From Yoonia ponticola (lineage in GTDB: Bacteria > Pseudomonadota > Alphaproteobacteria > Rhodobacterales > Rhodobacteraceae): a stretch of 64,000 nucleotides of DNA. Within the stretch, counting starts at the first letter, position 1, and every line of letters begins with the position of its first letter. The stretch covers positions 186,001 to 250,000 of the forward strand of contig NZ_JACIJM010000002.1 of the NCBI RefSeq assembly GCF_014199395.1, given 5' to 3'. This document shows, one piece after another, positions 1-64,000 of the stretch. The translations under genes were made by a program, and so were the position numbers. Below the pieces are notes generated by a model. The model was not told the origin of the DNA, searched no databases, and saw only the letters and a list, made by a program, of their open reading frames with translations.

Positions 1-508
1 CAGCAATATTGAGGTATAGCTCCAAGACGCGGCGTTTACTCCAGAGCAATTCTGTTAGCGGAGTCCATAACGCCTCTGTCGCTTTACGTACCCAAGACCG
101 CCCATGCCACAAAAACACGTTTTTCACGACCTGCTGCGAAATCGTAGATGCCCCGCCGCTGCCGCCGCGTTCGATCCTGTCGCGGATTGCGTTCACGTCC
201 AGCCCCCAGTGTAGGCAAAAATTCGCGTCTTCTGCCGCAACCACAGATCTCGCCATTACGGGGGCGATATTTTCTAATCCTACGAATTCATATTTGACCG
301 GTCCGGTCCGGCGTCCTTCGCTAAACATATATGGTGTCGTTGGCGGATTCACGATTGCATAAAACAGTGTCGCGGCCACGATCACGGCAATCACCCCAAA
401 GACAGCACGCCACATCCAACGACGCAAGGTCTGGATCAGCGACGTCCCCGCCATCGGTTTTTTCGCTGGGCGCGGCTTTGCTTTGGACTTGCGGGTTGAT
501 TTGGCCAT
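1..508 (-). CDS. mtgA: Monofunctional peptidoglycan transglycosylase (5' part; 3' end outside window)
   Basis: GT51 glycosyltransferase that polymerises lipid II into glycan strands at the inner membrane. The visible 169 residues start with a basic cytoplasmic segment (MAKSTRKSKAKPRPAKK), then one membrane helix at about residues 33-52. The GT51 hallmarks follow: EDANFCLHWGLD with the catalytic Glu, and GASTISQQVVKN. This order, with no penicillin-binding domain visible, fits MtgA (about 220-240 residues), but the C-terminus lies beyond position 1. The ATG at 506-508 was chosen because it begins the basic/TM leader; a longer frame from about 527 is a different reading frame and was discarded. 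Seen: motifs and TM helix. Inferred: monofunctional rather than a class A PBP, from the short N-terminal region. Confidence 0.9.
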   Translation of the reverse strand, partial: MAKSTRKSKAKPRPAKKPMAGTSLIQTLRRWMWRAVFGVIAVIVAATLFYAIVNPPTTPYMFSEGRRTGPVKYEFVGLENIAPVMARSVVAAEDANFCLHWGLDVNAIRDRIERGGSGGASTISQQVVKNVFLWHGRSWVRKATEALWTPLTELLWSKRRVLELYLNIA

Positions 509-553
509 AGTCTCTTAAGTCATACACAACTGCATTTGGTCAAGATGTGCGCA

Positions 554-1471
554 TCATATTCGCAGCATCCGGCCTTCGCCGCTCGTTAAGACGCACCGCG
601 CTGTCACCCACGGATCACCGTTGGCACGATCCAACTCGGGGAACAAGTTTGTGATTTCATCATAAAGCGTGGCATCCCCCGCTAAAATGGTAGGACCGGG
701 ACAAAAACTTTCGCTTGCGATTCCTTCGGAATAGACGATTTCATGTTGGTCAAATAATATATGGCAATAAGTCACGTGACGCATCGGTTGCACATGAATC
801 GTATCGCCATTGACCAGATGCTTTGCGGCCACCAGAACTTCACTTTCGCCAAAATACATTTCGGCCTGCCACCCTTGCACAAGCATTCTGTGCTGCGGCG
901 AGACCAACAATTCTCGCGAATTTCCCATTGCCCCCGGTGCGAACCGGATCGGCGTAAAACTGTCCATACCTGCGATGGTTCGCATCCCTGTCCAGCGAAC
1001 GGGCTGCGCACCGCGATCCGCCGTCATCACAATGTCACCGACCTTAAGGTGTTCGACGGGGCGTTGCCCTGTTGGGGTATCAAGTAACGTGCCACTCACA
1101 AAACAAGGTGGACTCAGGTCCGCGATTTCGACCGACGATGTAAATAACGATACGCCCGTTGAGCTGACAAACGTGCCAGCTTGCAGTGCTTGGCCATCTG
1201 TCGGGCTAAACATTACCACACCGTTAGACAAAAGAAATGTTGCGCCAAAGTAGGTGATATCCCCCTCACCCGGCACGTTTATTGTCACGCTGTCGGTTTG
1301 ATACGTATAAAGAACATCGTTGCCATCGATACGGTCTGCCCCAGCGAAGTCGATGAAACCATCGTCGTTCTCGTCGACCAGTTCATAGATGACAGGCACA
1401 AGCGCCGTACCAAACGGCGGGGAGTAGATCGTATCAATTATGAAGAACTGATCACTAAAGGTCGTGGCCAT
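554..1471 (-). CDS. Hint-domain protein (Hint_2 type)
   Basis: 305-residue protein with a Hedgehog/intein (Hint) fold domain. The N-terminal 120 residues are acidic, beta-rich and rich in Asp/Asn. The Hint block begins at Cys123 (CFVSGTLLDTPTGQRPVEHL), continues with VGDIV, and a later SPQHRMLV block carries the conserved His. This architecture is common and multicopy in Rhodobacteraceae, where the domain is often C-terminal in secreted or surface proteins. No signal peptide is obvious. No asparagine splice junction follows, so protein splicing is unlikely; Cys123 could still support autoproteolysis. The function is unknown. It stands alone, with mtgA downstream and the gltB terminator upstream. 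Confidence 0.85.
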   Translation of the reverse strand: MATTFSDQFFIIDTIYSPPFGTALVPVIYELVDENDDGFIDFAGADRIDGNDVLYTYQTDSVTINVPGEGDITYFGATFLLSNGVVMFSPTDGQALQAGTFVSSTGVSLFTSSVEIADLSPPCFVSGTLLDTPTGQRPVEHLKVGDIVMTADRGAQPVRWTGMRTIAGMDSFTPIRFAPGAMGNSRELLVSPQHRMLVQGWQAEMYFGESEVLVAAKHLVNGDTIHVQPMRHVTYCHILFDQHEIVYSEGIASESFCPGPTILAGDATLYDEITNLFPELDRANGDPWVTARCVLTSGEGRMLRI

Positions 1472-1572
1472 ACGTTACCCAAAACAGTGCAGGAAAATCG
1501 AAATCTCATCTTCAATTACACAGAAGGTTGGAACAAACCGTTAAGCTGGATTGAATTTAGCGCCGCCAAACG

Positions 1573-1605
1573 AAAAAAGCCCAGCAACCTGGTTGCTGGG
1601 CTTTT
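1573..1605 (-). terminator. Rho-independent terminator of the glutamate synthase operon
   Basis: Arms AAAAGCCCAGCAA (1575-1587) and TTGCTGGGCTTTT (1593-1605) are perfect complements around a 5-base loop. Read on the minus strand, the stem is followed by a run of T. It lies 22 bases past the gltB stop codon. Confidence 0.9.
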
Positions 1606-1626
1606 CAATAAAATCGACAGGCGATG

Positions 1627-4600
1627 TTATTCTGCTGGGATCGCCTGCTCTTCGGCTGTCAGCGGATGCTTGAGGTGCACGAGCATCTCTTTTGGGCAAA
1701 TCTGCACAAAATTGGCGCGTTCAAGATCCCAATTCTGCAAGATATCCGCTGCTTTGCGGCTATCAGTTTCTTCCAAATGCCGCTTGATCAGGCCAAGCAA
1801 TTGATCCTCCCAAGCGGGCATTGTCACCTGACAAGTTACAAGCGTTTCCGTGTTGATCAGGTCGCCAGCAACGCCATCTGGGTCGTAGATGTAGGCCATT
1901 CCGCCTGTCATCCCTGCCCCAAAGTTGGCCCCAATTGACCCAAGGATCACAGCCACGCCGCCAGTCATGTATTCACAACCGTTGGTGCCGCAGCCCTCGA
2001 TGACAACATGCGCACCAGAGTTCCGCACAGCGAACCGTTCACCAGCCCGACCAGCCGCGAACAAGAAGCCAGCAGTCGCACCGTAAAGCACAGTGTTACC
2101 GATGATGGTATTGTCAGCCGCAACTAACGGTGACGCCATCGGCGGACGTACAACGATTGTCGCACCGGACAGGCCCTTGCCGACGTAATCGTTCGCGTCG
2201 CCCGAAACCTCGAGCTTTAGACCCGGCGCGCCAAATGCACCCAGCGACTGCCCAGCAGAGCCACGCAATTTGACCGTCAGGTGATCAGGTTGTAGGTTAT
2301 TGCGCATCCCGAATTGTTTGACGATATGGCTGGATGTGCGTGTCCCGATGGACCGCAACGTATTCTGCACGGCATAATCAAGCTGCATTTTTTCGCCGTC
2401 GTTCAGGAAGCGCGCGGCATCCTTTACGATTTGCAGGTCAAGCGTATCAGGTACCGGCGTCCGTGGTTTGTTGCGATCATATTTGATCTCACCAGCCCCA
2501 TCGACAGTGATCAGAAGCGGGTTCAAATCAAGGTCATCAAGGTGCGCAGAACCACGCGACACTTGGGTCAGCAGATCAGCACGACCGATCACCTCATCAA
2601 GGGAACGGGCACCGATGGACGCGAGGATTTCGCGGACTTCGGTCGCGTAGAACGTGATCAGGTTTACGACCTTATCGGCGTTGCCAGTGAACTTATCGCG
2701 CAGCGCTTCGTCTTGCGTACATACACCAACGGGGCATGTGTTCGACTGACACTGACGGACCATGATGCAGCCCATTGCGATCAACGCGGCGGTGCCGATG
2801 CCGTATTCTTCGGCACCCATCATTGCAGCCATGACAATATCACGACCAGTCCGCAGACCACCATCTGTCCGCAATGTCACCCGCTCGCGCAGGTTGTTCA
2901 TGGCAAGGACTTGATGCGCTTCGGTCAGACCCATTTCCCACGGCAGACCCGCGTATTTGATGGACGTTGCAGGAGATGCACCAGTACCGCCGTTGTGACC
3001 TGAAATCAGGATCACGTCGGCCTTGGCCTTGGCCACACCAGCCGCAATTGTGCCGACACCAGAGGACGCCACGAGCTTCACAGTCACCTTACAACGCGGG
3101 TTGATCTGTTTGAGATCGTAGATCAGCTGCGCGAGGTCTTCGATAGAGTAGATATCGTGGTGCGGCGGAGGCGAAATCAGCGTCACACCTTTGGTCGAGT
3201 GACGCAAACGTGCGATCAGATCGGTGACTTTCATCCCCGGCAGCTGACCACCTTCACCCGGTTTCGCACCTTGGGCGACCTTGATTTCCAACTCTTCACA
3301 CTGATTCAGATACTCGGCTGTCACACCAAAGCGACCAGACGCCACCTGTTTGATCTTCGCAGACGGGTTGTCGCCGTTTGGTTCCGGATGGAAATGCGCC
3401 GGATCTTCGCCGCCCTCACCAGAGTCGGACTTTGCCCCAATCCGGTTCATCGCGACGTTCAAGGTTTTATGTGCCTCAGGCGACAACGCCCCCAAAGACA
3501 TGCCCGGTGTCACAAAGCGTTTGCGGATCGACGTGATGCTTTCGACTTCTTCAATCGGGATCGCGTCGCCCATTGATTTGATCGCCAGCAAGTCGCGCAA
3601 ATGGATCGGCGGGTTCGACTGCATGGATTTGCTGAATTGCTGCCACATCGCGTAAGACGCTTTGTTACAAGCGGCCTGCAACATGTGCATGGTCTGCGCT
3701 TCCCATGCGTGTTTCTCGCCAGAGCGGCGGGACTTGTAGAAGCCACCGATTGGCAACACATCGGTGGCTGCTTTCCAACCTTTTGCATGAACCTCTTCGA
3801 CTTTGGCTTGAATACCAATGGTGCCGATGCCGGAAATCCGTGACTGCATACCGGGGAAGTATTCTGCGCACATCGCACGTCCCAGACCAACAGCTTCGAA
3901 GTTCAGACCACCACGATAGGATGACAGAACCGAAATCCCCATCTTGGACATGATTTTCAGCAAGCCAGCGTTGACCGCGTCTCGGTAACGGCGTGTCGCT
4001 TCGATCAATGGGCCGTCGATCAAGCCGCGCTCGATACGGTCAGCGATGGAATCCTGCGCCAAATAGGCGTTTACAGTGGTCGCACCGCAACCGATCAGAA
4101 CCGCAAAGTAATGCGGGTCGATACATTCAGCAGAACGCACGTTGATCGAACAGAAGGTCCGCAGACCGTTCTTCGTCAGACCAGAATGCACCGCAGACGT
4201 CGCAAGGATCATCGGGATCGGAATGCGGTCTTCGGACTGGTGTTGATCGGTCAGAACAAGGTGGCCAGCACCGGAGCGCACGGCATCTTCGGCCTCCGAC
4301 CGGATACGCTGCAGGCCAGCGCGCAATGCGTCGCGACCCGTTTCAAACGTACAGTCGATGAACGCAACGCTACCGTCGAACTGCTTTACCATCTGATCGA
4401 ACTCGGCGTTCGCGACAAACGGGCTTTCCAGCATCAGGATTTCAGTCTGGCTGCTATCCTCGTCCAACACGTTCTTCAGGTTCCCAAAGCGCGTTTTCAG
4501 CGACATCACGCGGCTTTCGCGCAGTGAATCGATCGGCGGGTTTGTGACTTGCGAGAAGTTTTGACGGAAGAAATGCGACAACGGACGGTACTGCTTTGAC

Positions 4601-6159
4601 AGAACCGCAGACGGTGTGTCGTCGCCCATAGACGCGATCATCTCCTTGCCGTCTTCGGCCATCGGAGCCAACACGTTTTCCAGCTCTTCGATGGAATATC
4701 CAGCAGCAACCTGACGTTTGCGCAATTCAGCGCCCGAGAAAACAGTTGTCTCAGGCAGATCACGCATGGTTTCGGACAAGTTTGCCACCCGTTCGACCCA
4801 TTCGTTGAACGGCTGTGCAGCGGCCAGTTTGTTCTTCAGCTCGGTGTCGTGGAACAATTTGCCGGTCTGCATATCCACGGCGATCATTTGCCCCGGACCA
4901 AGTGCACCTTTTTCAACAACAGTCGCTTCGTCAACCGTCACCATGCCGACCTCAGAGCCCGCAATCAGCAGGCCGTCACCAGTCACAACATAACGCAGCG
5001 GACGCAAACCATTCCGGTCAAGACCACCACAGACCCAGCGACCATCCGTCATTGCAAGGGCAGCAGGGCCATCCCAAGGTTCGATCACAGCGTTGCAATA
5101 GCCGTACATGTCTTGCCAAGCTTGTGGAATTTCAACGGCTTGCTGCGCCCAAGCTTCGGGAACCAACATTGTTTTCGCCATTGGGGCGTTACGGCCCGCA
5201 CGCACCAGAACTTCGAACACGGAATCAAGCGCCGCAGAGTCCGACGTACCCGACGGGATGATCGGTTTGATATCTTCGGCTTTGTCGCCAAACGCTGACG
5301 ACGCCATGCGGATCTCGTGGGACCGCATCCAGTTGACGTTGCCTTTAAGCGTGTTGATCTCGCCGTTGTGCGCCAACATGCGGAACGGCTGTGCAAGGTG
5401 CCACTGCGGGAAGGTGTTGGTGGAATAACGCTGGTGGTAGATCGCGAATGCCGATTCAAAGCGCTCTTCGAGAAGGTCAGGATAGAAATCCGCGACCTGT
5501 TCGGCCAGCATCATGCCTTTGTAGATAATCGAACGGCATGACAGCGAGCAGAAGTAGAAACCAACAACGCCAGCAGCAGTCACGGCTTTTTCGATACGAC
5601 GACGGATGATATACAGTTCGCGCTCGAACTGTTCTTCGTCGATGTCCTTTTCGTTGCGGATCAGGATTTGTTCGATCTCTGGACGTGTCGCATTGGCCTT
5701 ATCGCCCAAGCATTTCACGTTCACCGGAACATGACGCCAACCATAGATATAGTGGCCCATGCGTAGCACTTCGGCTTCGACAATCGTCCGGCAGCGTTCT
5801 TGTGCACCAAAATCGGTACGCGGCAAGAATGCCTGACCAACCGCAATCAGCTTGTCTTGATCAGGCTCGTGGCCCGTCCGGCGCACTTGATCATAGAAAA
5901 ACTCAACGGGGATTTGGACGTGGATACCCGCGCCGTCACCTGTTTTGCCGTCCGCATCAACAGCGCCACGGTGCCAAATAGCTTTCAGCGCATCGATGCC
6001 CTTTTGCACAACGCCACGCGACGCTTCGCCGTCAATTGCGACAACAAGGCCGACGCCGCACGAAGAATGCTCTTCTTCTTCGCGGTACATGCCGTTGTCG
6101 TTCATCCATTGGCGCTTCGCTTCTTCAGCGGCGACCCAAGTTTCATCATATTTTGTCAT
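1627..6159 (-). CDS. gltB: Glutamate synthase (NADPH) large subunit
   Basis: 1510 residues, the usual length for bacterial GltB. It releases ammonia from glutamine and channels it to 2-oxoglutarate to give glutamate. The N-terminal class II glutamine amidotransferase domain is expected to mature at Cys34 (EEHSSCGVG). The central FMN/TIM-barrel synthase domain has GHNGGTGASP, and the 3Fe-4S motif is CIMVRQCQSNTCPVGVC. The C-terminal GXGXG beta-helix domain ends the protein. The start is supported by GGAG seven bases upstream of the ATG. Those bases lie inside the 3' end of the preceding periplasmic-protein gene, a 14-base overlap that suggests translational coupling. It is the last gene of the gltD-unknown-gltB operon. 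Confidence 0.97.
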   Translation of the reverse strand: MTKYDETWVAAEEAKRQWMNDNGMYREEEEHSSCGVGLVVAIDGEASRGVVQKGIDALKAIWHRGAVDADGKTGDGAGIHVQIPVEFFYDQVRRTGHEPDQDKLIAVGQAFLPRTDFGAQERCRTIVEAEVLRMGHYIYGWRHVPVNVKCLGDKANATRPEIEQILIRNEKDIDEEQFERELYIIRRRIEKAVTAAGVVGFYFCSLSCRSIIYKGMMLAEQVADFYPDLLEERFESAFAIYHQRYSTNTFPQWHLAQPFRMLAHNGEINTLKGNVNWMRSHEIRMASSAFGDKAEDIKPIIPSGTSDSAALDSVFEVLVRAGRNAPMAKTMLVPEAWAQQAVEIPQAWQDMYGYCNAVIEPWDGPAALAMTDGRWVCGGLDRNGLRPLRYVVTGDGLLIAGSEVGMVTVDEATVVEKGALGPGQMIAVDMQTGKLFHDTELKNKLAAAQPFNEWVERVANLSETMRDLPETTVFSGAELRKRQVAAGYSIEELENVLAPMAEDGKEMIASMGDDTPSAVLSKQYRPLSHFFRQNFSQVTNPPIDSLRESRVMSLKTRFGNLKNVLDEDSSQTEILMLESPFVANAEFDQMVKQFDGSVAFIDCTFETGRDALRAGLQRIRSEAEDAVRSGAGHLVLTDQHQSEDRIPIPMILATSAVHSGLTKNGLRTFCSINVRSAECIDPHYFAVLIGCGATTVNAYLAQDSIADRIERGLIDGPLIEATRRYRDAVNAGLLKIMSKMGISVLSSYRGGLNFEAVGLGRAMCAEYFPGMQSRISGIGTIGIQAKVEEVHAKGWKAATDVLPIGGFYKSRRSGEKHAWEAQTMHMLQAACNKASYAMWQQFSKSMQSNPPIHLRDLLAIKSMGDAIPIEEVESITSIRKRFVTPGMSLGALSPEAHKTLNVAMNRIGAKSDSGEGGEDPAHFHPEPNGDNPSAKIKQVASGRFGVTAEYLNQCEELEIKVAQGAKPGEGGQLPGMKVTDLIARLRHSTKGVTLISPPPHHDIYSIEDLAQLIYDLKQINPRCKVTVKLVASSGVGTIAAGVAKAKADVILISGHNGGTGASPATSIKYAGLPWEMGLTEAHQVLAMNNLRERVTLRTDGGLRTGRDIVMAAMMGAEEYGIGTAALIAMGCIMVRQCQSNTCPVGVCTQDEALRDKFTGNADKVVNLITFYATEVREILASIGARSLDEVIGRADLLTQVSRGSAHLDDLDLNPLLITVDGAGEIKYDRNKPRTPVPDTLDLQIVKDAARFLNDGEKMQLDYAVQNTLRSIGTRTSSHIVKQFGMRNNLQPDHLTVKLRGSAGQSLGAFGAPGLKLEVSGDANDYVGKGLSGATIVVRPPMASPLVAADNTIIGNTVLYGATAGFLFAAGRAGERFAVRNSGAHVVIEGCGTNGCEYMTGGVAVILGSIGANFGAGMTGGMAYIYDPDGVAGDLINTETLVTCQVTMPAWEDQLLGLIKRHLEETDSRKAADILQNWDLERANFVQICPKEMLVHLKHPLTAEEQAIPAE

Positions 6160-6871
6160 TGAGGGACTCCAAACGTTGGATCAAAGAAGGCGCGGACGAT
6201 AGTGTCTCTCCGCAGCCGAATTTTGGGTTGGCGGACAAGAAACCGGTTTCACCTGGAAAGATAAACTCAACCGGATTGTCGTCGTTATCAAAGGTGCCGT
6301 TTTCTGTCGTGACTTTGCTGGAACCGGACAGGAACATCCGGAACCGCTGGCTGATGTATTCGTTGCCTTCGGACGCCCATTTTACATCACCCGCACCGTC
6401 GTAGGCCGTGATGTTGTATTGGGTCACGTCCAGCGTCACACCGTCGATGATGACTTGCTGTCCGGTCAGTGAATCCTGACCGACATAGCGCGTTTCGCCG
6501 ACTTCGTCTGATTCAGTGATGAAGTCATAGGTGTCGATGCCCATCTCGACCAGTTCAGAGAACGACGCGCGATCACGCGGATCGGCTTCTAGACGTTCAA
6601 CATGACCGGACCCGATGTGAAAGCTTTCGATCCACTGGGTTTCGTTGTCGATTTCGCCCGCGTAGGTCACGGCACCATTTTCACCAATGCTGATGCGGCG
6701 CTGATTGCCTTCGGTGTCGCCTTCGCAGGTGAAGATGTGGTCAACGGAACAGGCTTCGGTCTGGATTGTCAGACGTGCTTCGCAGCCCGCTGGCAACGTA
6801 AAGACCTCTGCGGTTTGGGCGCTGATTGGCGCCGCCGCAGTGATCAAAAGGAAACTAAGTGTTTTCTTCAT
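6146..6871 (-). CDS. Periplasmic protein of unknown function between gltD and gltB
   Basis: 241 residues with a clear signal peptide (MKKTLSFLLITAAAPISAQT) and cleavage likely near residue 19. The mature part has Cys in GCEARL, EACSVDHIFTC and KFGCGETL, an even set that could form disulfides. No catalytic motif was recognised. The start at 6871 was preferred over an in-frame extension to 7030, because the extension would run 155 bases into gltD and lacks a signal peptide. The gene begins 4 bases after the gltD stop and overlaps gltB by 14 bases, so it is co-transcribed with both halves of glutamate synthase. An exported protein in an ammonia-assimilation operon is odd; its role is not known to me. 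Confidence 0.85.
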   Translation of the reverse strand: MKKTLSFLLITAAAPISAQTAEVFTLPAGCEARLTIQTEACSVDHIFTCEGDTEGNQRRISIGENGAVTYAGEIDNETQWIESFHIGSGHVERLEADPRDRASFSELVEMGIDTYDFITESDEVGETRYVGQDSLTGQQVIIDGVTLDVTQYNITAYDGAGDVKWASEGNEYISQRFRMFLSGSSKVTTENGTFDNDDNPVEFIFPGETGFLSANPKFGCGETLSSAPSLIQRLESLNDKI

Positions 6872-6875
6872 AAGG

Positions 6876-8309
6876 CTACTCCGCTGCGACTGACGTGGCT
6901 TGCGACAGGTACTGCAAGATCGCAGCAGAGGCGTCACGCCCGTCACGAATAGCCCAAACAACAAGCGACGCACCGCGCACGATGTCACCTGCGGCGAACA
7001 CACCATCAAGGCTGGTCTGACCCGTCTCAAACGCGGCTTTCACCGTGCCCCAGCGCGTGACTTCTAGACCTTCAACACCCCAAAGCGCTGGCAGATCTTC
7101 TGGTGTGAAGCCAAGCGCCTTGATTACAAGATCGGCCTCTTCGACATAGTCAGCACCTTCGATCAGTTCCGGCATTTGGCGGCCCGTCGCATCGGGTGCA
7201 CCAAGACGCATCTTTTGGACCTGAACGCCTGAAACGACTTCGCCCTCAAAACCGTTCGGCGCGGAAAGCCAGACAAATTCGACGCCTTCCTCTTCGGCAT
7301 TCTGCACTTCGCGCTGCGACCCCGGCATGTTGGCTTTATCGCGGCGGTACAGGCATTTCACAGATGTTGCGCCCTGACGGATCGCTGTGCGGACACAATC
7401 CATCGCCGTGTCGCCACCACCGATGACAACAACGCGCTTGCCTTCTGCGTTCAATTCACCGCTTTCAAATTCTTCGACAACATCGCCAAAGGATTTACGA
7501 TTGCTGGCCGTCAGATAATCAATCGCGTTTGCAATACCGTCAGCATCGGAACCGGGGGCAACCATGTCGCGCGTTTTATAGACGCCAGTCGCAATCAGGA
7601 CCGCATCGTGTTTGCCACGGATCGCATCAAACGAGATATCTTCGCCGACGTTGCAGTTCAGAACGAATTCAACACCGCCGTCAGTCAGTTGGTCCATGCG
7701 TTTCATCACGATGTCTTTTTCCAGCTTAAAGCCGGGGATGCCGTAAGTTAGCAAACCGCCACCGCGATCGTAACGATCATAAACAGTGACCTGCACACCT
7801 TCGCGACGCAGCATGTCTGCGGCAGCAAGACCACCAGGCCCTGCGCCAATAATGCCAACGCTTTCGGTACGTTCAACGCGTGGGCGGATCGGCGCCACCC
7901 AGCCTTCTTCAAACGCTGTATCGGTGATGTATTTCTCAACCGAGCCAATGGTGACAGTGCCATGGCCGGATTGTTCGATCACACAATTACCTTCGCACAG
8001 ACGGTCCTGCGGGCAGATGCGACCACAAATCTCTGGGAATGTGTTGGTAGCTTGGGAAATCTCGTAGGCTTCTCGCAAGCGCCCTTCTGCGGTCAGACGT
8101 AGCCAATCGGGGATGTTATTGTGCAGCGGGCAATGCGACTGACAATATGGCACACCACATTGGGAACAGCGGCTTGCCTGCTCTTCGGCCTTGGCGGTCG
8201 CGTATTCAGCATAAATTTCCTGAAAGTCAGTGTTGCGCAGATTTGGTGCGCGTTTTTCTGGCATATCACGTTCGACGTTCACGAACTTTAGCATTTTTTG
8301 GCCGGCCAT
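6876..8309 (-). CDS. gltD: Glutamate synthase (NADPH) small subunit
   Basis: 477 residues, standard GltD length. It passes electrons from NADPH through FAD and 4Fe-4S clusters to GltB. The N-terminal cysteine clusters CSQCGVPYCQSHCP and CGRICPQDRLCEGNC are seen. The FAD-binding GXGXXG (IIGAGPGGLAAAD) follows, then the NADPH site VVVIGGGDTAMDC, and a C-terminal GDIVRGASLVVWAI motif closing the FAD domain. AGGAGG lies just upstream of the ATG at 8309. It is the first gene of the operon; the usual gltB-gltD order is inverted. Confidence 0.97.
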   Translation of the reverse strand: MAGQKMLKFVNVERDMPEKRAPNLRNTDFQEIYAEYATAKAEEQASRCSQCGVPYCQSHCPLHNNIPDWLRLTAEGRLREAYEISQATNTFPEICGRICPQDRLCEGNCVIEQSGHGTVTIGSVEKYITDTAFEEGWVAPIRPRVERTESVGIIGAGPGGLAAADMLRREGVQVTVYDRYDRGGGLLTYGIPGFKLEKDIVMKRMDQLTDGGVEFVLNCNVGEDISFDAIRGKHDAVLIATGVYKTRDMVAPGSDADGIANAIDYLTASNRKSFGDVVEEFESGELNAEGKRVVVIGGGDTAMDCVRTAIRQGATSVKCLYRRDKANMPGSQREVQNAEEEGVEFVWLSAPNGFEGEVVSGVQVQKMRLGAPDATGRQMPELIEGADYVEEADLVIKALGFTPEDLPALWGVEGLEVTRWGTVKAAFETGQTSLDGVFAAGDIVRGASLVVWAIRDGRDASAAILQYLSQATSVAAE

Positions 8310-8368
8310 GGCATCCTCCTGTCAAAGGGCTAGACTTGCCTTTTAGTCGTGGTCGCCGAGAATGAAAA

Positions 8369-8383
8369 GTCAGCAGTACTGAC
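8369..8383. promoter_or_regulatory. Small inverted repeat in the gltD upstream region
   Basis: GTCAG-N5-CTGAC is a perfect 5-base inverted repeat about 60 bases upstream of gltD and 140 bases upstream of uppP, in the 213-base divergent gap. It could be an operator. No assignable sigma70 or NtrC consensus was identified around it, so the function is a guess. Confidence 0.25.
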
Positions 8384-8522
8384 CTATTTATTAGTTTTCC
8401 ACACTTTGGGGAAAAAAATACACACCCGAGCGTCCGATTTAGGTCCGGGTTAATCCCTAATTCGACTCTTTCCCAGATTATAAAGGGGTCTATTGTGCGG
8501 CCAACCGAATCAAGGATCCCCC

Positions 8523-9320
8523 ATGCCGCTGTTCACCCTTATCCTCGTCGCCCTGATTCAAGGCGTGACAGAGTTCCTGCCCGTCAGTTCATCGGGCCAC
8601 TTGATCCTTCTACCATCGCTGACCGGACTAGACGACCAAGGCCAAGTGATCGACGTCGCGGCCCACGTTGGCACATTGGTCGCCGTCATCATCTACTTCT
8701 GGGCAGACGTGAAACTGGCGTTAATCGGCACACTGCGATTGCTACGCGGCAAAATCGACACGAAAGGCGCATTTCTCGCGCTTTGCTTGCTGGTCGGCAC
8801 CATCCCGGTAATCTTGTTTGGTCTCATCCTCAAAGTCACCGGCCTTGCCGACGCCATGCGCGGGATCACCGTGATCGGCTGGACGATGCTGATATTCGGG
8901 ATTGTGTTGTATTGGGCAGACCAAAAAGGCGCAGAGACACACGACGCCGAAGATTGGACCGTAAAGCACGCACTGATCATGGGCCTATGGCAATGTCTGG
9001 CCCTGATCCCCGGCACGTCGCGGTCAGGCATCACGATCACAGGCGCACGCCAACTGGGGTATAAACGCAGCGACGCGGCGCGGCTTGCCATGCTTATGTC
9101 GATCCCGACAATTATTGCATCGGCTGCCCTGCTAAGCCTCGACGTGATCGGAACGCCCGACGTCATGGGCGACATCGCTATTGTCGCGATACTATCCTGC
9201 ATCGCGGCATTGCTCGCGCTGTCATTGATGATGAAGCTGTTGCAATCGGTCAGCTACACGCCCTACGTGATCTACCGCGTTGTGCTTGGGCTGATCCTAT
9301 TGGGCGTGGCTTACACTTAA
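8523..9320 (+). CDS. uppP: Undecaprenyl-diphosphatase
   Basis: 265-residue inner-membrane enzyme (BacA/UppP family) that removes phosphate from undecaprenyl pyrophosphate, recycling the lipid carrier for peptidoglycan. The two signature stretches are present: EFLPVSSSGHLIL near residue 20 and PGTSRSG near residue 165. The catalytic Glu, Ser and Arg lie in them. The rest is hydrophobic helices. The ATG at 8523 is preceded by AAGGA at 8512-8516, which makes it better than a TTG 30 bases upstream. The last 4 bases overlap the stop end of the convergent NDUFA9-like gene. Confidence 0.95.
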   Translation: MPLFTLILVALIQGVTEFLPVSSSGHLILLPSLTGLDDQGQVIDVAAHVGTLVAVIIYFWADVKLALIGTLRLLRGKIDTKGAFLALCLLVGTIPVILFGLILKVTGLADAMRGITVIGWTMLIFGIVLYWADQKGAETHDAEDWTVKHALIMGLWQCLALIPGTSRSGITITGARQLGYKRSDAARLAMLMSIPTIIASAALLSLDVIGTPDVMGDIAIVAILSCIAALLALSLMMKLLQSVSYTPYVIYRVVLGLILLGVAYT

Positions 9321-10294
9321 GTACGCAGGTTCTTCGCAGATTCTTTGATCGCGTCGTACTGGCCAGACGGGCGGAACCGCCACAGATAGTCAGGCAGTAC
9401 GGACGCCATAGTCGTCGGGTGAATACCGAGATCGGCAAAGCCCTTGGCATCCGCGGACACAACGTTATCAATGGCAAGATTGATCACCTGATCCTTCGTC
9501 ACAGGCGCTTTCACGATGCCGAGCGTCAGCGCTTGGGCAACACCAAAGCAGGTCGCCATGATCCGCGCAGCAAAGAACGGCACATTCAGGATCAAACGAC
9601 GACGACGCACGATTTCAAGCATGTCCCGCATCATCTCGCGGAAGGTCTTTACGTCAGGCCCGCCAAGCTCGAACACGCCAGACGCATCGCCATCGATCCC
9701 TTTGACCGCAGCAGCAGCGACGTCATCAACATGCACTGGCTGGAATTTCGTATCGGCACCCACAACAGGCAAGATCGGACCAAAGCGCGACATACTCGCA
9801 AAGCGGTTAAAGAAACCGTCCTCGGCACCAAAAATGATCGACGGACGCAGGATCATAGCGTTCGGGATATGAGCCAGCACGCCTGCCTCACCTTGCGCTT
9901 TGGTCTTAGCATATTCGCTCTCAGCGTCCGCATCAGCACCAATGGCAGAGATATGCACCATCCGGTCAATGCCCATACCAGCAGCGATACGCGCGATACG
10001 CTCAGCACCTTCAACCTGCACAGCCTCGAATGTGTTTTTCCCAGTTTCAGCCAGCACACCAACGCAGTTCACAACAGCATCGGCACCACGGGTCACAGCA
10101 GCGACGCTCGCATCGTCACGGATGTTACAAAACACAGGTTCAACCTGACCAACAACACCGTAAGGGCGCACAAAGCCAGCCGTTTCGGGGTTGCGCACAG
10201 CAACGCGCACACGCCAGCCCTCTTTCGCCAACCGCAGCGCAATATAGCGCCCGACAAAACCGGAACCGCCGAAAATGGTAACGAGCTTGGACAT
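9317..10294 (-). CDS. Complex I NDUFA9-like NAD(P)-binding protein (atypical SDR)
   Basis: 325 residues. The N-terminal Rossmann motif is GGSGFVGRYIALRLA at residues 9-23. The body follows the atypical short-chain dehydrogenase fold seen in the mitochondrial complex I accessory subunit NDUFA9 and its alphaproteobacterial relatives. The YAKTK stretch near residue 130 is the remnant of the SDR YxxxK. Alphaproteobacterial homologues are usually annotated as complex I NDUFA9 family proteins; whether this one binds complex I is inference. It is monocistronic here, convergent with uppP and overlapping it by 4 bases. Confidence 0.85.
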   Translation of the reverse strand: MSKLVTIFGGSGFVGRYIALRLAKEGWRVRVAVRNPETAGFVRPYGVVGQVEPVFCNIRDDASVAAVTRGADAVVNCVGVLAETGKNTFEAVQVEGAERIARIAAGMGIDRMVHISAIGADADAESEYAKTKAQGEAGVLAHIPNAMILRPSIIFGAEDGFFNRFASMSRFGPILPVVGADTKFQPVHVDDVAAAAVKGIDGDASGVFELGGPDVKTFREMMRDMLEIVRRRRLILNVPFFAARIMATCFGVAQALTLGIVKAPVTKDQVINLAIDNVVSADAKGFADLGIHPTTMASVLPDYLWRFRPSGQYDAIKESAKNLRT

Positions 10295-10492
10295 GAGGCT
10301 GGCCTTTCATTGATTTCAAGCGTGTTTACGACTGACAGGCCCTACAGACAAGACGAAAGAGCCAGTTCGGTTTCGCATGTTTTAACAGATTTTTCGAGCA
10401 TTCGCGCCTAACGGCGCAGAGTTCCTACAAAAACCAATGCGAATCGCGTTGACAGGCACCGCGCGTGTCACTAGATCACCGCTACCAACCGT

Positions 10493-10578
10493 GCCCAGAT
10501 GGCGGAATGGTAGACGCGCCAGCTTCAGGTGCTGGTGTCTGTATGGACGTGGAGGTTCGAGTCCTCTTCTGGGCACCA
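10493..10578 (+). tRNA. tRNA-Leu (CAG)
   Basis: Acceptor arms GCCCAGA (10493-10499) and TCTGGGC (10568-10574) pair, followed by discriminator A and encoded CCA. The anticodon stem CCAGC/GCTGG encloses a loop TTCAGGT with anticodon CAG. A long variable arm and GGTTCGAGTCC in the T arm are as expected for a class II leucine tRNA. Its last 14 bases form the left attachment site of the integrated element. Confidence 0.96.
10565..10578 (+). repeat. attL (tRNA-Leu 3' end)
   Basis: 14-base direct repeat TCTTCTGGGCACCA identical to 20499-20512. Integration leaves the tRNA intact because the element supplies or keeps the same 3' end. Confidence 0.88.
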
Positions 10579-10644
10579 AAGTCAACCCCAAAAGACCAAT
10601 AAACGTTGGTTTCCTGAGGTTAATTTTAGTTTTTCGCATTTTTT

Positions 10645-10665
10645 GCCCCACAAACTGCCCCACAC
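10645..10665 (+). repeat. Putative left integrase arm-type sites
   Basis: Two copies of TGCCCCACA (10645-10653 and 10657-10665) with a 12-base period, 67 bases inside attL. The same doublet with the same spacing and orientation occurs at 20367-20387 near attR. Tyrosine recombinases of integrating elements bind such directly repeated arm sites. Confidence 0.65.
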
Positions 10666-10701
10666 TGCGAGTGCGCGTGAGGAGCAAGTTTGCGATTCGT
10701 G

Positions 10702-11073
10702 TTAGCCGCTTTTTGAGGCGCGTAGCAGCCGATTGCTGATATCAGTGAGCTTCGGTCCGTAATAATTGATGGCTGCACCCACAACGCCGTTCAGGCCGCC
10801 TTTTGTCTCGAGTATTTCGACAACGGCATATGGCACGACGACTAAAGCTTGAATGATCGTGTTGACTGCTCTCGCTATAGTTTCAGCGACTGGATGTTTC
10901 TGATTGAACAGCCCTGTGAGTTCCTCGACAGCTTCGCGGGCGGCAAGGTCAGCGATTGCGTTGCAGAGCTCCCATAGGGCGGGCGTCTCGCGGTCGAAGA
11001 AAGCACGCGCGTCTTCAACGGCCTCCGACAAGATGTCGTGCTGCGTCGGCTTTTTCATATGATGTACATTCAT
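10702..11073 (-). CDS. Unknown protein near left end of the element
   Basis: 123 residues, not recognised. The N-terminal half is charged and helical (EAVEDARAFFDRE, LAAREAVEELTGLF). The middle has a hydrophobic stretch (TIIQALVVVPYAVVEIL) that could be an amphipathic or membrane helix, and the C-terminus is basic. GGAG nine bases upstream of the ATG at 11073 supports this start; an in-frame ATG five codons later is the alternative. It is the first gene inside the left boundary and reads towards attL. It does not look like a helix-turn-helix excisionase, although that slot is often occupied by a directionality factor. Confidence 0.6.
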   Translation of the reverse strand: MNVHHMKKPTQHDILSEAVEDARAFFDRETPALWELCNAIADLAAREAVEELTGLFNQKHPVAETIARAVNTIIQALVVVPYAVVEILETKGGLNGVVGAAINYYGPKLTDISNRLLRASKSG

Positions 11074-11691
11074 AATGATGGTCTCCTTGGTTCGACAGCA
11101 AGCAGCAGGTTGCTGCGATATTCTTATCTAAGCTGTCTTCAAGGCCGCCGGAGTCGGAGATACTCCACCGGTCGTCGCGTTTTCCCTTTCATCATTTCCG
11201 CCCGATGTGGTGCGACATCAGGTCTCGCAAGAGGGGCCTGATGCTGCACGACAGACTGGCGTAGGCCTCCAGCCGTTTTGCATTTCCACCACCTCAATCA
11301 TCTATGGGTCGGTTGACGGGAGAGGTCGAGGAGAGGGCGTTAGCCTTCTCTTTGGCTGGCGCGGGGAGCGTCGAGCAGTAGGGAGGTCTCGGAGGGAAGA
11401 GTGCGGAACGACTTCTCTCCTGAGCCGTCGGAGACGCCAGTGGGATGCAAGGGGGAGTGGCGAACGATGCCCCTTGCTGCCCGCCGCACAGGCGCCCTGC
11501 TGGCGGCACAGGGTTCCGGGACAGCGTCCTGGACGAACGAAGAAGCTGAGAGCAACGGCCGTAGGTCGATGCGCTCAGCTTCATAGTGAGTAAACAGTTG
11601 AGCGCATCAGTAGAAGCGCGTCGCAAGAGCACCTCAAACCTCGCCCTTCGGTCGCGTTTGGAGTTCCGATTTCGGGGCGTATTTCCTTTCA
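11074..11691. other. 618-base gene-free, structured region upstream of the relaxase
   Basis: No convincing gene. Several inverted repeats are visible: GCAGCA/TGCTGC at 11103-11117, GCAAGGGG (11447-11454) with CCCCTTGC (11470-11477), and the oriT-like repeat at 11568-11608. A minus-strand open frame of 132 codons (11294-11692) has a biased, low-complexity composition and no ribosome site. The region probably holds the relaxase promoter and transfer origin, and might encode a structured RNA. Confidence 0.5.
11568..11608 (+). other. Putative oriT of MobV type
   Basis: A perfect 10-base inverted repeat, GATGCGCTCA (11568-11577) and TGAGCGCATC (11599-11608), encloses a 21-base loop. The loop contains TAGTGAGTAAA (11584-11594). 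The nick region known for the MobV relaxase of pMV158 reads TAGTGTG/TTA, so the resemblance is close. The site ends 83 bases before the relaxase start, where MobV origins are normally found. The nick position between 11590 and 11591 is inferred by analogy. Confidence 0.6.
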
Positions 11692-13401
11692 ATGAAACAG
11701 CCAGAACACCTCATCGTCTTGCGTTATGAACGCGTCACCTATCACGGCATCGGCGGCGTTGAAGCGCACGGCAAACGATTGGGGGATGTCGATAACGTCG
11801 ATCTCACGCGCACCTACCTCAACGAATTCCCGATCGGCCACGAAAACCTACGCGAGATTGTTGATAGCCACATCGTCAATATGCAACGAGACAATATTGA
11901 TTTGCGGCGGCAGTCACTAATTAGACGGCGCAGAAAGTCAGAGCTTAAAGATCTGGAAGCTGCCGTTGAGGCTGCCGATGAGGCTGCCGTTGAGGCTGCC
12001 GGCGATGACATCAATGCGTTGGCAGATTTGATCAATTTCCCCTGGGACCAAAAGAATGTTCATCCATTCACTGAAGGCTTCCTCTCAATCTCACATGAAT
12101 GGTTTCTTGATTCAAATGGCGAGCAAGATCCAGATAAAGTCGATCAGTTTCGCTCGTTTGCTCTCGGTTATCTGGAAGCGGAATTTGGCAATGAGGTGCT
12201 TTATGCGCGCCTCGACCTGGATGAGAAGACGCCACATCTATCATTCGTGATTGCGCCCGAGCATCGAGAACGCAGAACCGATCGTCGCATGCTTAGCCAT
12301 CGACAGCACCGTTTGTTCGGTAAAGAAGAAGTATACAAACTTTTTGAAGGCGACTGCGACGATGACGTAATTAAGCGCAAGAGTTATGAACTATTGCAGG
12401 ACCGCGTTGCAGAATATGCGCAATCTGCTGGCCTCGATGTTACGCGAGGCGAACGCCGCGCCGAAAAAGAGCGTGGTCAGAGAATGATGGGCGAGGCGGT
12501 TGTAAAGCGGCACAATATTACACCGTCCCGCGGCAGAGAAATCGCGGCAGCATTAGCTGCGGAAGCCGACGATAATCGCACAAAGGCCGCGCGACACGAG
12601 AAGTTGGCGAAGAAGCAGCTGGATGCAGCAGAAACCCTTGTTGTGAAGGCCACCGCTCGAGAGCGTGCCGCAGAAGCCCTCGAAGAAACCTCAAGGCAGA
12701 GGATCAAATCGATGGAAATTGGCACTGAGGCAATTCTGGCCGATGAAATCGCATATGCGGCACCAATTGACGAAAGAGGCGAGGGTCTGAAATGGGGCGG
12801 AAACAAGCCGAGGGACGAAGAGCGTCGAAATTTTTTAATAGACGCGACAAAACCCGCCCGAGATTGGCTGATAGGTTTCGCAAAGAAGGTCTGGCAGATC
12901 ACAAAAAGAGAAAAAGAAATAGAGAAAGTCGAGGCTGAGCAACGTCGAAAAGCCTCTGTCTTAGTCGAAGCCGAACGCAAAGCAGGCCAAAGAGCGCCTG
13001 ATGTGCTCACATCCATTGCTTCTGGCATGACCACAGCAACTGAGCTTACATCGCAATCATTTCCTGACGCCTGGGCATTTGATGCAAAGACACCCAAAGA
13101 CGTACTGGATAAAAAGTTGAACAATACTGCAAATCTTGAGCTGCGTAATGCCTGGCATGCGACAAGTGACGCATATTTGCTGAGCGACGATGCGCCAAAC
13201 TTGCGTAAAAGCGTTGGCAAAGGATTGGATGTCATCGAAGAAATAGCAAAACTTCGAGGCTTTGATCTTGAGACGGGAATTCACAAACCGGAGACGGCAA
13301 CGGACCCAGAGCGAGCGAAACAGCACACTGACGAGCTACCCACAGCTAAGCTTCGCCCGCGTCAGCTTCAACGTCAGCGCCAGCGTTTCCGCGGGGACTG
13401 A
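11692..13401 (+). CDS. MobV/Pre-family relaxase
   Basis: 569 residues. It would nick oriT and pilot the element's DNA strand during mobilisation. The N-terminus matches Mob_Pre motif I: His26 in AHGKRLGDVDNVDLTRTYLN, aligned with the catalytic His of pMV158 MobM. The metal motif is degenerate: DLDEKTPHLS at residues 175-184 replaces HxDExTPHxH, keeping Glu178 and His182 but with Asp175 and Ser184 in place of two His. Residues 90-104 derive from 12-base tandem repeats. After residue 270 the protein is a long charged coiled coil (A/E/K/R-rich), as in other MobV C-termini. The ATG follows TTTCCTTTCA with only a weak ribosome site. Confidence 0.8.
   Translation: MKQPEHLIVLRYERVTYHGIGGVEAHGKRLGDVDNVDLTRTYLNEFPIGHENLREIVDSHIVNMQRDNIDLRRQSLIRRRRKSELKDLEAAVEAADEAAVEAAGDDINALADLINFPWDQKNVHPFTEGFLSISHEWFLDSNGEQDPDKVDQFRSFALGYLEAEFGNEVLYARLDLDEKTPHLSFVIAPEHRERRTDRRMLSHRQHRLFGKEEVYKLFEGDCDDDVIKRKSYELLQDRVAEYAQSAGLDVTRGERRAEKERGQRMMGEAVVKRHNITPSRGREIAAALAAEADDNRTKAARHEKLAKKQLDAAETLVVKATARERAAEALEETSRQRIKSMEIGTEAILADEIAYAAPIDERGEGLKWGGNKPRDEERRNFLIDATKPARDWLIGFAKKVWQITKREKEIEKVEAEQRRKASVLVEAERKAGQRAPDVLTSIASGMTTATELTSQSFPDAWAFDAKTPKDVLDKKLNNTANLELRNAWHATSDAYLLSDDAPNLRKSVGKGLDVIEEIAKLRGFDLETGIHKPETATDPERAKQHTDELPTAKLRPRQLQRQRQRFRGD
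11959..12003 (+). repeat. 12-base tandem repeat inside the relaxase gene
   Basis: Units GCTGCCGTTGAG, GCTGCCGATGAG and GCTGCCGTTGAG, then a diverged partial unit. In frame it encodes AAVE-AADE-AAVE-AAGD. This is a small minisatellite likely to vary in copy number. Confidence 0.75.
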
Positions 13402-13469
13402 CGCCTCTAAGGCGACAGCCCTCAGGCTGGCCACACGGAACGACAGCCGGCCACCAAGCCCAATATAAG

Positions 13470-14184
13470 TCATTGTGAGGAACCGGTCGCGTCATCGGAA
13501 TCGAGAACACCCGGCAGATCCAAGGTTTCCGGCTCATCAAACCTGGTCGTAGATGCGGCGGTTTTCTTTGTACGACGAGAAGATGGTTTTGCTTCTTCCG
13601 TTTTCTCGTCAGCCGCTTCAGGAGAAAATTTCTCGGCCAACAGTTTGACGAACTTGTCTTGCTCAGCAAGTCGTGCTTCGGCTGCAATAAGAGCGGCCTG
13701 CGTTTCCGCAAGGGACTTCTGCGAGGCATCCAGTGCATCGGCGGTCTCTTGGGCTGTCTGCGTCGCTTTCTGTTCGGCTGCCTCTACCAGCTCTATGACT
13801 TCCTGCATTTCGCGGATCTCATTACGATACATCTCGTCCTTAGCAGCCTGACTGCGCTTGAGGTCTTCGATTTCCGCGGTTTGATAAGAACGCGCTTTCG
13901 CCCAGATCGCTTTCAAGGCCTGTTCGTGCGAAAGGGACAGCTCTTCTGGGATGTCAGGCATCGATGCCAGTTTCGTCTGTACCGCTGCCAGGCGCGTCTT
14001 CACTACCTTTGCAGCAGGGCAAAGCCTTGAGTTCGATGTGCCGATCGTTCTGTTGAGTTCAGCGATGGTTGGCATTTGGTTATCGTGCGCGGCCATGTAA
14101 GCAAGAATTGCCTTTTCCACGCGACCTTCAAGTTCGTCGTCGGTTGGGGGGGGCGGATTTGAGGTTTTTTTCGTGTTTCGACAT
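13470..14184 (-). pseudogene. KfrA-like coiled-coil DNA-binding protein with a frame break at a poly-C run
   Basis: The body resembles the KfrA N-terminal DNA-binding domain (RVEKAILAYMAAHDNQMP, then TIAELNRTIGTSNSRLC) followed by a long Ala/Glu/Gln-rich coiled coil and a basic tail with RRTKKTAAS. The best start is the ATG at 14184, with GGAG seven bases upstream. It is one base out of frame with the body: the frames meet at eight C (plus strand G run, 14146-14153). With seven C the product would begin MSKHEKNLKSAPPTDDELEG. An uninterrupted frame does exist from 14324, but that ATG overlaps a TATAAT box and its first 50 residues run through an operator palindrome. So this is either a slippage (phase-variable) site, an inactivating mutation or a sequencing error. 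Confidence 0.6.
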
Positions 14185-14212
14185 ATCGTGTCTCCGGTGG
14201 GGGTGTAATACG

Positions 14213-14239
14213 CGGTAATGGTATTACCGGGTATTACCG
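14213..14239 (-). promoter_or_regulatory. Operator-like palindrome upstream of the KfrA-like gene
   Basis: CGGTAATGGTATTACCG (14213-14229) is a perfect 7-3-7 inverted repeat, and the half-site GTATTACCG repeats 10 bases later at 14231-14239. It sits between the minus-strand TATAAT at 14323-14328 and the ATG at 14184, the usual place for autoregulation by KfrA-type proteins. Confidence 0.55.
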
Positions 14240-14322
14240 ACCCAAATGGGCCGGTAGTCAGGATATCGGTCGATGTCGGAGGTGAGACTAATTTGTTTGT
14301 GCGAAAAAATTTAGCGCAAACC

Positions 14323-14328
14323 ATTATA
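14323..14328 (-). promoter_or_regulatory. Candidate -10 box of the KfrA-like gene
   Basis: Perfect TATAAT on the minus strand, about 140 bases upstream of the favoured ATG. No good -35 hexamer stands out. The ATG of the longer open frame (14324) lies within this box. Confidence 0.35.
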
Positions 14329-14496
14329 CTCTTCTCGGCAAGCCATACATCCTATCCAGCCCGATAGCGGAATCACCAGCATTCACTGGTACGTGCATGC
14401 GATATTGAGCAGGACCAATGCTCCTACCCTAATTAGCACACCGATCGCGATCCGGCATGCATAAGGAATTATTTCCGTCACCCAAAGGACGATCCC

Positions 14497-14721
14497 ATGT
14501 ACTCCGAAGATAACTCGGAGAACAAAATGCGCGGCCCCCAAAAGACAAAGATCGAGAAAGCGATTGCGCTTGTAGCAAAAATAATCACTGAACGTGATGA
14601 CGGAGCTAATTACATTCCAATTTACAATCGGCTTGAAGCAGAATTAAACGCATTTTCTTCTCAGGATCAGCGACTTAACGAGATACGGAAGTTCGCCCAA
14701 GCACTGCCAACGGCGGCCTGA
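14497..14721 (+). CDS. Small unknown protein (74 aa)
   Basis: Predicted soluble, highly charged, helical protein (KTKIEKAIALVAKIITERD, then YIPIYNRLEAELNAF). AAAGGA lies upstream of the ATG at a good distance. No helix-turn-helix, metal or catalytic motif is recognised. It lies in the element between the KfrA-like gene and the defence-like cargo, and reads alone. An inverted repeat (14741-14778) follows it. Confidence 0.6.
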   Translation: MYSEDNSENKMRGPQKTKIEKAIALVAKIITERDDGANYIPIYNRLEAELNAFSSQDQRLNEIRKFAQALPTAA

Positions 14722-14740
14722 TATGTAGTATAGTTTAGTC

Positions 14741-14778
14741 AATTCCGCTTCGCGTCCAACGGTTCAAGTTGCGGAATT
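14741..14778 (+). terminator. Possible terminator hairpin after the 74-aa gene
   Basis: AATTCCGC (14741-14748) and GCGGAATT (14771-14778) form a perfect 8-base inverted repeat with a 22-base loop. There is no T run, so it may instead be a binding site. Confidence 0.3.
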
Positions 14779-14895
14779 ACAGCCGAAATCCGAGATTTTA
14801 CCTTAGTCAGAAACGGCCAAATTCGCACATATGAAATCAATCAAAAAACGCCCCACTGCGTCGACCCGGCCATTCGTCGCGAGCAATTTTTTTGA

Positions 14896-15549
14896 CTAAT
14901 GTGTGTAGAGAGCCGTCTCGAACGTATCTTTAGTCAAAAACATGAGTTCTTCACATAAATTGGTGTGGGCCACTGCCAAATAGTTTTCCAAAGTAAACAT
15001 TTCACCATGAGCCACAAGGTGCCGCCACGCGACCAACTCTTTATCTATTTTCAGCCTATACCTTTGAAATGGTTGAATGTCAGCTCCAATGGTCTCGTGA
15101 ATGAACCGAAGTCTTTCAAAGTTCAAATTCGATCGTGGTAAGATAACTCTCCGGTCAAAATTTTTGATGTGGTTTCCTAATGTTTCCTGGAAAATTGCTA
15201 TGAGCTTGCGACGTGAAACTAAATTATCCGCCGTATCTCTATAACTATCGAGAGCAGCGGCCAACGCGCCCAGTAACATGTCTGGCGGCAACGTACTGTA
15301 AGGAACTTCTTTAGCTTCGAGAAAGTCAACCAGAGTGCCAGCACAACTGCTGCAATACCCTTCCCAATGGGCGTAACTCAGAACAACGATGGCACGAGAT
15401 GTTACCACTTTTTCTCGCGAAGTTTCAGCCTTGCTATGCATCACGCGCAAATCTGAAAGTTCGCGTGCACGCCACAATCTGTCAGTACTTAGCCGCTCTA
15501 TATAATTTTCGTGCATCCGCTGGATGTCGCTCTTTAAGGCTTGAACCAT
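14896..15549 (-). CDS. HEPN nuclease, MAE_28990/MAE_18760-like
   Basis: 217 residues, all-helical. SYAHWEGYCSSCAGTLVDFL at residues 58-77 matches the conserved start of the MAE_28990/MAE_18760 HEPN family. RHLVAHG at 176-182 is the R-X4-H catalytic motif (Arg176, His181). HEPN proteins of this type are metal-independent RNases used as toxins or effectors in anti-phage and conflict systems. The gene overlaps the end of the DUF262 gene by 16 bases (start 15549, DUF262 stop 15534), so the two are translationally coupled and probably work together. The RNase activity and target are inferred. Confidence 0.8.
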   Translation of the reverse strand: MVQALKSDIQRMHENYIERLSTDRLWRARELSDLRVMHSKAETSREKVVTSRAIVVLSYAHWEGYCSSCAGTLVDFLEAKEVPYSTLPPDMLLGALAAALDSYRDTADNLVSRRKLIAIFQETLGNHIKNFDRRVILPRSNLNFERLRFIHETIGADIQPFQRYRLKIDKELVAWRHLVAHGEMFTLENYLAVAHTNLCEELMFLTKDTFETALYTH

Positions 15550-16655
15550 GTGTCACCAAAAGGAATAGTTCGTTGCAAACGTTGGGTACCTCGTAATCCC
15601 GACGCAGACATTGCCTCAGCTTCTGGCTGCTGCCAGAAACCAAGAATCTGTTTCTTTACGAATTCTTCTGGGTGCCCAAGCAACTGGATATCTTTAGTGT
15701 TCCTCATGATGCCTACGAAAACAGCCTCAAGAGCACGAAGCGAAAACCTGATTCCGGGACTATTTATTGTTCCTGCATCTGGAAAAAGAGCTTTGGAACC
15801 GAAAATTTCGTGCAATATGTTCACTGTAAAAATGAACTTTTCTTCAAAATCGTCAACATTTTCCGTTGTTAAGATTTCAATGATTTCTCTATCTAAAAAC
15901 TCTTCGACGTCACTGATGTTGTCGTAATCACGGTAGGTATGAACTAAAGTTCGGACAATGTACTCCACATCCTTCTGTCGCTTAACTGCCGTTTCTTTTA
16001 TTGATGCCATCCCAACAAATTTCTCGTTTGTTGCAAGTGTTTTAATTCGTTTAACAAAATCAGGTGCTACCATCACCATCGCACACGTTCGGACTTCTTG
16101 TTCGTTGGCATAGGCGCCCCCGCGGTTTAACCTTTGAAATAGGTGAAATTTTGTTTCTGCGTCGCTTGGTTGCTTCAACACCTGAACATCAAGCCTCGCT
16201 CGCCTAATAGCTAACTGCTGTGGTTTTTCTAATGCCTTTTGCATGTCTACCGGAACGCCATCAATTTTGTCTGAATTCTCCCAAACTGCATTTTCAAGTG
16301 AAGGCAAATATGTTGTTTTTTGTAGTGCGGAAGGTGGAAGTAAGTCCTCCGTATCGAGTTCTTTTAGGACGCCGAAGAATTCAAAAATTGTCGAAATGCG
16401 CTGAAGGCCATCAATGAGCTCCCAGGTTCCGTCTTCATTCTCGTAGGTGAAAATGGATGGTATAGGGATATCGATCAGGATTGACTCGATGAGGTTTGCT
16501 TTCTTCTCATCAGACCACCTGAATAAACGCTGAAATTCAGGTTGGATATTCAGCTCGTCATTCTGGTACATTGAGATGATCTCACCAACGGACAACTGCA
16601 ATCGGTCAGTCTTGACAGACTGCCTTGCTTCTTCGATTTCAGTTTTGAGAGACAT
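15534..16655 (-). CDS. DUF262 (GmrS/ParB-like) protein
   Basis: 373 residues. The N-terminal DUF262 fold is related to ParB/Srx NTPases and to the GmrS part of GmrSD type IV restriction. Seen: LSVGEIISMYQNDELNIQPE at 21-40, the FQRLFRWSDEKK loop, SILIDIPIPSIF, and IDGLQRISTI at 81-90 (a variant of the DGQQR nucleotide motif). There is no C-terminal GmrD/DUF1524 HNH domain, so the nuclease function is probably supplied by the overlapping HEPN gene. The ATG at 16655 with AGGAG 11 bases upstream was preferred over a TTG at 16694. The gene diverges from the OLD-like ATPase gene. Confidence 0.82.
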   Translation of the reverse strand: MSLKTEIEEARQSVKTDRLQLSVGEIISMYQNDELNIQPEFQRLFRWSDEKKANLIESILIDIPIPSIFTYENEDGTWELIDGLQRISTIFEFFGVLKELDTEDLLPPSALQKTTYLPSLENAVWENSDKIDGVPVDMQKALEKPQQLAIRRARLDVQVLKQPSDAETKFHLFQRLNRGGAYANEQEVRTCAMVMVAPDFVKRIKTLATNEKFVGMASIKETAVKRQKDVEYIVRTLVHTYRDYDNISDVEEFLDREIIEILTTENVDDFEEKFIFTVNILHEIFGSKALFPDAGTINSPGIRFSLRALEAVFVGIMRNTKDIQLLGHPEEFVKKQILGFWQQPEAEAMSASGLRGTQRLQRTIPFGDTWFKP

Positions 16656-17063
16656 TGGATTACACACTCCTGTTTTGACCGCTTTTGACTTCAACCTAAT
16701 TCCGCTTGGAACGCAATGGAAATTGGACCACTACTGAACGTGTGGAGCCACTCCGAACAAAGGATGACGCTTTGTTAAAGTTAGTAAGACTGTTTGAAAA
16801 TGGCAGCACACTTCTGCTTCCCGCCCAAGCTGCTTTGCACCGCGCATCGAGAAACAAATTCTGAGCAAGACGCATTCCCACATAGATCGAAAACAATGCC
16901 GTCCGATTGACTTTTATGACGCGACAAATTCACTGCGGTGCAATCCGTTTTTGGGACATACCTCAACGTATCCTTTGCAACAATTACCATAGCATATGGT
17001 TAGTTATGTTCCCGTAGGTTAAGGGTTGGACTATATTGGTAACCTTATATCTCAGGGTATTTC
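16656..17063. other. 408-base divergent control region of the defence-like cargo
   Basis: Two short minus-strand open frames here lack ribosome sites and are dismissed. The right end (16985-17055) is AT-rich with repeated GGTTA/TTACC-like words, which may be operators. It should contain promoters for both the DUF262-HEPN pair and the OLD-like gene; no confident -35/-10 pair was found. Confidence 0.4.
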
Positions 17064-18737
17064 ATGATGGCTCAAAAACCACGTGTTTCGATAGCAAAGA
17101 TTTCTTTTTCTGGCGGTCAAGATTTTTCGTTCACGGCCAAAGAAAAGGTTATTATTGTTGGCCCTAACAACAGCGGAAAATCCCAGACGCTGCGAGAAAT
17201 CGTGAAGTATACGAACGAAGGAGAACAAGCTCGCCCAGTAGTCCTGACGTCACTCGAACTCGAAAAAACCGGGACAGCGGATGAACTCAAAGGCTATCTT
17301 GAAGAGCACGCACAAATTGTTGAGAAACATTATCGTTACAAAAACTGGAACATTTACGCTGATCATATTTCGCTTTGGGCGCAGCCATTCCTGCAACACG
17401 GCCTGGCTTTAGGATTCATCAAAAATATCGACGCAAACAATAGGTTAGCTATCTGTCGCTTACAAAAAAGCATTTCGGACACTGATCAACGCACAACCCC
17501 GCAGCATTTATTATATGATAGCGAATCGCTGATGAGGCGGATCAGTTCGCTTTTCCGCCAGGCATTTGGGCAAGACCTGATGATTAACTACCGAGGCGGC
17601 AGTGTCATTCCGATCCACGTCGGTCAACTGCCAACCAGCGACATTGGGCATCCCGTCAGCGACCGCTATGTCGAGGCGGTGAAAAGTAATCCTCCACTGC
17701 ATGAGCAAGGGGACGGCGTGAAAAGTTATGCCGGCATCCTGTTTGAAGCGGTTGCGTCTGACATTGACATCACGCTGATCGACGAACCTGAGGCATTTCT
17801 TCACCCCCCCCAAATGCGGCGACTGGGGGAAACTTTGGCTTCTGAGGTCAATGGACAGCTGTTCGTTGCAACTCACAGTAGCGATATCATGCGAGGCTTT
17901 CTTGAAGGTACAAAAGGCAATGTCCGCATGCTCCGCATTAGGAGGGAAGGAAAGAAAAACTTGGTTGCAGAGGCTGCGCCTGACACCGTAAAGGAGCTTT
18001 GGAACACACCCGTTCTTAGGTACTCAAATGCGCTTGAGGCAGTGTTTCACGAGCAAGCAATTTTGTGTGAAGATCACAGCGACTGCCGCCTATTCAATGC
18101 TATTGCAGACCACTTGGCAGAAACACAATCTGGCCATTGGCTTGATACTGCTTATATACCAACCGGCGGAAAGCACGCTATTCCTACTATTGCAAATATT
18201 TTACGGAAAATAGGTGTACCTACAAAGGCAGTCTTTGATATCGACATTTTGCGAAATCAAAACGATTTAAAAAGGTCTATTGAAGCCTTTGGTGGAAATT
18301 GGGCTGACTTTTCTGGGCCCTGGTCTCAAGTCAACGCTGCCGTGTCGAGTGGAATGCCCGTGAAGAGCAATCAAGAAATAAAGGCCTCCATCAAGCAAAT
18401 CATTGATGATGCTGGAACTACAAAACTTCCTAAGGGCGATATCACTGAGGCCATGAAGCAAGGATCAGCTTGGAGCCTCGTCAAAAAGGTGGGGCCTTCC
18501 GGTTTGCCGAGAGGCGAGGCCCGGCAGAACTACTCCACTTTAGCTCAAAAACTGGAAGAAATCGGAATTTACTTGGTCCCGGTGGGAGAAGTCGAAGAAT
18601 TCTGTCCGGAAATGGGCGTGCATGGTCCTAAGTTTGTCAACAAAGTTCTTACTGAAGTGGATTTATCTGACGACAGATTAGAGCCCCTCAGATCTTTCGT
18701 GACTAAGTTCCACAATGGACAACACGCCATTATTTAA
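17064..18737 (+). CDS. OLD-like ATPase with TOPRIM nuclease domain
   Basis: 557 residues. ABC/SMC-type ATPase: Walker A GPNNSGKS at 33-40, Walker B ITLIDEPEAFLHP with Asp240/Glu241, and the H-loop VATHSSDIM near 264. The C-terminal TOPRIM domain has ILCEDHSD (Glu336) and FDIDIL (Asp392, Asp394), the metal-binding residues of OLD-family nucleases. No helicase (Gabija GajB), reverse transcriptase or second effector gene follows, so it resembles stand-alone OLD nucleases, many of which are anti-phage. It is shorter than most Gabija GajA proteins. The gene starts with ATGATG after AGGG, and is divergent from DUF262-HEPN and convergent with the integrase. The defence role is inferred. Confidence 0.8.
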   Translation: MMAQKPRVSIAKISFSGGQDFSFTAKEKVIIVGPNNSGKSQTLREIVKYTNEGEQARPVVLTSLELEKTGTADELKGYLEEHAQIVEKHYRYKNWNIYADHISLWAQPFLQHGLALGFIKNIDANNRLAICRLQKSISDTDQRTTPQHLLYDSESLMRRISSLFRQAFGQDLMINYRGGSVIPIHVGQLPTSDIGHPVSDRYVEAVKSNPPLHEQGDGVKSYAGILFEAVASDIDITLIDEPEAFLHPPQMRRLGETLASEVNGQLFVATHSSDIMRGFLEGTKGNVRMLRIRREGKKNLVAEAAPDTVKELWNTPVLRYSNALEAVFHEQAILCEDHSDCRLFNAIADHLAETQSGHWLDTAYIPTGGKHAIPTIANILRKIGVPTKAVFDIDILRNQNDLKRSIEAFGGNWADFSGPWSQVNAAVSSGMPVKSNQEIKASIKQIIDDAGTTKLPKGDITEAMKQGSAWSLVKKVGPSGLPRGEARQNYSTLAQKLEEIGIYLVPVGEVEEFCPEMGVHGPKFVNKVLTEVDLSDDRLEPLRSFVTKFHNGQHAII

Positions 18738-18921
18738 GCCAGAGCCCGGCATGACAAGCACAGCGTGTCTGCCAACTTTCAAATTTATCAGAGGTAAAAA
18801 CTTATAGGGTCTACACATTCGTGCGGGACCAATTACTTCTTTGGGCCAGACATTTTTTTGCTCAGGTAAGTCGGATACCCCAAAGCGAACTGTGCACTAC
18901 AACTGCCAGAGAGACAAAAAA

Positions 18922-20361
18922 TTATGCCGTCCGATGGCCCTTTTCATTTAAGATGTTGTCTATTTCGACTCGAAGCGCCTTGATCGGCCGCGGCTTCCAG
19001 CCGAGCGTCGCGAAGGCAACCATTTCTTGCAGCAGGGCGCGAATTCGCAAATCGACCTCGCCGCCATAAACCGGCCGTCCCCGAATAGCGCCGATCGAGT
19101 GCCCCATAAGATAGGCGCGCTCCTCATTATCCATACCAGCAGCTTTCATCCGGTCCTCAAATGAGTGGCGTGTGCAGCTAATCGTATAGTTGCGACTGAC
19201 CCCTGCTGGAAGTTCTGGAAATAGCTCGTTGTCGCGCAGATAAGCATTCACTTGGCTTGAATAGTTTGCTTTGCCGCGATGCCGAATGAAACCTCTACTG
19301 TTCCGCTTCATAGCTTCCAAAGAAGCCCCCATAAGCACAACGGGACGTGTTGACGAAAGGTTTTTGATCTGACGTTTGTTTGGACCGTCCGTGATCACTC
19401 GGATTAAGAAATGCGGGATCTCGTTTTCCAGAAAAATATCCTCTTCAGGAAGGTCATAGACTTCCGTACCACGCGTCCCGCTTTCAGCGCAGATAATTGC
19501 AATGTCAGAATCTTCTTGGTGATGACCTTCCAAAACTCGCTGACCAATTAACGTATCTCTTATCCACGTTTCCGGAAGCGGCATTTTGCGGCGGTTGTAA
19601 TCGACTGGGTCAAATGCGGCACTCGTAACTTTCATCCCAAAGAATGGGTTCTTGCGCTTACTACGGGGCAGCCGGATGTCGTTGTAATGCGCTTCGATCA
19701 TCTGACGGACATAACGTATCTGCTTGTTTGCATAGTTCGCAGACACATCCCCTGATCGATGGCGGCCGATCCAGTAGTCTTCATAATCAGTCGCATCTTG
19801 TTCGCTGATGCTCAGGACTGTCCGTTTTCCAATCTGCTTTTTAAAATCGACAGCGGCTCTGGCGAAGTTACTGGACCATTCACGCTTTTGCCTATCGTTT
19901 TTCGCTCGAATGTCAGATTTTTGTAAAACGGGCATCCTCTTTGCCATCTCATCAAGCGGGTAATCGGGCAGATCAACCGCACCGAGTAGTGCAGGAACAG
20001 CTACGGTATTGACTGTGTCCGCCGTTAATTTGTCGAGGCGATTCAAGATTTCATCAACCGTTCCCTTCGCAAGCTCTTCCGTGCTCCGGAAAGTCATTCC
20101 CCACCCTTTGAGGAGCTCAGTAGCGGCTTCGAACATGGATCGCTGACCAGTATCGCGACCTGCCCGCAATGCGTCCCAATGCTGCCGAAGTGCTTGCTTC
20201 GCCAAAACACACTGCGTTTCAGCCACCTTACGATCACGTGTTTTGAGAGATCGGTTGATTTCGCGTTTTGGCTCTACGTCCGAATATGCCTTCGGCACAC
20301 GCACGCGAAGGTAATAAGTGCTGCCTCTCAGTTCGAGGCCAGAGATTGAATTTGTAAGCAT
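18922..20361 (-). CDS. Tyrosine integrase of the element
   Basis: 479 residues. The N-terminal arm-binding region (LELRGSTYYLRVRVP) is the type found in DUF6538 integrases of Alphaproteobacteria. The catalytic set is complete: Arg297 (GTRGTEVYDL), Arg398 and His399-type box (SCTRHSFEDRM), His421 (LMGHSIG), and nucleophile Tyr432 (RPVYGG). It lies next to attR and reads inward, the standard layout for tRNA-targeting elements. The ATG at 20361 is preferred; a TTG nine codons upstream would place coding sequence through the paired arm-type repeats at 20367-20387. Those repeats sit 6-26 bases upstream of the ATG, so integrase binding there could repress its own gene. Confidence 0.93.
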   Translation of the reverse strand: MLTNSISGLELRGSTYYLRVRVPKAYSDVEPKREINRSLKTRDRKVAETQCVLAKQALRQHWDALRAGRDTGQRSMFEAATELLKGWGMTFRSTEELAKGTVDEILNRLDKLTADTVNTVAVPALLGAVDLPDYPLDEMAKRMPVLQKSDIRAKNDRQKREWSSNFARAAVDFKKQIGKRTVLSISEQDATDYEDYWIGRHRSGDVSANYANKQIRYVRQMIEAHYNDIRLPRSKRKNPFFGMKVTSAAFDPVDYNRRKMPLPETWIRDTLIGQRVLEGHHQEDSDIAIICAESGTRGTEVYDLPEEDIFLENEIPHFLIRVITDGPNKRQIKNLSSTRPVVLMGASLEAMKRNSRGFIRHRGKANYSSQVNAYLRDNELFPELPAGVSRNYTISCTRHSFEDRMKAAGMDNEERAYLMGHSIGAIRGRPVYGGEVDLRIRALLQEMVAFATLGWKPRPIKALRVEIDNILNEKGHRTA

Positions 20362-20366
20362 GAAAG

Positions 20367-20387
20367 TGCCCCACAAGTTGCCCCACA
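20367..20387 (+). repeat. Putative right integrase arm-type sites
   Basis: TGCCCCACA at 20367-20375 and 20379-20387, 12-base period, same orientation as the left-end pair at 10645-10665. They overlap the integrase translation start region. Confidence 0.65.
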
Positions 20388-20498
20388 AAAAGGCTGTTTC
20401 TTTGAAGCTCTGGCAACGAGGGCCGAGAGCAATTACTTCAAAGAAACTGGGACCTTATGTGAAAAAGCGGAAATTTCTAATGTTTTCAAAAGCAATCA

Positions 20499-20512
20499 TC
20501 TTCTGGGCACCA
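20499..20512 (+). repeat. attR
   Basis: TCTTCTGGGCACCA, identical to the tRNA-Leu 3' end at 10565-10578. It marks the right boundary; chromosomal DNA resumes after it. Confidence 0.88.
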
Positions 20513-20678
20513 TTTTCTCAAAATCGTTGATAAGCTTTCCCCTTGGGGGATGCGCGCTTGTGCCGGTTGCGCTACGATTTGATCGAGAAACCTGCTTCAG
20601 TTATCGCAAGTCCCACACGAAAAAAACTGCTCTACCTACACGGCAGAACAGTTCCAATTTCAGCCTACTACTGCTCAA

Positions 20679-21812
20679 TTAAACCACAGTTGGGACCGTC
20701 ATAGTCGACAGATCAACGGTGCGTTCAAATGCTTGGCCTTCCGCATCGAATACGTGGCAATCGCGGGTTTCGAAAGACACATCTACGGCTTGGTCCGCTG
20801 TAATCATTTGCGTGCCGTTCAGGACCACGCAGAAATGCTCTTCACGACCGGGAATTGCTGCATAGCCAATGGTTTGCTGCCCCAAATGCTCGACCACGAC
20901 TGGCGTGATCGACATCGTCGCTGTTCCCGCGCCCAATCTGATGTGCTCGGGGCGGATGCCCAGTGAAACGTCGGTGCCGATGAGCCCATCACGCTTTGCA
21001 GCAGGAACATCAACCTCCACGCTCAGTGACTGACCATATAGATCAACCGTGATCGCGTCGTCAGAAACGGACTGCACCCTAACAGGTAAGAAGTTCATGC
21101 GCGGGTTGCCGATGAAGCCCGCGACAAAGGTATTTTCCGGCTTGTGGTATAGTGCAAGTGGTGCGCCGACTTGCGCGATGTAGCCGCCGTTCAGTACAAC
21201 AATCCGGTCGGCCATTGTCATCGCTTCAACCTGATCGTGTGTCACATAGACCATCGTCGCGCCAAGCTGTTTGTGCAGGCGCGTGAGTTCGATCCGCATG
21301 TCGGCCCGCAGGGCAGCGTCTAGGTTCGACAAAGGCTCGTCGAACAGGAAAATCTCGGGCTGGCGCACAATCGCGCGGCCAATGGCGACACGCTGGCGCT
21401 GACCACCAGACAGGTTGCCCGGTTTTTGCTGAAGCTGCTTATCAAGATGCAAGATCGCCGCGGCAGCTTCTACCTTTTCGCGGATCACAGCCTCAGAGGC
21501 TTTTTCGACGCGGAGCGGGAACGCGATATTCTCGTAGACCGTCATATGCGGGTAAAGCGCGTAGGATTGGAACACCATCGCGATGCCACGTTTTACGGGC
21601 GCAAGGTCGTTCACACGTTTACCGTCAATGACAATATCGCCACCAGTTGTGTGCTCTAGTCCCGCGATCATCCGCAGTAAAGTTGACTTCCCGCAACCCG
21701 ACGGCCCCACAAAAACGATGAACTCGCCTTCGTGCACGTCCAGCGAAACACCCTTTACGACTTCAATGATGCCAAAGGTCTTCACGATATTTTTCAAGGA
21801 TAGCTGGCCCAA
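20679..21812 (-). CDS. Sugar ABC transporter ATP-binding protein (MalK/UgpC type)
   Basis: 377 residues. It powers uptake by the permease pair encoded upstream. Walker A GPSGCGKST, signature [14 protein letters not shown], Walker B LFDEPLSNLDA and the H-switch VYVTHDQ are all intact. The C-terminal 140 residues form the MalK-type OB (TOBE) regulatory domain (GIRPEHIRLG). It is the last gene of the five-gene transport operon and the first chromosomal gene right of the element. A strong hairpin separates it from the binding-protein gene. Confidence 0.93.
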   Translation of the reverse strand: MGQLSLKNIVKTFGIIEVVKGVSLDVHEGEFIVFVGPSGCGKSTLLRMIAGLEHTTGGDIVIDGKRVNDLAPVKRGIAMVFQSYALYPHMTVYENIAFPLRVEKASEAVIREKVEAAAAILHLDKQLQQKPGNLSGGQRQRVAIGRAIVRQPEIFLFDEPLSNLDAALRADMRIELTRLHKQLGATMVYVTHDQVEAMTMADRIVVLNGGYIAQVGAPLALYHKPENTFVAGFIGNPRMNFLPVRVQSVSDDAITVDLYGQSLSVEVDVPAAKRDGLIGTDVSLGIRPEHIRLGAGTATMSITPVVVEHLGQQTIGYAAIPGREEHFCVVLNGTQMITADQAVDVSFETRDCHVFDAEGQAFERTVDLSTMTVPTVV

Positions 21813-21865
21813 CGGGGTTCTCCTGACGGTTAGAAATGGTGGAATACCCGACGCATTGGGTAGAT

Positions 21866-21900
21866 GTGACCCAGCCGTTAAATCACAACGGCTGGGTCAC
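21866..21900 (-). terminator. Intercistronic hairpin between binding-protein and ATPase genes
   Basis: GTGACCCAGCCGTT (21866-21879) and AACGGCTGGGTCAC (21887-21900) pair perfectly over 14 bases around a 7-base loop. On the minus strand no T run follows, so partial termination or 3' protection of the binding-protein message is more likely than full termination. Confidence 0.65.
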
Positions 21901-21913
21901 GTGAGTGGTGGTT

Positions 21914-23131
21914 CTATTTGTAGTCTTCGAGGTCAGCGGCTGCTTCTGTCAGCGCGTCTGCTGGTTCAGCGTCGCCTGTGACAACAGACTGGACCATTTC
22001 GATCATGACGTTCTGGAAGCCTTTGTAGTCAGTGAACAGTGGCTCTGGACCGCCAAATTCGATCCCGTCAACGAACGGTTTCCAATATGGACCGGCTTCG
22101 ACCATCGCATCAACGGCTGGGCCGGGACGCAGTGGTGTCAGGCTTGCCGCACCGCCGCCTTCGTAGGCTTCTTGCACAACTGGAGACGTGATAAACTTCG
22201 CGAATTCGATCGCTTTGTCTTCAACGCCAGAGCCTTCAAAAATCGCCAATGAATCGGTGATCAAAAGCGTACCTGGACCTTTTGAGCTAGGCCCAACAGG
22301 TAAATCAGCAACACCCCAGTTGATGTCGGTGTCTTGCAACATAAACGCCGCACCAACGGATGTTTGGATCATGCCAACGGATTCATCCAAGAAGATCGCA
22401 CGGATTTCATTCTGCTCATATGCAGTCGCACCTTCGACAGAGTAAGGCGTGATGTCTTTGTAAGCTTGAAGCGCCGCCAGTACTTCTGGGCTATCCATCG
22501 TGATGTTGCCTTCACCATCGATGATTTGACCGTTGTTAGTGTAAACCCAATGCAGGAACTGGTGCATGGTGTTGTCAAACGTCTTGGCTGGCAGACCGTA
22601 GCCAGCAGCGTCCGTATTTTCAGTGATCTGACGCGCGAAATCAATTGTTTCGGCCCAAGTCGTTGGTGGCGTTTCTGGGTCGAGACCAGCCGCTTCAAAG
22701 ATGTCTTTGTTCCAGTAGAACGCTTTGGTCGAGAACGCGATTGGCACGCCCCACTGCTGGTCTTCGATCGTCACGGTGCCGACGATATTCGGATAATAAC
22801 CCGCTTTTTCTTCGTCGGTCATTGGCACGGGAACGATCAATTCGTTCAGCGCGAATTCTTTTAGTGTACGCGAACCGACATAGGCCATCGCAACGGGGCT
22901 ACCCGCAACCGCAAGTGTTGTGGCTTTGTCTTGGCACTGCGCCCAACCTACGACTTCCGGTGTCACGGTCCAGCCGTCGTTCGCGGCTTCCCATTCTGCG
23001 ATGTATTGTTCGTGAACAGGGTCGATGGCATCGCCACAATAAATCCAGCTGATATCCTGTGCCATCGCAGGCAGCGCCGTGGTGCCAGCCAGCATCAGGC
23101 CGATCAGGCTATTTTGAACAAGAGTTGTCAT
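21914..23131 (-). CDS. Sugar ABC transporter substrate-binding protein (family 1)
   Basis: 405 residues, periplasmic. The signal peptide MTTLVQNSLIGLMLAGTTALPAMAQD has cleavage near residue 25. The mature part has the MalE/UgpB-like pattern: EWEAANDGWTVTPEVVGW, TKAFYWNKDIFEAAGLDPE, and the C-terminal SLTPLRPG. It sits directly downstream of the two permease genes. The substrate is not readable from sequence; the neighbouring nagA, GH20 and ROK genes suggest GlcNAc or chitooligosaccharides. A high, uncoupled expression level is suggested by the hairpin after it. Confidence 0.92.
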   Translation of the reverse strand: MTTLVQNSLIGLMLAGTTALPAMAQDISWIYCGDAIDPVHEQYIAEWEAANDGWTVTPEVVGWAQCQDKATTLAVAGSPVAMAYVGSRTLKEFALNELIVPVPMTDEEKAGYYPNIVGTVTIEDQQWGVPIAFSTKAFYWNKDIFEAAGLDPETPPTTWAETIDFARQITENTDAAGYGLPAKTFDNTMHQFLHWVYTNNGQIIDGEGNITMDSPEVLAALQAYKDITPYSVEGATAYEQNEIRAIFLDESVGMIQTSVGAAFMLQDTDINWGVADLPVGPSSKGPGTLLITDSLAIFEGSGVEDKAIEFAKFITSPVVQEAYEGGGAASLTPLRPGPAVDAMVEAGPYWKPFVDGIEFGGPEPLFTDYKGFQNVMIEMVQSVVTGDAEPADALTEAAADLEDYK

Positions 23132-23171
23132 ATGTCGTCTCCGTGTTGTTGTTAGGTTTTTTATTCGTTTC

Positions 23172-24053
23172 TTATTGTTTTACTGCGCCAGCGGTCAGGC
23201 CACCGACGAGATAGCGTTGTAGGAAAAAGATGATGACCATCGCCGGTGCAATTCCGACGAAACTCGCCGCCATCAGTTCGTTCCAGATCACCTCTTGCTT
23301 GCCAAAATAAGCAAACAGGCCAACCGGTAGAGGCATAAATTCGGTCTTAGAGTTGAACGTCAGCGCAAAGATAAATTGCTGCGCGTAGGCACCGATGAAC
23401 GTCATGATCGCGACCACGATGATACCCGGCCGTGCGATAGGCAGGATCACGCGGCGGAACGTGTAGAACTGCGATGCGCCGTCCATGTAGGCCGCTTCGT
23501 TCAACTCGTTCGGGATGCGCATCATGTAGGTCCGCAGTAACCAGATCGCCGAAGGGATCAAGAACGCAGCACCCGGCACGATCATCGCGTAATACGTGTT
23601 CAACAGACCCAATGTCCGCATCAAGCGGAACAACGGGATCAACAGCACCGCGCCCGAGAACATTGAGACGGCGAGGAAACCGCCCAAGACCATCGCCATA
23701 CCTTTGAACTTGAAACGGGCAAAGGCATAGGCGGCCGGCACGACCAAGATCAGTACAATGATCGTTGAGACAACCGAGATGAACAGCGAGTTAAAAATAT
23801 AGCGGCCAAAGCGCGGAACGCTGACCCACATGGTGCGGTACGCTTCGAATGATCCGTTTTCAGGCCAGAACGAATAGGGCGTCGAGAACAATTGCGCCAG
23901 CGGCTTGAGACTGACTAGGAACCCTTCGACGAATGGTGCCAGCATGAAAAACAGGAACGCTGCGATGCCCAGATAGATGCCGATCAGTTCGACAACGCTA
24001 TAACGGTCGATCATTGCGCGGGTCTCGTGAGAGCGAAATAATTTACGTGCCAT
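23172..24053 (-). CDS. Sugar ABC transporter permease (MalG type)
   Basis: 293 residues with six predicted membrane helices. The EAA loop that docks on the ATPase reads EAAYMDGASQFYTFRRVILP near residue 190. The N-terminal cytoplasmic stretch before the first helix is about 25 residues, as in MalG-type partners. It follows the MalF-type gene by 9 bases. Confidence 0.92.
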   Translation of the reverse strand: MARKLFRSHETRAMIDRYSVVELIGIYLGIAAFLFFMLAPFVEGFLVSLKPLAQLFSTPYSFWPENGSFEAYRTMWVSVPRFGRYIFNSLFISVVSTIIVLILVVPAAYAFARFKFKGMAMVLGGFLAVSMFSGAVLLIPLFRLMRTLGLLNTYYAMIVPGAAFLIPSAIWLLRTYMMRIPNELNEAAYMDGASQFYTFRRVILPIARPGIIVVAIMTFIGAYAQQFIFALTFNSKTEFMPLPVGLFAYFGKQEVIWNELMAASFVGIAPAMVIIFFLQRYLVGGLTAGAVKQ

Positions 24054-24062
24054 GGTCCCCTC

Positions 24063-24947
24063 CTATGCTTTCTGGCCGCCCGCAAGTTTGCGGGTCATGC
24101 GGAAATAAGCGATGCAGAACAACGACAAGAAGATGCAGATCACCACAGCGCGTGCAGCGCCTTCGCCGTAGCGTTTCGATCCGATAGCGGTCGAATAGGT
24201 GTCGATGATCATGGTTGTTGTACTGCCGGACGGACCACCTTGGGTCAAAATCCAGATGATATCAAAGCTGTTGAAGGTCGCGATCAGGGACAGCATCGAC
24301 ATGGTGATAATCGCAGGTGCCATGAGCGGCACCGTGATCCGACGGAACCGTGTCCAGCGGCTTGCCCCATCGGTCCATGCTGCCTCGTATAAATCGCGTG
24401 GGATCGACTGGATCGCGGCGAGGAAATAGATCGTGACCATCGGCACACCGATCCAAACGTCAGTGACAATCGTCGCCCAATAGGCGGAACTGCCATAAGC
24501 AAGAAACGCAACTGGCCCGTCAGACAGTCCGAACCATTGCAATAGACCCGAAATCATCCCGAATTGGCCGTTATACATCCAGCCCCACATGAAAATGCCG
24601 ATAGCCATTGGCACGATCCACGGTGGCATTGTCAGCAGCCGGAACAGGTTCCGACCCGGCACAGCACAATTCAACAGAACCGCGCCAAACGTGCCAATCA
24701 CCATCTTCAGCAGGACCGAAAAGAACGTCCATGTGAACGTGCGGATGATGATTTCGAGAAAGTCTTTGTCAAAGATTTTCAGATAGTTCGTCCAGCCCAC
24801 ATAGTTCGTGGTCTTGCGCAAAGATGCATCCGTAAATGACAGCCGGAACGTTTCGATCAGCGGCCAAGCTACAATCACCAAAACATACAAAATTGCTGGG
24901 GTCAGAAGAGCCCACGCAAATATCCATGCTGCGCGGTTCTGGGTCAT
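24063..24947 (-). CDS. Sugar ABC transporter permease (MalF/UgpA type)
   Basis: 294 residues, six predicted membrane helices, with the EAA loop EAAWTDGASRWTRFRRITVP near residue 190. Its ATG overlaps the stop of the oxidoreductase gene (ATGA, 24944-24947), indicating coupled translation. It partners with the following MalG-type permease. Confidence 0.92.
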   Translation of the reverse strand: MTQNRAAWIFAWALLTPAILYVLVIVAWPLIETFRLSFTDASLRKTTNYVGWTNYLKIFDKDFLEIIIRTFTWTFFSVLLKMVIGTFGAVLLNCAVPGRNLFRLLTMPPWIVPMAIGIFMWGWMYNGQFGMISGLLQWFGLSDGPVAFLAYGSSAYWATIVTDVWIGVPMVTIYFLAAIQSIPRDLYEAAWTDGASRWTRFRRITVPLMAPAIITMSMLSLIATFNSFDIIWILTQGGPSGSTTTMIIDTYSTAIGSKRYGEGAARAVVICIFLSLFCIAYFRMTRKLAGGQKA

Positions 24948-26107
24948 GCCACAAAATCCTTGGTGACGAATGCGTTGTCATACTTGTCCCAAATCGGACG
25001 CATATCGACGACCTGTTTGCTACGGCGTGCATCATCCATCACCAGCGCAAGAATACCTGCCTCTAGCGCATCTAGCGGCGACACGGGCAGCGGGCCGCCG
25101 TGCATCGTGTGCGCGATCACTTGTGCCGCCATTTCTTCGTCCGCGCCATAATGCTGCGATAGTTTGCTTTCTGCATAAACTTTGTCGATTTTGGTTTCTT
25201 CGGTCAGCACATCGGTGACTTTGAAATTCGCGCGGATAAAGTCGCCTTCGGCCTGCCCTTTGGTGCCGAAAACAGCAAAGCGGCGGAATTGGTCTGGGGC
25301 GTTCAGGTTGGTATGAAAATTCATGCCGACACCATTTGCGTATTCAATAATCGCTACCTGATAGTCGATGATGTCGCCGTCGCTGTCAAAGACCTTGTCG
25401 GACCCGTTCCAACCAGATGGCTTGCGGTGATAGATATCCAGATCGTTGATACCTTCGTTGCGCGGATCATTTTCAGGAATAAACGTCTTGCGCCCACCAA
25501 AGCTGGCGACACGTTCAGGACGCGCACCAATCAGACCATTGTAGAGGTCCAGATCGTGGCAGCATTTTTCTAGCATAAAGCTGCCGGACCATTTCTCGTA
25601 GCGCCGCCAATCGCGCATGAAGAATGCGCCATGATACGGGTAGATATGCTCGGCGGCCTCGACGGACACGATGTTACCTAACATGCCATCGTCGCGCGCA
25701 GTGATCAGGTCGCGATACAGCGGCGCATAGCGCAGCACCAATCCGACCATCAGATTTTCAGGTCCGAATTTACCCATCAAGGCAGCAAGTTCGTAGGTTT
25801 GTTCGATTGTGGAAACGATCGGCTTTTCCGAGAACACTTTGTTCCCGGCCTCAAGCCCCAAACGAATGTGATCAAGATGCAGATGATTTGGCGACCCAAT
25901 CATCAGCAGGTCGTAACCGCCCGCCTTAACCAGCTCTTCAGGTGATGCAAAAGAGGTGCCAGCGCCGATGCCATGCTCGTCCAACGTGGCCATGCCCGCT
26001 GGCTCTGGATCAAAGTATCCAACGATCTCAAAGTCCGGATCCATCTGGCTAAAGACATACCCAAGATACCCAAGCCGGAACCCAAGACCGATGATGGCAA
26101 CTTTCAT
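24944..26107 (-). CDS. Gfo/Idh/MocA family oxidoreductase
   Basis: 387 residues. The N-terminal Rossmann motif is VAIIGLGFRLGYLG. EKPIVST (near residue 98) contains the family's conserved EKP, whose Lys contributes to catalysis. The C-terminal alpha/beta domain binds sugar-like substrates. The ATG at 26107 follows AGGGG by six bases; an 18-codon upstream extension lacks a ribosome site. It leads the ABC transporter operon and follows the operator region at 26122-26219. The substrate is unknown; oxidation or epimerisation of a sugar or its derivative imported by the linked transporter is inferred. Confidence 0.88.
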   Translation of the reverse strand: MKVAIIGLGFRLGYLGYVFSQMDPDFEIVGYFDPEPAGMATLDEHGIGAGTSFASPEELVKAGGYDLLMIGSPNHLHLDHIRLGLEAGNKVFSEKPIVSTIEQTYELAALMGKFGPENLMVGLVLRYAPLYRDLITARDDGMLGNIVSVEAAEHIYPYHGAFFMRDWRRYEKWSGSFMLEKCCHDLDLYNGLIGARPERVASFGGRKTFIPENDPRNEGINDLDIYHRKPSGWNGSDKVFDSDGDIIDYQVAIIEYANGVGMNFHTNLNAPDQFRRFAVFGTKGQAEGDFIRANFKVTDVLTEETKIDKVYAESKLSQHYGADEEMAAQVIAHTMHGGPLPVSPLDALEAGILALVMDDARRSKQVVDMRPIWDKYDNAFVTKDFVA

Positions 26108-26121
26108 GTCGCACCCCTGTG

Positions 26122-26219
26122 AAGAAATTTCTTTTCTGATTTTGTGACGGAAACCAATCAAACGTCAAGAAATATTCACATATTTGTTATGATTTCTTTC
26201 AACTATGTAATTTCTTTTC
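26122..26219. promoter_or_regulatory. Operator cluster upstream of the transport operon
   Basis: AAGAAATTTCTT (26122-26133) is a perfect palindrome. AATTTCTTTTC occurs twice (26126-26136 and 26209-26219). AAGAAAT (26167-26173) and ATTTCTT (26192-26198) form an inverted pair. The GAAAT/ATTTC words recur at 31452-31463 and 31518-31537 next to the RpiR gene, suggesting that this regulator acts here. Confidence 0.5.
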
Positions 26220-26263
26220 ACGCACTGCCGAAAAACCGACCTTTTACACTTTGAACACACTAC

Positions 26264-27184
26264 TTAGGCAGCAGCGGTTTCACATCGTTGCAGCCCGAGA
26301 ATCGCAGCCCCGACCAGACCTGGCTCAATCGGGCACTGGGCAGGCACGACCAACGGATGTTTGATCTGGCGCAGACACTTTTCACGCACTGCCGAATCGA
26401 GCGCGGCAATCAACTTTGGCGCATTCGACAAGCCACCGCCAACAGCGATGATCCCCGCGCCGAGCATATTCTCCGTCATCGCCAATGGCCCTGACAGCAG
26501 CATCAACCACACCGAAATCGTTTTGCTTGCCTGCACGTCGTCAGCGTCCCAGCCAGCCACAATCGCCTGACTGTCCACAGTCGCACCATGCAAATGACGG
26601 TGCAGCCGCTCCAGCCCCCGCGCCGAACAGATCGCGTCCAAACATCCAACCTGCCCACAGCCGCATGCGAATGCTGGCAGCGTCACGGCGGGGTCGTCGA
26701 AAACCCGCTGCGCAATGGGGCCATGGCCAAGCTCGCCCGCGAATCCGCCAGTACTATTAATCAACTGCCCGCGCACGACGATCCCGCCACCCACGCCAGT
26801 GCCAAGGATCAAACCAAACACCACATCATGCCCGCGCCCAGCGCCAACGGTCGCTTCTGCCAACGCAAAGCAGTCCGCATCGTTGGCAAGCACCACGGGC
26901 AGACCCAAAAGTGTTTCAAGTTCGGACTGCAAGCGTCGTCCAGTCAGGCATGGAATATTCGCGACTTTCGCAACACCGCTGTCAGGGTCCAACACGCCCG
27001 CAATCGAAAAAGCGACTGCTTGCGGTACTTCGTCCGCCTCGGAAATCACCCCGCGCAACACGGCCACAAAGCTGTCGAAGTCGTCGGTTGGCGTGGTGAT
27101 CCGCCCTTTGGGGATCACTTGCTCGGCGCTATAGGCCCAAGCGACTTTGATCGCCGTCCCGCCGATATCGAAGCACAAAATCAT
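26264..27184 (-). CDS. ROK-family sugar kinase (probable N-acetylglucosamine kinase)
   Basis: 306 residues. The ATP site is DIGGTAIKVAW at the N-terminus. GTGVGGGIVVRG and the ROK zinc motif CGCGQVGCLDA are present, and ELGHGPI supplies the conserved His-containing sugar loop. The ATG at 27184 overlaps the nagA stop (ATGA), so it is translated with nagA. Phosphorylation of GlcNAc to GlcNAc-6-phosphate, the NagA substrate, is inferred from this coupling; ManNAc or another hexosamine is possible. Confidence 0.87.
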   Translation of the reverse strand: MILCFDIGGTAIKVAWAYSAEQVIPKGRITTPTDDFDSFVAVLRGVISEADEVPQAVAFSIAGVLDPDSGVAKVANIPCLTGRRLQSELETLLGLPVVLANDADCFALAEATVGAGRGHDVVFGLILGTGVGGGIVVRGQLINSTGGFAGELGHGPIAQRVFDDPAVTLPAFACGCGQVGCLDAICSARGLERLHRHLHGATVDSQAIVAGWDADDVQASKTISVWLMLLSGPLAMTENMLGAGIIAVGGGLSNAPKLIAALDSAVREKCLRQIKHPLVVPAQCPIEPGLVGAAILGLQRCETAAA

Positions 27185-28323
27185 ACGTTCGCCCCGATCC
27201 GTTGCCCTGCGATCCAAGTCCCTGCGGCCGTCACATCAGACGTCAGGTTAAAGAAATCGGCACGCGCACCGGGCCGCAAATGGCCGCGATCTGTAATGCC
27301 CATCGCTTGTGCAGGCGCGAGTGACGCAAGATTTAACGCAACCTCCAACGGCAACCCAAGCGACTGATGCACATATCGCACCGCGTCGATCAGAGCGATA
27401 TCAGCACCCGCAAGCGTCCCATCCGCAAGCGTGAGCCGCCCGTCCGCGCGATAAATTTGACGCCCGTTCAGGGTGAAATCGGTCAGATCAGTGCCAATCG
27501 TCGACATCGCGTCCGAGACGAGAAATACGCTCGCCGGACCCGCTTTGCCACGTAGTGCGATCCGCATCGCGGCGTCCGACACATGAAAACCGTCAGCGAT
27601 CAGCCCTGCCCAAAGACGCCCATCATCCAATGCCGCACCAACGAGGTTCGGCGCGCGATGCTGCAGCTGGCCCATCGCGTTAAACAAATGTGTGACCATG
27701 CTGACGCCAGCATTCGCATATTCGCCAGCCATCGCGGCGTCGCAGCCCGTATGGCCAAGACTGACGGTCACGCCAGCGTCGGCAAGGGCCATGACCTGAT
27801 CCAAGGACACAGACTCGGGCGCAATTGTGCAGATCATGTGATCAAATGCGCTTGCCGCTGCGGTCAATGCAGCAAGGTCAGACGCATCCATCGTGCGGAT
27901 CAACGCAAGATCATGCGTGCCTTTTCGCGCAAGATCCAGATGCGGCCCTTCTAGATGCAACCCCAGAAAACCGGACGCGCCTAGCGCGTCTCGTCCCGCA
28001 TTGATCGCCGCATGGGTATTGTCAGCTGTGTCCGTGATCAGCGTCACCATCACCGCCGTTGCTCCAAACGTGGCGTGCGCAGTGCAGATTGTCTCAATAC
28101 CTGTCGCCGTGATGTCATTGTTGAACAACACACCACCGCCGCCGTTGACCTGCAGATCGACCAAGCCCGGCACAAGCGCGCCCTCAACCCGTTCAGCATC
28201 GGGCGCATCACGCGCATGGACAATGTCCAGCACCAACCCATCCGCGACAATCAACGCGGCATCATCGTGCCACGTTGATCCATCAAAAATCCGATGCGCG
28301 TGAAAGGCTGTGCTTTGGGTCAT
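27181..28323 (-). CDS. nagA: N-acetylglucosamine-6-phosphate deacetylase
   Basis: 380 residues. It removes acetate from GlcNAc-6-P, giving glucosamine-6-P for NagB. The amidohydrolase landmarks are LVPGLVDLQVNGGGGV, the HLEGPHLD metal/substrate loop, LGHTGCDA, THLFNAMGQ, and the catalytic Asp in LVSDAMST. It lies in an operon with the ROK kinase downstream (4-base overlap) and the PLP-enzyme gene 9 bases upstream. Confidence 0.94.
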   Translation of the reverse strand: MTQSTAFHAHRIFDGSTWHDDAALIVADGLVLDIVHARDAPDAERVEGALVPGLVDLQVNGGGGVLFNNDITATGIETICTAHATFGATAVMVTLITDTADNTHAAINAGRDALGASGFLGLHLEGPHLDLARKGTHDLALIRTMDASDLAALTAAASAFDHMICTIAPESVSLDQVMALADAGVTVSLGHTGCDAAMAGEYANAGVSMVTHLFNAMGQLQHRAPNLVGAALDDGRLWAGLIADGFHVSDAAMRIALRGKAGPASVFLVSDAMSTIGTDLTDFTLNGRQIYRADGRLTLADGTLAGADIALIDAVRYVHQSLGLPLEVALNLASLAPAQAMGITDRGHLRPGARADFFNLTSDVTAAGTWIAGQRIGANV

Positions 28324-28332
28324 ACCAACGTC

Positions 28333-29421
28333 TTACCAAACCGTACCGCGTGCGGCGACCGGAATGACCCGCGTGACAATGCCATCACGATGAAACACCA
28401 TGCGGTCGAACAAGTTTGTCACCACGCAGGTATGGTTCGGGATCACGCGGACTTGGGTGCCGACCTCTGGCAGTGGTGCGGTGCACGCGGTCAGATCAAC
28501 GACAGCGTGCTCTTCTGACAGCGATACAATTCGCGCACCCGGCAGCCCAACGATTTCGCCGTGATCCGCAAACCCGAGCAGGTCTGACGTCAGCGCCTTT
28601 GACCCTGCATCGAGAACCGCACGTGTCGGCGTTGGCCGCGACACCACCGTTGCAAGCACATGCATCGCGAGATCATCCGCCGTGCATTCGCCCGCCCGCA
28701 CCATCGAACGGTCGTTATAGACATAGGTTCCAGCACGGTGTTCCGTAGCACTTGGCACCATATGCGCCGCGAACAGGTCGGGGCTACCGCCGTTTGAACG
28801 CACCGGACAATCGATCCCTAAATCAGCAAGCAGACCCATCGTAGTTTGCAAAAACGCCTCGACATCCGCAGCACCACCAACAGCCGGATAAGTCAAAACG
28901 CCAGCAAAGCGCAGACCGTCCGCGTCATTGATCAGCTGCGCCAAAGCAACCGCAGCCTCGGGCGTCTGTACGCCGCAGCGCCCAGCGCCTGTGTCACATT
29001 CGACCAGCACCTCCAGCGGCTTGCCGTCGCTGAACGCCTGCGCCAATCCTGAAATTGTCGTTGGGTTATCCGCAACCACACGCAATGTCGCGACACGCTC
29101 ATTCAGTGCCTTCAACCGCGCCACACGGGCAGCACCCAGCACGTTGTAAGTGATCAAGATATCGTCAAAGCCTGCGTCCGCGAACACCTCGGCTTCGGTT
29201 ACTTTTTGGCAATTGATCCCAATCGCACCCGCATCAATCTGCTGTTGCGCCACGGCAGGAATTTTGTGGGTTTTGATATGCGGCCGAAACGGCAAGCCAT
29301 GCGCCGTCAGGTAATCCTGCGCACGAGCAATGTTTGCCGCTAGACGATTTTCGTCGATGACTGGCATCGGGGTCAGCACGTCAGCCAGCGGCGTGCCTAC
29401 GGTGGGCCATGGAAAATCCAT
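28333..29421 (-). CDS. Fold-type III PLP enzyme (D-serine dehydratase/D-threonine aldolase-like)
   Basis: 362 residues. The N-terminal alanine-racemase-like barrel has the PLP lysine in RPHIKTHKIP, and the C-terminal domain has the zinc ligands PNHTC of the DSD1/D-threonine aldolase family. It would act on a D- or beta-hydroxy amino acid. ATG 29421 has AGGA eight bases upstream and was preferred to the ATG at 29430, which overlaps that ribosome site; the frame is open to 29559. It lies in the nag operon between MlrC and nagA. Its partner substrate in amino-sugar catabolism is unknown. Confidence 0.85.
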   Translation of the reverse strand: MDFPWPTVGTPLADVLTPMPVIDENRLAANIARAQDYLTAHGLPFRPHIKTHKIPAVAQQQIDAGAIGINCQKVTEAEVFADAGFDDILITYNVLGAARVARLKALNERVATLRVVADNPTTISGLAQAFSDGKPLEVLVECDTGAGRCGVQTPEAAVALAQLINDADGLRFAGVLTYPAVGGAADVEAFLQTTMGLLADLGIDCPVRSNGGSPDLFAAHMVPSATEHRAGTYVYNDRSMVRAGECTADDLAMHVLATVVSRPTPTRAVLDAGSKALTSDLLGFADHGEIVGLPGARIVSLSEEHAVVDLTACTAPLPEVGTQVRVIPNHTCVVTNLFDRMVFHRDGIVTRVIPVAARGTVW

Positions 29422-29422
29422 A

Positions 29423-30928
29423 TCAGTCATCCTGCATAAACGGGTTTTCGACGCGCGGCCAAATGTCGGGACGCACGAAACGGTAGGGGTTGGTCGCTGG
29501 ATCATTCGGATAAGGTTTTCCCGCCGAACAATACAGAATTTCAGAGGCAATTGGCGCAAAGGCAGCGTAGAAATGATTGGTAGATTTAATCACCAAAATC
29601 TTCTGCGCCAACGGATCAATGCCCATCGCGGTGAACAGCGACGGATCATAGCTTTGGGCGCGGACAGTGTTCAGGATCACGTCGATACCAATCTCATTGC
29701 CATCAGTATCGAGTAACGCAATCCGTGCGGCAGGGCCGAATGGCACGACACTTTCGCCGAACACCATCTCTGCGGTCTCGGAAAGAGTCACGACCTTGAT
29801 CATCGCATCCACCGGATCGCCCGTCAGAGGCGCGGATTTCGCACCAAAGCGCAAAGGCATCACAGCGCCTTCGCCAGCAGCCATACACAATTGCACCGCA
29901 ATCGGGTCCCAGATCGTGCCAACAGCAACGCCAGTCGCCTTTTGCGCGATCAATTCCTTCAACACGACAGTCGCGTCGCCCGCAGTACCGCCACCCGGAT
30001 TGTCCCACATATCGCTCAACACAACAGGCCCATCCGTGGCATCCATCGCGGCACGCACTGCGGCGTGTTCATCCATCGACGGCATCATGTGCTTGCCACG
30101 GTTTGCGAATAACTCCTGACCCAAGCGTTCGGCTATCGCCTCGCCATGGGCCGCCGCATCATCGGTAATCACAATCATCTTTGTGCCCATCTCAGGCACA
30201 TCACCTGCCATAAACCCGTGAATGGCAGACACTGACAGCACTTGTGCGTCCGTTTTTTCCAACGCGAACATGCGATCTACAAAGCTGCGCATTGGCTCAC
30301 GAGAGGTTGGGAACACGTCGATCATCCGACAGTCATACGTTGACATGACCGGCTTAATCCGCCCTTCAAGCGTATCCACAACCAACGCCCACAGATCAAC
30401 GGCGCGATCAACGAAATCGGTATGAGGGAATTCTTTAAACGCAACAAAAAAATCAGCCGCAGCAACACGTTTCGCGGTCAGATGGCTGTGCGGGTCCAAT
30501 TCGGCGCAGACTAAAACATCAGGCCCGACAATATCGCGGACCCGCGCGAGCAAGTCGCCTTCGGGATCAATGCAGCCTTGCGCGACCATTGCGCCATGCA
30601 AGCCCAACACCACCGCATCCACAGGCATCGCGGCCTTGAGTTGCGTCAGGATTTCATCGCGCAACCCGACATGCGCGGCCCCTGACACCAATCCCGCAGG
30701 GTCGGCCCAAGACGCGCTGCCCTCGATCAAGGTCCAGCCTTTATCCGCGCAAACTTTGCGGCCCACAGGAATAGGCGCAGTGCACAACGTCGCCGTTGCA
30801 GGATGCGCACCCGGCGCGGCGTAGAAAGAGGCTTCAAACGCGAGACGGTCAATCACGATAGGCGAAAACGTGTTCGTTTCCGTCGCCATCGCCGCAACAA
30901 AAATGCGTTTTGTATCTGTCGCGGTCAT
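29423..30928 (-). CDS. MlrC-family (M81) metallohydrolase, copy 1
   Basis: 501 residues. It has the two-domain MlrC layout: the N-terminal M81 domain with AMATETNTFSPI, ELDPHSHLTAKRV (metal ligands Asp/His) and KEFPHTDFVDRA, and the C-terminal domain with DNPGGGTAGDATVV. MlrC was named for degradation of linearised microcystin; most homologues have unknown amide substrates. The ATG at 30928 follows AAGGA. It is translationally tight with the NTF2-like gene (2-base gap) and the PLP-enzyme gene. A diverged second copy lies at 35383-36816. Confidence 0.86.
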   Translation of the reverse strand: MTATDTKRIFVAAMATETNTFSPIVIDRLAFEASFYAAPGAHPATATLCTAPIPVGRKVCADKGWTLIEGSASWADPAGLVSGAAHVGLRDEILTQLKAAMPVDAVVLGLHGAMVAQGCIDPEGDLLARVRDIVGPDVLVCAELDPHSHLTAKRVAAADFFVAFKEFPHTDFVDRAVDLWALVVDTLEGRIKPVMSTYDCRMIDVFPTSREPMRSFVDRMFALEKTDAQVLSVSAIHGFMAGDVPEMGTKMIVITDDAAAHGEAIAERLGQELFANRGKHMMPSMDEHAAVRAAMDATDGPVVLSDMWDNPGGGTAGDATVVLKELIAQKATGVAVGTIWDPIAVQLCMAAGEGAVMPLRFGAKSAPLTGDPVDAMIKVVTLSETAEMVFGESVVPFGPAARIALLDTDGNEIGIDVILNTVRAQSYDPSLFTAMGIDPLAQKILVIKSTNHFYAAFAPIASEILYCSAGKPYPNDPATNPYRFVRPDIWPRVENPFMQDD

Positions 30929-30930
30929 TA

Positions 30931-31437
30931 TTATTCCTTGATATGCGGCAGGTATCCAACAAATCCTGCGATTTTCCAACGGCCCTCTTGGCTTCGGCAC
31001 CAATACAATGTCTGCCAATTCATCCGTTCAGCAGGACCATCGGTGCGCGCCAGATGCCCATCGAACTTCTTGCGCACCAAAGCCGTGTCGCCAGTGATTT
31101 CAATCTCTTCCAGTCGAGTCGCGTGAAAGATGCCATCGCGCGGATCGCCTTCGTACACCCCAGCATCGCGCCCAACTGCAAAGTCCTGCGCCTGTTTGAC
31201 CCAATCATCGCGATACGCTTCCAAGGTCGGGTAGGCCAAATCGTACTTGTTTGGGTCATCCTGAAAATGACCGCTCACGCCGGTAAAGTTCTCGGCAATA
31301 AAGTCGCCAGCCACTGCGGACCAATCGGCCGTTACAAATGCGTCGATGTCGCGCTGCACCAGCATCTCCCAGATTGCGCTACGATCGGCGTCGGTTTGGG
31401 GAAATGGGTTGCGGAAAGGGTCACGTTGAGTCGTCAT
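30931..31437 (-). CDS. NTF2-like (SnoaL-type) protein
   Basis: 168 residues, a cone-shaped NTF2/SnoaL fold: DIDAFVTADWSAVAGDFIAE at the start and the typical closing strands VRKKFDGHL and WQTLYWCRSQEGRWKIAGF. Such proteins bind small molecules or act as isomerases or hydrolases. The start at 31437 was chosen over a 13-codon extension because the extension reads into the operator repeats. It is the first gene of the leftward nag operon, facing rpiR across 202 bases. Confidence 0.75.
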   Translation of the reverse strand: MTTQRDPFRNPFPQTDADRSAIWEMLVQRDIDAFVTADWSAVAGDFIAENFTGVSGHFQDDPNKYDLAYPTLEAYRDDWVKQAQDFAVGRDAGVYEGDPRDGIFHATRLEEIEITGDTALVRKKFDGHLARTDGPAERMNWQTLYWCRSQEGRWKIAGFVGYLPHIKE

Positions 31438-31451
31438 TTTACTGGTCCCAT

Positions 31452-31537
31452 GAAATTCATTTCTACAATGCAACAATTTCTCTGGAAAAATCCAGTTGAT
31501 TATGCCTCAATAGCGATGAAATACGAAAATGAATTTC
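31452..31537. promoter_or_regulatory. Probable RpiR operators in the divergent nag control region
   Basis: GAAATTCATTTC (31452-31463) is an inverted repeat GAAAT-N2-ATTTC. A second GAAAT (31518-31522) pairs with ATTTC (31533-31537). These lie between the NTF2-like start and rpiR, and resemble the repeats at 26122-26219. Confidence 0.5.
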
Positions 31538-31639
31538 GGAAACGTCGAAAATCAGGGATTTGCATGAAAATCGCACGGATTGCGGCAACCCTCTGAATAA
31601 CGACCATCGTGAATGGACCGCACGGCGGCAAGGAGTAAC

Positions 31640-32554
31640 ATGACTGATCCTTCAGATAGCTCATTTGCTGCGGGCACCACTTCTGCCGGAAATCTTATCG
31701 TCGCACTGGCCGATGAAGACGGCCGTTTGTCCGCGATGGAAAAGAAACTAGCGGAATCGGTCCTGGCCGACGTGAACTACGCGACAAGCGCCTCAATCAC
31801 CGACATTGCCACCCGCGCAGGTGTTTCACCGCCCACCGTGACGCGATTCTGTCGCAGATTGGGTTGTGCGTCATTCTCCGACTTCAAAGTGCAGCTGGCC
31901 AAAAGCGCTTATGTCGGCTTGCGGTATCTCAAACCTGAATCCGTGACAACAACGCCGGAGCAAGTCGCCGAAGATATCGTCACCAAAGCGCAAAACGCGC
32001 TTTTCGAAATGCACCGCTCGCTTGATCTCGACGCTGTGAATGCGGCAGTGGCGTTGCTGGCCAAGGCCGAAATGATCTATGCGTTCGGGTCCGGCGGCAA
32101 CTCTACCATGATCGTCAACGAATTGCAGAACCGCCTGTTCCGGCTTGGATCGCGGATTTCTGCATCGAACGACCACGGCATGAACTTGATGCTGTCCGCC
32201 GCAGTCCAGCCCGGCACAGTCGTGTTCGGATCATCGATATCAGGCCGTAACATAGAACTGACGAACTGCTTTGCGCTGCTGCGCGAACGTGGCGTTCCCA
32301 CAATCGCGTTGACCCAGGCAGGCACGCCGCTGGCTGCGAATGCGGATGTCGTCATTGCGATAGAACTCCCCGAAGGCCGCAACATTTTTCGTGCAACATC
32401 AACACGTTACGCCACACTGGCTGTCGTCGACATCATCGCGAACCTTGTGGCCTATCAAGACCGCAACAAATCAACGCGGATCTTGCGCGGCATCAAAGAA
32501 GAATTGGTCAAGCAACGAGACGGCGGCGACGATAGCCAAATCTTGGGCGATTAA
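31640..32554 (+). CDS. MurR/RpiR-family transcriptional regulator
   Basis: 304 residues. The N-terminal RpiR helix-turn-helix is SITDIATRAGVSPPTVTRFC at about residues 53-72. The C-terminal SIS domain binds sugar phosphates (IYAFGSGGNSTMIVNELQNR). AAGGAG precedes the ATG at 31640; a 9-codon extension is unlikely. Members of the family sense phosphosugars such as MurNAc-6-P or GlcN-6-P and usually repress. Its location between the two divergent sugar operons makes it the likely regulator of both; the effector would be a phosphorylated amino sugar (inference). Confidence 0.92.
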   Translation: MTDPSDSSFAAGTTSAGNLIVALADEDGRLSAMEKKLAESVLADVNYATSASITDIATRAGVSPPTVTRFCRRLGCASFSDFKVQLAKSAYVGLRYLKPESVTTTPEQVAEDIVTKAQNALFEMHRSLDLDAVNAAVALLAKAEMIYAFGSGGNSTMIVNELQNRLFRLGSRISASNDHGMNLMLSAAVQPGTVVFGSSISGRNIELTNCFALLRERGVPTIALTQAGTPLAANADVVIAIELPEGRNIFRATSTRYATLAVVDIIANLVAYQDRNKSTRILRGIKEELVKQRDGGDDSQILGD

Positions 32555-32620
32555 ACATATCTATCCGGTGCGTCAGCGGCCGCGCCGGTCAGGTTCAACT
32601 TGCCGCCAACGAGGACTACA

Positions 32621-33391
32621 ATGACGTCACGCATTGCCATCATCACCGGAAGCGCCGGCGACATCGGCCGCGCAATTGCTGCCCGCCTGTCAAACGACCA
32701 CGATATCATTGTCCTTGCCGACCTTGATCTAGAGGCCGCGACACGTGCCGCTGAAAAACTAGGCGACGGGTTTGTGCCGATGAAACTGGACGTCACCGAC
32801 GCCGACAGTTGTGCCGCCATGGCCACGGCAACAGCGGCGATGGGCGACGTCGTGACGCTTGTGAACAACGCGGGTGCGTCCCGCGCCGTCAGCTTGCACA
32901 GCACCTCGGTTGAGAACTGGCAGCTAGATCGGTCGCTGAACCTCGATGGCGCGTATTTTGTGTTTCAGGCGCTTGCCGATCAACTGATCGCGTCCAAAGG
33001 CGCTATCGTGAATATCGCCTCGGTCAACGGTATGGGTGTTTTCGGGCACCCTGCCTATTCCGCAGCCAAGGCCGGCATGACCCACCTGACCAAACTGATT
33101 GCGGTAGAATATGGCAAATACGGCATCCGCGCCAACACAGTCGCCCCCGGCACCGTCCGCACCCAAGCATGGGAAGACCGCGCAGTCGCCAACCCCAACG
33201 TGTTCGAAGAAGCGGCAGAGCATTACGCCCTAGGCCGGATCGTCAATCCCGATGACGTGGCTGAAGCCGTGGGTTTTCTCGCCTCGCCCTTGGCCGCTGC
33301 GATTACAGGCGTGTGCTTGCCCGTCGATTGCGGTTTGACCGCTGGCATCCCCGCCCTTGCCCGTACCTTTAGCCAATCCGACGATTACTAA
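32621..33391 (+). CDS. Short-chain dehydrogenase/reductase
   Basis: 256 residues, classical SDR. The cofactor motif TGSAGDIG is at the N-terminus, NNAG is near residue 85, catalytic Ser is in NIASVNG, and YSAAK holds Tyr and Lys. Asp in VLADLDLE after beta-2 suggests NAD rather than NADP. GAGGA lies five bases upstream of the ATG. It is 66 bases downstream of rpiR and 24 bases upstream of the GH20 gene, hence probably one operon. The substrate is not known; a sugar or polyol is likely from context. Confidence 0.88.
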   Translation: MTSRIAIITGSAGDIGRAIAARLSNDHDIIVLADLDLEAATRAAEKLGDGFVPMKLDVTDADSCAAMATATAAMGDVVTLVNNAGASRAVSLHSTSVENWQLDRSLNLDGAYFVFQALADQLIASKGAIVNIASVNGMGVFGHPAYSAAKAGMTHLTKLIAVEYGKYGIRANTVAPGTVRTQAWEDRAVANPNVFEEAAEHYALGRIVNPDDVAEAVGFLASPLAAAITGVCLPVDCGLTAGIPALARTFSQSDDY

Positions 33392-33415
33392 GATCGCACC
33401 CAACAGGACCTCCCG

Positions 33416-35320
33416 ATGACCTACTTTCTCGAAAACACGTGGCTACCGACGCCTGCGCCAGAAGGCACTTGGAGCTTTACGCTGACCAACCTGTCCGACG
33501 CACCGCTGGCCGACTTCAAACTGTCCCTGACGTCGATCACGCGGATCATGCCGACCTATGACCTAACCGGGGCGACCTTTCTGCGCCGCTACGCGAACTT
33601 CCACGAATTTGAACCTGCCGACGCCACGCCAATCGCACCTGGTGAAAGCTGGTCGTTCGAGGTGACAGGCATCAACCGGTCGCCATTCCACCGCAATGAC
33701 GCAGCCAAAACCGCGTGGATCACGCTAGCCGATGGCACGCACACCATAGTCCAAGTCGGCGACCTGATGCACGCGGGCGAAGCACCTGTGCGGCCCCGCG
33801 AACGCCTGCCAGAAGGCAAGCTGACGCTTCCTTTTGCATTACTGCCTTGGCCAAACCAGATCGACGCGACCGCAGGTGCAGCACCCGTCATTCTGTATGC
33901 AGCCGACGACGTCAGCGTTGCTGACAAGCGGTTAATGTTGGCGATTGACGCATTGCACACGCGGCTTTTCCCGACTGCACAGACCGTGTTCCAGCTGACA
34001 CCGGCCCTTGGTGGTCGCGCTGTCAACTTTGCAGAGGATGGGAGCCTGCCAACCGAAGGCTACCGCATCACATTCGAAGACCAGATCACGGTCACGTCCA
34101 GCGCTACCGAAGGCCGCCGCTACGGCCTGATCGCTTTGGCGCAAATCCTGCATGGCGCCTACGCCGATCCGGATTACAAATTCCCCGCCACTGGCACAAT
34201 CGACGACGCCCCGCGCTATGATTGGCGCGGCTGCCACCTCGATGTGTCGCGCCATTTCTGGTCCCACGACGAGGTTCTGCGCGTGGTCGATATGCTCGCG
34301 TGGCAGAAACTGAACAAATTCCACTGGCACCTGACCGATGACGAAGGGTGGCGTGCTGAAATCCTCGCCTATCCAGAACTTACCCAAGCCGGGGCGACAC
34401 GCGGTGCGGATGTGCCTGCAATGTTGCCGCAACTGGGCGACGGATCAGAGACAAAACACGGGTTCTACACCCAAGACCAGATGCGGGCCGTTGTTGCCCA
34501 CGCAGGCGACCTTGGCATCGAAGTCATGCCCGAAATCGAAATGCCCGGTCATTCGGCCTGCGTTCTAGCCGCACTTCCGCAGCTTGTGGACCCTGATGAA
34601 CCCGCAAACAGCTACTATCCGGTGCAGGGCTATTTCAACAACGCACTGAACCCAGCGGTGCCCGAAACCTTTACCGTGCTGGAAACCGTGTTCGACGAAC
34701 TCGCCACAATTTTCCCATCGAAATACATCCACATCGGCGGCGACGAAGTGGCCAGTAACGCGTGGATGACGTCACCTTTGGCGCTCGCTTTGATGGAAAA
34801 AGAAGGGCTGAAAGGCACGTTCGAGCTACAAAGCTGGTTCTTGCGTAAAATCAAAGAAACCCTGACCGCACGCGGTAAAATCATGGTCGGCTGGAACGAG
34901 ATCGCACATGGCGGCGGTGTCCCACCCGAAGGCACGTTGCTGATGGCATGGGAAAACCCGCAGGTCGGGATCGAATTGGCGTCACAAGGCTACGACGTCG
35001 TGATGACACCGGGTCAAGCCTACTACCTCGACATGGTGCAAAGCGACGATTGGCTGGAAAATGGCGCAGGCTGGGCGGGTCCGGTGACGCCAGAACAATC
35101 CTACACCTACGAGGCCGAAGGCGACTTTCCGCCCGAATTGCGCGGTCAAATGCGCGGTGTGCAGGCCTGTATTTGGTGCGAACACTTCACCACACGGCAA
35201 TGGTTCAACGATCTGGTCTTCCCGCGTCTCAGCGCCGTGGCAGAAGCCGCATGGACCCAGACCGAAAACAAAGACTGGCAACGCTTTGCCCGTCAGGTGC
35301 GTCTGCATCCCGAACTTTGA
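33416..35320 (+). CDS. Beta-N-acetylhexosaminidase (GH20)
   Basis: 634 residues. GH20 enzymes cut terminal GlcNAc/GalNAc by substrate-assisted catalysis. The N-terminal 130 residues are a beta-domain resembling the carbohydrate-binding domain of bacterial chitobiases. The GH20b domain follows and then the TIM barrel: RGCHLDVSRHFW, KFHWHLTDDEGWR, and the catalytic Asp-Glu pair in HIGGDEVASNAW. No signal peptide is visible, so it probably works in the cytoplasm on imported chitobiose or other oligosaccharides delivered by the ABC or MFS carrier. A GC-rich hairpin follows it. Confidence 0.93.
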   Translation: MTYFLENTWLPTPAPEGTWSFTLTNLSDAPLADFKLSLTSITRIMPTYDLTGATFLRRYANFHEFEPADATPIAPGESWSFEVTGINRSPFHRNDAAKTAWITLADGTHTIVQVGDLMHAGEAPVRPRERLPEGKLTLPFALLPWPNQIDATAGAAPVILYAADDVSVADKRLMLAIDALHTRLFPTAQTVFQLTPALGGRAVNFAEDGSLPTEGYRITFEDQITVTSSATEGRRYGLIALAQILHGAYADPDYKFPATGTIDDAPRYDWRGCHLDVSRHFWSHDEVLRVVDMLAWQKLNKFHWHLTDDEGWRAEILAYPELTQAGATRGADVPAMLPQLGDGSETKHGFYTQDQMRAVVAHAGDLGIEVMPEIEMPGHSACVLAALPQLVDPDEPANSYYPVQGYFNNALNPAVPETFTVLETVFDELATIFPSKYIHIGGDEVASNAWMTSPLALALMEKEGLKGTFELQSWFLRKIKETLTARGKIMVGWNEIAHGGGVPPEGTLLMAWENPQVGIELASQGYDVVMTPGQAYYLDMVQSDDWLENGAGWAGPVTPEQSYTYEAEGDFPPELRGQMRGVQACIWCEHFTTRQWFNDLVFPRLSAVAEAAWTQTENKDWQRFARQVRLHPEL

Positions 35321-35328
35321 TCAAACGA

Positions 35329-35346
35329 GGGGCCGTTCGCGGCCCC
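35329..35346 (+). terminator. Intercistronic TTCG hairpin after the GH20 gene
   Basis: GGGGCCG (35329-35335) and CGGCCCC (35340-35346) pair perfectly over seven bases around a TTCG tetraloop, eight bases after the GH20 stop. No T run follows; it is a likely 3' stabiliser or attenuator before the second mlrC gene. Confidence 0.6.
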
Positions 35347-35382
35347 ACCCTACTCTGACACCTCCCCAAAGGACCAAAATCC

Positions 35383-36816
35383 ATGCGCATCGCTGTTGGC
35401 GGCATCCATACCGAATGCTCGACCTATTCCCCCGTTTTGATGAACATCGACGACTTCCGCGTCATGCGCGACGATGAATTGACCGCCGATCCTTATTTTG
35501 GGTTCCTGCACGATTTCGACGCGACAGTAGCCCCATTATTGCACGCCCGTGCCGTTCCGGGTGGTCCGCTGTCTGCTGAAACTTACCAAACCTTTAAGGC
35601 CGAGTTTCTGGACCGGCTTGAGGCTGCGAAACCATTTGATGCGGTCTATCTCGCGATGCATGGCGCGATGCACGTGGACGGGATGTTCGATGCCGAAGGC
35701 GATTGGATTTCCGCCGTGCGCGCAGCCGTTGGCCCCGACATGTTGATTGCGGTCAGCTACGATTTGCACGGCAATGTCTCGCAAAAGATCGTCGATCAGG
35801 TCGATATTTTCGCAGCTTACCGCACCGCACCACATATCGACGTGACGGAAACAATGGCTGCATCTTACGACATGCTGATCCGCGCGATGAAAACGGGCGA
35901 ACGCCCCGGCGTGGTGCGCGTGCCGGTGCCGCTTCTTTTAGCGGGTGAACGGTCGTCGACCGAAGACGAGCCTGGAAAGTCGCTATACGACGCCCTACCA
36001 AACCATGAAAACGCCGATGTCTGGCGCACCGATCTGATGATCGGTTACGTCTGGGCGGATGAACCACGCGCGACAGCCTGCGCCGTTGTCACAGGCACCA
36101 GCCTCGCCGCTGCCGAGATAGCTGGCCGCGCAACTGCAACCGCGTTCTGGAACGTGCGCGACCAATTCCGCTTTGGTCCCACCACTGGTCCGCTGGACGA
36201 GATGTTAGATATCGCAGCGACCACCACGACACGCCCCCTGATTTTGGCCGATAGTGGTGATAATCCAACAGGCGGCGGCGTCGGGGATCGCGGCGATGTG
36301 CTGGCCGCGTTGATTGCGCGTGACTGGCAGGACGCGCTGATCGCAGGCATCACTGATAGACCTGCGGTTGATGCATGCTTTGCGGCGAAGGTTGGCGCAA
36401 CCGTCTCGCTAAAAATCGGCGCGTCCCTCGACCCTGCTGGCGGCAGTGTCACAGCCGACGCGCAAATCATCACGCTTCACGCGGGCAACACCCCAGCAGA
36501 GCGCCAAGCCGTTGTGAAAATCGGCGGCGTAACCGTGGTGCTTGCGGCAAGGCGCAGACCGTACCACGACATCGCGGACTTTACGCTGCTCGGGCTGGAC
36601 CCGAAATCCGTCGCACTTTTGGTCGTCAAGTCAGGCTATCTTTCGCCCGAACTCGCACCCATCGCGAACCCGAACCTGATGGCGCTGACCCAAGGCGTCG
36701 TGAACCAAGACATTCCGCGCCTTGCCAACAAGCACCGCCCAAAAGGCACCGTTCCTTTTGACACCATCACAGATTTCACGCCAACGCCCTGCCCCTCAAT
36801 CCGGTTCGAAAGCTAG
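35383..36816 (+). CDS. MlrC-family (M81) metallohydrolase, copy 2
   Basis: 477 residues with the same layout as the copy at 29423-30928: GGIHTECSTYSPV, YDLHGNVSQKIV with metal-binding Asp/His, RTAPHIDVTETM, and the C-terminal-domain signature DSGDNPTGGGVGDRGDV. The two copies are clearly diverged, not a recent duplication. It is followed by the MFS gene after 3 bases. Its presence in the opposite arm of the same regulon suggests two related amide or lactam hydrolysis steps (inference). Confidence 0.86.
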   Translation: MRIAVGGIHTECSTYSPVLMNIDDFRVMRDDELTADPYFGFLHDFDATVAPLLHARAVPGGPLSAETYQTFKAEFLDRLEAAKPFDAVYLAMHGAMHVDGMFDAEGDWISAVRAAVGPDMLIAVSYDLHGNVSQKIVDQVDIFAAYRTAPHIDVTETMAASYDMLIRAMKTGERPGVVRVPVPLLLAGERSSTEDEPGKSLYDALPNHENADVWRTDLMIGYVWADEPRATACAVVTGTSLAAAEIAGRATATAFWNVRDQFRFGPTTGPLDEMLDIAATTTTRPLILADSGDNPTGGGVGDRGDVLAALIARDWQDALIAGITDRPAVDACFAAKVGATVSLKIGASLDPAGGSVTADAQIITLHAGNTPAERQAVVKIGGVTVVLAARRRPYHDIADFTLLGLDPKSVALLVVKSGYLSPELAPIANPNLMALTQGVVNQDIPRLANKHRPKGTVPFDTITDFTPTPCPSIRFES

Positions 36817-36819
36817 TCA

Positions 36820-38022
36820 ATGAACCCATGGTTTTCCATATTACGCGACCATAAAGTCGTGCGCGCCTCGGCTGCCGCGATTTTTCTCTACGGTTTCGCA
36901 GGCGGGGCATCGGCACCCTATCAGGCCGTCATCGGTATCCGCGAATTGGGCCTGTCGGACAACACCTACGCGGCCGTGGCTTTGGTATCGTCGCTTGCCA
37001 ATGTGATGCTCGCGATCCTGAGCGGTTTTTTGTCGGACCGCTTCCAAAGCTACCGCACCCCACTGCTCGTCGTGTCGGTTTTTGGCGTCGTCGGGTATGG
37101 GGCCGTTTGGCTAAACCCGACACCGCTGACGTTTATCGTGGCTACGGTTGCGCCGTTGGCCTTGTTTCACGCCACCAACTCGATGCTCTTTGGCAATGTG
37201 CGGGCACACACTGAAACCTTTGATCCAGAAGAAGCCAACATCGCCAATTCACTGATGCGCATGATGGTTTCGCTGGCGTGGGTAATCGTCCCTGGTATTG
37301 TCGGCCTGATTTTGGCAACCCAAGAGAGCATGATCCTGTCCTATCTCTTTGCGGCAATCGCTGCGGGGGGCTGTTTTTTGATGATCCTGTTTGGCATCCA
37401 ACCCGACAAACCACCCCTGCAAGCGGGCGTGGTTGTGACCCGTCCACCCGCAATGCTGGAACTCGCCAAGATTTTAGCACCTGGCACCATCATGAGGATT
37501 ATGGGCATCGCATTGATCACCCAAGTCCTATCCGTCAACGGTGCTGTCTTGCCGTTGATTGTCACAGGTCGGGCCAACGGCGTGTCAGCTGATATCGGAC
37601 TAATCGTCGGATTGGTGGCACTGCTTGAAGTTGTATTTATCTTTTTCTGGGCGTGGGTCGTTCGCAAAATCAAAATGACGACGGCACTGATGATCACGGC
37701 AGCAATGTATTGCGTGTACTTGGTGCTGCTTTCGTGGACCACGGCACCGTGGCAAGTTTACGCGGTCAGCATCATCGCAGGTTTCGCCGCGGCAGGCGTG
37801 ATTTCACTGCCGATTAGTTACCTTCTGGACCTCATCAAAGGCCGCCCAGGACTGTCCGCATCACTGATCGCGGTCAATATGTTCTTGGGCGCAGCACTCG
37901 GCGCGATGTTCTTTGCGCTCGGCACAACTTTAGGCGGATACGGAACAGCATCGATTTTAGGAGGAATTGGTGGCATCGTCGGTGCAGGGATTCTGTCTTA
38001 CCTCGAAAGGGACCGCGTATGA
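36820..38022 (+). CDS. MFS transporter
   Basis: 400 residues with about 12 predicted membrane helices. The loop 2-3 motif is variant (GFLSDRFQSYRTP). The family resembles sugar transporters of the Set/sugar-efflux type, but this is a weak match. It is translated with its neighbours: 3 bases after MlrC copy 2, and a 4-base overlap with cutC. Import or export of an amino-sugar derivative is inferred from context. Confidence 0.82.
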   Translation: MNPWFSILRDHKVVRASAAAIFLYGFAGGASAPYQAVIGIRELGLSDNTYAAVALVSSLANVMLAILSGFLSDRFQSYRTPLLVVSVFGVVGYGAVWLNPTPLTFIVATVAPLALFHATNSMLFGNVRAHTETFDPEEANIANSLMRMMVSLAWVIVPGIVGLILATQESMILSYLFAAIAAGGCFLMILFGIQPDKPPLQAGVVVTRPPAMLELAKILAPGTIMRIMGIALITQVLSVNGAVLPLIVTGRANGVSADIGLIVGLVALLEVVFIFFWAWVVRKIKMTTALMITAAMYCVYLVLLSWTTAPWQVYAVSIIAGFAAAGVISLPISYLLDLIKGRPGLSASLIAVNMFLGAALGAMFFALGTTLGGYGTASILGGIGGIVGAGILSYLERDRV

Positions 38023-38753
38023 TTACCCTCGAAGTCTGCGTTGACGACACGTCCGGGATCATTGCCGCGACCAAAGGTGGGGCCGACCGGATCGAACTTT
38101 GCTCTGCCCTTGGTGTCGGTGGATTGACGCCATCTGCGGGCTTGATGAAGTTCGCGTCCACCTGCCCACTACCCACAATGGCGATGATCCGCCCCCGCGC
38201 AGGCGACTTCGTTTGGACCCGTGAAGAACGCATCGCATTGGTCAGCGATATTCGGGCGATGCGTTACGCGGGACTTGCTGGTGTCGTCATCGGCGCGTCA
38301 CTGCCAAACGGCGAATTGGATCGCGACGCACTGGAGCAAATGGTCAAAGCGGCCAATGGTTTGGACATCACATTGCACCGCGCAATCGACCTGACGCCCG
38401 ATGTTGATGGGGCACTGCGAATTTGTCGTGACCTTGGAATCAAACGGGTGTTGTCATCAGGCGGGGCAAAAACTGCGCTTGCGGGAATAGATCGATTGGC
38501 GAAAATGGCGACGCACCACGTTACCGTCATGCCGGGCGGCGGGGTCAACGCGCAAAACGTCGCCGAATTGGCGGCCCGCTTTCCACTAACCGAAGTCCAC
38601 GCGTCTTGCTCTGTCGCACGACCCGCCCCCGAAAACCCGATGATTTCAGAATTCGGTTTTCTTCCTGCAGGGGCGCGGGCGACTGACGCTGCCAGCGTCG
38701 CCGCCCTACGCGTCGCGCTGGATCAAATCACGGCGTCGCGCACTTCGGGGTGA
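38019..38753 (+). CDS. cutC: CutC family protein
   Basis: 244 residues, TIM-barrel CutC. Conserved stretches are seen: GADRIELCSALGVGGLTPS near the N-terminus, MAMIRPRAGDFVW, RAIDLTPD, LSSGGAKTAL and VMPGGGVN. The family was named for copper tolerance in E. coli, but a direct copper role is doubtful. Here it is overlapped with an MFS gene in an amino-sugar operon and converges with nagB, so a sugar-related enzymatic role fits better. The 3' end overlaps the nagB 3' end by 31 bases. Confidence 0.9.
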   Translation: MITLEVCVDDTSGIIAATKGGADRIELCSALGVGGLTPSAGLMKFASTCPLPTMAMIRPRAGDFVWTREERIALVSDIRAMRYAGLAGVVIGASLPNGELDRDALEQMVKAANGLDITLHRAIDLTPDVDGALRICRDLGIKRVLSSGGAKTALAGIDRLAKMATHHVTVMPGGGVNAQNVAELAARFPLTEVHASCSVARPAPENPMISEFGFLPAGARATDAASVAALRVALDQITASRTSG

Positions 38754-39502
38754 ACTTCTTCGTAATAGGCGCGTAACGCCAGACTGCTTGCCGCCGCTTC
38801 GTCCAAAACAACCGTGACTTTTCGGTGCATCTGTAGGATCGACGCGGGACACGCGGCGGAAATCGGACCTTCGATCATTTTGGCTGCGACCTCTGCTTTG
38901 CCTTCCCCATAGGCCAGCAACACGATTTCATCGGACCGCATGATCGTGCCAATTCCCATCGTGATCGCAAGCCGTGGCACATCGTCAAAAGCATCAAAAT
39001 ACCGCGCATTCGCTTCGCGCGTTGAGCGGGTCAATGTCTTGATCCGCGTGTGCGATGTTAGACTAGATGTTGGTTCATTAAATCCGATGTGCCCATTTGC
39101 ACCCAAGCCCAACAATTGCAAATCAATATCGCCCGCCGCCGCGATTGCGGCTTCGTAACGGTCCGCCTCTTGCGTTGCATCGGCGACGTCACCGTGCGGC
39201 AGAAATGCAAAATCGGGACGCATATCCACATGATTGAACAGCTTTTCGCGCATATAATGCCAATACGAACAGGCATGATCCGGTTTCAACCCGACATATT
39301 CATCCAGATTGAACGACTGCGCCTTGCCCATCGACATTTCACCGGCATTATAGCGGGTGATCAGACGATCATAAACGGATTCCATCGTGCCGCCGGTCGC
39401 AAGTCCCAGAACCGCATCCGGTTGATGGGCTAAACGATCCGCGAGCAATCCAGCGACACAATCTGCCGCCGCTGCCTGCGTTTGATAAATCAAAACCTTC
39501 AT
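38723..39502 (-). CDS. nagB: Glucosamine-6-phosphate deaminase
   Basis: 259 residues. It converts GlcN-6-P to fructose-6-P and ammonia, the last committed step of GlcNAc use. Seen: LGLATGGTMESVYDRL (phosphate loop), FNLDEYVGL, LGLGANGHIGFNEP with the catalytic Asp/His region, and SITMGIGTIM-like ITMGIGTIM. It is slightly shorter than E. coli NagB, as in Gram-positive and alphaproteobacterial forms lacking the allosteric tail. It follows the RidA gene by 21 bases. Confidence 0.93.
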   Translation of the reverse strand: MKVLIYQTQAAAADCVAGLLADRLAHQPDAVLGLATGGTMESVYDRLITRYNAGEMSMGKAQSFNLDEYVGLKPDHACSYWHYMREKLFNHVDMRPDFAFLPHGDVADATQEADRYEAAIAAAGDIDLQLLGLGANGHIGFNEPTSSLTSHTRIKTLTRSTREANARYFDAFDDVPRLAITMGIGTIMRSDEIVLLAYGEGKAEVAAKMIEGPISAACPASILQMHRKVTVVLDEAAASSLALRAYYEEVHPEVRDAVI

Positions 39503-39523
39503 CGGATCATCCCGCCTTTTGGG

Positions 39524-39916
39524 TTACAATGGCTTCCACGCCAGCACGTCGATTTCCACTTTCGCATCAACCATCAAGCGGGACTCAACGGTCGAACGCG
39601 CAGGTGGGTTTGCACCAAAATGTTTCGCAAAAACCGCGTTGAACGAAGAAAAGTCGCGGGCATCATCCAGCCAACAATTCAGCTTCACGATGTCTTCCAT
39701 GCCGCAACTTGCGAGTGCCAGCACTTCTTTGATGTTCGCGATCACTTGTTCGGTTTGCTCGGCGATGCCGCCAACGACGACTTCACCATTTACAGTCGGC
39801 ACTTGGCCGGAAATGTGAACATAATCACCGGCACGAACGGCTTTTGCAAAGGGGCGTTTTTGACCGCCAGCTTGTGTATCAGCGGTGTCGTAACGGATAA
39901 GGCGTTGCTCGGACAT
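39524..39916 (-). CDS. RidA family protein
   Basis: 130 residues, YjgF/YER057c/UK114 fold. Conserved: DYVHISGQVP, the active-site Arg in PARSTVESRL, and VEIDVLAW. RidA deaminates reactive enamine/imine intermediates. The ATG at 39916 has GGAG upstream; the 21-codon extension is discarded. It is co-transcribed with nagB. An enamine product from the linked PLP enzyme, or from an amino sugar, could be its target (inference). Confidence 0.9.
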   Translation of the reverse strand: MSEQRLIRYDTADTQAGGQKRPFAKAVRAGDYVHISGQVPTVNGEVVVGGIAEQTEQVIANIKEVLALASCGMEDIVKLNCWLDDARDFSSFNAVFAKHFGANPPARSTVESRLMVDAKVEIDVLAWKPL

Positions 39917-40127
39917 AAGGTACTCCAAATAAAGAGGGATTTCCTTGTCAGAGTACCCTGAAAAGTAGTCAATCAGCAAGCAAACAAGGGCATTTCCGAG
40001 GTGTTTTTACCCCACTTTGCGCGATCTAAATTGGTCGCTGCAATCACACTTGAGTGACTCTATGTTGGAAATTGCGCAGCATCGTCATTATCTGTACTCG
40101 CGAAGACCTGATCAAAGGAACTGCGAC

Positions 40128-40571
40128 ATGAAATATGTAAAAAACCAAGACGCGATCGACAAACTGACGCCTGAACAGTTCCGTGTTACACAGCAAAACG
40201 GCACAGAACGCGCCGGAACTGGTGAACTGACGGGCAACAAAGAGCCGGGAATTTACGTTGATATCGTATCGGGCGAGCCACTGTTCGCGTCGTCCGATAA
40301 ATTCGAATCCGGTTGCGGCTGGCCAAGTTTTACCAAACCCATCGTGACCGAATTTGTGACCGAACATAGCGACGAAGGCTTCGGCATGATCCGCACCGAA
40401 GTCAGATCCAAGCACGGCGACAGCCATTTGGGTCATGTTTTTAACGACGGTCCACGTGATCGCGGCGGCCTGCGTTACTGCATTAACTCTGCCAGCTTGC
40501 GGTTTATCCACCGTGACGAAATGACCGACGCAGGCTATGGCGACTACATTGATCAAGTGGAGGATATCTAA
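40128..40571 (+). CDS. msrB: Peptide-methionine (R)-S-oxide reductase
   Basis: 147 residues. It reduces methionine-R-sulfoxide in proteins. Core motifs are [28 protein letters not shown], and the catalytic Cys in [11 protein letters not shown]. Only two cysteines are present (GCGWPSF and RYCINS), so the zinc-binding CxxC pairs of E. coli MsrB are missing; this is the non-zinc form. The start at 40128 is preferred over a 37-codon extension reaching into the intergenic promoter area. msrA follows with no gap. Confidence 0.94.
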
Positions 40572-41078
40572 ATGACGGAACGTGCAGTTCTCGCCGGTGG
40601 TTGTTTTTGGGGTATGCAGGACTTGATCCGCAAACTGCCCGGCGTGGTTGATACGCGTGTCGGTTATACTGGCGGCGACATTCAAAACGCGACCTATCGC
40701 GACCACGGCGACCATGCGGAAGGTATCGAAATCATATTTGATCCTGCCCAAACCAGCTATCGCGCCTTGTTGGAATTCTTTTTCCAAATCCACGATCCAT
40801 CAACCCCGATGCGCCAAGGCAATGACCGAGGCCCGTCATACCGGTCCGCGATTTACTACACGGACGATGCCCAGCGCGACGAGGCGTTGAATACAATCGC
40901 CGACGTAGACGCCTCTAGGTTGTGGCCGGGCAAGGTTGTGACAGAGGTCGAACCCGTTGGTGATTTCTGGGAAGCAGAGCCAGAACATCAGGACTACCTT
41001 GTGACCCGTCCGAACGGATATACCTGTCACTTTGTACGCCCAGATTGGGTTTTGCCGCGCCGCGAAGCCGCAGAATAA
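40572..41078 (+). CDS. msrA: Peptide-methionine (S)-S-oxide reductase
   Basis: 168 residues. The catalytic motif [10 protein letters not shown] (Cys at residue 11) is at the N-terminus. GYTGG, the [11 protein letters not shown] stretch and the YRSAIYY block follow. It is complementary in stereospecificity to the directly preceding MsrB, so the pair forms a repair operon for oxidised methionine. The selO gene begins 18 bases downstream. Confidence 0.95.
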
Positions 41079-41096
41079 AACAAGTCAGGGGCAACC

Positions 41097-42566
41097 ATGA
41101 TCAAGTTCGACTTCGACAACACCTACGCCAAAACGCTTGAGGGGTTCTATACCCCTTGGCAAGGCGCGGTTGCCCCCGACCCAAAGATCATACAATTCAA
41201 TCAATCTCTTACCCGCGATCTTGGACTTGACCCCGAGGCATTGAATACCCCAGAAGGTGCCGCGATTTTCTCTGGCAGCGTCGCGCCAGAAGGCGCCGAT
41301 CCACTGGCCCAAGCCTACGCAGGTCATCAATTTGGCGGCTTTTCACAACAACTCGGCGATGGGCGGGCGCTGCTCTTGGGCGAGCTGTTAGACAAGGACG
41401 GCAACCGTTTTGACCTTCAACTCAAAGGGTCAGGTCGCACGCCATTTTCACGTGGTGGCGACGGAAAAGCGGTGCTAGGCCCCGTCTTACGTGAATACTT
41501 GATGGGCGAAGCAATGCACGCATTGCGTGTACCGACGACACGCGCGCTAGCCGCCCTGACAACTGGCGAAGAGGTCATGCGCGACGGCCTGAAACCCGGC
41601 GCGGTATTGGCACGGATCGCTTCCAGCCACCTGCGGGTTGGCACATTCCAGTTCTTCGCCGCCCGCCAAGATTGGGACAAAGTCCGTCAATTAGCCGATT
41701 ACGCCATCGCACGTCACTACCCCGACTTGGTATCCGCAGATGACAGATACCTGCGCTTTCTCGGCGCTGTCGTGAACCGCCAAGCCGACCTGATCGCAAA
41801 ATGGATGCACGTCGGATTCATTCATGGCGTGATGAATACCGACAACATGACAATATCGGGCGAAACCATCGACTACGGCCCCTGCGCGTTCTTGGACAGC
41901 TACGATCCTGCAACGGTTTTCAGCTCTATCGACCGCAACGGCCGCTACGCATTTGGGAACCAGCCCAACATTGCGCTCTGGAACCTCACACGGCTTGCCG
42001 AGACACTGTTGCAACTGATCGACGCAAAGGACGACGATAACGCCATCAGCTTGGCGACCGACGCCTTGAACGGATTTAACGACCGCTACAACGACGCTTG
42101 GACCACAGGTATGCGTGCGAAAATCGGCCTCTCGACAAACCAAGAAGGCGACACTGAGTTGCTCAGCGATCTGCTGGAAATCATGACGGAACAGCGCGTG
42201 GATTACACTCAATTCTTCCGTGCGCTAGCCGATGCGGCAACGGGCGATGATACTAAACTGCTGACCCTACTCACTGATCCGGCGAAAATCGCGCCTTGGC
42301 TCGCCACATGGCAGCACCGCCTACAAAGCGAGCTACAAAACCCAACCGAACGCGCCGCCGCGATGAACAAAATCAACCCAATCTACATCCCGCGCAATCA
42401 CCGCGTCGAAGAAGCACTGCAAGCCGCTGAAGCTGGTGATCTCGCCCCGTTCAGCAAACTGCTCGGCGTGCTACAGACGCCATTCACCAAACGCGCAGGG
42501 CTCGATGACTACGAAGGCCCAGCCCCCAAAGACGCACCTATTTACCAAACATTCTGCGGCACTTAA
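41097..42566 (+). CDS. selO: Protein adenylyltransferase SelO
   Basis: 489 residues, the usual length. SelO is a pseudokinase that transfers AMP to protein hydroxyls and is linked to redox stress. Seen: FQLKGSGRTPFSRGGDGK-type loop (DLQLKGSGRTPFSRGGDG), PTTRALAALTTGE, and the catalytic region HGVMNTDNMTISGETIDYGP with the metal-binding Asn and Asp. The C-terminus lacks selenocysteine; it ends with an ordinary ...IYQTFCGT. The neighbourhood with msrA/msrB fits an oxidative-damage role. Confidence 0.94.
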   Translation: MIKFDFDNTYAKTLEGFYTPWQGAVAPDPKIIQFNQSLTRDLGLDPEALNTPEGAAIFSGSVAPEGADPLAQAYAGHQFGGFSQQLGDGRALLLGELLDKDGNRFDLQLKGSGRTPFSRGGDGKAVLGPVLREYLMGEAMHALRVPTTRALAALTTGEEVMRDGLKPGAVLARIASSHLRVGTFQFFAARQDWDKVRQLADYAIARHYPDLVSADDRYLRFLGAVVNRQADLIAKWMHVGFIHGVMNTDNMTISGETIDYGPCAFLDSYDPATVFSSIDRNGRYAFGNQPNIALWNLTRLAETLLQLIDAKDDDNAISLATDALNGFNDRYNDAWTTGMRAKIGLSTNQEGDTELLSDLLEIMTEQRVDYTQFFRALADAATGDDTKLLTLLTDPAKIAPWLATWQHRLQSELQNPTERAAAMNKINPIYIPRNHRVEEALQAAEAGDLAPFSKLLGVLQTPFTKRAGLDDYEGPAPKDAPIYQTFCGT

Positions 42567-42641
42567 AACCCAATGTCATTGACATAGCCCGCTGAACCCC
42601 GCTCTAGCTGGTCTATAAAAATTGGCTCAGAAAGGCCGTTG

Positions 42642-43856
42642 ATGGACCAGCCCAGCGCATATTTAGAACTACTGCTTCTGGGCATTCTGGGTTGCGTGTT
42701 CTTCTATTCGCTGTTCACAAACGTCATTCTGAAATCGGTCTTAACCTTACCCATCATTTTCATGATCGTCGGATATTTCAGCGCGGACGCGATTGAAACA
42801 ATCGCAGAGCCCGCCGTGCTTGACGAAGGTAAACGCCTGCTTGCCGAGATCACGCTGATCCTCGTGCTGTTTTCCGACGCAAGCCACGTGCGGTTCAAAA
42901 CGCTCAAGATGAACTTTAGCGTGCCGCTGCGCATGTTACTGATCGGGATGCCGTTAACCATCGGGCTTGGCATGATCGTGGCCTATCTTTTGAACCCGCA
43001 AAGCGGGATCGCGATGGCCCTCCTGACCGCCGCGGTCCTGACGCCAACCGACGCGGCGCTGGGGCAGACCGTGGTCACAAGCAGCAACGTCCCCGAACAC
43101 CTGCGCGAAACAATCAACGTCGAAAGCGGCTTGAACGACGGCTTGGTGCTACCGTTTGTATTGTTCGGCGCGATCCTCGCATCCGCCGATATCGCAGGCG
43201 CAAACACAGACGGACTTGCGCAAAGCGCTGTCATCCAAGTTGTTCTTGGCCCGCTTGTCGGGATCGCCTTTGGCTGGATTTTCGCCAAGACCATGGACTA
43301 CGCGCAAACCTGCGATCTAATGGCCGAAGCCGCTGGTGGCGTGGCGTTCTTGGCGGTCGCTTTTTCGGCCTATATCGGGTCCGAACTTGTGGGCGGCAAC
43401 GGGTTCATCGCGGCTTTTGTCGCGGGCATGGTGTTTGGTAATACATACACCCATAAAATCCACTTTATCAGCGAATTTATGGAAGGCGTCGGGCAGTTAT
43501 TAACCATGTTCGCGTTCCTTGCCTTCGGGGCCCTATTGCTACCCGTCGGGTTGGAACACATCACATGGCCGACCACGATCCTGGCACTGTCATTCCTCAC
43601 TGTTGTCCGCATGCTACCGATCTGGTTGTCGCTACTCGGCACCGGATTGGCTTTGCGTGAAAAGCTATTCCTCGGCTGGTTCGGACCGCGCGGATTGGCG
43701 TCGATCCTGTTCACGTTAATCATGATCGACGAATTCGAATTCCCCGGCGAACAAGAGCTTCTGGCCTGCGTCGCCATGACTGTCTTTCTATCAATCATCC
43801 TGCACGGCATCTCGGCAGCACCACTTTCCCGCTGGATCGGGCGCGTGGCAAAATAA
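42642..43856 (+). CDS. Cation:proton antiporter (CPA1/NhaP type)
   Basis: 404 residues with 12-13 predicted membrane helices. The conserved acidic residues of CPA1 transporters are in LTPTDAALGQTVV and ESGLNDGLVLPFVLFG (the ND motif). A GPRGLASILFTLI block near residue 345 is typical of NhaP. AAAGG lies six bases upstream of ATG 42642; an adjacent TTG start adds one residue. It probably exchanges Na+ (or K+) for H+ at the inner membrane, useful in a marine organism. It appears monocistronic. Confidence 0.9.
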   Translation: MDQPSAYLELLLLGILGCVFFYSLFTNVILKSVLTLPIIFMIVGYFSADAIETIAEPAVLDEGKRLLAEITLILVLFSDASHVRFKTLKMNFSVPLRMLLIGMPLTIGLGMIVAYLLNPQSGIAMALLTAAVLTPTDAALGQTVVTSSNVPEHLRETINVESGLNDGLVLPFVLFGAILASADIAGANTDGLAQSAVIQVVLGPLVGIAFGWIFAKTMDYAQTCDLMAEAAGGVAFLAVAFSAYIGSELVGGNGFIAAFVAGMVFGNTYTHKIHFISEFMEGVGQLLTMFAFLAFGALLLPVGLEHITWPTTILALSFLTVVRMLPIWLSLLGTGLALREKLFLGWFGPRGLASILFTLIMIDEFEFPGEQELLACVAMTVFLSIILHGISAAPLSRWIGRVAK

Positions 43857-43966
43857 AAACGACCGCAAATTCGGTCACAACTTGGCAAAACGCGTGGCTC
43901 AAACCGCGCTAGCCCTTCCAAGAATGGACCGATTGTCTTATTCGGGCACAAACGAAGGGGACTTCC

Positions 43967-45070
43967 ATGTCGATCAATAGCTTTGGCCATCTTTTCCGGT
44001 TCACCACTTGGGGTGAAAGCCATGGACCTGCCTTGGGTGCAACAGTCGACGGCTGCCCCCCCGGTGTCGCGTTAGAGGCCCCGATGATCCAGCAATGGCT
44101 CGACAAACGTCGCCCCGGCTTGAACAAAAACACGACACAGCGCCAAGAAGCCGACGCAGTCAAAATCCTGTCAGGCGTATTTGAAGGCGTGACCACAGGA
44201 ACGCCGATCCAACTGATGATTGAAAACACCGACCAGCGGTCCAAAGACTACGGCGACATCGCCAACACCTTCCGGCCCGGTCATGCGGATATCACCTATC
44301 ACCAGAAATACGGCGTGCGGGATTATCGCGGTGGCGGTCGGTCATCTGCGCGTGAAACCGCGTCGCGCGTTGCGGCTGGTGGCGTGGCGCGCGAGGCAAT
44401 CAAAGCGATCGCACCGAACATCGAAATTCGCGGCTACATGACCCAGATGGGCACCAAGCAGATTGATCGATCGAAACTGGATTGGGGTCAGATCGACAAG
44501 AACGATTTCTTCTGCCCTGACGCGGATGCTGCCGCAGAATGGAACGATTATCTCGCGTGGCTGCGCAAAGATGACCACAACTCTGTCGGCGCGATTATCG
44601 AAGTCGTCGCACGCGGTGTGCCTGCTGGCATCGGGGCGCCAATCTATGGCAAGCTCGACACCGATTTGTCCTCTGCGATGATGTCGATTAACGCTGTCAA
44701 AGGCGTAGAAATCGGCGAAGGCATGGCGGCGGCGGCACTAACGGGTCGCGACAACGCAGACGAAATTTCCATGGGTCCAAACGGGCCAGAATATTCATCG
44801 AACCACGCAGGCGGCATCCTTGGCGGGATCAGCACAGGCCAAGACATCGTTGTGCGCTTTGCGGTGAAACCGACGTCGTCGATCCTCAGCCCGCGCAAAT
44901 CGATCCGTATGGACGGCACGCCAACCGAAGTGATCACAAAGGGGCGTCACGATCCTTGTGTTGGCATCCGTGCTGTCCCTGTTGGCGAAGCGATGATGGC
45001 CTGCGTGATCTTGGATCACTTGCTGCTAGATCGCGGTCAAACTGGTGGTGTGCGCGGTCAGATCGGGTAG
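43967..45070 (+). CDS. aroC: Chorismate synthase
   Basis: 367 residues. It makes chorismate from EPSP with reduced FMN. All three family signatures are seen: [18 protein letters not shown] near the N-terminus, [14 protein letters not shown] with [20 protein letters not shown], and the C-terminal [10 protein letters not shown]. Met-Ser start with GGGGA upstream. It is followed by a GC-rich hairpin. Confidence 0.97.
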
Positions 45071-45071
45071 C

Positions 45072-45121
45072 AGCGCGGGGGCCAGCCCCCGCACCCCCGG
45101 AGTTGTTTCGGCAAAATGAAG
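45072..45121. repeat. Roseobacter-type intergenic hairpin element
   Basis: GCGGGGGC (45075-45082) and GCCCCCGC (45085-45092) form an 8-base inverted repeat, followed by ACCCCCGGAG and a trailing AAAATGAAGA. Near-identical elements are, in my experience, frequent between genes of Rhodobacteraceae. It lies between the convergent aroC and EamA genes and can act as a bidirectional terminator. Confidence 0.55.
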
Positions 45122-45123
45122 AG

Positions 45124-45996
45124 TTACGGCCGCACTGGTTGTTTGCTGAGTTGAACAGCCAAAATGCCGCCAGCGATGATCACCACCCCTGCGACATCTA
45201 ACAAGCCGATTTTTTCCCCCAAAAGCGCTGCGGCCGTCGCTACGCCAAGAAACGGGTTGAGGAAGTGGAATGTTGACGCCTTGACTGCGCCAATGCGGCC
45301 AACGAGCATGAACCACACCCACGTTGCCATCAGGCCGGGGACGATGGTTGTGTAGATGAAGGCGACGATGAGTTGCCAATTCCACGTGATGTCGAAGCTT
45401 TCCCACGCAAGGGCAGGCACCCATAGCACGGCGCTACCGACCAGCATCTGAAGTCCGACAATCATCAAGACGTTGCCGCCGGATGCAGCACCAAGCACCG
45501 CCAGTGTGGCCACAGTCAGAGACACAACCCCGATCATGCAAAGCACAAGCCCGTAGATATCGACGCCACCTGAGATCCGTGCGCCCATAATCAACGCCAC
45601 GCCGATCACGCCAGCAACCAGGCCAGCGACGCCAAGGGGTCGCATGCGTTGCCCAAGCAACAACCAACCGACAAGCGCCACAAGCAATGGCATCGTCGAG
45701 GCAACGATTGCAGCCAGCGACGCTTCGATTGTTTGCATCGCGACAAAGTTCAAACCGAGGTATAGCGCGTTCTGGCAAACGCCAAAGACAACAACGCCAA
45801 TCCATTGTTGTCGCGTCAGTCGGGCATTTTGACCAAGCGCCAATGCGATCAGCACGCCGATAATGCCAGAGACCAAGAAACGCAGGGCCAGCGCAGTCAG
45901 GGGTGGCGCGAATTCAACGATGACCCGTGCCGATGTGAACGCTGATGACCACATCGCCGCAAAGGCCAACCCCATTAAGATCGCGCGTATGTCCAT
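45124..45996 (-). CDS. EamA/DMT-family transporter
   Basis: 290 residues, ten predicted membrane helices in two EamA repeats (GLAFAAMWSSAFTSARVIVE at the start; LMATWVWFMLVGRIGA in the second half). The substrate is unknown; relatives export amino acids or metabolites. The ATG at 45996 is preferred over a 10-codon extension that runs into the HU terminator. It lies downstream of the HU gene but is separated by that terminator. Confidence 0.88.
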   Translation of the reverse strand: MDIRAILMGLAFAAMWSSAFTSARVIVEFAPPLTALALRFLVSGIIGVLIALALGQNARLTRQQWIGVVVFGVCQNALYLGLNFVAMQTIEASLAAIVASTMPLLVALVGWLLLGQRMRPLGVAGLVAGVIGVALIMGARISGGVDIYGLVLCMIGVVSLTVATLAVLGAASGGNVLMIVGLQMLVGSAVLWVPALAWESFDITWNWQLIVAFIYTTIVPGLMATWVWFMLVGRIGAVKASTFHFLNPFLGVATAAALLGEKIGLLDVAGVVIIAGGILAVQLSKQPVRP

Positions 45997-46013
45997 GTCA
46001 TCTGTCCAACGAA

Positions 46014-46040
46014 AAAGGGCCGCCAATCTGGCGACCCTTT
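46014..46040 (-). terminator. Terminator after the HU gene
   Basis: AAAGGG-C-CGCC (46014-46024) pairs with GGCG-A-CCCTTT (46030-46040), one mismatch, 5-base loop. The minus-strand continuation is T-rich (from AAAAA at 46012-46016). It lies 26 bases past the HU stop. Confidence 0.75.
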
Positions 46041-46065
46041 CCTAATCTCGTAAGATGCGCAACGC

Positions 46066-46356
46066 TTAGTCGTTGACGCTGTCTTTCAATGCTTTTGCGA
46101 TTGTCATTTTGACAACTTTGTCCGCGTCTTTTTTGATCTGCTCACCGGTGGCTGGGTTGCGAACCATACGCTCTGGACGCTCACGGCAATAGATTTTGCC
46201 AACGCCAGGAAGTGTCACAGCGCCGCCGCCGGATACTTCTTTGGTGATGATGGAAACGATACCATCAAGTGCGCCTGTCGCGCCTTTTTTGTCCAAGCCG
46301 GTTTCTTCGGCGATTGCAGCGACAAGCTGCGCTTTTGTCATAGGCTTCGTTGCCAT
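46066..46356 (-). CDS. hup: HU family DNA-binding protein
   Basis: 96 residues, a dimeric nucleoid protein that bends DNA. It shows the HU pattern MTKAQLVAAIAEETGLDKK, then LPGVGKIYCRERPERMVRNP with the DNA-arm Arg-Asn-Pro (RNPATGE), then VVKMTIAKALKD. It is monocistronic, with a clear terminator, and GGAG lies upstream of the start. The IHF alternative is less likely given the basic arm and length. Confidence 0.93.
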   Translation of the reverse strand: MATKPMTKAQLVAAIAEETGLDKKGATGALDGIVSIITKEVSGGGAVTLPGVGKIYCRERPERMVRNPATGEQIKKDADKVVKMTIAKALKDSVND

Positions 46357-46514
46357 GTTCAGTCTCCCTCGATTTATACTCTAAACAACCCGTAGGTCCC
46401 CTACCGTCTGAACGAACGGTATCTGGTGGCTATCCACTACAGTTTGTATGTGCTGCGCAAGGAAAATAAGTAGGTTATCACTGATTTTTGCTTATTTTCA
46501 CGGCGAATGCGCCT

Positions 46515-47996
46515 TTAGAGGAACGCGGTCTCCTCAAAGCTGCGTAATTTCCGGCTGTGGATGCGTTCTAGCGGCATATTCCGCAGACGTTCCATCGCTC
46601 TGATTCCGATCATCAGGTGACGAGCCACCTGTGTTTTATAGAAATCAGTGGCCATGCCGGGCAGTTTCAATTCACCATGTAGCGGTTTATCCGACACACA
46701 CAAGAGCGTCCCGTAGGGAACCCTGAACCGGAAACCGTTGGCGGCGATTGTCGCACTTTCCATATCCAGCGCGATGGCGCGGGATTGTGACAGACGTTGC
46801 ACAGGCCCCGCTTGCTCGCGCAATTCCCAGTTCCGGTTATCAATGGTCGCGACAGTACCGGTCCGCATGATCTTTTTCAGCTCGTAGCCACTCAGTTCGG
46901 TTACATCTGCCACTGCCGTTTCCAAGGCAATCTGGATTTCCGCTAGCGCTGGGATCGGCACCCAAATCGGCAGATCGTCGTCCAGCACGTGGTCTTCGCG
47001 CAGGTACGCATGTGCCAGCACAAAATCACCCAAGCTTTGCGAATTGCGCAGCCCAGCGCAGTGCCCCACCATCAACCACGCATGTGGCCGCAGTACAGCA
47101 ATGTGATCCGTCGCGGTTTTGGCGTTTGATGGACCAACACCGATATTCACCAGCGTAATGCCTCCGCCGCTTTTGCGTTTCAGGTGGTAGGTCGGCATCT
47201 GCGGCAGTTTTGTCGGTGCATTCAATGGCGCGTCGGCGTCGGTGATCTCGACATTGCCGGTACTGACAAAGCTGGTGTAGCCACTCTCGGGGTCAGCGAG
47301 CATCAAACGGGCGTAGGCTTCGAATTCTTCGACGTAGAACTGGTAGTTTGTAAACAAAACATGGTTCTGGAAATGCTCTGCCGCCGTCGCTGTGTAGTGC
47401 TGCAACCGCGCCAGCGAATAATCCACGCGCTGTGCCGTGAACGGTGCTAATGGCGCGGAACCGTCAGGGTAAAGAAATCCTGCCCCATTTACGATGTTAT
47501 CATGCGTCGTACTTAGGTTTGGCACGTCAAACACGTCACGCAGCGCGAAATCCATCGAGCCTTCTTGTGGTACCGTCATGTTGGCATCATTCGCCACCGC
47601 AAAATGGACCGGCATCACCGTATCAGACACACCAACAATCACAGGCACGCCGTGGTTTTCGATCAAAAGGCCGATCTGCTGCTCAAGATACCCTTTGAAC
47701 AAGTCAGGCCGCGTGACGGTCGTGCTATATTCACCCGGCTCTGCGACATGGCCAAAGGACAGGCGGCTATCGGCTTTGGTATAGCTAGTCGTTGTCAGGC
47801 GGATTTCGGGGTAAAAGGCGCGGTATTTATGTTCCGGTGTTTTGCCTGACACTGCGTCGGCAAAGTTCTTGCACAGGAATGCGCTAGCCGTCCGGTAAAG
47901 ATCGTTCAGTCGGGCCACGGCAGCGACGGGATCGGTAAAGACTTCGGGCGCTGGCACATCGGGTGACAGCAAGGTGCGTGTATTTTCATTCATCAT
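46515..47996 (-). CDS. amn: AMP nucleosidase
   Basis: 493 residues, normal length for Amn. It hydrolyses AMP to adenine and ribose-5-phosphate. The C-terminal half is the PNP/UDP-like catalytic domain (TLVNIGVGPSNAKTATDHI, LMVGHCAGLRNSQSLGDFVLA, DMESATIAANGFRF). The N-terminal domain is the Amn-specific regulatory part. ATGATG gives two starts one codon apart; no strong ribosome site. The adenine deaminase gene lies directly upstream in the same direction, so the adenine released can be converted to hypoxanthine. Confidence 0.95.
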   Translation of the reverse strand: MMNENTRTLLSPDVPAPEVFTDPVAAVARLNDLYRTASAFLCKNFADAVSGKTPEHKYRAFYPEIRLTTTSYTKADSRLSFGHVAEPGEYSTTVTRPDLFKGYLEQQIGLLIENHGVPVIVGVSDTVMPVHFAVANDANMTVPQEGSMDFALRDVFDVPNLSTTHDNIVNGAGFLYPDGSAPLAPFTAQRVDYSLARLQHYTATAAEHFQNHVLFTNYQFYVEEFEAYARLMLADPESGYTSFVSTGNVEITDADAPLNAPTKLPQMPTYHLKRKSGGGITLVNIGVGPSNAKTATDHIAVLRPHAWLMVGHCAGLRNSQSLGDFVLAHAYLREDHVLDDDLPIWVPIPALAEIQIALETAVADVTELSGYELKKIMRTGTVATIDNRNWELREQAGPVQRLSQSRAIALDMESATIAANGFRFRVPYGTLLCVSDKPLHGELKLPGMATDFYKTQVARHLMIGIRAMERLRNMPLERIHSRKLRSFEETAFL

Positions 47997-48065
47997 ATTC
48001 TAAATCACATATTCTTAAGTTTCGCAGCAGCGTCGCAAGGTGTCATGCGGCGCCATCAGCAACAA

Positions 48066-49868
48066 TTATTCTTCTTCATTCTCAAACAGCGACGTCATCT
48101 CGAACGTCGTCACATCCACGAGACCTAGATCAGAGATCCGTAACTCTGGAATGACAACAAGCGCGAGCAACGAATGCTGCATATAGGCATTGTTCAGCGT
48201 GCAACCACATGCAGCCATCGCCGCAACCATTTTGTCGGCATTCGCGGCAACCTCTGCGGCGGGGCTGTCGGACATCAATCCGGCAATCGGCAATGCCACT
48301 TGCGCCAGCTCTTCACCGTCTTTCCAAACGGTAATGCCACCGCCGATTTCACCTAAGCGATTAGCGGCTTGCGCCATACAATCCCGATCAGTGCCGACCA
48401 CAATCATATGGTGACTGTCATGGGCCACAGTAGAGGCCATTGCCATTTTTCCGGTATAATTAAAGCCGGAGACAAAAGCGTTCACGACATTTCCCGTCGC
48501 CCTGTGCCGTTCAACCAGCGAAATCTGACAAGTGCCGTCTTCGCCTTCAACAACCCCATCGATCACAGGCAAGTTCGCCCGCAACGCTTTGGTCGGGGCT
48601 TGGTTTTCGACAACGCCGATCACCTTCACAGTTTGGCGCGGTGCATTGTTCGGCGCGGCGATGGCAAAGTCGGTATCGCTTAGAAATTTACCCATATTGA
48701 CTGTTTTGCGGGCATTTTCCGGCCAATCGTAATGCGGACAATCCACGGCGATTTTACCCGCTTCTGCGACTTTCACACCGCGTGCATAGACCACCTCAAT
48801 CGGCAGCGTTTTCAGATCAGACGTCAGAATCACATCCGCACGGCGACCCGGCGCAATCGACCCAAGCTCTCGTTCCAAACCAAAGTGCGTCGCCGTATTG
48901 ATCGTCGCCATTTGCAGCGCGATCAGCGGATCACAACCGCAGTCAATCGCATGACGCACAACGCGGTTCATGTGACCGTCGTTCACCAGCGTTCCCGCCA
49001 TACAATCATCGGTACAGAGGATGAAGTTACGCGGGTCCAACCCCTTTTCCGTCACCGCCGTAATTTGGGTTTCGACGTCATACCACGCAGACCCAAGCCG
49101 CATCATCGACTTCATCCCCAACCGGACACGGGCAATCGCGTCTTCTTCGGCGGTGCCTTCGTGATCGTCGGCAGGGCCGCCAGCCACATAAGCACTAAAC
49201 GGAATGCCCTTGTCAGGCGACGCATAGTGACCGCCGACGGTTTTGCCAGCGTTCATGGTCGCAGCCATTTCGGCCAACATTTGTGGATCGCCGTTGATCA
49301 CACCCGGAAAGTTCATCATCTCGCCCAGACCGATAATACCGGGCCACGCCATTGCTTCGGCGACATCTTCGGCGGAAATCTCGTAACCGGTCGTTTCCAG
49401 ACCGGGGGCAGAGGGCGCGCAAGACGGCATCTGCGTGTAGATATTCACGGGCTGCATCAAGGCCTCGTCGTGCATCATCCGCACACCGTCCAGACCCAGC
49501 ACATTCGCGATCTCATGCGGATCAGTGAACATCGTGGTCGTGCCGTGCGGGATCACGGCGGCGGCAAATTCCGCAGGCGTCAACATACCGGATTCGATAT
49601 GCATATGACCGTCGCACAAACCGGGGATCAAATAGCGACCAGCGGCGTCAACCACCTCTGTTTCAGGTCCGATGCAATGCGACGCATCCGTGCCAACATA
49701 CGCAAAGCGACCTTCGACAATCGCAACCTGCCAGCCGTCCAAAATTTCGCGTGTCTGTACATTCACAAGGCGACCGCCTTGGATCACAAGATCAGCATGT
49801 TCGCGCCCTGCGGCAACAGCAACCAAGCGGGGGGCCATTTCAGCCCAAGTTTTAATGTGATGTTCCAT
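48066..49868 (-). CDS. ade: Adenine deaminase
   Basis: 600 residues. It deaminates adenine to hypoxanthine; binuclear metal amidohydrolase. Seen: LIPGLCDGHMHIESG (metal HxH), HGTTTMFTDPHEIANVLG, GLGEMMNFPGV, CTDDCMAGTLVNDGHMN, and the C-terminal half with HDSHHMIVVGTD. The start at 49868 gives MEHHIKTW; the frame is open 26 codons further, and an ATG at 49838 is also possible, because the upstream GGGG is only just before the ATG at 49868. It is probably transcribed towards amn, forming an AMP-adenine-hypoxanthine route. Confidence 0.94.
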   Translation of the reverse strand: MEHHIKTWAEMAPRLVAVAAGREHADLVIQGGRLVNVQTREILDGWQVAIVEGRFAYVGTDASHCIGPETEVVDAAGRYLIPGLCDGHMHIESGMLTPAEFAAAVIPHGTTTMFTDPHEIANVLGLDGVRMMHDEALMQPVNIYTQMPSCAPSAPGLETTGYEISAEDVAEAMAWPGIIGLGEMMNFPGVINGDPQMLAEMAATMNAGKTVGGHYASPDKGIPFSAYVAGGPADDHEGTAEEDAIARVRLGMKSMMRLGSAWYDVETQITAVTEKGLDPRNFILCTDDCMAGTLVNDGHMNRVVRHAIDCGCDPLIALQMATINTATHFGLERELGSIAPGRRADVILTSDLKTLPIEVVYARGVKVAEAGKIAVDCPHYDWPENARKTVNMGKFLSDTDFAIAAPNNAPRQTVKVIGVVENQAPTKALRANLPVIDGVVEGEDGTCQISLVERHRATGNVVNAFVSGFNYTGKMAMASTVAHDSHHMIVVGTDRDCMAQAANRLGEIGGGITVWKDGEELAQVALPIAGLMSDSPAAEVAANADKMVAAMAACGCTLNNAYMQHSLLALVVIPELRISDLGLVDVTTFEMTSLFENEEE

Positions 49869-49974
49869 CCCCAATGGTTTCACTGAATTGCGATTTGCGC
49901 AAGAGGGACAAACGCAAACAGGCCGCGACGAAATGAACTCCGTCACGGCCTGTCAAAGTCAGGTGTCAGTCGAA

Positions 49975-50397
49975 TTATTCGCTGAATGTCGCCAGATAAG
50001 CATAGATGTCGGCCGCCTGCTGCGCGTCACGTACTTTGTAGGACATTTTCCCACGAGCACGGTTATCGCCCAGCGCCTCGCGCAAGAAACCCGTAGGCTC
50101 CATGATGTAGCCAACAACAGATTCTTCGTCCCAAGTCGCACCAGTTTCACCGTATTCCACGATGGAATTGCCGTAGCGGAAACCGTCTACAGTGCCCGGT
50201 GCATTACCAACGAGACCAAACAAGTTTGGACCTGTGCGTGCAGCGCGACCTGCAATGACGTTACCGCCCGCATCCGCGATGACGTGACAAGAAACACATT
50301 GGCGGTCGAACTGCTCTGCACCAGCAGCCGCATCGCCTTCTGCCAATGCAGGGGCGGCGAACATCGTCAGTGCGGCTACCATATTCAATGTCTTCAT
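49975..50397 (-). CDS. Class I c-type cytochrome (periplasmic)
   Basis: 140 residues. The signal peptide MKTLNMVAALTMFAAPALA has cleavage near residue 19. Haem is attached at CVSCH (Cys34, Cys37, His38); the likely axial Met is in RGKMSYKV near residue 117. It resembles alphaproteobacterial cytochrome c2/c550 electron carriers. It lies near the PCuAC gene on the same strand, but a 314-base gap separates them. Partner oxidase or reductase genes are not in the window. Confidence 0.92.
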   Translation of the reverse strand: MKTLNMVAALTMFAAPALAEGDAAAGAEQFDRQCVSCHVIADAGGNVIAGRAARTGPNLFGLVGNAPGTVDGFRYGNSIVEYGETGATWDEESVVGYIMEPTGFLREALGDNRARGKMSYKVRDAQQAADIYAYLATFSE

Positions 50398-50711
50398 GAT
50401 CGTATTCCTCTCGATCTGTATTCAGGTGCCGGATGCGTGTCGCGATCCAGCATTCAATAACGTTAGCGCCTACGCGCAGCGGGTCCAGCCCTCGTTGTAA
50501 AACTCTCTGTGACCTAGCGGGGGCCGACGCATGAGACGATTTGCGCGGGCTTTTCGCTGACCTCAGGAATTTATAAATGATCAATGCCAGCGCGCATTAC
50601 AAGGTCATAGACGTAACGCATTGGATTCGTTCGCAAACCAAAATTTCACCCTGATCTTTCGCTCGCTCACCCGCGATAGAATCACGGGAAAGCAGAGATA
50701 TCTCAACCCGT
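50398..50711. other. 314-base gap between the cytochrome c and PCuAC genes
   Basis: No supported gene. Open frames on both strands are short and lack ribosome sites. It should hold the cytochrome promoter; no clear motif or terminator hairpin was recognised. Confidence 0.5.
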
Positions 50712-51185
50712 TTAGTGGCCGCTGTGATCGCTATGACCTGCGTCACCGTGGCTCAGGTCTTCGACGTCGAAAGTCACGTCAATGCGGCCCGCTTTTTCGA
50801 AAATCAGCGTGGCATCGATCTTTTCACCAGCTTCAAACGGATCGCCGTCCAGACCCATAAACATGACGTGCTTACCACCTGGCGCGAACGTCAGCGTTTC
50901 ACCGGGCGCAATTTCAGCCGCTTCGATGTGGCTCATCTTTGCGATGTCATTCTCAACGATAGTGTCGTGCAACATCACCCGCGGAAAATCAGCTTCGATA
51001 CCGATTAGCGTATCCGACGTATCGCCATTATTCGTGATCGACAGATAGCCAGCACCCGACATCGCAGTCGCTGCCGTTGTGTTCGCGACAGGGTGGTCAA
51101 TGAACAGGTCCCCGACCGTGAACTCATGTGACATCGCAAGCGATGGCGCTGCGACAAAGGCCAGTAAAGTCATAAACTTGCGCAT
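50712..51185 (-). CDS. PCuAC copper chaperone (periplasmic)
   Basis: 157 residues. Signal peptide MRKFMTLLAFVAAPSLAMSH. The Cu(I) site is canonical: His73-X10-Met84-X21-His106-X-Met108. The C-terminus ends in an additional His-rich tail (HGDAGHSDHSGH), which may bind Cu(II). PCuAC proteins deliver copper to cytochrome oxidase in concert with Sco. No Sco gene is adjacent. It is divergent from the GGDEF-EAL gene. Confidence 0.93.
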   Translation of the reverse strand: MRKFMTLLAFVAAPSLAMSHEFTVGDLFIDHPVANTTAATAMSGAGYLSITNNGDTSDTLIGIEADFPRVMLHDTIVENDIAKMSHIEAAEIAPGETLTFAPGGKHVMFMGLDGDPFEAGEKIDATLIFEKAGRIDVTFDVEDLSHGDAGHSDHSGH

Positions 51186-51354
51186 ACGTAAGCGTCCTTA
51201 AACAAAGAGTATTTCACATCGGATATTGGGGAAAAACGCGCCGATCAAGGTGCATATTGTCTCACCTACGCAGACCTGCCGTGAATCTCTTTACGCTATT
51301 GTAACCTCTGTTCGCGATAACTGGTCGGGTTGAATTGGAAGCGAGGCTATCAAA

Positions 51355-54246
51355 TTGAAAATGGGGCGCGAATCTTCGGCGGATTTGCTTGCGGCCAGTT
51401 TAATTGACCCGCTGACGATTCCGGCTGTCTATCTGAAACCAGATGGGGTGATTATTCACCACAATACGGCGTGGGTCGATTGGATCAGCCATGATCCAAC
51501 GCCGATCTTTGGACCCAATATTTGCAGCCTGATCCATTCGTCACAGCAACATGCGTTTATGAAACGGTTAACACCCCACGGGCTGACCGCCGGCGATGGG
51601 TGCGTCTTTCGGACCACCCACAAGGGCCGGTCGATCTGGTTCACGGCTGTTGGCGGTGTGGACAAATGGAACACAGGTATCCTTGGCCTCGTCGTGCCTA
51701 GCCGCAGTTGCGATATGCAACCCGATGGATACCAACCGCAAAGCTGTTTCTGGTCCGAGGTGATCGATAACCTGCCCGACGGGTTCTGGTCCTATGATCG
51801 CACACTCGCGCAGTCATTTCGTTCTGACGCGTGGTTCGAATTGCGAGGGCTCTCTAAAACCAATAGGGATGACACGTCGCGCACCAGACAGTTGGCCAGT
51901 ATTCATCCTGACGACCTACCAAATGTCATTCAAGCAACGCGCGCGCTGCTGCGGAATGGGATCTGTGATGTACAATTTCGGGAACGGCACGCAAATGGTC
52001 ACTGGATCAACGTGCGTTCTCAAGGCCGCGTCACCGAACGCAACGCAAACGGCAAGCCGATGCGGTTAATCGGCACCGACAGCAATGTCACAAAATTGCA
52101 CGAAACGCAGTCCTCTCTCGACCAACTCAAGACGCTTGAAATGCGGTGGCAATTTGCGATGGATAGCGAATTGCACGGCCTTTGGGACGTCGATTTCGCA
52201 ACAAACAAACGTTATTATTCAGAAGGTTGGCGATTTATTCGCGGGCTGGGCGGCAGTCACCGCGATTACATGAACACCGAAGAATTCCTTGATAACATTC
52301 ACCCGCTAGACCGTGGGGCCGTGGTTATGCGTGTGAACGCCGTTGACCGTGGCGATATTGACGAATTTTTTGATGAATTCCGCGTAAGGCACACAGACGG
52401 TCGCTGGATTTGGGTGCTGTCGCGCGGTCAGGTCATTTCGCGTGGCAAAGATGGGCAACCCACCCGCCTCATTGGGACTGACACCGACATCACGCGGGTC
52501 AAACAGTTGGGCAACGAATACGATGATGTGGCCAAGCGGCTAGAGCTTGCCGTCAAATCCTCGGGAATCGGTGTTTGGGAATTCGACATGGAAGCCCAAA
52601 GCGTCGTTTGGGACGAGCAGATGTACGAAATCTACGGGATTACCGACCCCGAAAAAAAACGGTCCCCCACAGTTTGGGAAGAGCACCTGCACCCCGACGA
52701 CAAAGACGAGGCCATCACCGCCAGTTTAGCGTTTTTGCAAGACCGCACCGACTATGATTTATCCTACAGGATCATCCGCGAAGATGGTGAGACACGGTAT
52801 TTGCGGTCCACAGGGCATCATTTCATCGACGCACACGGCACGCCCAAACTGATCGGCATCATCTGCGACCTGACGCGCGAACACGAACAGGCCAGCGCTT
52901 TGCGGGCAGCGAATGCCAAAACCGTCGAACAAAACACCGCCCTCGAAGCGGCGCGCGCGGACATGGAATACCAATCCAACCATGACGCGCTAACGGGTCT
53001 CCCGAACCGCCGCAAACTCGAAGCGTATTTAAACGACGCCAGACAACGCCGGATCGCCAACAACATGCGCAGTGCCGTGCTGCACATCGACCTTGACCGT
53101 TTTAAACAGATTAACGACACGTTGGGCCATGCCGCTGGTGACGCCGTTCTCAAACATGTGGCAGACATTCTCAGCAGCGCCGCGACACCAAACAGCATCG
53201 TCGCGCGTGTGGGTGGCGACGAATTTGCCGTCTTTCTAGACCACGCGCCCCGTGACGCAGTGTTGGGTTATTGGGCCCGCGATCTAATCCAAGCGGCAAA
53301 ACACCCTTTCATCTACGAAGGTCACGAATGTCGGCTCGGGTTCAGCATCGGCATCGCAGTCGACGAGACCGCCGAACTCGACGACTCGGCGCTGTTCTCA
53401 AACGCGGACCTCGCGCTCTATCAGGCAAAGGCCGAAGGGCGCGGTCAGATGCATTTCTATTCGCCGGGCCTCAAATCAGCAGCGCGTGCGCGACGCCAAT
53501 GCGCGGACGACATGATCATCGGGCTCGAACAAGGCCAGTTTCAATGCGTCTACCAACCACAATACGCCTGTAGCACCTTGGAAATTGTCGGGGCAGAAGC
53601 CCTTGTGCGGTGGGATCACCCAACACGTGGTCGCCTTGCGCCTGACGCCTTTTTAGATGTCGCCGAAGATTTGGATATCGTGGCGAAAATCGACCAAGTT
53701 GTCTTTGAACGCGCTCTCGAAGACTCCAAGAAATGGCGCGCCTCTGGAAAACATGTGCCCCAAATCTCGGTCAACGTATCCGCGAAACGGCTGCTAGATC
53801 CCATGTTGGCGATGCGCATTTCTCATCTCGCGGACGAAGAACAGCGTTTCGCCTTCGAACTACTCGAGTCAGTTTTCTTGGACGATGCGGACGCCAACTT
53901 ATCAACGAATCTCGCATGTATTCGAAATCTTGGCATTTCGATTGAGGTTGATGATTTTGGAACTGGGCACGCATCCATGGTTGGCTTGCTGAACTTGCAA
54001 CCGGATCGGCTCAAGATTGACCGCCAGTTGGTGATGCCGCTGGTCCGCAGCCAACGACAACGACGCCTTGTCGCCTCAATCATCGAAATTGGTCATGTCC
54101 TCGGCATCGCAGTCGTCGCAGAAGGCGTCGAAACCCAAGAACACGTCGACGTCCTTGCAAGCTTAGGGTGCGACTACCTGCAAGGATACGGGCTTGCCCG
54201 CCCGATGAGCGCGGCAGACCTGCAAGAGTTGCTACCTGAGCTGTAA
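51355..54246 (+). CDS. PAS-GGDEF-EAL cyclic-di-GMP signalling protein
   Basis: 963 residues, no membrane helix seen, so cytosolic. An N-terminal PAS-like segment (about 15-110) is followed by three PAS/PAC units ending in RLIGTDSNVT, RLIGTDTDITRV and KLIGIICDLTRE. GGDEF motif VGGDEFAVF (Gly-Gly-Asp at 620-622) is intact, with no RxxD inhibitory site in front. The EAL domain keeps EALVRW (748-750), SVNVS, FELLES, DDFGTGH, LKID, AEGVETQ and QGYGLARP, so both cyclase and phosphodiesterase activities are possible. The TTG start at 51355 has GAGG eight bases upstream; an ATG two codons later is the alternative. It is monocistronic. Confidence 0.93.
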   Translation: MKMGRESSADLLAASLIDPLTIPAVYLKPDGVIIHHNTAWVDWISHDPTPIFGPNICSLIHSSQQHAFMKRLTPHGLTAGDGCVFRTTHKGRSIWFTAVGGVDKWNTGILGLVVPSRSCDMQPDGYQPQSCFWSEVIDNLPDGFWSYDRTLAQSFRSDAWFELRGLSKTNRDDTSRTRQLASIHPDDLPNVIQATRALLRNGICDVQFRERHANGHWINVRSQGRVTERNANGKPMRLIGTDSNVTKLHETQSSLDQLKTLEMRWQFAMDSELHGLWDVDFATNKRYYSEGWRFIRGLGGSHRDYMNTEEFLDNIHPLDRGAVVMRVNAVDRGDIDEFFDEFRVRHTDGRWIWVLSRGQVISRGKDGQPTRLIGTDTDITRVKQLGNEYDDVAKRLELAVKSSGIGVWEFDMEAQSVVWDEQMYEIYGITDPEKKRSPTVWEEHLHPDDKDEAITASLAFLQDRTDYDLSYRIIREDGETRYLRSTGHHFIDAHGTPKLIGIICDLTREHEQASALRAANAKTVEQNTALEAARADMEYQSNHDALTGLPNRRKLEAYLNDARQRRIANNMRSAVLHIDLDRFKQINDTLGHAAGDAVLKHVADILSSAATPNSIVARVGGDEFAVFLDHAPRDAVLGYWARDLIQAAKHPFIYEGHECRLGFSIGIAVDETAELDDSALFSNADLALYQAKAEGRGQMHFYSPGLKSAARARRQCADDMIIGLEQGQFQCVYQPQYACSTLEIVGAEALVRWDHPTRGRLAPDAFLDVAEDLDIVAKIDQVVFERALEDSKKWRASGKHVPQISVNVSAKRLLDPMLAMRISHLADEEQRFAFELLESVFLDDADANLSTNLACIRNLGISIEVDDFGTGHASMVGLLNLQPDRLKIDRQLVMPLVRSQRQRRLVASIIEIGHVLGIAVVAEGVETQEHVDVLASLGCDYLQGYGLARPMSAADLQELLPEL

Positions 54247-54317
54247 TTCATCTTGCGGCCCTGCCTGATATCGCCATGCTGCGGTGAATTAATTTACCAA
54301 ACAAAAGGCGCTCTCAC

Positions 54318-55190
54318 ATGGCAAAACTCGCATTTTTAGGTCTTGGGGTGATGGGCTATCCGATGGCTGGACACCTTCAGGCAGCTGGCCACGACGTCAC
54401 AGTTTACAATCGCACAGCCGCGAAAGCGGACGCTTGGGTCAAAGAACACGGTGGTTCGTCTGCCGCCACCCCGCGCGATGCTGCTGCTGGGGCCGATCTG
54501 GTCATGGCCTGCGTGGGCAACGACGACGATCTGCGATCTGTCACATTAGGCGACGACGGCGCGTTTGCCGGAATGATCGATGGCACGATCTTTGTGGATC
54601 ATACGACGGTATCAGCAGCGGTCACGGCAGAATTATTTGCGGCAGCGGCCGACAAAGGCATCGGATTTGTTGACGCCCCCGTCTCTGGCGGACAAGCGGG
54701 CGCTGAGAACGGCCAACTTTCAATCATGTGTGGCGGTGTGCAGGCGCAATACGATACCGCCGAAAAAGTCATCACAACCTACGCAAAGCTATGCCGCCGT
54801 ATTGGCGACAGTGGCGCAGGCCAAATGACCAAAATGTGCAACCAGATCGCCATTGCGGGCCTCGTGCAAGGACTATCAGAAGCGCTTCACTTCGCTGATA
54901 AAGCAGGGCTCGACGGCGAATCCGTAGTCGAGGTGATCAGCCAAGGCGCAGCTGGCAGCTGGCAGATGTCCAACCGTTACAAAACCATGATCGCAGACGA
55001 ATTTGACCATGGGTTCGCGGTAGACTGGATGCGCAAAGACCTCGCCATTTGCTTGGCAACGGCGGACGACAACGGCGCGAGCCTGCCTGTCACCGCCCTT
55101 GTCGATCAATTTTACAAGGACGTTCAGAAACTAGGCGGCGGACGCTGGGATACATCATCGCTTCTGAAACGCCTCACATCCGTTGGATGA
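54318..55190 (+). CDS. NAD(P)-dependent beta-hydroxyacid dehydrogenase (HIBADH family)
   Basis: 290 residues. The Rossmann motif is LGLGVMGYPMAGHL and the substrate-binding signature is DAPVSGGQAGAENGQLSIM. The catalytic Lys is in GAGQMTKMCNQI, as in 3-hydroxyisobutyrate and tartronate semialdehyde reductases. The second residue after beta-2 is Asn-Arg (VTVYNRTA), which favours NADPH. The exact substrate is not known. It stands alone, convergent with pgm. Confidence 0.9.
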   Translation: MAKLAFLGLGVMGYPMAGHLQAAGHDVTVYNRTAAKADAWVKEHGGSSAATPRDAAAGADLVMACVGNDDDLRSVTLGDDGAFAGMIDGTIFVDHTTVSAAVTAELFAAAADKGIGFVDAPVSGGQAGAENGQLSIMCGGVQAQYDTAEKVITTYAKLCRRIGDSGAGQMTKMCNQIAIAGLVQGLSEALHFADKAGLDGESVVEVISQGAAGSWQMSNRYKTMIADEFDHGFAVDWMRKDLAICLATADDNGASLPVTALVDQFYKDVQKLGGGRWDTSSLLKRLTSVG

Positions 55191-55197
55191 CACTTTT

Positions 55198-55222
55198 GCC
55201 GAGGGTGCATACCACCCTCGGC
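55198..55222. terminator. Bidirectional hairpin between the dehydrogenase gene and pgm
   Basis: GCCGAGGGTG (55198-55207) and CACCCTCGGC (55213-55222) pair perfectly over 10 bases with a 5-base loop. It fills the whole 32-base convergent gap. T runs are weak; minus-strand Ts are absent. Confidence 0.7.
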
Positions 55223-56848
55223 TTACGTCACAACATCTGGCGTCGTTCGCCCAATCGCGGCCTCAAACCCCAAGATCGTATGGGCCGCCGCAATCACATT
55301 CGCCAATGCGTCTTGCGCATCTTGATCCAGCAATTCCGGATCGTCCTCTAGAATCTCAAGATACAGCCGCAGCGTCGCACCGGTCGTTCCGGTCCCCGAT
55401 TTGCGCAGCACAAACCGTGCACCGTCTTCAAACATGACGCGCAGCCCTTGCTGGTGGGAAACCGATCCATCAACCGGGTCATTGTAGCTAAATTCATCCG
55501 CCGCACTGACCGTCAAATCGCCGAACGACTGCCCAACAAGATCGCCCAAGCGGTCACGTAACCCGTCAAAAACTACATCTGCCTGATCGGTCGGGATCGC
55601 TTCGAAATCGTGGCGCGAATAGTAGTTCCTCCCATAGGTCGCCCAATGCGCCTTGAGCAATTCCGCCACGCCTTGCCCCGTTGCCGCGATAATATTCAAC
55701 CACATCAACACCGCCCAGAGCCCGTCTTTTTCCCGGATGTGGTCCGATCCAGTGCCAAAACTTTCTTCGCCGCACAGCGCCACTTGCCCGTCATCCATCA
55801 GGTTTCCGAAAAACTTCCAGCCTGTCGGGGTCTCGAAACAAGGTAAATCAAGCGCCGCAGCAACGCGGTCCACGGCAGCAGACGTCGGCATCGACCGCGC
55901 CACACCGCTAAGCCCTTTTTTGTAGCCCGGCGCGACGGTGGCATGGGCCGCAATCAACGCGAGACTATCCGACGGGCTCACGTAACACCGCCGCCCGACG
56001 ATCATATTGCGATCGCCATCCCCGTCAGACGCCGCGCCAAAATCAGGACCATCGTCGGCAAACATCACGTCCATCAACTCGTGCGCCCATGTCGGGTTCG
56101 GGTCAGGATGCATTCCGCCAAAATCGGGCAGCGGTGTGTCATGCACCACCGTGCCTTTCGGCGCGCCAAGTCGGTCTTCGAGAATTTCGCGCCCATAAGG
56201 TCCGGTAATCGCGTTCATTGCATCGAATTGCATGGTGAAATTATCCGCAAACAACGCGCGGATCGCGGCAAAGTCGAATAATTCCTCCATCAGATCAGCA
56301 TAATCAGTCACCGGATCAACGATCTCGACCGCCATATCGCCCAATGTGCTGTTGCCAATTGCGTCGATATCGGGCGCGTCGCCTTCCAAAATTTGATAGC
56401 TGTCGATGGTTTTCGTCCGCGCATAAATTGCGTCAGTGACGCTTTCCGGCGCGGGGCCACCGTTGGGCGTGTTGAACTTGATCCCGAAATCTTCGTCGAT
56501 ACCGCCGGGATTATGGCTCGCCGATAGGATGATCCCGCCGTCCGTTTCATGCAGCCGGATGAGATGCGATGCAGCAGGCGTGGACAACAAACCACCCTGC
56601 CCCACGATCATTTTTGCAGCGCCATTCGCGGCCGCCATCCGCAGGATAGTCCGCACAGCAACGTCATTATGAAACCGTCCATCGCCACCAAGCACCAACG
56701 TTTTGCCTGCAATGCCACCAATTCCGTCGAAAATCGCTTGCACGAAATTTTCAAGGTAATGCGGCTCCATGAACACCCGCGCTTTTTTGCGCAAACCTGA
56801 AGTACCGGGTTTTTGGCCATCAATGGGGGTCGTTGGAATAGTCGTCAT
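55223..56848 (-). CDS. pgm: Phosphoglucomutase (alpha-D-glucose phosphate-specific)
   Basis: 541 residues. It interconverts glucose-1-P and glucose-6-P. The start MTTIPTTPIDGQKPGTSGLR is characteristic. The active-site phosphoserine is in LSASHNPGG, the metal loop is DGDGDRNMI, the sugar-binding loop is CGEESFGTGSDHI, and a C-terminal phosphate loop (RKSGTGTTGA) follows. It is of the eukaryote-like, about 545-residue type usual in Rhodobacteraceae. It overlaps nothing and is followed by a perfect hairpin. Confidence 0.95.
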   Translation of the reverse strand: MTTIPTTPIDGQKPGTSGLRKKARVFMEPHYLENFVQAIFDGIGGIAGKTLVLGGDGRFHNDVAVRTILRMAAANGAAKMIVGQGGLLSTPAASHLIRLHETDGGIILSASHNPGGIDEDFGIKFNTPNGGPAPESVTDAIYARTKTIDSYQILEGDAPDIDAIGNSTLGDMAVEIVDPVTDYADLMEELFDFAAIRALFADNFTMQFDAMNAITGPYGREILEDRLGAPKGTVVHDTPLPDFGGMHPDPNPTWAHELMDVMFADDGPDFGAASDGDGDRNMIVGRRCYVSPSDSLALIAAHATVAPGYKKGLSGVARSMPTSAAVDRVAAALDLPCFETPTGWKFFGNLMDDGQVALCGEESFGTGSDHIREKDGLWAVLMWLNIIAATGQGVAELLKAHWATYGRNYYSRHDFEAIPTDQADVVFDGLRDRLGDLVGQSFGDLTVSAADEFSYNDPVDGSVSHQQGLRVMFEDGARFVLRKSGTGTTGATLRLYLEILEDDPELLDQDAQDALANVIAAAHTILGFEAAIGRTTPDVVT

Positions 56849-56876
56849 AATGCTTCCTTACATACTGACCAAATGG

Positions 56877-57884
56877 TTACTGGGTTGCGGACCAGCACGG
56901 CAAGAGATCATTTTCAGCTGGGGTCGCATGGTAAATACCACGCGCAATCGCGCGGCTCAAACACACAGCGGCGGCATGGCCAATCGCAAGAAGAGCGGCA
57001 TCATCCACCGGTGCCGTGGCATCACCCGTTGATAGCGCAAAAACCAGATCGCCATCAAATGGCGTGTGGGCAGGAACGATCGCACGGGCCATGCCATCGT
57101 GTGCAGCAACCGCCACGCGCTGACATTGCGCTTTGGTCAAAGCGGCATCGGTCGCGACAATTGCGATTGTGGTGTTCATAGGCTGGCCAGATAGGACCAT
57201 CGCAGCCGCTTTTTTACTGTCCGGTAAGTCGCCAAGGTTTGCAGTAGGGTTCACGCCCAGCCCGCCGAACTCGCCGTCAATCTCGTAAGGAGCTGCCCAA
57301 AAATGCGCGGACTCGGGCGTTGTCACGGACCCAATAGGGTTCGCCGCAACCAATGCGCCAACCGTGGTGCCATCGGCCAAAACTGCCGATGCTGATCCAA
57401 GCCCACCCTTTTGCATCGCAGCCGTCGCACCCGTTCCCGCGCCATGACTGCCCAGCGCAAAATCGACATCCGCCGCATCAAACGCCGCACGTCCCAAGGC
57501 GCGGTACGGGTTGTCCAACCACGCTTTGTCACCGCCGTTCACGAGATCAAACAGGATCGCGCCCGGCACCAAAGGCACGGTCATGGACCCAACCGCAAAA
57601 CCACGTCCTGCCGCGCGAAGCCCGTCCATAACGCCAGATCCGGCATCCAGCCCGTAAGCCGACCCGCCGGACAAAAAGAGCGCATCAACCGCAGGAACCA
57701 ATTTGTCTGGCGCCAATAGATCCGTCTCTCGCGTACCTGGTGCGCCGCCCATGACGTGCACAGATGCTGTGAACGGTTTATCGCCACTGACAACGGTTGT
57801 GCCGGTTTTGATCTCTGCGTTCTGCGCATTCCCCACGCGCAAGCCTCTGACATCAGTTATCAAATTCAAAGGTCCGAGCTTCAT
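56877..57884 (-). CDS. P1-family (S58) aminopeptidase, DmpA-like
   Basis: 335 residues. N-terminal nucleophile hydrolase related to DmpA/BapA. The N-terminus has NLITDVRGLRVGNA, a glycine-rich FLSGGSAYGLDAGSGVMDGL block is near residue 100, and the C-terminal half has the Ala-rich DAALTKAQCQRVAVAAHDGM. Self-cleavage before a catalytic Ser/Thr is known for the family; the exact residue was not assigned. It lies downstream of a peptide ABC transporter, so hydrolysis of imported D- or beta-peptides is plausible. Confidence 0.88.
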   Translation of the reverse strand: MKLGPLNLITDVRGLRVGNAQNAEIKTGTTVVSGDKPFTASVHVMGGAPGTRETDLLAPDKLVPAVDALFLSGGSAYGLDAGSGVMDGLRAAGRGFAVGSMTVPLVPGAILFDLVNGGDKAWLDNPYRALGRAAFDAADVDFALGSHGAGTGATAAMQKGGLGSASAVLADGTTVGALVAANPIGSVTTPESAHFWAAPYEIDGEFGGLGVNPTANLGDLPDSKKAAAMVLSGQPMNTTIAIVATDAALTKAQCQRVAVAAHDGMARAIVPAHTPFDGDLVFALSTGDATAPVDDAALLAIGHAAAVCLSRAIARGIYHATPAENDLLPCWSATQ

Positions 57885-57902
57885 CTTGTCTGATCCAATT
57901 GG

Positions 57903-57950
57903 CCGCGCAAGCGCGGATTCTTTTAAGGGTTTGCCTCCGGCGGGGATTTA
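57903..57950. repeat. Intercistronic inverted repeat element after the peptide ABC genes
   Basis: CCGCGC (57903-57908) and GCGCGG (57911-57916) form a short hairpin, followed by a GCCTCCGGCGGGGATTT element common between Rhodobacteraceae genes. It lies in the 89-base gap before the P1 peptidase gene. Confidence 0.4.
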
Positions 57951-57973
57951 AAGAAAGCCAAAGAAGCGAAAGG

Positions 57974-59569
57974 TTAGCGCGTGGCTTGATCGTCGGGCAA
58001 AGTCGGCGCCGCTTCAAGCAGGGTTTGAGTGTAGGGGTGTTTCGGGTTTTGAAAAACGTCTTCGGTAGCGCCTTGTTCAACGATTTCGCCGGACTTCATG
58101 ACCAGAACACGGTCTGTGATCGTGCGGACGACTGATAAATCATGCGAGATGAACAGGTAGGATAGCGGTCTTTCGCGGCAAAGTTTCGCCATGAGATCCA
58201 GCACTTGGGCACGGACAGAGACGTCAAGCGCGGACACCGCTTCGTCAAAAACGATGAGTTCGGGGTCAGTGATCAACGCCCGCGCAATGGCGATCCTTTG
58301 CCGTTGACCGCCCGAAAATTCGTGGATGTATTTTGTCGCATCTGCAGGCGTTAACCCAACATCAGTAAGCGCTTTTGTAATCGCATCAGACCGCGCCGCG
58401 CCGGTTGGCGGGGTATCAAGCAGGTGGAAAGGTTCGCTGATCAGGCGGTCAACGCGGTGGCGGGGGTTGAATGATCCGTAAGGGTCTTGGAACACCACCT
58501 GCATTTTACGCCGCACATCTGCGTTTGGCTTTTTGCCCGAAAAAACGGGTGCATCATTCAGCGTAATTGTGCCGGATTGCACGGGTTCCAGCCCGAGAAT
58601 TGCGCGTGTTAGTGTTGATTTTCCACATCCACTTTCCCCGACGAGTCCCAGTCTGTCGCCTTTGTTCAGTTCAAAGCTCACGTTGTTCACCGCACGAAAC
58701 GTGCCGGGTTTTCCAAACAGTGTTTTGCGCGGCGTACGGTAATCGCGGGTTACGTTTTGGACGGATAGAAACGGAGCAGAATGGCTGTTCGTCGGTAGGC
58801 TGACCTTGTGGCCGGATGCGGCAAATAGCGCTTTGGTATAGGGGTGATGCATGTTGCGCAGCAGATCGTCGGTCGCGCCTTGTTCGACCAAGTGCCCGTG
58901 CTGCATCACCACGATCCGATCGGCCATGTTCGCCACAACCGCCAGATCATGCGTGATCATCAACAGACCCATGCCGAATTCATCAACAAGGTCGCGCAGC
59001 AGATCAAGGATCGTTGCTTGGGTGGTGACGTCAAGTGCGGTTGTTGGCTCGTCCGCGATCAGCAGCTTGGGCCGTAAGGCAATAGCCATCGCAATCACGA
59101 CGCGCTGCCGCTGCCCGCCCGATAATTCATGCGGATAGCGCGACAGCGGGAACCGGTCATTAGGCAGGCCCACACGTTCAAGCATTTCAGCCGCCCGCGT
59201 CATTGCCTCGGCTTTAGGCGCAGCACGATGCACAAGGATCGTCTCGGCGACCTGATCGCCAATCGTTTGCACGGGGTTCAGCGCGGTCATCGGCTCTTGG
59301 AAAATCATGCCGACGTCATTGCCGCGCATCTTGCAAAGTGCGGCCTCTTCGGTGCGCAAAATATCAACGCCATCCAGATCAATCTGGCCCGTCGCGGTAG
59401 CACCGCGCGGCAACAAGCCCATGATCCCGAGTGCGGTCATCGATTTCCCGGACCCGCTTTCGCCAGTGACCGCCACGATCTCACCTGCCCTGATGTCAAA
59501 ACTGACATCATGCAAAATCGGCTTGCCATTGATCGTGATGGATAGGTCTTGAAGAGAGAGCAACGTCAT
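57974..59569 (-). CDS. Dipeptide-type ABC transporter ATP-binding protein (two ATPase domains fused)
   Basis: 531 residues, equivalent to DppD and DppF in one chain. First ATPase: [37 protein letters not shown]. Second: [36 protein letters not shown]. The open frame runs on to 60118, but the preceding 183 residues are His/Arg/Gly-rich antisense-like noise. The ATG at 59569 overlaps the stop of the DppC-type gene by 4 bases. This fused arrangement is common in Rhodobacteraceae. Confidence 0.92.
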
Positions 59570-60378
59570 GTGCGATCCACCCTGATCCGTGGATCCAACA
59601 CGTCGCGCAAACCGTCCCCCATCAGGTTTAACCCCATGACCATCAACACAATTGCACCACCCGGCATCAGGGCTGTATGCGGTGCGAAGCTGACCAGTGT
59701 TTGCGCGTCGGCCAGCATGCGCCCCCAGCTTGCCGTGGGAGGTTGTGCGCCCAATCCGATGTAGGACAAAGCGGCCTCGGCCAAGATGCCAAGCGAGAAT
59801 TGGATCGTGCCCTGTACGATCATCAGGTTCAGGATGTTGGGGAATATGTGTTCCCACGATATGCGGAATGCTGATTTTCCGGACACCCGTGCCGCTAGGA
59901 TAAAGTCGCGTTCCCAGAGGGATAGCGCCGCGCCGCGTGTCAATCTGGCAAACACTGGAATGTTGAAAATGCCGATGGCGATGATTGCATTGATCGCACC
60001 TGCGCCGAACACCGCCGTGATCAGGATCGCGATGACCAGCGACGGGAATGCAAAGATCAAATCGTTGCCGCGCATGATCAACTCGTCCAGCAACGATCCC
60101 CGCCGCGCCGCCGCCCATAGGCCTAGCGGCACGCCAATCGCCATGCCGATCCCCACAGCCAGCAACGCCACCGCAATCGACGTGCGCGCGCCCATCATGA
60201 TCATCGACAGGATATCGCGCCCGTATTGGTCGGTGCCCAACCAGTTGGTCACGTTGGGCGATTTCAACTTGTTTGGGATGTCGAAGGCTTCGATGTTAAA
60301 TGGCGTCCAGACGAACGATACCAACGCGAGCGCCAGAAAAACCACGGTTAAGACGATGCCAATCCAGAGCCCCTTCAT
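59566..60378 (-). CDS. Dipeptide-type ABC transporter permease (DppC type)
   Basis: 270 residues, six predicted helices. The N-terminal region precedes the conserved [20 protein letters not shown] of DppC-like permeases, and the ATPase-docking loop reads [20 protein letters not shown]. It overlaps both neighbours by 4 bases (ATGA), so it is translated with DppB and the ATPase. Confidence 0.92.
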
Positions 60379-61322
60379 GTTTTTGTCCTTAACCGTGGGT
60401 CTACCGCCGCGTAGGCAATATCGACCGCGAAATTAACCACGATCACGACAAAGACGAGCAGCATCACCACACTTTCCACGACGATCAGATCGCGTGCGCT
60501 GATGGCTTGAAAGATCAGCCGACCCAAGCCCGGTAAAAAGAAGACTTGTTCGATGATGATCCCGCCTGCCAGCAGGAACGAGAACTGCAAACCGATGATT
60601 GTCAGCACGGGGATCAGCGCATTGCGTACCGCGTGTTTCCATAAGGCTTGGCGTTGCGACAGGCCTTTGGCACGTGCTGACCGTATGAAATCTTCGCCTA
60701 GCATGTCCAGCAGTGACGACCGCATAACCCGCGCGAGAATCGCGGCTTGGGGAAGCGCTAGTGATATGGCGGGTAGGGTCAATGCCTTGATTCCGCCAAA
60801 GAAACCTTTGTCCCAGCCCGGAAATCCACCAGCCGAGAACCAGCGTAGATTGATCGCGAAAATCAGCACCATGATCATCGCGAACCAGAAGTTCGGGATC
60901 GCGACGCCCAATTGCGTGGCCCCCATCACCGACATATCGCCAACACCACCGCGTCGCGATGCAGCGTAAATTCCCGCAGGAAATGCGATCACCGTGGACA
61001 GGATCAGCGCATAAATCGCTAGCGGTAACGACACGACAACGCGGTCTGCGATAAGTTCTGAAATGGGTGATCTATAGGTATAGGATGTACCGAAATCCCC
61101 GCTCAACATGCCAGTGACCCACGTAAAATAGCGTTCGACCTTGGACACATCCAACCCCAGTTCTGCCCGCAATGCGGCCACCGTTTCGGGCTGTGCGTTC
61201 AGACCTAACATGAACGACGCGGGGTCGCCCGGTGCGATCTCGATCACGACGAAAATCACGACAGACGCCACGATCAAACTAATCACCAAGGACAGCAATC
61301 GTCCGAAAACATAACGGATCAT
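60375..61322 (-). CDS. Dipeptide-type ABC transporter permease (DppB type)
   Basis: 315 residues, six predicted helices. MIRYVFGRLLSLVISLIVAS is the first membrane helix, and the EAA-like loop IRSARAKGLSQRQALWKHAV is the DppB signature. The ATG at 61322 is preferred over a 9-codon extension; no strong ribosome site. It lies head to head with the FMN riboswitch of ribH, only 51 bases apart, and the binding-protein gene is on the far side of ribH. Confidence 0.92.
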   Translation of the reverse strand: MIRYVFGRLLSLVISLIVASVVIFVVIEIAPGDPASFMLGLNAQPETVAALRAELGLDVSKVERYFTWVTGMLSGDFGTSYTYRSPISELIADRVVVSLPLAIYALILSTVIAFPAGIYAASRRGGVGDMSVMGATQLGVAIPNFWFAMIMVLIFAINLRWFSAGGFPGWDKGFFGGIKALTLPAISLALPQAAILARVMRSSLLDMLGEDFIRSARAKGLSQRQALWKHAVRNALIPVLTIIGLQFSFLLAGGIIIEQVFFLPGLGRLIFQAISARDLIVVESVVMLLVFVVIVVNFAVDIAYAAVDPRLRTKT

Positions 61323-61337
61323 AGTGGATAACTCTGC

Positions 61338-61365
61338 TTGCCAAGCCACATCAACAATGTATCAA
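61338..61365 (+). promoter_or_regulatory. Candidate sigma70 promoter of the ribH riboswitch transcript
   Basis: TTGCCA (61338-61343), 16-base spacer, TATCAA (61360-61365). Transcription would begin about 61372, just ahead of the riboswitch P1 stem at 61374. Confidence 0.45.
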
Positions 61366-61373
61366 TCGCGCTG

Positions 61374-61504
61374 TTCTCAGGGCGGGGCGTAATTCCCCAC
61401 CGGCGGTATGTGGTAACACGAGCCCGCGAGCGCCTTCCGGTGGAAGGGTCAAGCAGATCAGGTGCGATGCCTGAGCCGACAGTGATAGTCTGGATGAAAG
61501 AGAA
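61374..61504 (+). ncRNA. FMN riboswitch (RFN element)
   Basis: The P1 arms TTCTC (61374-61378) and GAGAA (61500-61504) enclose the RFN core: GGGCGGGGCG, AATTCCCCACCGGCGGTA, AGCCCGCGAGCG, AGATCAGGTGCGATGCCTGA and GCCGACAGTGATAGTCTGGA. All these are the classic conserved blocks. It lies 83 bases upstream of ribH. A downstream hairpin CACCC/GGGTG (61517-61530) could be part of the expression platform; the ribosome site AAAGGAG is the likely control point. Confidence 0.95.
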
Positions 61505-61587
61505 CGCGGATCGCAGCACCCTTTTGGGTGACGTGATACGTGTGATGCCTTGGGTGACGTGTCGATTGTTACAAAAGGAGATCACAA

Positions 61588-62016
61588 ATGACACCACCCC
61601 GTTTTGCGTTCATCAAAGCCAAATGGCACGCCGATATTGTCGATCAGGCGCTTGTTGGCTTTCAAGAATTGATTCCAAATGTTGACGTCTTTGACGTGCC
61701 GGGCGCGTTTGAAATGCCCCTGCTGGCCAAGCGTCTTGCCGCGCAATACGACGCTATTGCTTGTGCGGCTTTGGTCGTGGATGGCGGGATTTACCGTCAC
61801 GATTTTGTAGCTGATGCCGTGGTCAAAGGGCTGCTGGATGTGGGCCTGCAAACCGACACGCCGATCCTGTCCGTGTCCCTGACGCCGCACCACTTTCAAG
61901 ACACGGCGCATCATGTCGCGATCTACAGCGAACACTTTAAGATCAAAGGGCGCGAGGCGGCGGATGCGGCCTTGTCCATCACGGGCGTGTATCGAAATTT
62001 GCATGTAGCCGCCTGA
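61588..62016 (+). CDS. ribH: 6,7-dimethyl-8-ribityllumazine synthase (RibH2 type)
   Basis: 142 residues. It makes the riboflavin precursor lumazine. Seen: VPGAFEMPLLAKRLA and DGGIYRHDFVADAVVKGL. The sequence VVDGGIYRHDFVA resembles the second lumazine synthase (RibH2) of Rhizobiales/Brucella rather than the usual GxVIRGxTxHxDYV loop. AAAGGAG lies upstream of the ATG. Control by the FMN riboswitch at 61374-61504 is direct. It ends in a perfect hairpin shared with the convergent binding-protein gene. Confidence 0.93.
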   Translation: MTPPRFAFIKAKWHADIVDQALVGFQELIPNVDVFDVPGAFEMPLLAKRLAAQYDAIACAALVVDGGIYRHDFVADAVVKGLLDVGLQTDTPILSVSLTPHHFQDTAHHVAIYSEHFKIKGREAADAALSITGVYRNLHVAA

Positions 62017-62023
62017 CGTTAGC

Positions 62024-62050
62024 TGCCCCCGACGCATCACGTCGGGGGCA
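62024..62050. terminator. Bidirectional terminator between ribH and the binding-protein gene
   Basis: TGCCCCCGACG (62024-62034) and CGTCGGGGGCA (62040-62050) pair perfectly over 11 bases around a CATCA loop, and TTTCGTTT follows on the plus strand. It ends ribH and lies 6 bases past the stop of the opposing gene. Confidence 0.85.
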
Positions 62051-62056
62051 TTTCGT

Positions 62057-63532
62057 TTACTCTGCCCAGCTAAGTGCAGTCACATCAACCGACGCCGTCG
62101 GCTGGTTTTCCCACATGCCTTGCAACTCTGCTTTCACAACCGTCGGATAGGCCAGTTCGAACAGGTATCCGTTGACGTAATCTTCCGAGATCATCGTTTG
62201 GGCCTGAGCGAGCAACGCTGACCGCGCGGCTGGATCGGCGGTTGCTTCCAACTCGGTCATGATCGCTTGGAAATCAGGGTTATCGTACTGGAAATAGTAG
62301 TCGGGATTCGCGTAGATGCTGATGTCCATTGGTTCAGTATGGCTGACAATCGACAGACCGAAATCCTTGCCGTTGAACACTTCTTCCAGCCATTGCGCCC
62401 ATTCGAGGTTGCTGATTTCAGCCTCAATCCCAACGTCACGCAGTTGCGCCGCGATGATTTCACCACCTCGCCGTGCATAGGACGGCGGCGGCAGTTTCAG
62501 CGTGGTCGTAAAGCCGTCTTCAAAACCAGCCTCGGCCAGCAGCGCACGCGCTTTTTCAGGATCGTAGTTCGAATTCGCCGTCAGATCGACGTAATCGGGG
62601 TTATGGGGCGCAAAATGCGTCCCGATTGGCGTGCCGATCCCGTACAGCGCACCGTCAATAATCGCTTGGCGGTCAATCGCATGGCTCACCGCCTCGCGCA
62701 CAAGCACGTCGTCAAACGGCGGCATTTTATTGTTCATCGCAAGGATCGTTTCGCCCTCGGTATTCCCCCGCAGCACGGTGAAACGTGGATCGGCGTCAAA
62801 TTGCGGCAGGTTTTCGGGGGCTGGGAAGCCTGCAAAAGCGTCAACATCTTCGGCCATCACAGCCGCAAAAGCCGCTGTCGGGTCGCTGATAAAACGGAAT
62901 GTCGCGGTTTCAATCGCGGGGGCCTCGCCCCAGTAATCATCGTTGCGGGTCAGTTCGATTTTGTCGCCCTGCGCCCAGTCGCTGAATTTGTAAGCGCCTG
63001 TTCCAATTGGGTTTGTCGCGATGTCAGCGATGCTTTCCTCGGCCACGATCACTGCGTCGCCCCATGCCATGTTGAACAGGAACGACCCGTTCGGCTGGGA
63101 CAGCGTGACTTTGACAGTCAACGGATCGACCGCTTCCACCGATGCGATACTTTCGAACAGCGCCTTCTGCGCGTTGGTGCTGTCCTCGGCGCGCGCCCGA
63201 TCAAGGCTGAACACCACGTCAGCGGAATCCATCGCCGTGCCGTCGTGGAACATCACACCAGCGGCGAGGTGGAAGGTGTAGGTCAGGCCGTCCTCTGAAA
63301 TGTCCCAGCTTTGCGCGAGGCTTGGCACAACGGCGCCATCGGATTCGAAACGTGTCAGCCCTTCAAAGACATTGTGATACATCACCGTGTCAATCGCTTG
63401 CGCGGCACCGCCCGTTGGGTCCAAATTCGGCGGCTCAAGTTGAACCGCAATCGTGACACTGTCGTTCGCCAAAGCGCCTGTCGCGCAGATTGCGATGAAA
63501 GACGACGTGATTAATGCCTTAGTGTACTTCAT
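62057..63532 (-). CDS. Dipeptide-type ABC transporter substrate-binding protein (SBP family 5)
   Basis: 491 residues, periplasmic. Signal peptide MKYTKALITSSFIAICATGALA. The mature part begins NDSVTIAVQLEPPNLDPTGG and has the family 5 landmarks AQSWDISEDGLTYTFHLAAG with VMFHDGTAMDSADVVFSLDR following, and NPIGTGAYKFSDW. The start at 63532 has GGGG five bases upstream. Its permease genes lie 735 bases downstream beyond ribH, on the same strand. It follows the M20 peptidase gene. Confidence 0.93.
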   Translation of the reverse strand: MKYTKALITSSFIAICATGALANDSVTIAVQLEPPNLDPTGGAAQAIDTVMYHNVFEGLTRFESDGAVVPSLAQSWDISEDGLTYTFHLAAGVMFHDGTAMDSADVVFSLDRARAEDSTNAQKALFESIASVEAVDPLTVKVTLSQPNGSFLFNMAWGDAVIVAEESIADIATNPIGTGAYKFSDWAQGDKIELTRNDDYWGEAPAIETATFRFISDPTAAFAAVMAEDVDAFAGFPAPENLPQFDADPRFTVLRGNTEGETILAMNNKMPPFDDVLVREAVSHAIDRQAIIDGALYGIGTPIGTHFAPHNPDYVDLTANSNYDPEKARALLAEAGFEDGFTTTLKLPPPSYARRGGEIIAAQLRDVGIEAEISNLEWAQWLEEVFNGKDFGLSIVSHTEPMDISIYANPDYYFQYDNPDFQAIMTELEATADPAARSALLAQAQTMISEDYVNGYLFELAYPTVVKAELQGMWENQPTASVDVTALSWAE

Positions 63533-63627
63533 AAGTGCCCCCGTTTTTGTTGCGTTCACTGTTGACGGAACGTTCAGTCAAATCAAGCCCTTCGCCATGC
63601 GAAGCCGATCATCGCGCTGCATCTGGC

Positions 63628-64000
63628 CTATGGCACCAGCAGTTTGACGAGGCTACGCGCCATGACTTTGATGCTGTCCATCATATCGTCAACGCCGATG
63701 TATTCGTCCGGCTTGTGCGCCAGTTCCAGAATGCCCGGACCGTAGGCCACGCAGTTCTTCAGCTTGCCAATCCGGTCGATGTGTTTCTGATCGTATGTGC
63801 CGGGCGAGGCCACAAATTCGGCCTCTTTGCCAAGGACATGCGCGATTTCGGCAGCCACGGTCGCGGCAATCGGCGAATTCCGGTCGGTCATTGATGGCAG
63901 CACAGAATTCAGTTCGGTCATGGCATAGTCGAACTTGGGCCGATCCGCCTTGAGCCCTTCGAGCAGCGCTTCGACTTCCCCGCGTACTTGGTCCAGCGGT
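63628..64000 (-). CDS. M20-family peptidase (C-terminal part; 5' end outside window)
   Basis: The frame stays open through position 64000, so at least 123 C-terminal residues are visible; an internal ATG at 63921 is not the real start. The C-terminal stretch GTYDQKHIDRIGKLKNCVAYGPG, then ELAHKPDEYIGVDDMMDSIKV is the metal/dimer end of M20 dipeptidases and deacylases (ArgE/DapE/CPG2 type; HKPDEYI has the His/Glu region). With the peptide ABC genes and P1 peptidase it suggests uptake and intracellular cleavage of peptides. Confidence 0.85.
   Translation of the reverse strand, partial: PLDQVRGEVEALLEGLKADRPKFDYAMTELNSVLPSMTDRNSPIAATVAAEIAHVLGKEAEFVASPGTYDQKHIDRIGKLKNCVAYGPGILELAHKPDEYIGVDDMMDSIKVMARSLVKLLVP

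Follow-up and report, generated by a model that had tools for sequence, protein, structure and literature searches.

The window analysed here, a stretch of 64 kb, corresponds to positions 186001-250000 of the 480-kb contig C2 in a genome of 3.73 Mb (30 contigs). The features of interest are listed below in order of position.

10565..10578, + strand: left attachment repeat TCTTCTGGGCACCA, the 3' end of tRNA-Leu (CAG) 10493-10578
10702..11073, - strand: small hypothetical protein P0007
11318..11540, + strand: conserved non-coding hairpin array of ~220 nt, with covarying stems and near-constant loops
11391..11420, + strand: array hairpin U1, stem GGAGGGAAG/CTTCTCTCC, loop AGTGCGGAACGA
11447..11477, + strand: array hairpin U2, stem GCAAGGGG/CCCCTTGC, loop with GTGGCGAACGA
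11515..11533, + strand: array hairpin U3, TCCGGGAC-AGC-GTCCTGGA, followed by CGAACG
11542..11582, + strand: IR1-like oriT hairpin, 12/13 arm positions paired, 3' end 8 nt before the predicted nick
11568..11608, + strand: IR2-like repeat, spanning the predicted nick and having one arm in common with the IR1-like hairpin
11583..11594, + strand: nick core ATAGTGAGTAAA, predicted cut G11590/T11591
11692..13401, + strand: divergent MOBV-type relaxase P0001 (Pfam Mob_Pre, 44.9 bits; best fold match MobM)
13470..14324, - strand: KfrA-like coiled-coil protein P0002 (16.1 bits, below the cut-off of 26.1)
14896..15549, - strand: HEPN (MAE_28990-like) protein, cargo
15534..16694, - strand: GmrSD_N protein, NsnA-like, cargo (191 bits)
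17064..18737, + strand: OLD-like ATPase with TOPRIM domain, cargo
18922..20388, - strand: probable tyrosine-recombinase integrase (DUF6538; Phage_integrase E 0.11; RH..R, GHS and Tyr recognised by eye)
20499..20512, + strand: right attachment repeat TCTTCTGGGCACCA, a second copy of the tRNA-Leu 3' end

The two 14-bp attachment repeats are 9,934 bp apart, and the integrase gene starts 110 bp before the right one. Together with the relaxase gene and the oriT-like site, they are arranged as expected of an integrative and mobilizable element. The HEPN, GmrSD_N and OLD-like genes (14896-18737), side by side on the element, resemble a defence cassette. The empty site was sought in one genome of the same genus and not found: the tRNA was there, but only dispersed transporter-like copies matched the right flank. 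Seven proteins of the element were scanned, and none matched a type IV secretion system (T4SS) family. Elsewhere in the genome, contigs C10, C11 and C14 carry two VirB4 and two VirD4 genes, which are possible helpers.

In four of five orthologous loci (all but L110), the KfrA-like gene and the relaxase gene are convergent. The orthologous loci with this gene are devoid of the window's cargo and integrase, and P0003-P0007 had no match in five orthologous loci, nor did P0007 have a tblastn match in seven related loci. P0002 is a possible relaxosome partner. Genes for tRNAs (Gln, Glu, Glu) were found near L110-L112, a matter of proximity only.

The relaxase and the nick region

The frame of P0001 is intact and encodes 569 aa. 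Its Mob_Pre match (44.9 bits) passed the Pfam gathering score of 25.5, while the NCBIfam MobV equivalog gave 40.8 bits against a cut-off of 100; the protein is therefore called MOBV-type here and not a MobV equivalog. Motif I (HxxR) reads HGKR, with His26 invariant in all 11 aligned relaxases and Arg29 present in at least 90% of them. His26 is presumably the nucleophile. The available text of the MobM paper speaks of 'a histidine' (PMC5863519), and that of the MobSag paper of a 'motif I of unknown function' (PMC5090054).

The metal motif of P0001, DLDEKTPHLS (D-x-D-E-x-x-P-H-x-S), did not match motif III in the forms HxDExxPHxH or HxDExxPHUH. Two of the three HUH-motif histidines are replaced, and the same was seen in most close orthologs. 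The first metal histidine is an Asp in all 18 array-linked class I relatives with a readable motif. Of the six sequences compared at the third position, four have Ser (the window, L003, L004 and L053), L002 has Val, and only L090 has kept His. All 11 aligned sequences agree in the remaining motif residues. Judged from this altered motif, the activity of P0001 is not certain. A structural model built from the 11 aligned proteins (mean pLDDT 69.7) was used for a fold search of the PDB, in which MobM chains occupied ranks 1-7 (E 3e-6 to 4e-4, TM 0.63-0.71 by target length) and no match other than MobM had E<0.001. By its domain and predicted fold, P0001 is thus a MOBV relaxase with a variant active site.

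The preliminary description had pointed to an inverted repeat with a nick-like loop upstream of this gene, and its account was exact. The arms GATGCGCTCA (11568-11577) and TGAGCGCATC (11599-11608) are perfect 10-base complements, extendable inward to 12/13 paired positions; the loop contains TAGTGAGTAAA (11584-11594), and 83 bases (11609-11691) separate the repeat from the relaxase ATG at 11692. The likeness to the pMV158 nick TAGTGTG/TTA that it had noted amounts to eight of ten bases. ATAGTGAGTAAA is identical to the predicted pZM3H1 oriT over CATAGTGAGT, and agrees with the MOBV-type core TAGTG(T/C)G/TT or the predicted MOBV2 form ATAGTGAGT. TAGTGAG occurs a single time in the 64-kb window, counting both strands. 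When the 300 nt before the relaxase gene were shuffled 2000 times with dinucleotides preserved, a perfect 10-bp repeat (loop 3-30) arose in 0.9% of the shuffles, and in none of them did such a repeat have TAGTG in its loop.

A longer repeat, overlooked at that time, overlaps the first one at 11542-11582 (arms GAAGCTGAGAGCA and TGCGCTCAGCTTC, 12/13 paired). It is followed by ATAGTGAG, and its 3' arm ends exactly 8 nt before the nick position in TAGTGAG/TA. The two structures exclude each other, since they share an arm. From what is described for pMV158 and MobSag, cleavage is predicted between G11590 and T11591. The proposal of an oriT beside a MobV-type relaxase is supported by the core in the close orthologs, the geometry and the MobM fold, with a qualification: the repeat originally named is the equivalent of IR2, and the equivalent of IR1 is the hairpin at 11542-11582. 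A second repeat lying over the predicted nick and overlapping the first, as expected of MOBV-type oriTs, was found in the window at 11568-11608 and in weaker form in relatives. The site is very probably part of an oriT.

Conservation of the core and of the two repeats

A relaxase search of 394 genomes of the family gave matches in 39, including the genome of the window itself, and 30 loci were taken. Three of these (L002, L003 and L004) hold close orthologs of P0001, with 50-53% identity. All three have an IR1-type hairpin, at a distance to the gene that is equal within 2 nt, and all three have the nick core ATAGTGAGTA with the downstream arm, which is weaker there than in the window. The IR2-type repeat scored 10 in the window and 8, 7 and 7 in L002, L003 and L004 (shuffle p 0.005, 0.05 and 0.10). 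Absence of the repeat upstream of orthologous relaxases had been named beforehand as evidence against the proposal; it is present in the three close orthologs in this weaker form, while in distant relaxases the core was often kilobases away or not found.

TTAGTGAGTAA was also found upstream of L012, L023, L026 and L028, and in the L026-type oriT IR1 is imperfect. Up to 12.5 kb upstream of 22 further or repeated relaxase loci was inspected. Nine of them have an array and a core on the relaxase strand, at -129 to -9539, the farthest of which could belong to another element; L012 has a core and no array; and both were absent upstream in 12 loci, three of which have 3.1 kb or less of upstream sequence. 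A related-locus search of genomes and viral contigs with the relaxase alone as query gave no relatives.

The repeats were scored in 30 distinct class I oriTs, 21 adjacent to a relaxase gene and nine in which the relaxase is not the next gene. The 21 come from 26 'adjacent' loci, as L007 and L084 have no core by the pattern used and L054, L055 and L065 are duplicates. Mean IR1-type scores were 7.5 in adjacent loci (n = 21) and 7.6 in non-adjacent loci (n = 9), and IR1 was better than shuffles (p<0.05) in 10/21 and 9/9, respectively (19/30 overall). The mean IR2-type score was 6.4 in adjacent vs 4.8 in non-adjacent loci (p 0.03), with scores of at least 7 in 9/21 and 0/9 (Mann-Whitney p 0.03), and IR2 was better than shuffles (p<0.05) in 5/21 and 0/9 (5/30 overall). 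That IR2 scores higher beside a relaxase gene is weakly consistent with its acting as an operator of that gene. Relatedness is ignored in the shuffle, binomial and Fisher tests used in this work, and the genomes of the relaxase and array searches overlap (for example, in the pairs L005/L102, L006/L078, L009/L069, L010/L074, L026/L065 and L028/L055), so that their counts are not additive.

Two types of core were found. In L005, L006, L009 and L010 the relaxase shares the C-terminal part of P0001 and not the catalytic part; the array is the same, and the core is ATAGTCGGTC. Cores of the TAGTGAGT type accompany class I relaxases in 18 loci and cores of the ATAGTCGG type accompany class II in eight, with no exceptions (Fisher 6e-7, relatedness ignored; 15 of the class I motifs were assigned by eye). 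Outside this comparison were L045, L074, L078, L086 and L098, with proteins too short for the motif, and 12 loci with no relaxase match. The core type thus tracks the relaxase type, suggesting that the core belongs with the catalytic domain and the array with something that is shared.

The hairpin array and the cargo boundary

The array was sought in 84,980 genomes with the pattern AGTGCGGAACGA-N25..55-GTGNNGAACG. This gave 64 stretches, 42 of Rhodobacteraceae type (we take the named genera of the related loci to belong to this family, which in its broad sense would then also be that of the host) and 22 from other organisms, plus one viral contig; about 15 stretches are expected by chance in a rough calculation. 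As the pattern fixes the loop letters, loop constancy in the scanned set is partly by construction. A relaxase-like ORF lies downstream on the same strand in 31 of 43 array loci and in none of the 22 other stretches. The question was resolved with longer sequence for L042 and L101; of the remaining ten, six have less than 1.5 kb downstream, and for the others (L072, L073, L075 and L082) the 2.1-5.4 kb available downstream of the array contains no relaxase gene. The nick core is present in 42 of 43 array loci, 38 by the stricter pattern and four (L053, L076, L084 and L085) by a looser one, with one base changed in L084 and L085; in L094 the sequence ends before the core position.

The stems covary. 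U1-type hairpins (all 47 distinct units) paired with their own arms had a mean folding energy of -16.19, compared with -12.71 for shuffled partners (sd 0.37; best of 300, -13.87). An earlier run with 40 of 50 segments, from which near-copies and L107 (a motif match with no such stem, included in the repeat run) were left out, gave -17.05 vs -13.59. The second type of hairpin (n = 17) gave -14.05 vs -12.51 (sd 0.42; best of 200, -13.65). G-T pairs were in excess on the + strand as compared with its complement, with 83 vs 9 in the 47 U1-type units, 68 vs 9 in the 40 and 21 vs 2 in the second type, indicating that the + strand is the folding strand. The + strand is the one predicted to be transferred, and it also has the sense of the relaxase mRNA.

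As a coding sequence the array was rejected: two ORFs cross it, 11207-11593 (+) and 11294-11692 (-), but the ortholog alignment has many indels in this stretch. It was likewise rejected as a known RNA, as no Rfam family other than tRNA matched above threshold; an lncRNA match had 20 bits (threshold 45). A covariance model (R1) had no match in 289 genomes, and the model also missed the genome of the window. The pattern CCGGCGAACG...TTAGTGAGTA, from which the window's own site differs, was absent from these 289 genomes; as weak evidence, this hints at a limitation to the family. Phage records had no match to the L098 array. Searches of open-licence PMC papers listed no title or abstract start that describes such an array, and a full-text search for GTGCGGAACG returned only papers unrelated by title and abstract start.

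The genes following the core were compared in eight elements, picked because no relaxase follows the core directly. Homology of 0.37-1.7 kb (74-95%) stops 0-18 nt past TTAGTGAGTA in 28/28 comparisons, of which 21 are fully informative (L101 has only 28 bases past the core). The genes after the core include HSDR_N in L071, a DndB/DpdB-like gene in L098, the candidate defence family PDC-S42 in L072, a weak DzbB match in L099, and AriA and AriB (PARIS-type) directly after the nick core in L097 (L097:5145-7369). Outside these eight, L075 has a TIR gene and L082 a PEP-hydrolase/sigma-54 activator, by Pfam no defence gene. Where cargo follows the core, seven loci have an ORF of at least 150 aa (L042 and L062 have none), and in four of the seven the first such ORF runs in the opposite direction. 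This speaks for DNA or a free RNA and against a leader.

In several loci, genes around the array were recognised by eye: the gene divergent from it in L042, L071, L072, L098 and L099 resembles the PemK/MazF gene of L138 (annotated as such only in L138). Further upstream, L042, L082 and L098 have serine-recombinase-like genes. In a plasmid of Thioclava sp. FTW29 (L139:6001-6296) the array is truncated by an IS3-type element, just past which are reverse transcriptase and retron effector genes.

Plasmid pC of Cereibacter (Rhodobacter) sphaeroides 2.4.1 (L138:8700-9420) has a looser array, an IR1-type hairpin and TTAGTGAGTAA, followed by a relaxase-like gene. Its loops are looser, stand on other stems and are followed by GGTTAGTGAGTAA. 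The gene, annotated as hypothetical, begins 86 nt after TAGTGAGTA, and its product has 25% identity to P0001 over 257 aa; MOB-suite typed the plasmid as MOBV. The transfer origin of a transmissible plasmid of R. sphaeroides 2.4.1 has reportedly been mapped.

Function of the site and comparison with known systems

The site most probably (roughly 85%) serves as transfer origin for an integrative and mobilizable element of ~9.93 kb, with the array as an accessory part, because the core recurs in the three close orthologs, the geometry is that of pMV158 and the relaxase model matches MobM. The element-encoded MOBV-type relaxase would bind the hairpin at 11542-11582, melt the adjoining ATAGTGAGTAAA and cut at 11590/11591, 8 nt past the hairpin. 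The + strand would then be led through a T4SS of another replicon, the relaxase gene entering first and the array last. By analogy with pMV158, the repeat at 11568-11608 may act in double-stranded form as an operator at the mob promoter, or may aid termination.

It could be argued that this repeat is only an operator or leader of the relaxase gene, transfer starting elsewhere or nowhere. The repeat does lie in the 5' region of that gene, IR2 of pMV158 can be bound as double-stranded DNA near the mob promoters (PMC5863519, available text), and IR2-type repeats are stronger where the relaxase gene is adjacent (9/21 vs 0/9 with a score of at least 7, p 0.03). However, IR1-type hairpins (9/9, p<0.05) and the core persist where the relaxase is not the next gene, and the core type follows the catalytic type of the relaxase, which makes this alternative very unlikely. 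Somewhat less improbable, but still unlikely, is that the element has decayed and the oriT is a relic of a relaxase that lost one metal ligand, as the Ser or Val in place of the third metal histidine (only L090 keeps it) would suggest; against this, the 569-aa frame is intact, the other motif residues are invariant among the 11 aligned sequences, and the substitution is common to orthologs that keep the core. A chance combination of repeat and TAGTGAG can be practically dismissed: perfect 10-bp repeats with short loops exist elsewhere in the window, but the combination appeared in 0/2000 shuffles and the core is kept in three of three orthologs at ~50% protein identity.

Regarding the array, the likeliest roles are second-strand priming or relaxosome assembly. 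Located just 5' of the nick, it would fold on the transferred strand as a start site for the second strand or as a place where the relaxosome assembles. We tentatively propose, at a little under even odds, that it is a new single-stranded DNA module: tandem hairpins, near-constant in their loops and variable in their stems, that lie on the trailing side of the nick, serve two relaxase/nick types and are read as the folded transferred strand, for priming or relaxosome docking. That it acts instead as a structured RNA, either a leader or a small RNA, seems to us somewhat unlikely. An RNA would give G-U-type pairs such as those seen on the coding strand, and in 31/43 loci the array precedes a relaxase ORF of the same orientation; but DNA accounts for the pair asymmetry equally well, the transferred strand being of the same polarity, no Rfam family other than tRNA exceeded its threshold, and the array is no plain leader where the first ORF after the core is opposite (4/7 cargo loci). 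A bolder extension of the single-stranded DNA proposal would make the nick a junction at which elements swap cargo, mostly defence-like genes. A second core at the other end of the cargo, expected just before the relaxase for an exchange between two partners, was found in none of L071, L097 and L098, so a constraint that ends at the nick is likelier than the nick as the point of exchange.

With these results, an unnoticed non-coding stretch becomes a recognisable transfer origin for Rhodobacteraceae-type elements with defence genes. Core and array allow mobility to be predicted from sequence, even where the relaxase gene is kilobases away, and the presence of the core with a looser array on plasmid pC of Cereibacter sphaeroides 2.4.1 makes them testable in a standard organism. 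The array raises the question of what recognises loops that stay constant while their stems vary, next to two different nick sites.

The oriT is a further member of the known MOBV-type oriTs, and the novelty lies in the accompanying array. In pMV158 (MOBV1, MobM), according to the available text, IR1 stops 8 nt short of the nick and IR2 lies across it, one arm being common to both, and the coding strand is transferred; the relaxase acts on IR1/IR3, while an IR2 stem-loop was not detected (PMC5863519). The window has the same IR1/IR2 geometry, the exact 8-nt spacing and a relaxase gene downstream on the predicted transferred strand. No array of this kind is mentioned in the available part of the pMV158 description (PMC5863519). 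The core is TAGTGAG/TA here and TAGTGTG/TT there, the site is G+C-rich here whereas that of pMV158 is A+T-rich, and the relaxases are only distantly similar.

The archetype of the MOBV2 oriT group is pBBR1, the oriT of which has reportedly been studied at the bench. MOBV2 oriTs were predicted in 2013 in the Halomonas plasmid pZM3H1 and in Paracoccus plasmids (PMC3606827, PMC3832669, available text). In pZM3H1 an imperfect 10-bp repeat surrounds CATAGTGAGTTA upstream of mobA (PMC3606827), a core nearly the same as that of the window, and the predicted oriT of Paracoccus pMOS2 is CTAGTAAGT (PMC3832669). Unlike the window, these systems (pZM3H1; Paracoccus pMOS2 and pMARC4) are short repeats on plasmids, and the available descriptions mention no array or nicking test. 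The initial suggestion that the site is one of few readable in a chromosomal alphaproteobacterial element was too strong, given such predictions (PMC3832669, PMC3606827) and the presence of the core in dozens of Rhodobacteraceae-type loci.

Among integrated elements, IMESag-rpsI of Streptococcus agalactiae (9.1-9.5 kb) is of a similar kind: in the available text it has the MOBV1 relaxase MobSag, a mobilization module that a helper plasmid can move, and an oriT of 42 bp with overlapping repeats (PMC5090054). In this Firmicute element, however, an ssoA is located downstream of the relaxase gene, while the array of the window is upstream of the nick. The ssi and sso sites (Frpo of F, the RSF1010 ssi and ssoA) are described, in the available text, as stem-loops on transferred single strands from which the second strand starts (PMC7690428). 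The array resembles them in being made up of stem-loops on the predicted transferred strand, a likeness of fold that leaves the loop sequences aside; it differs from Frpo, which is in the leading region, in its position on the trailing side of the nick.
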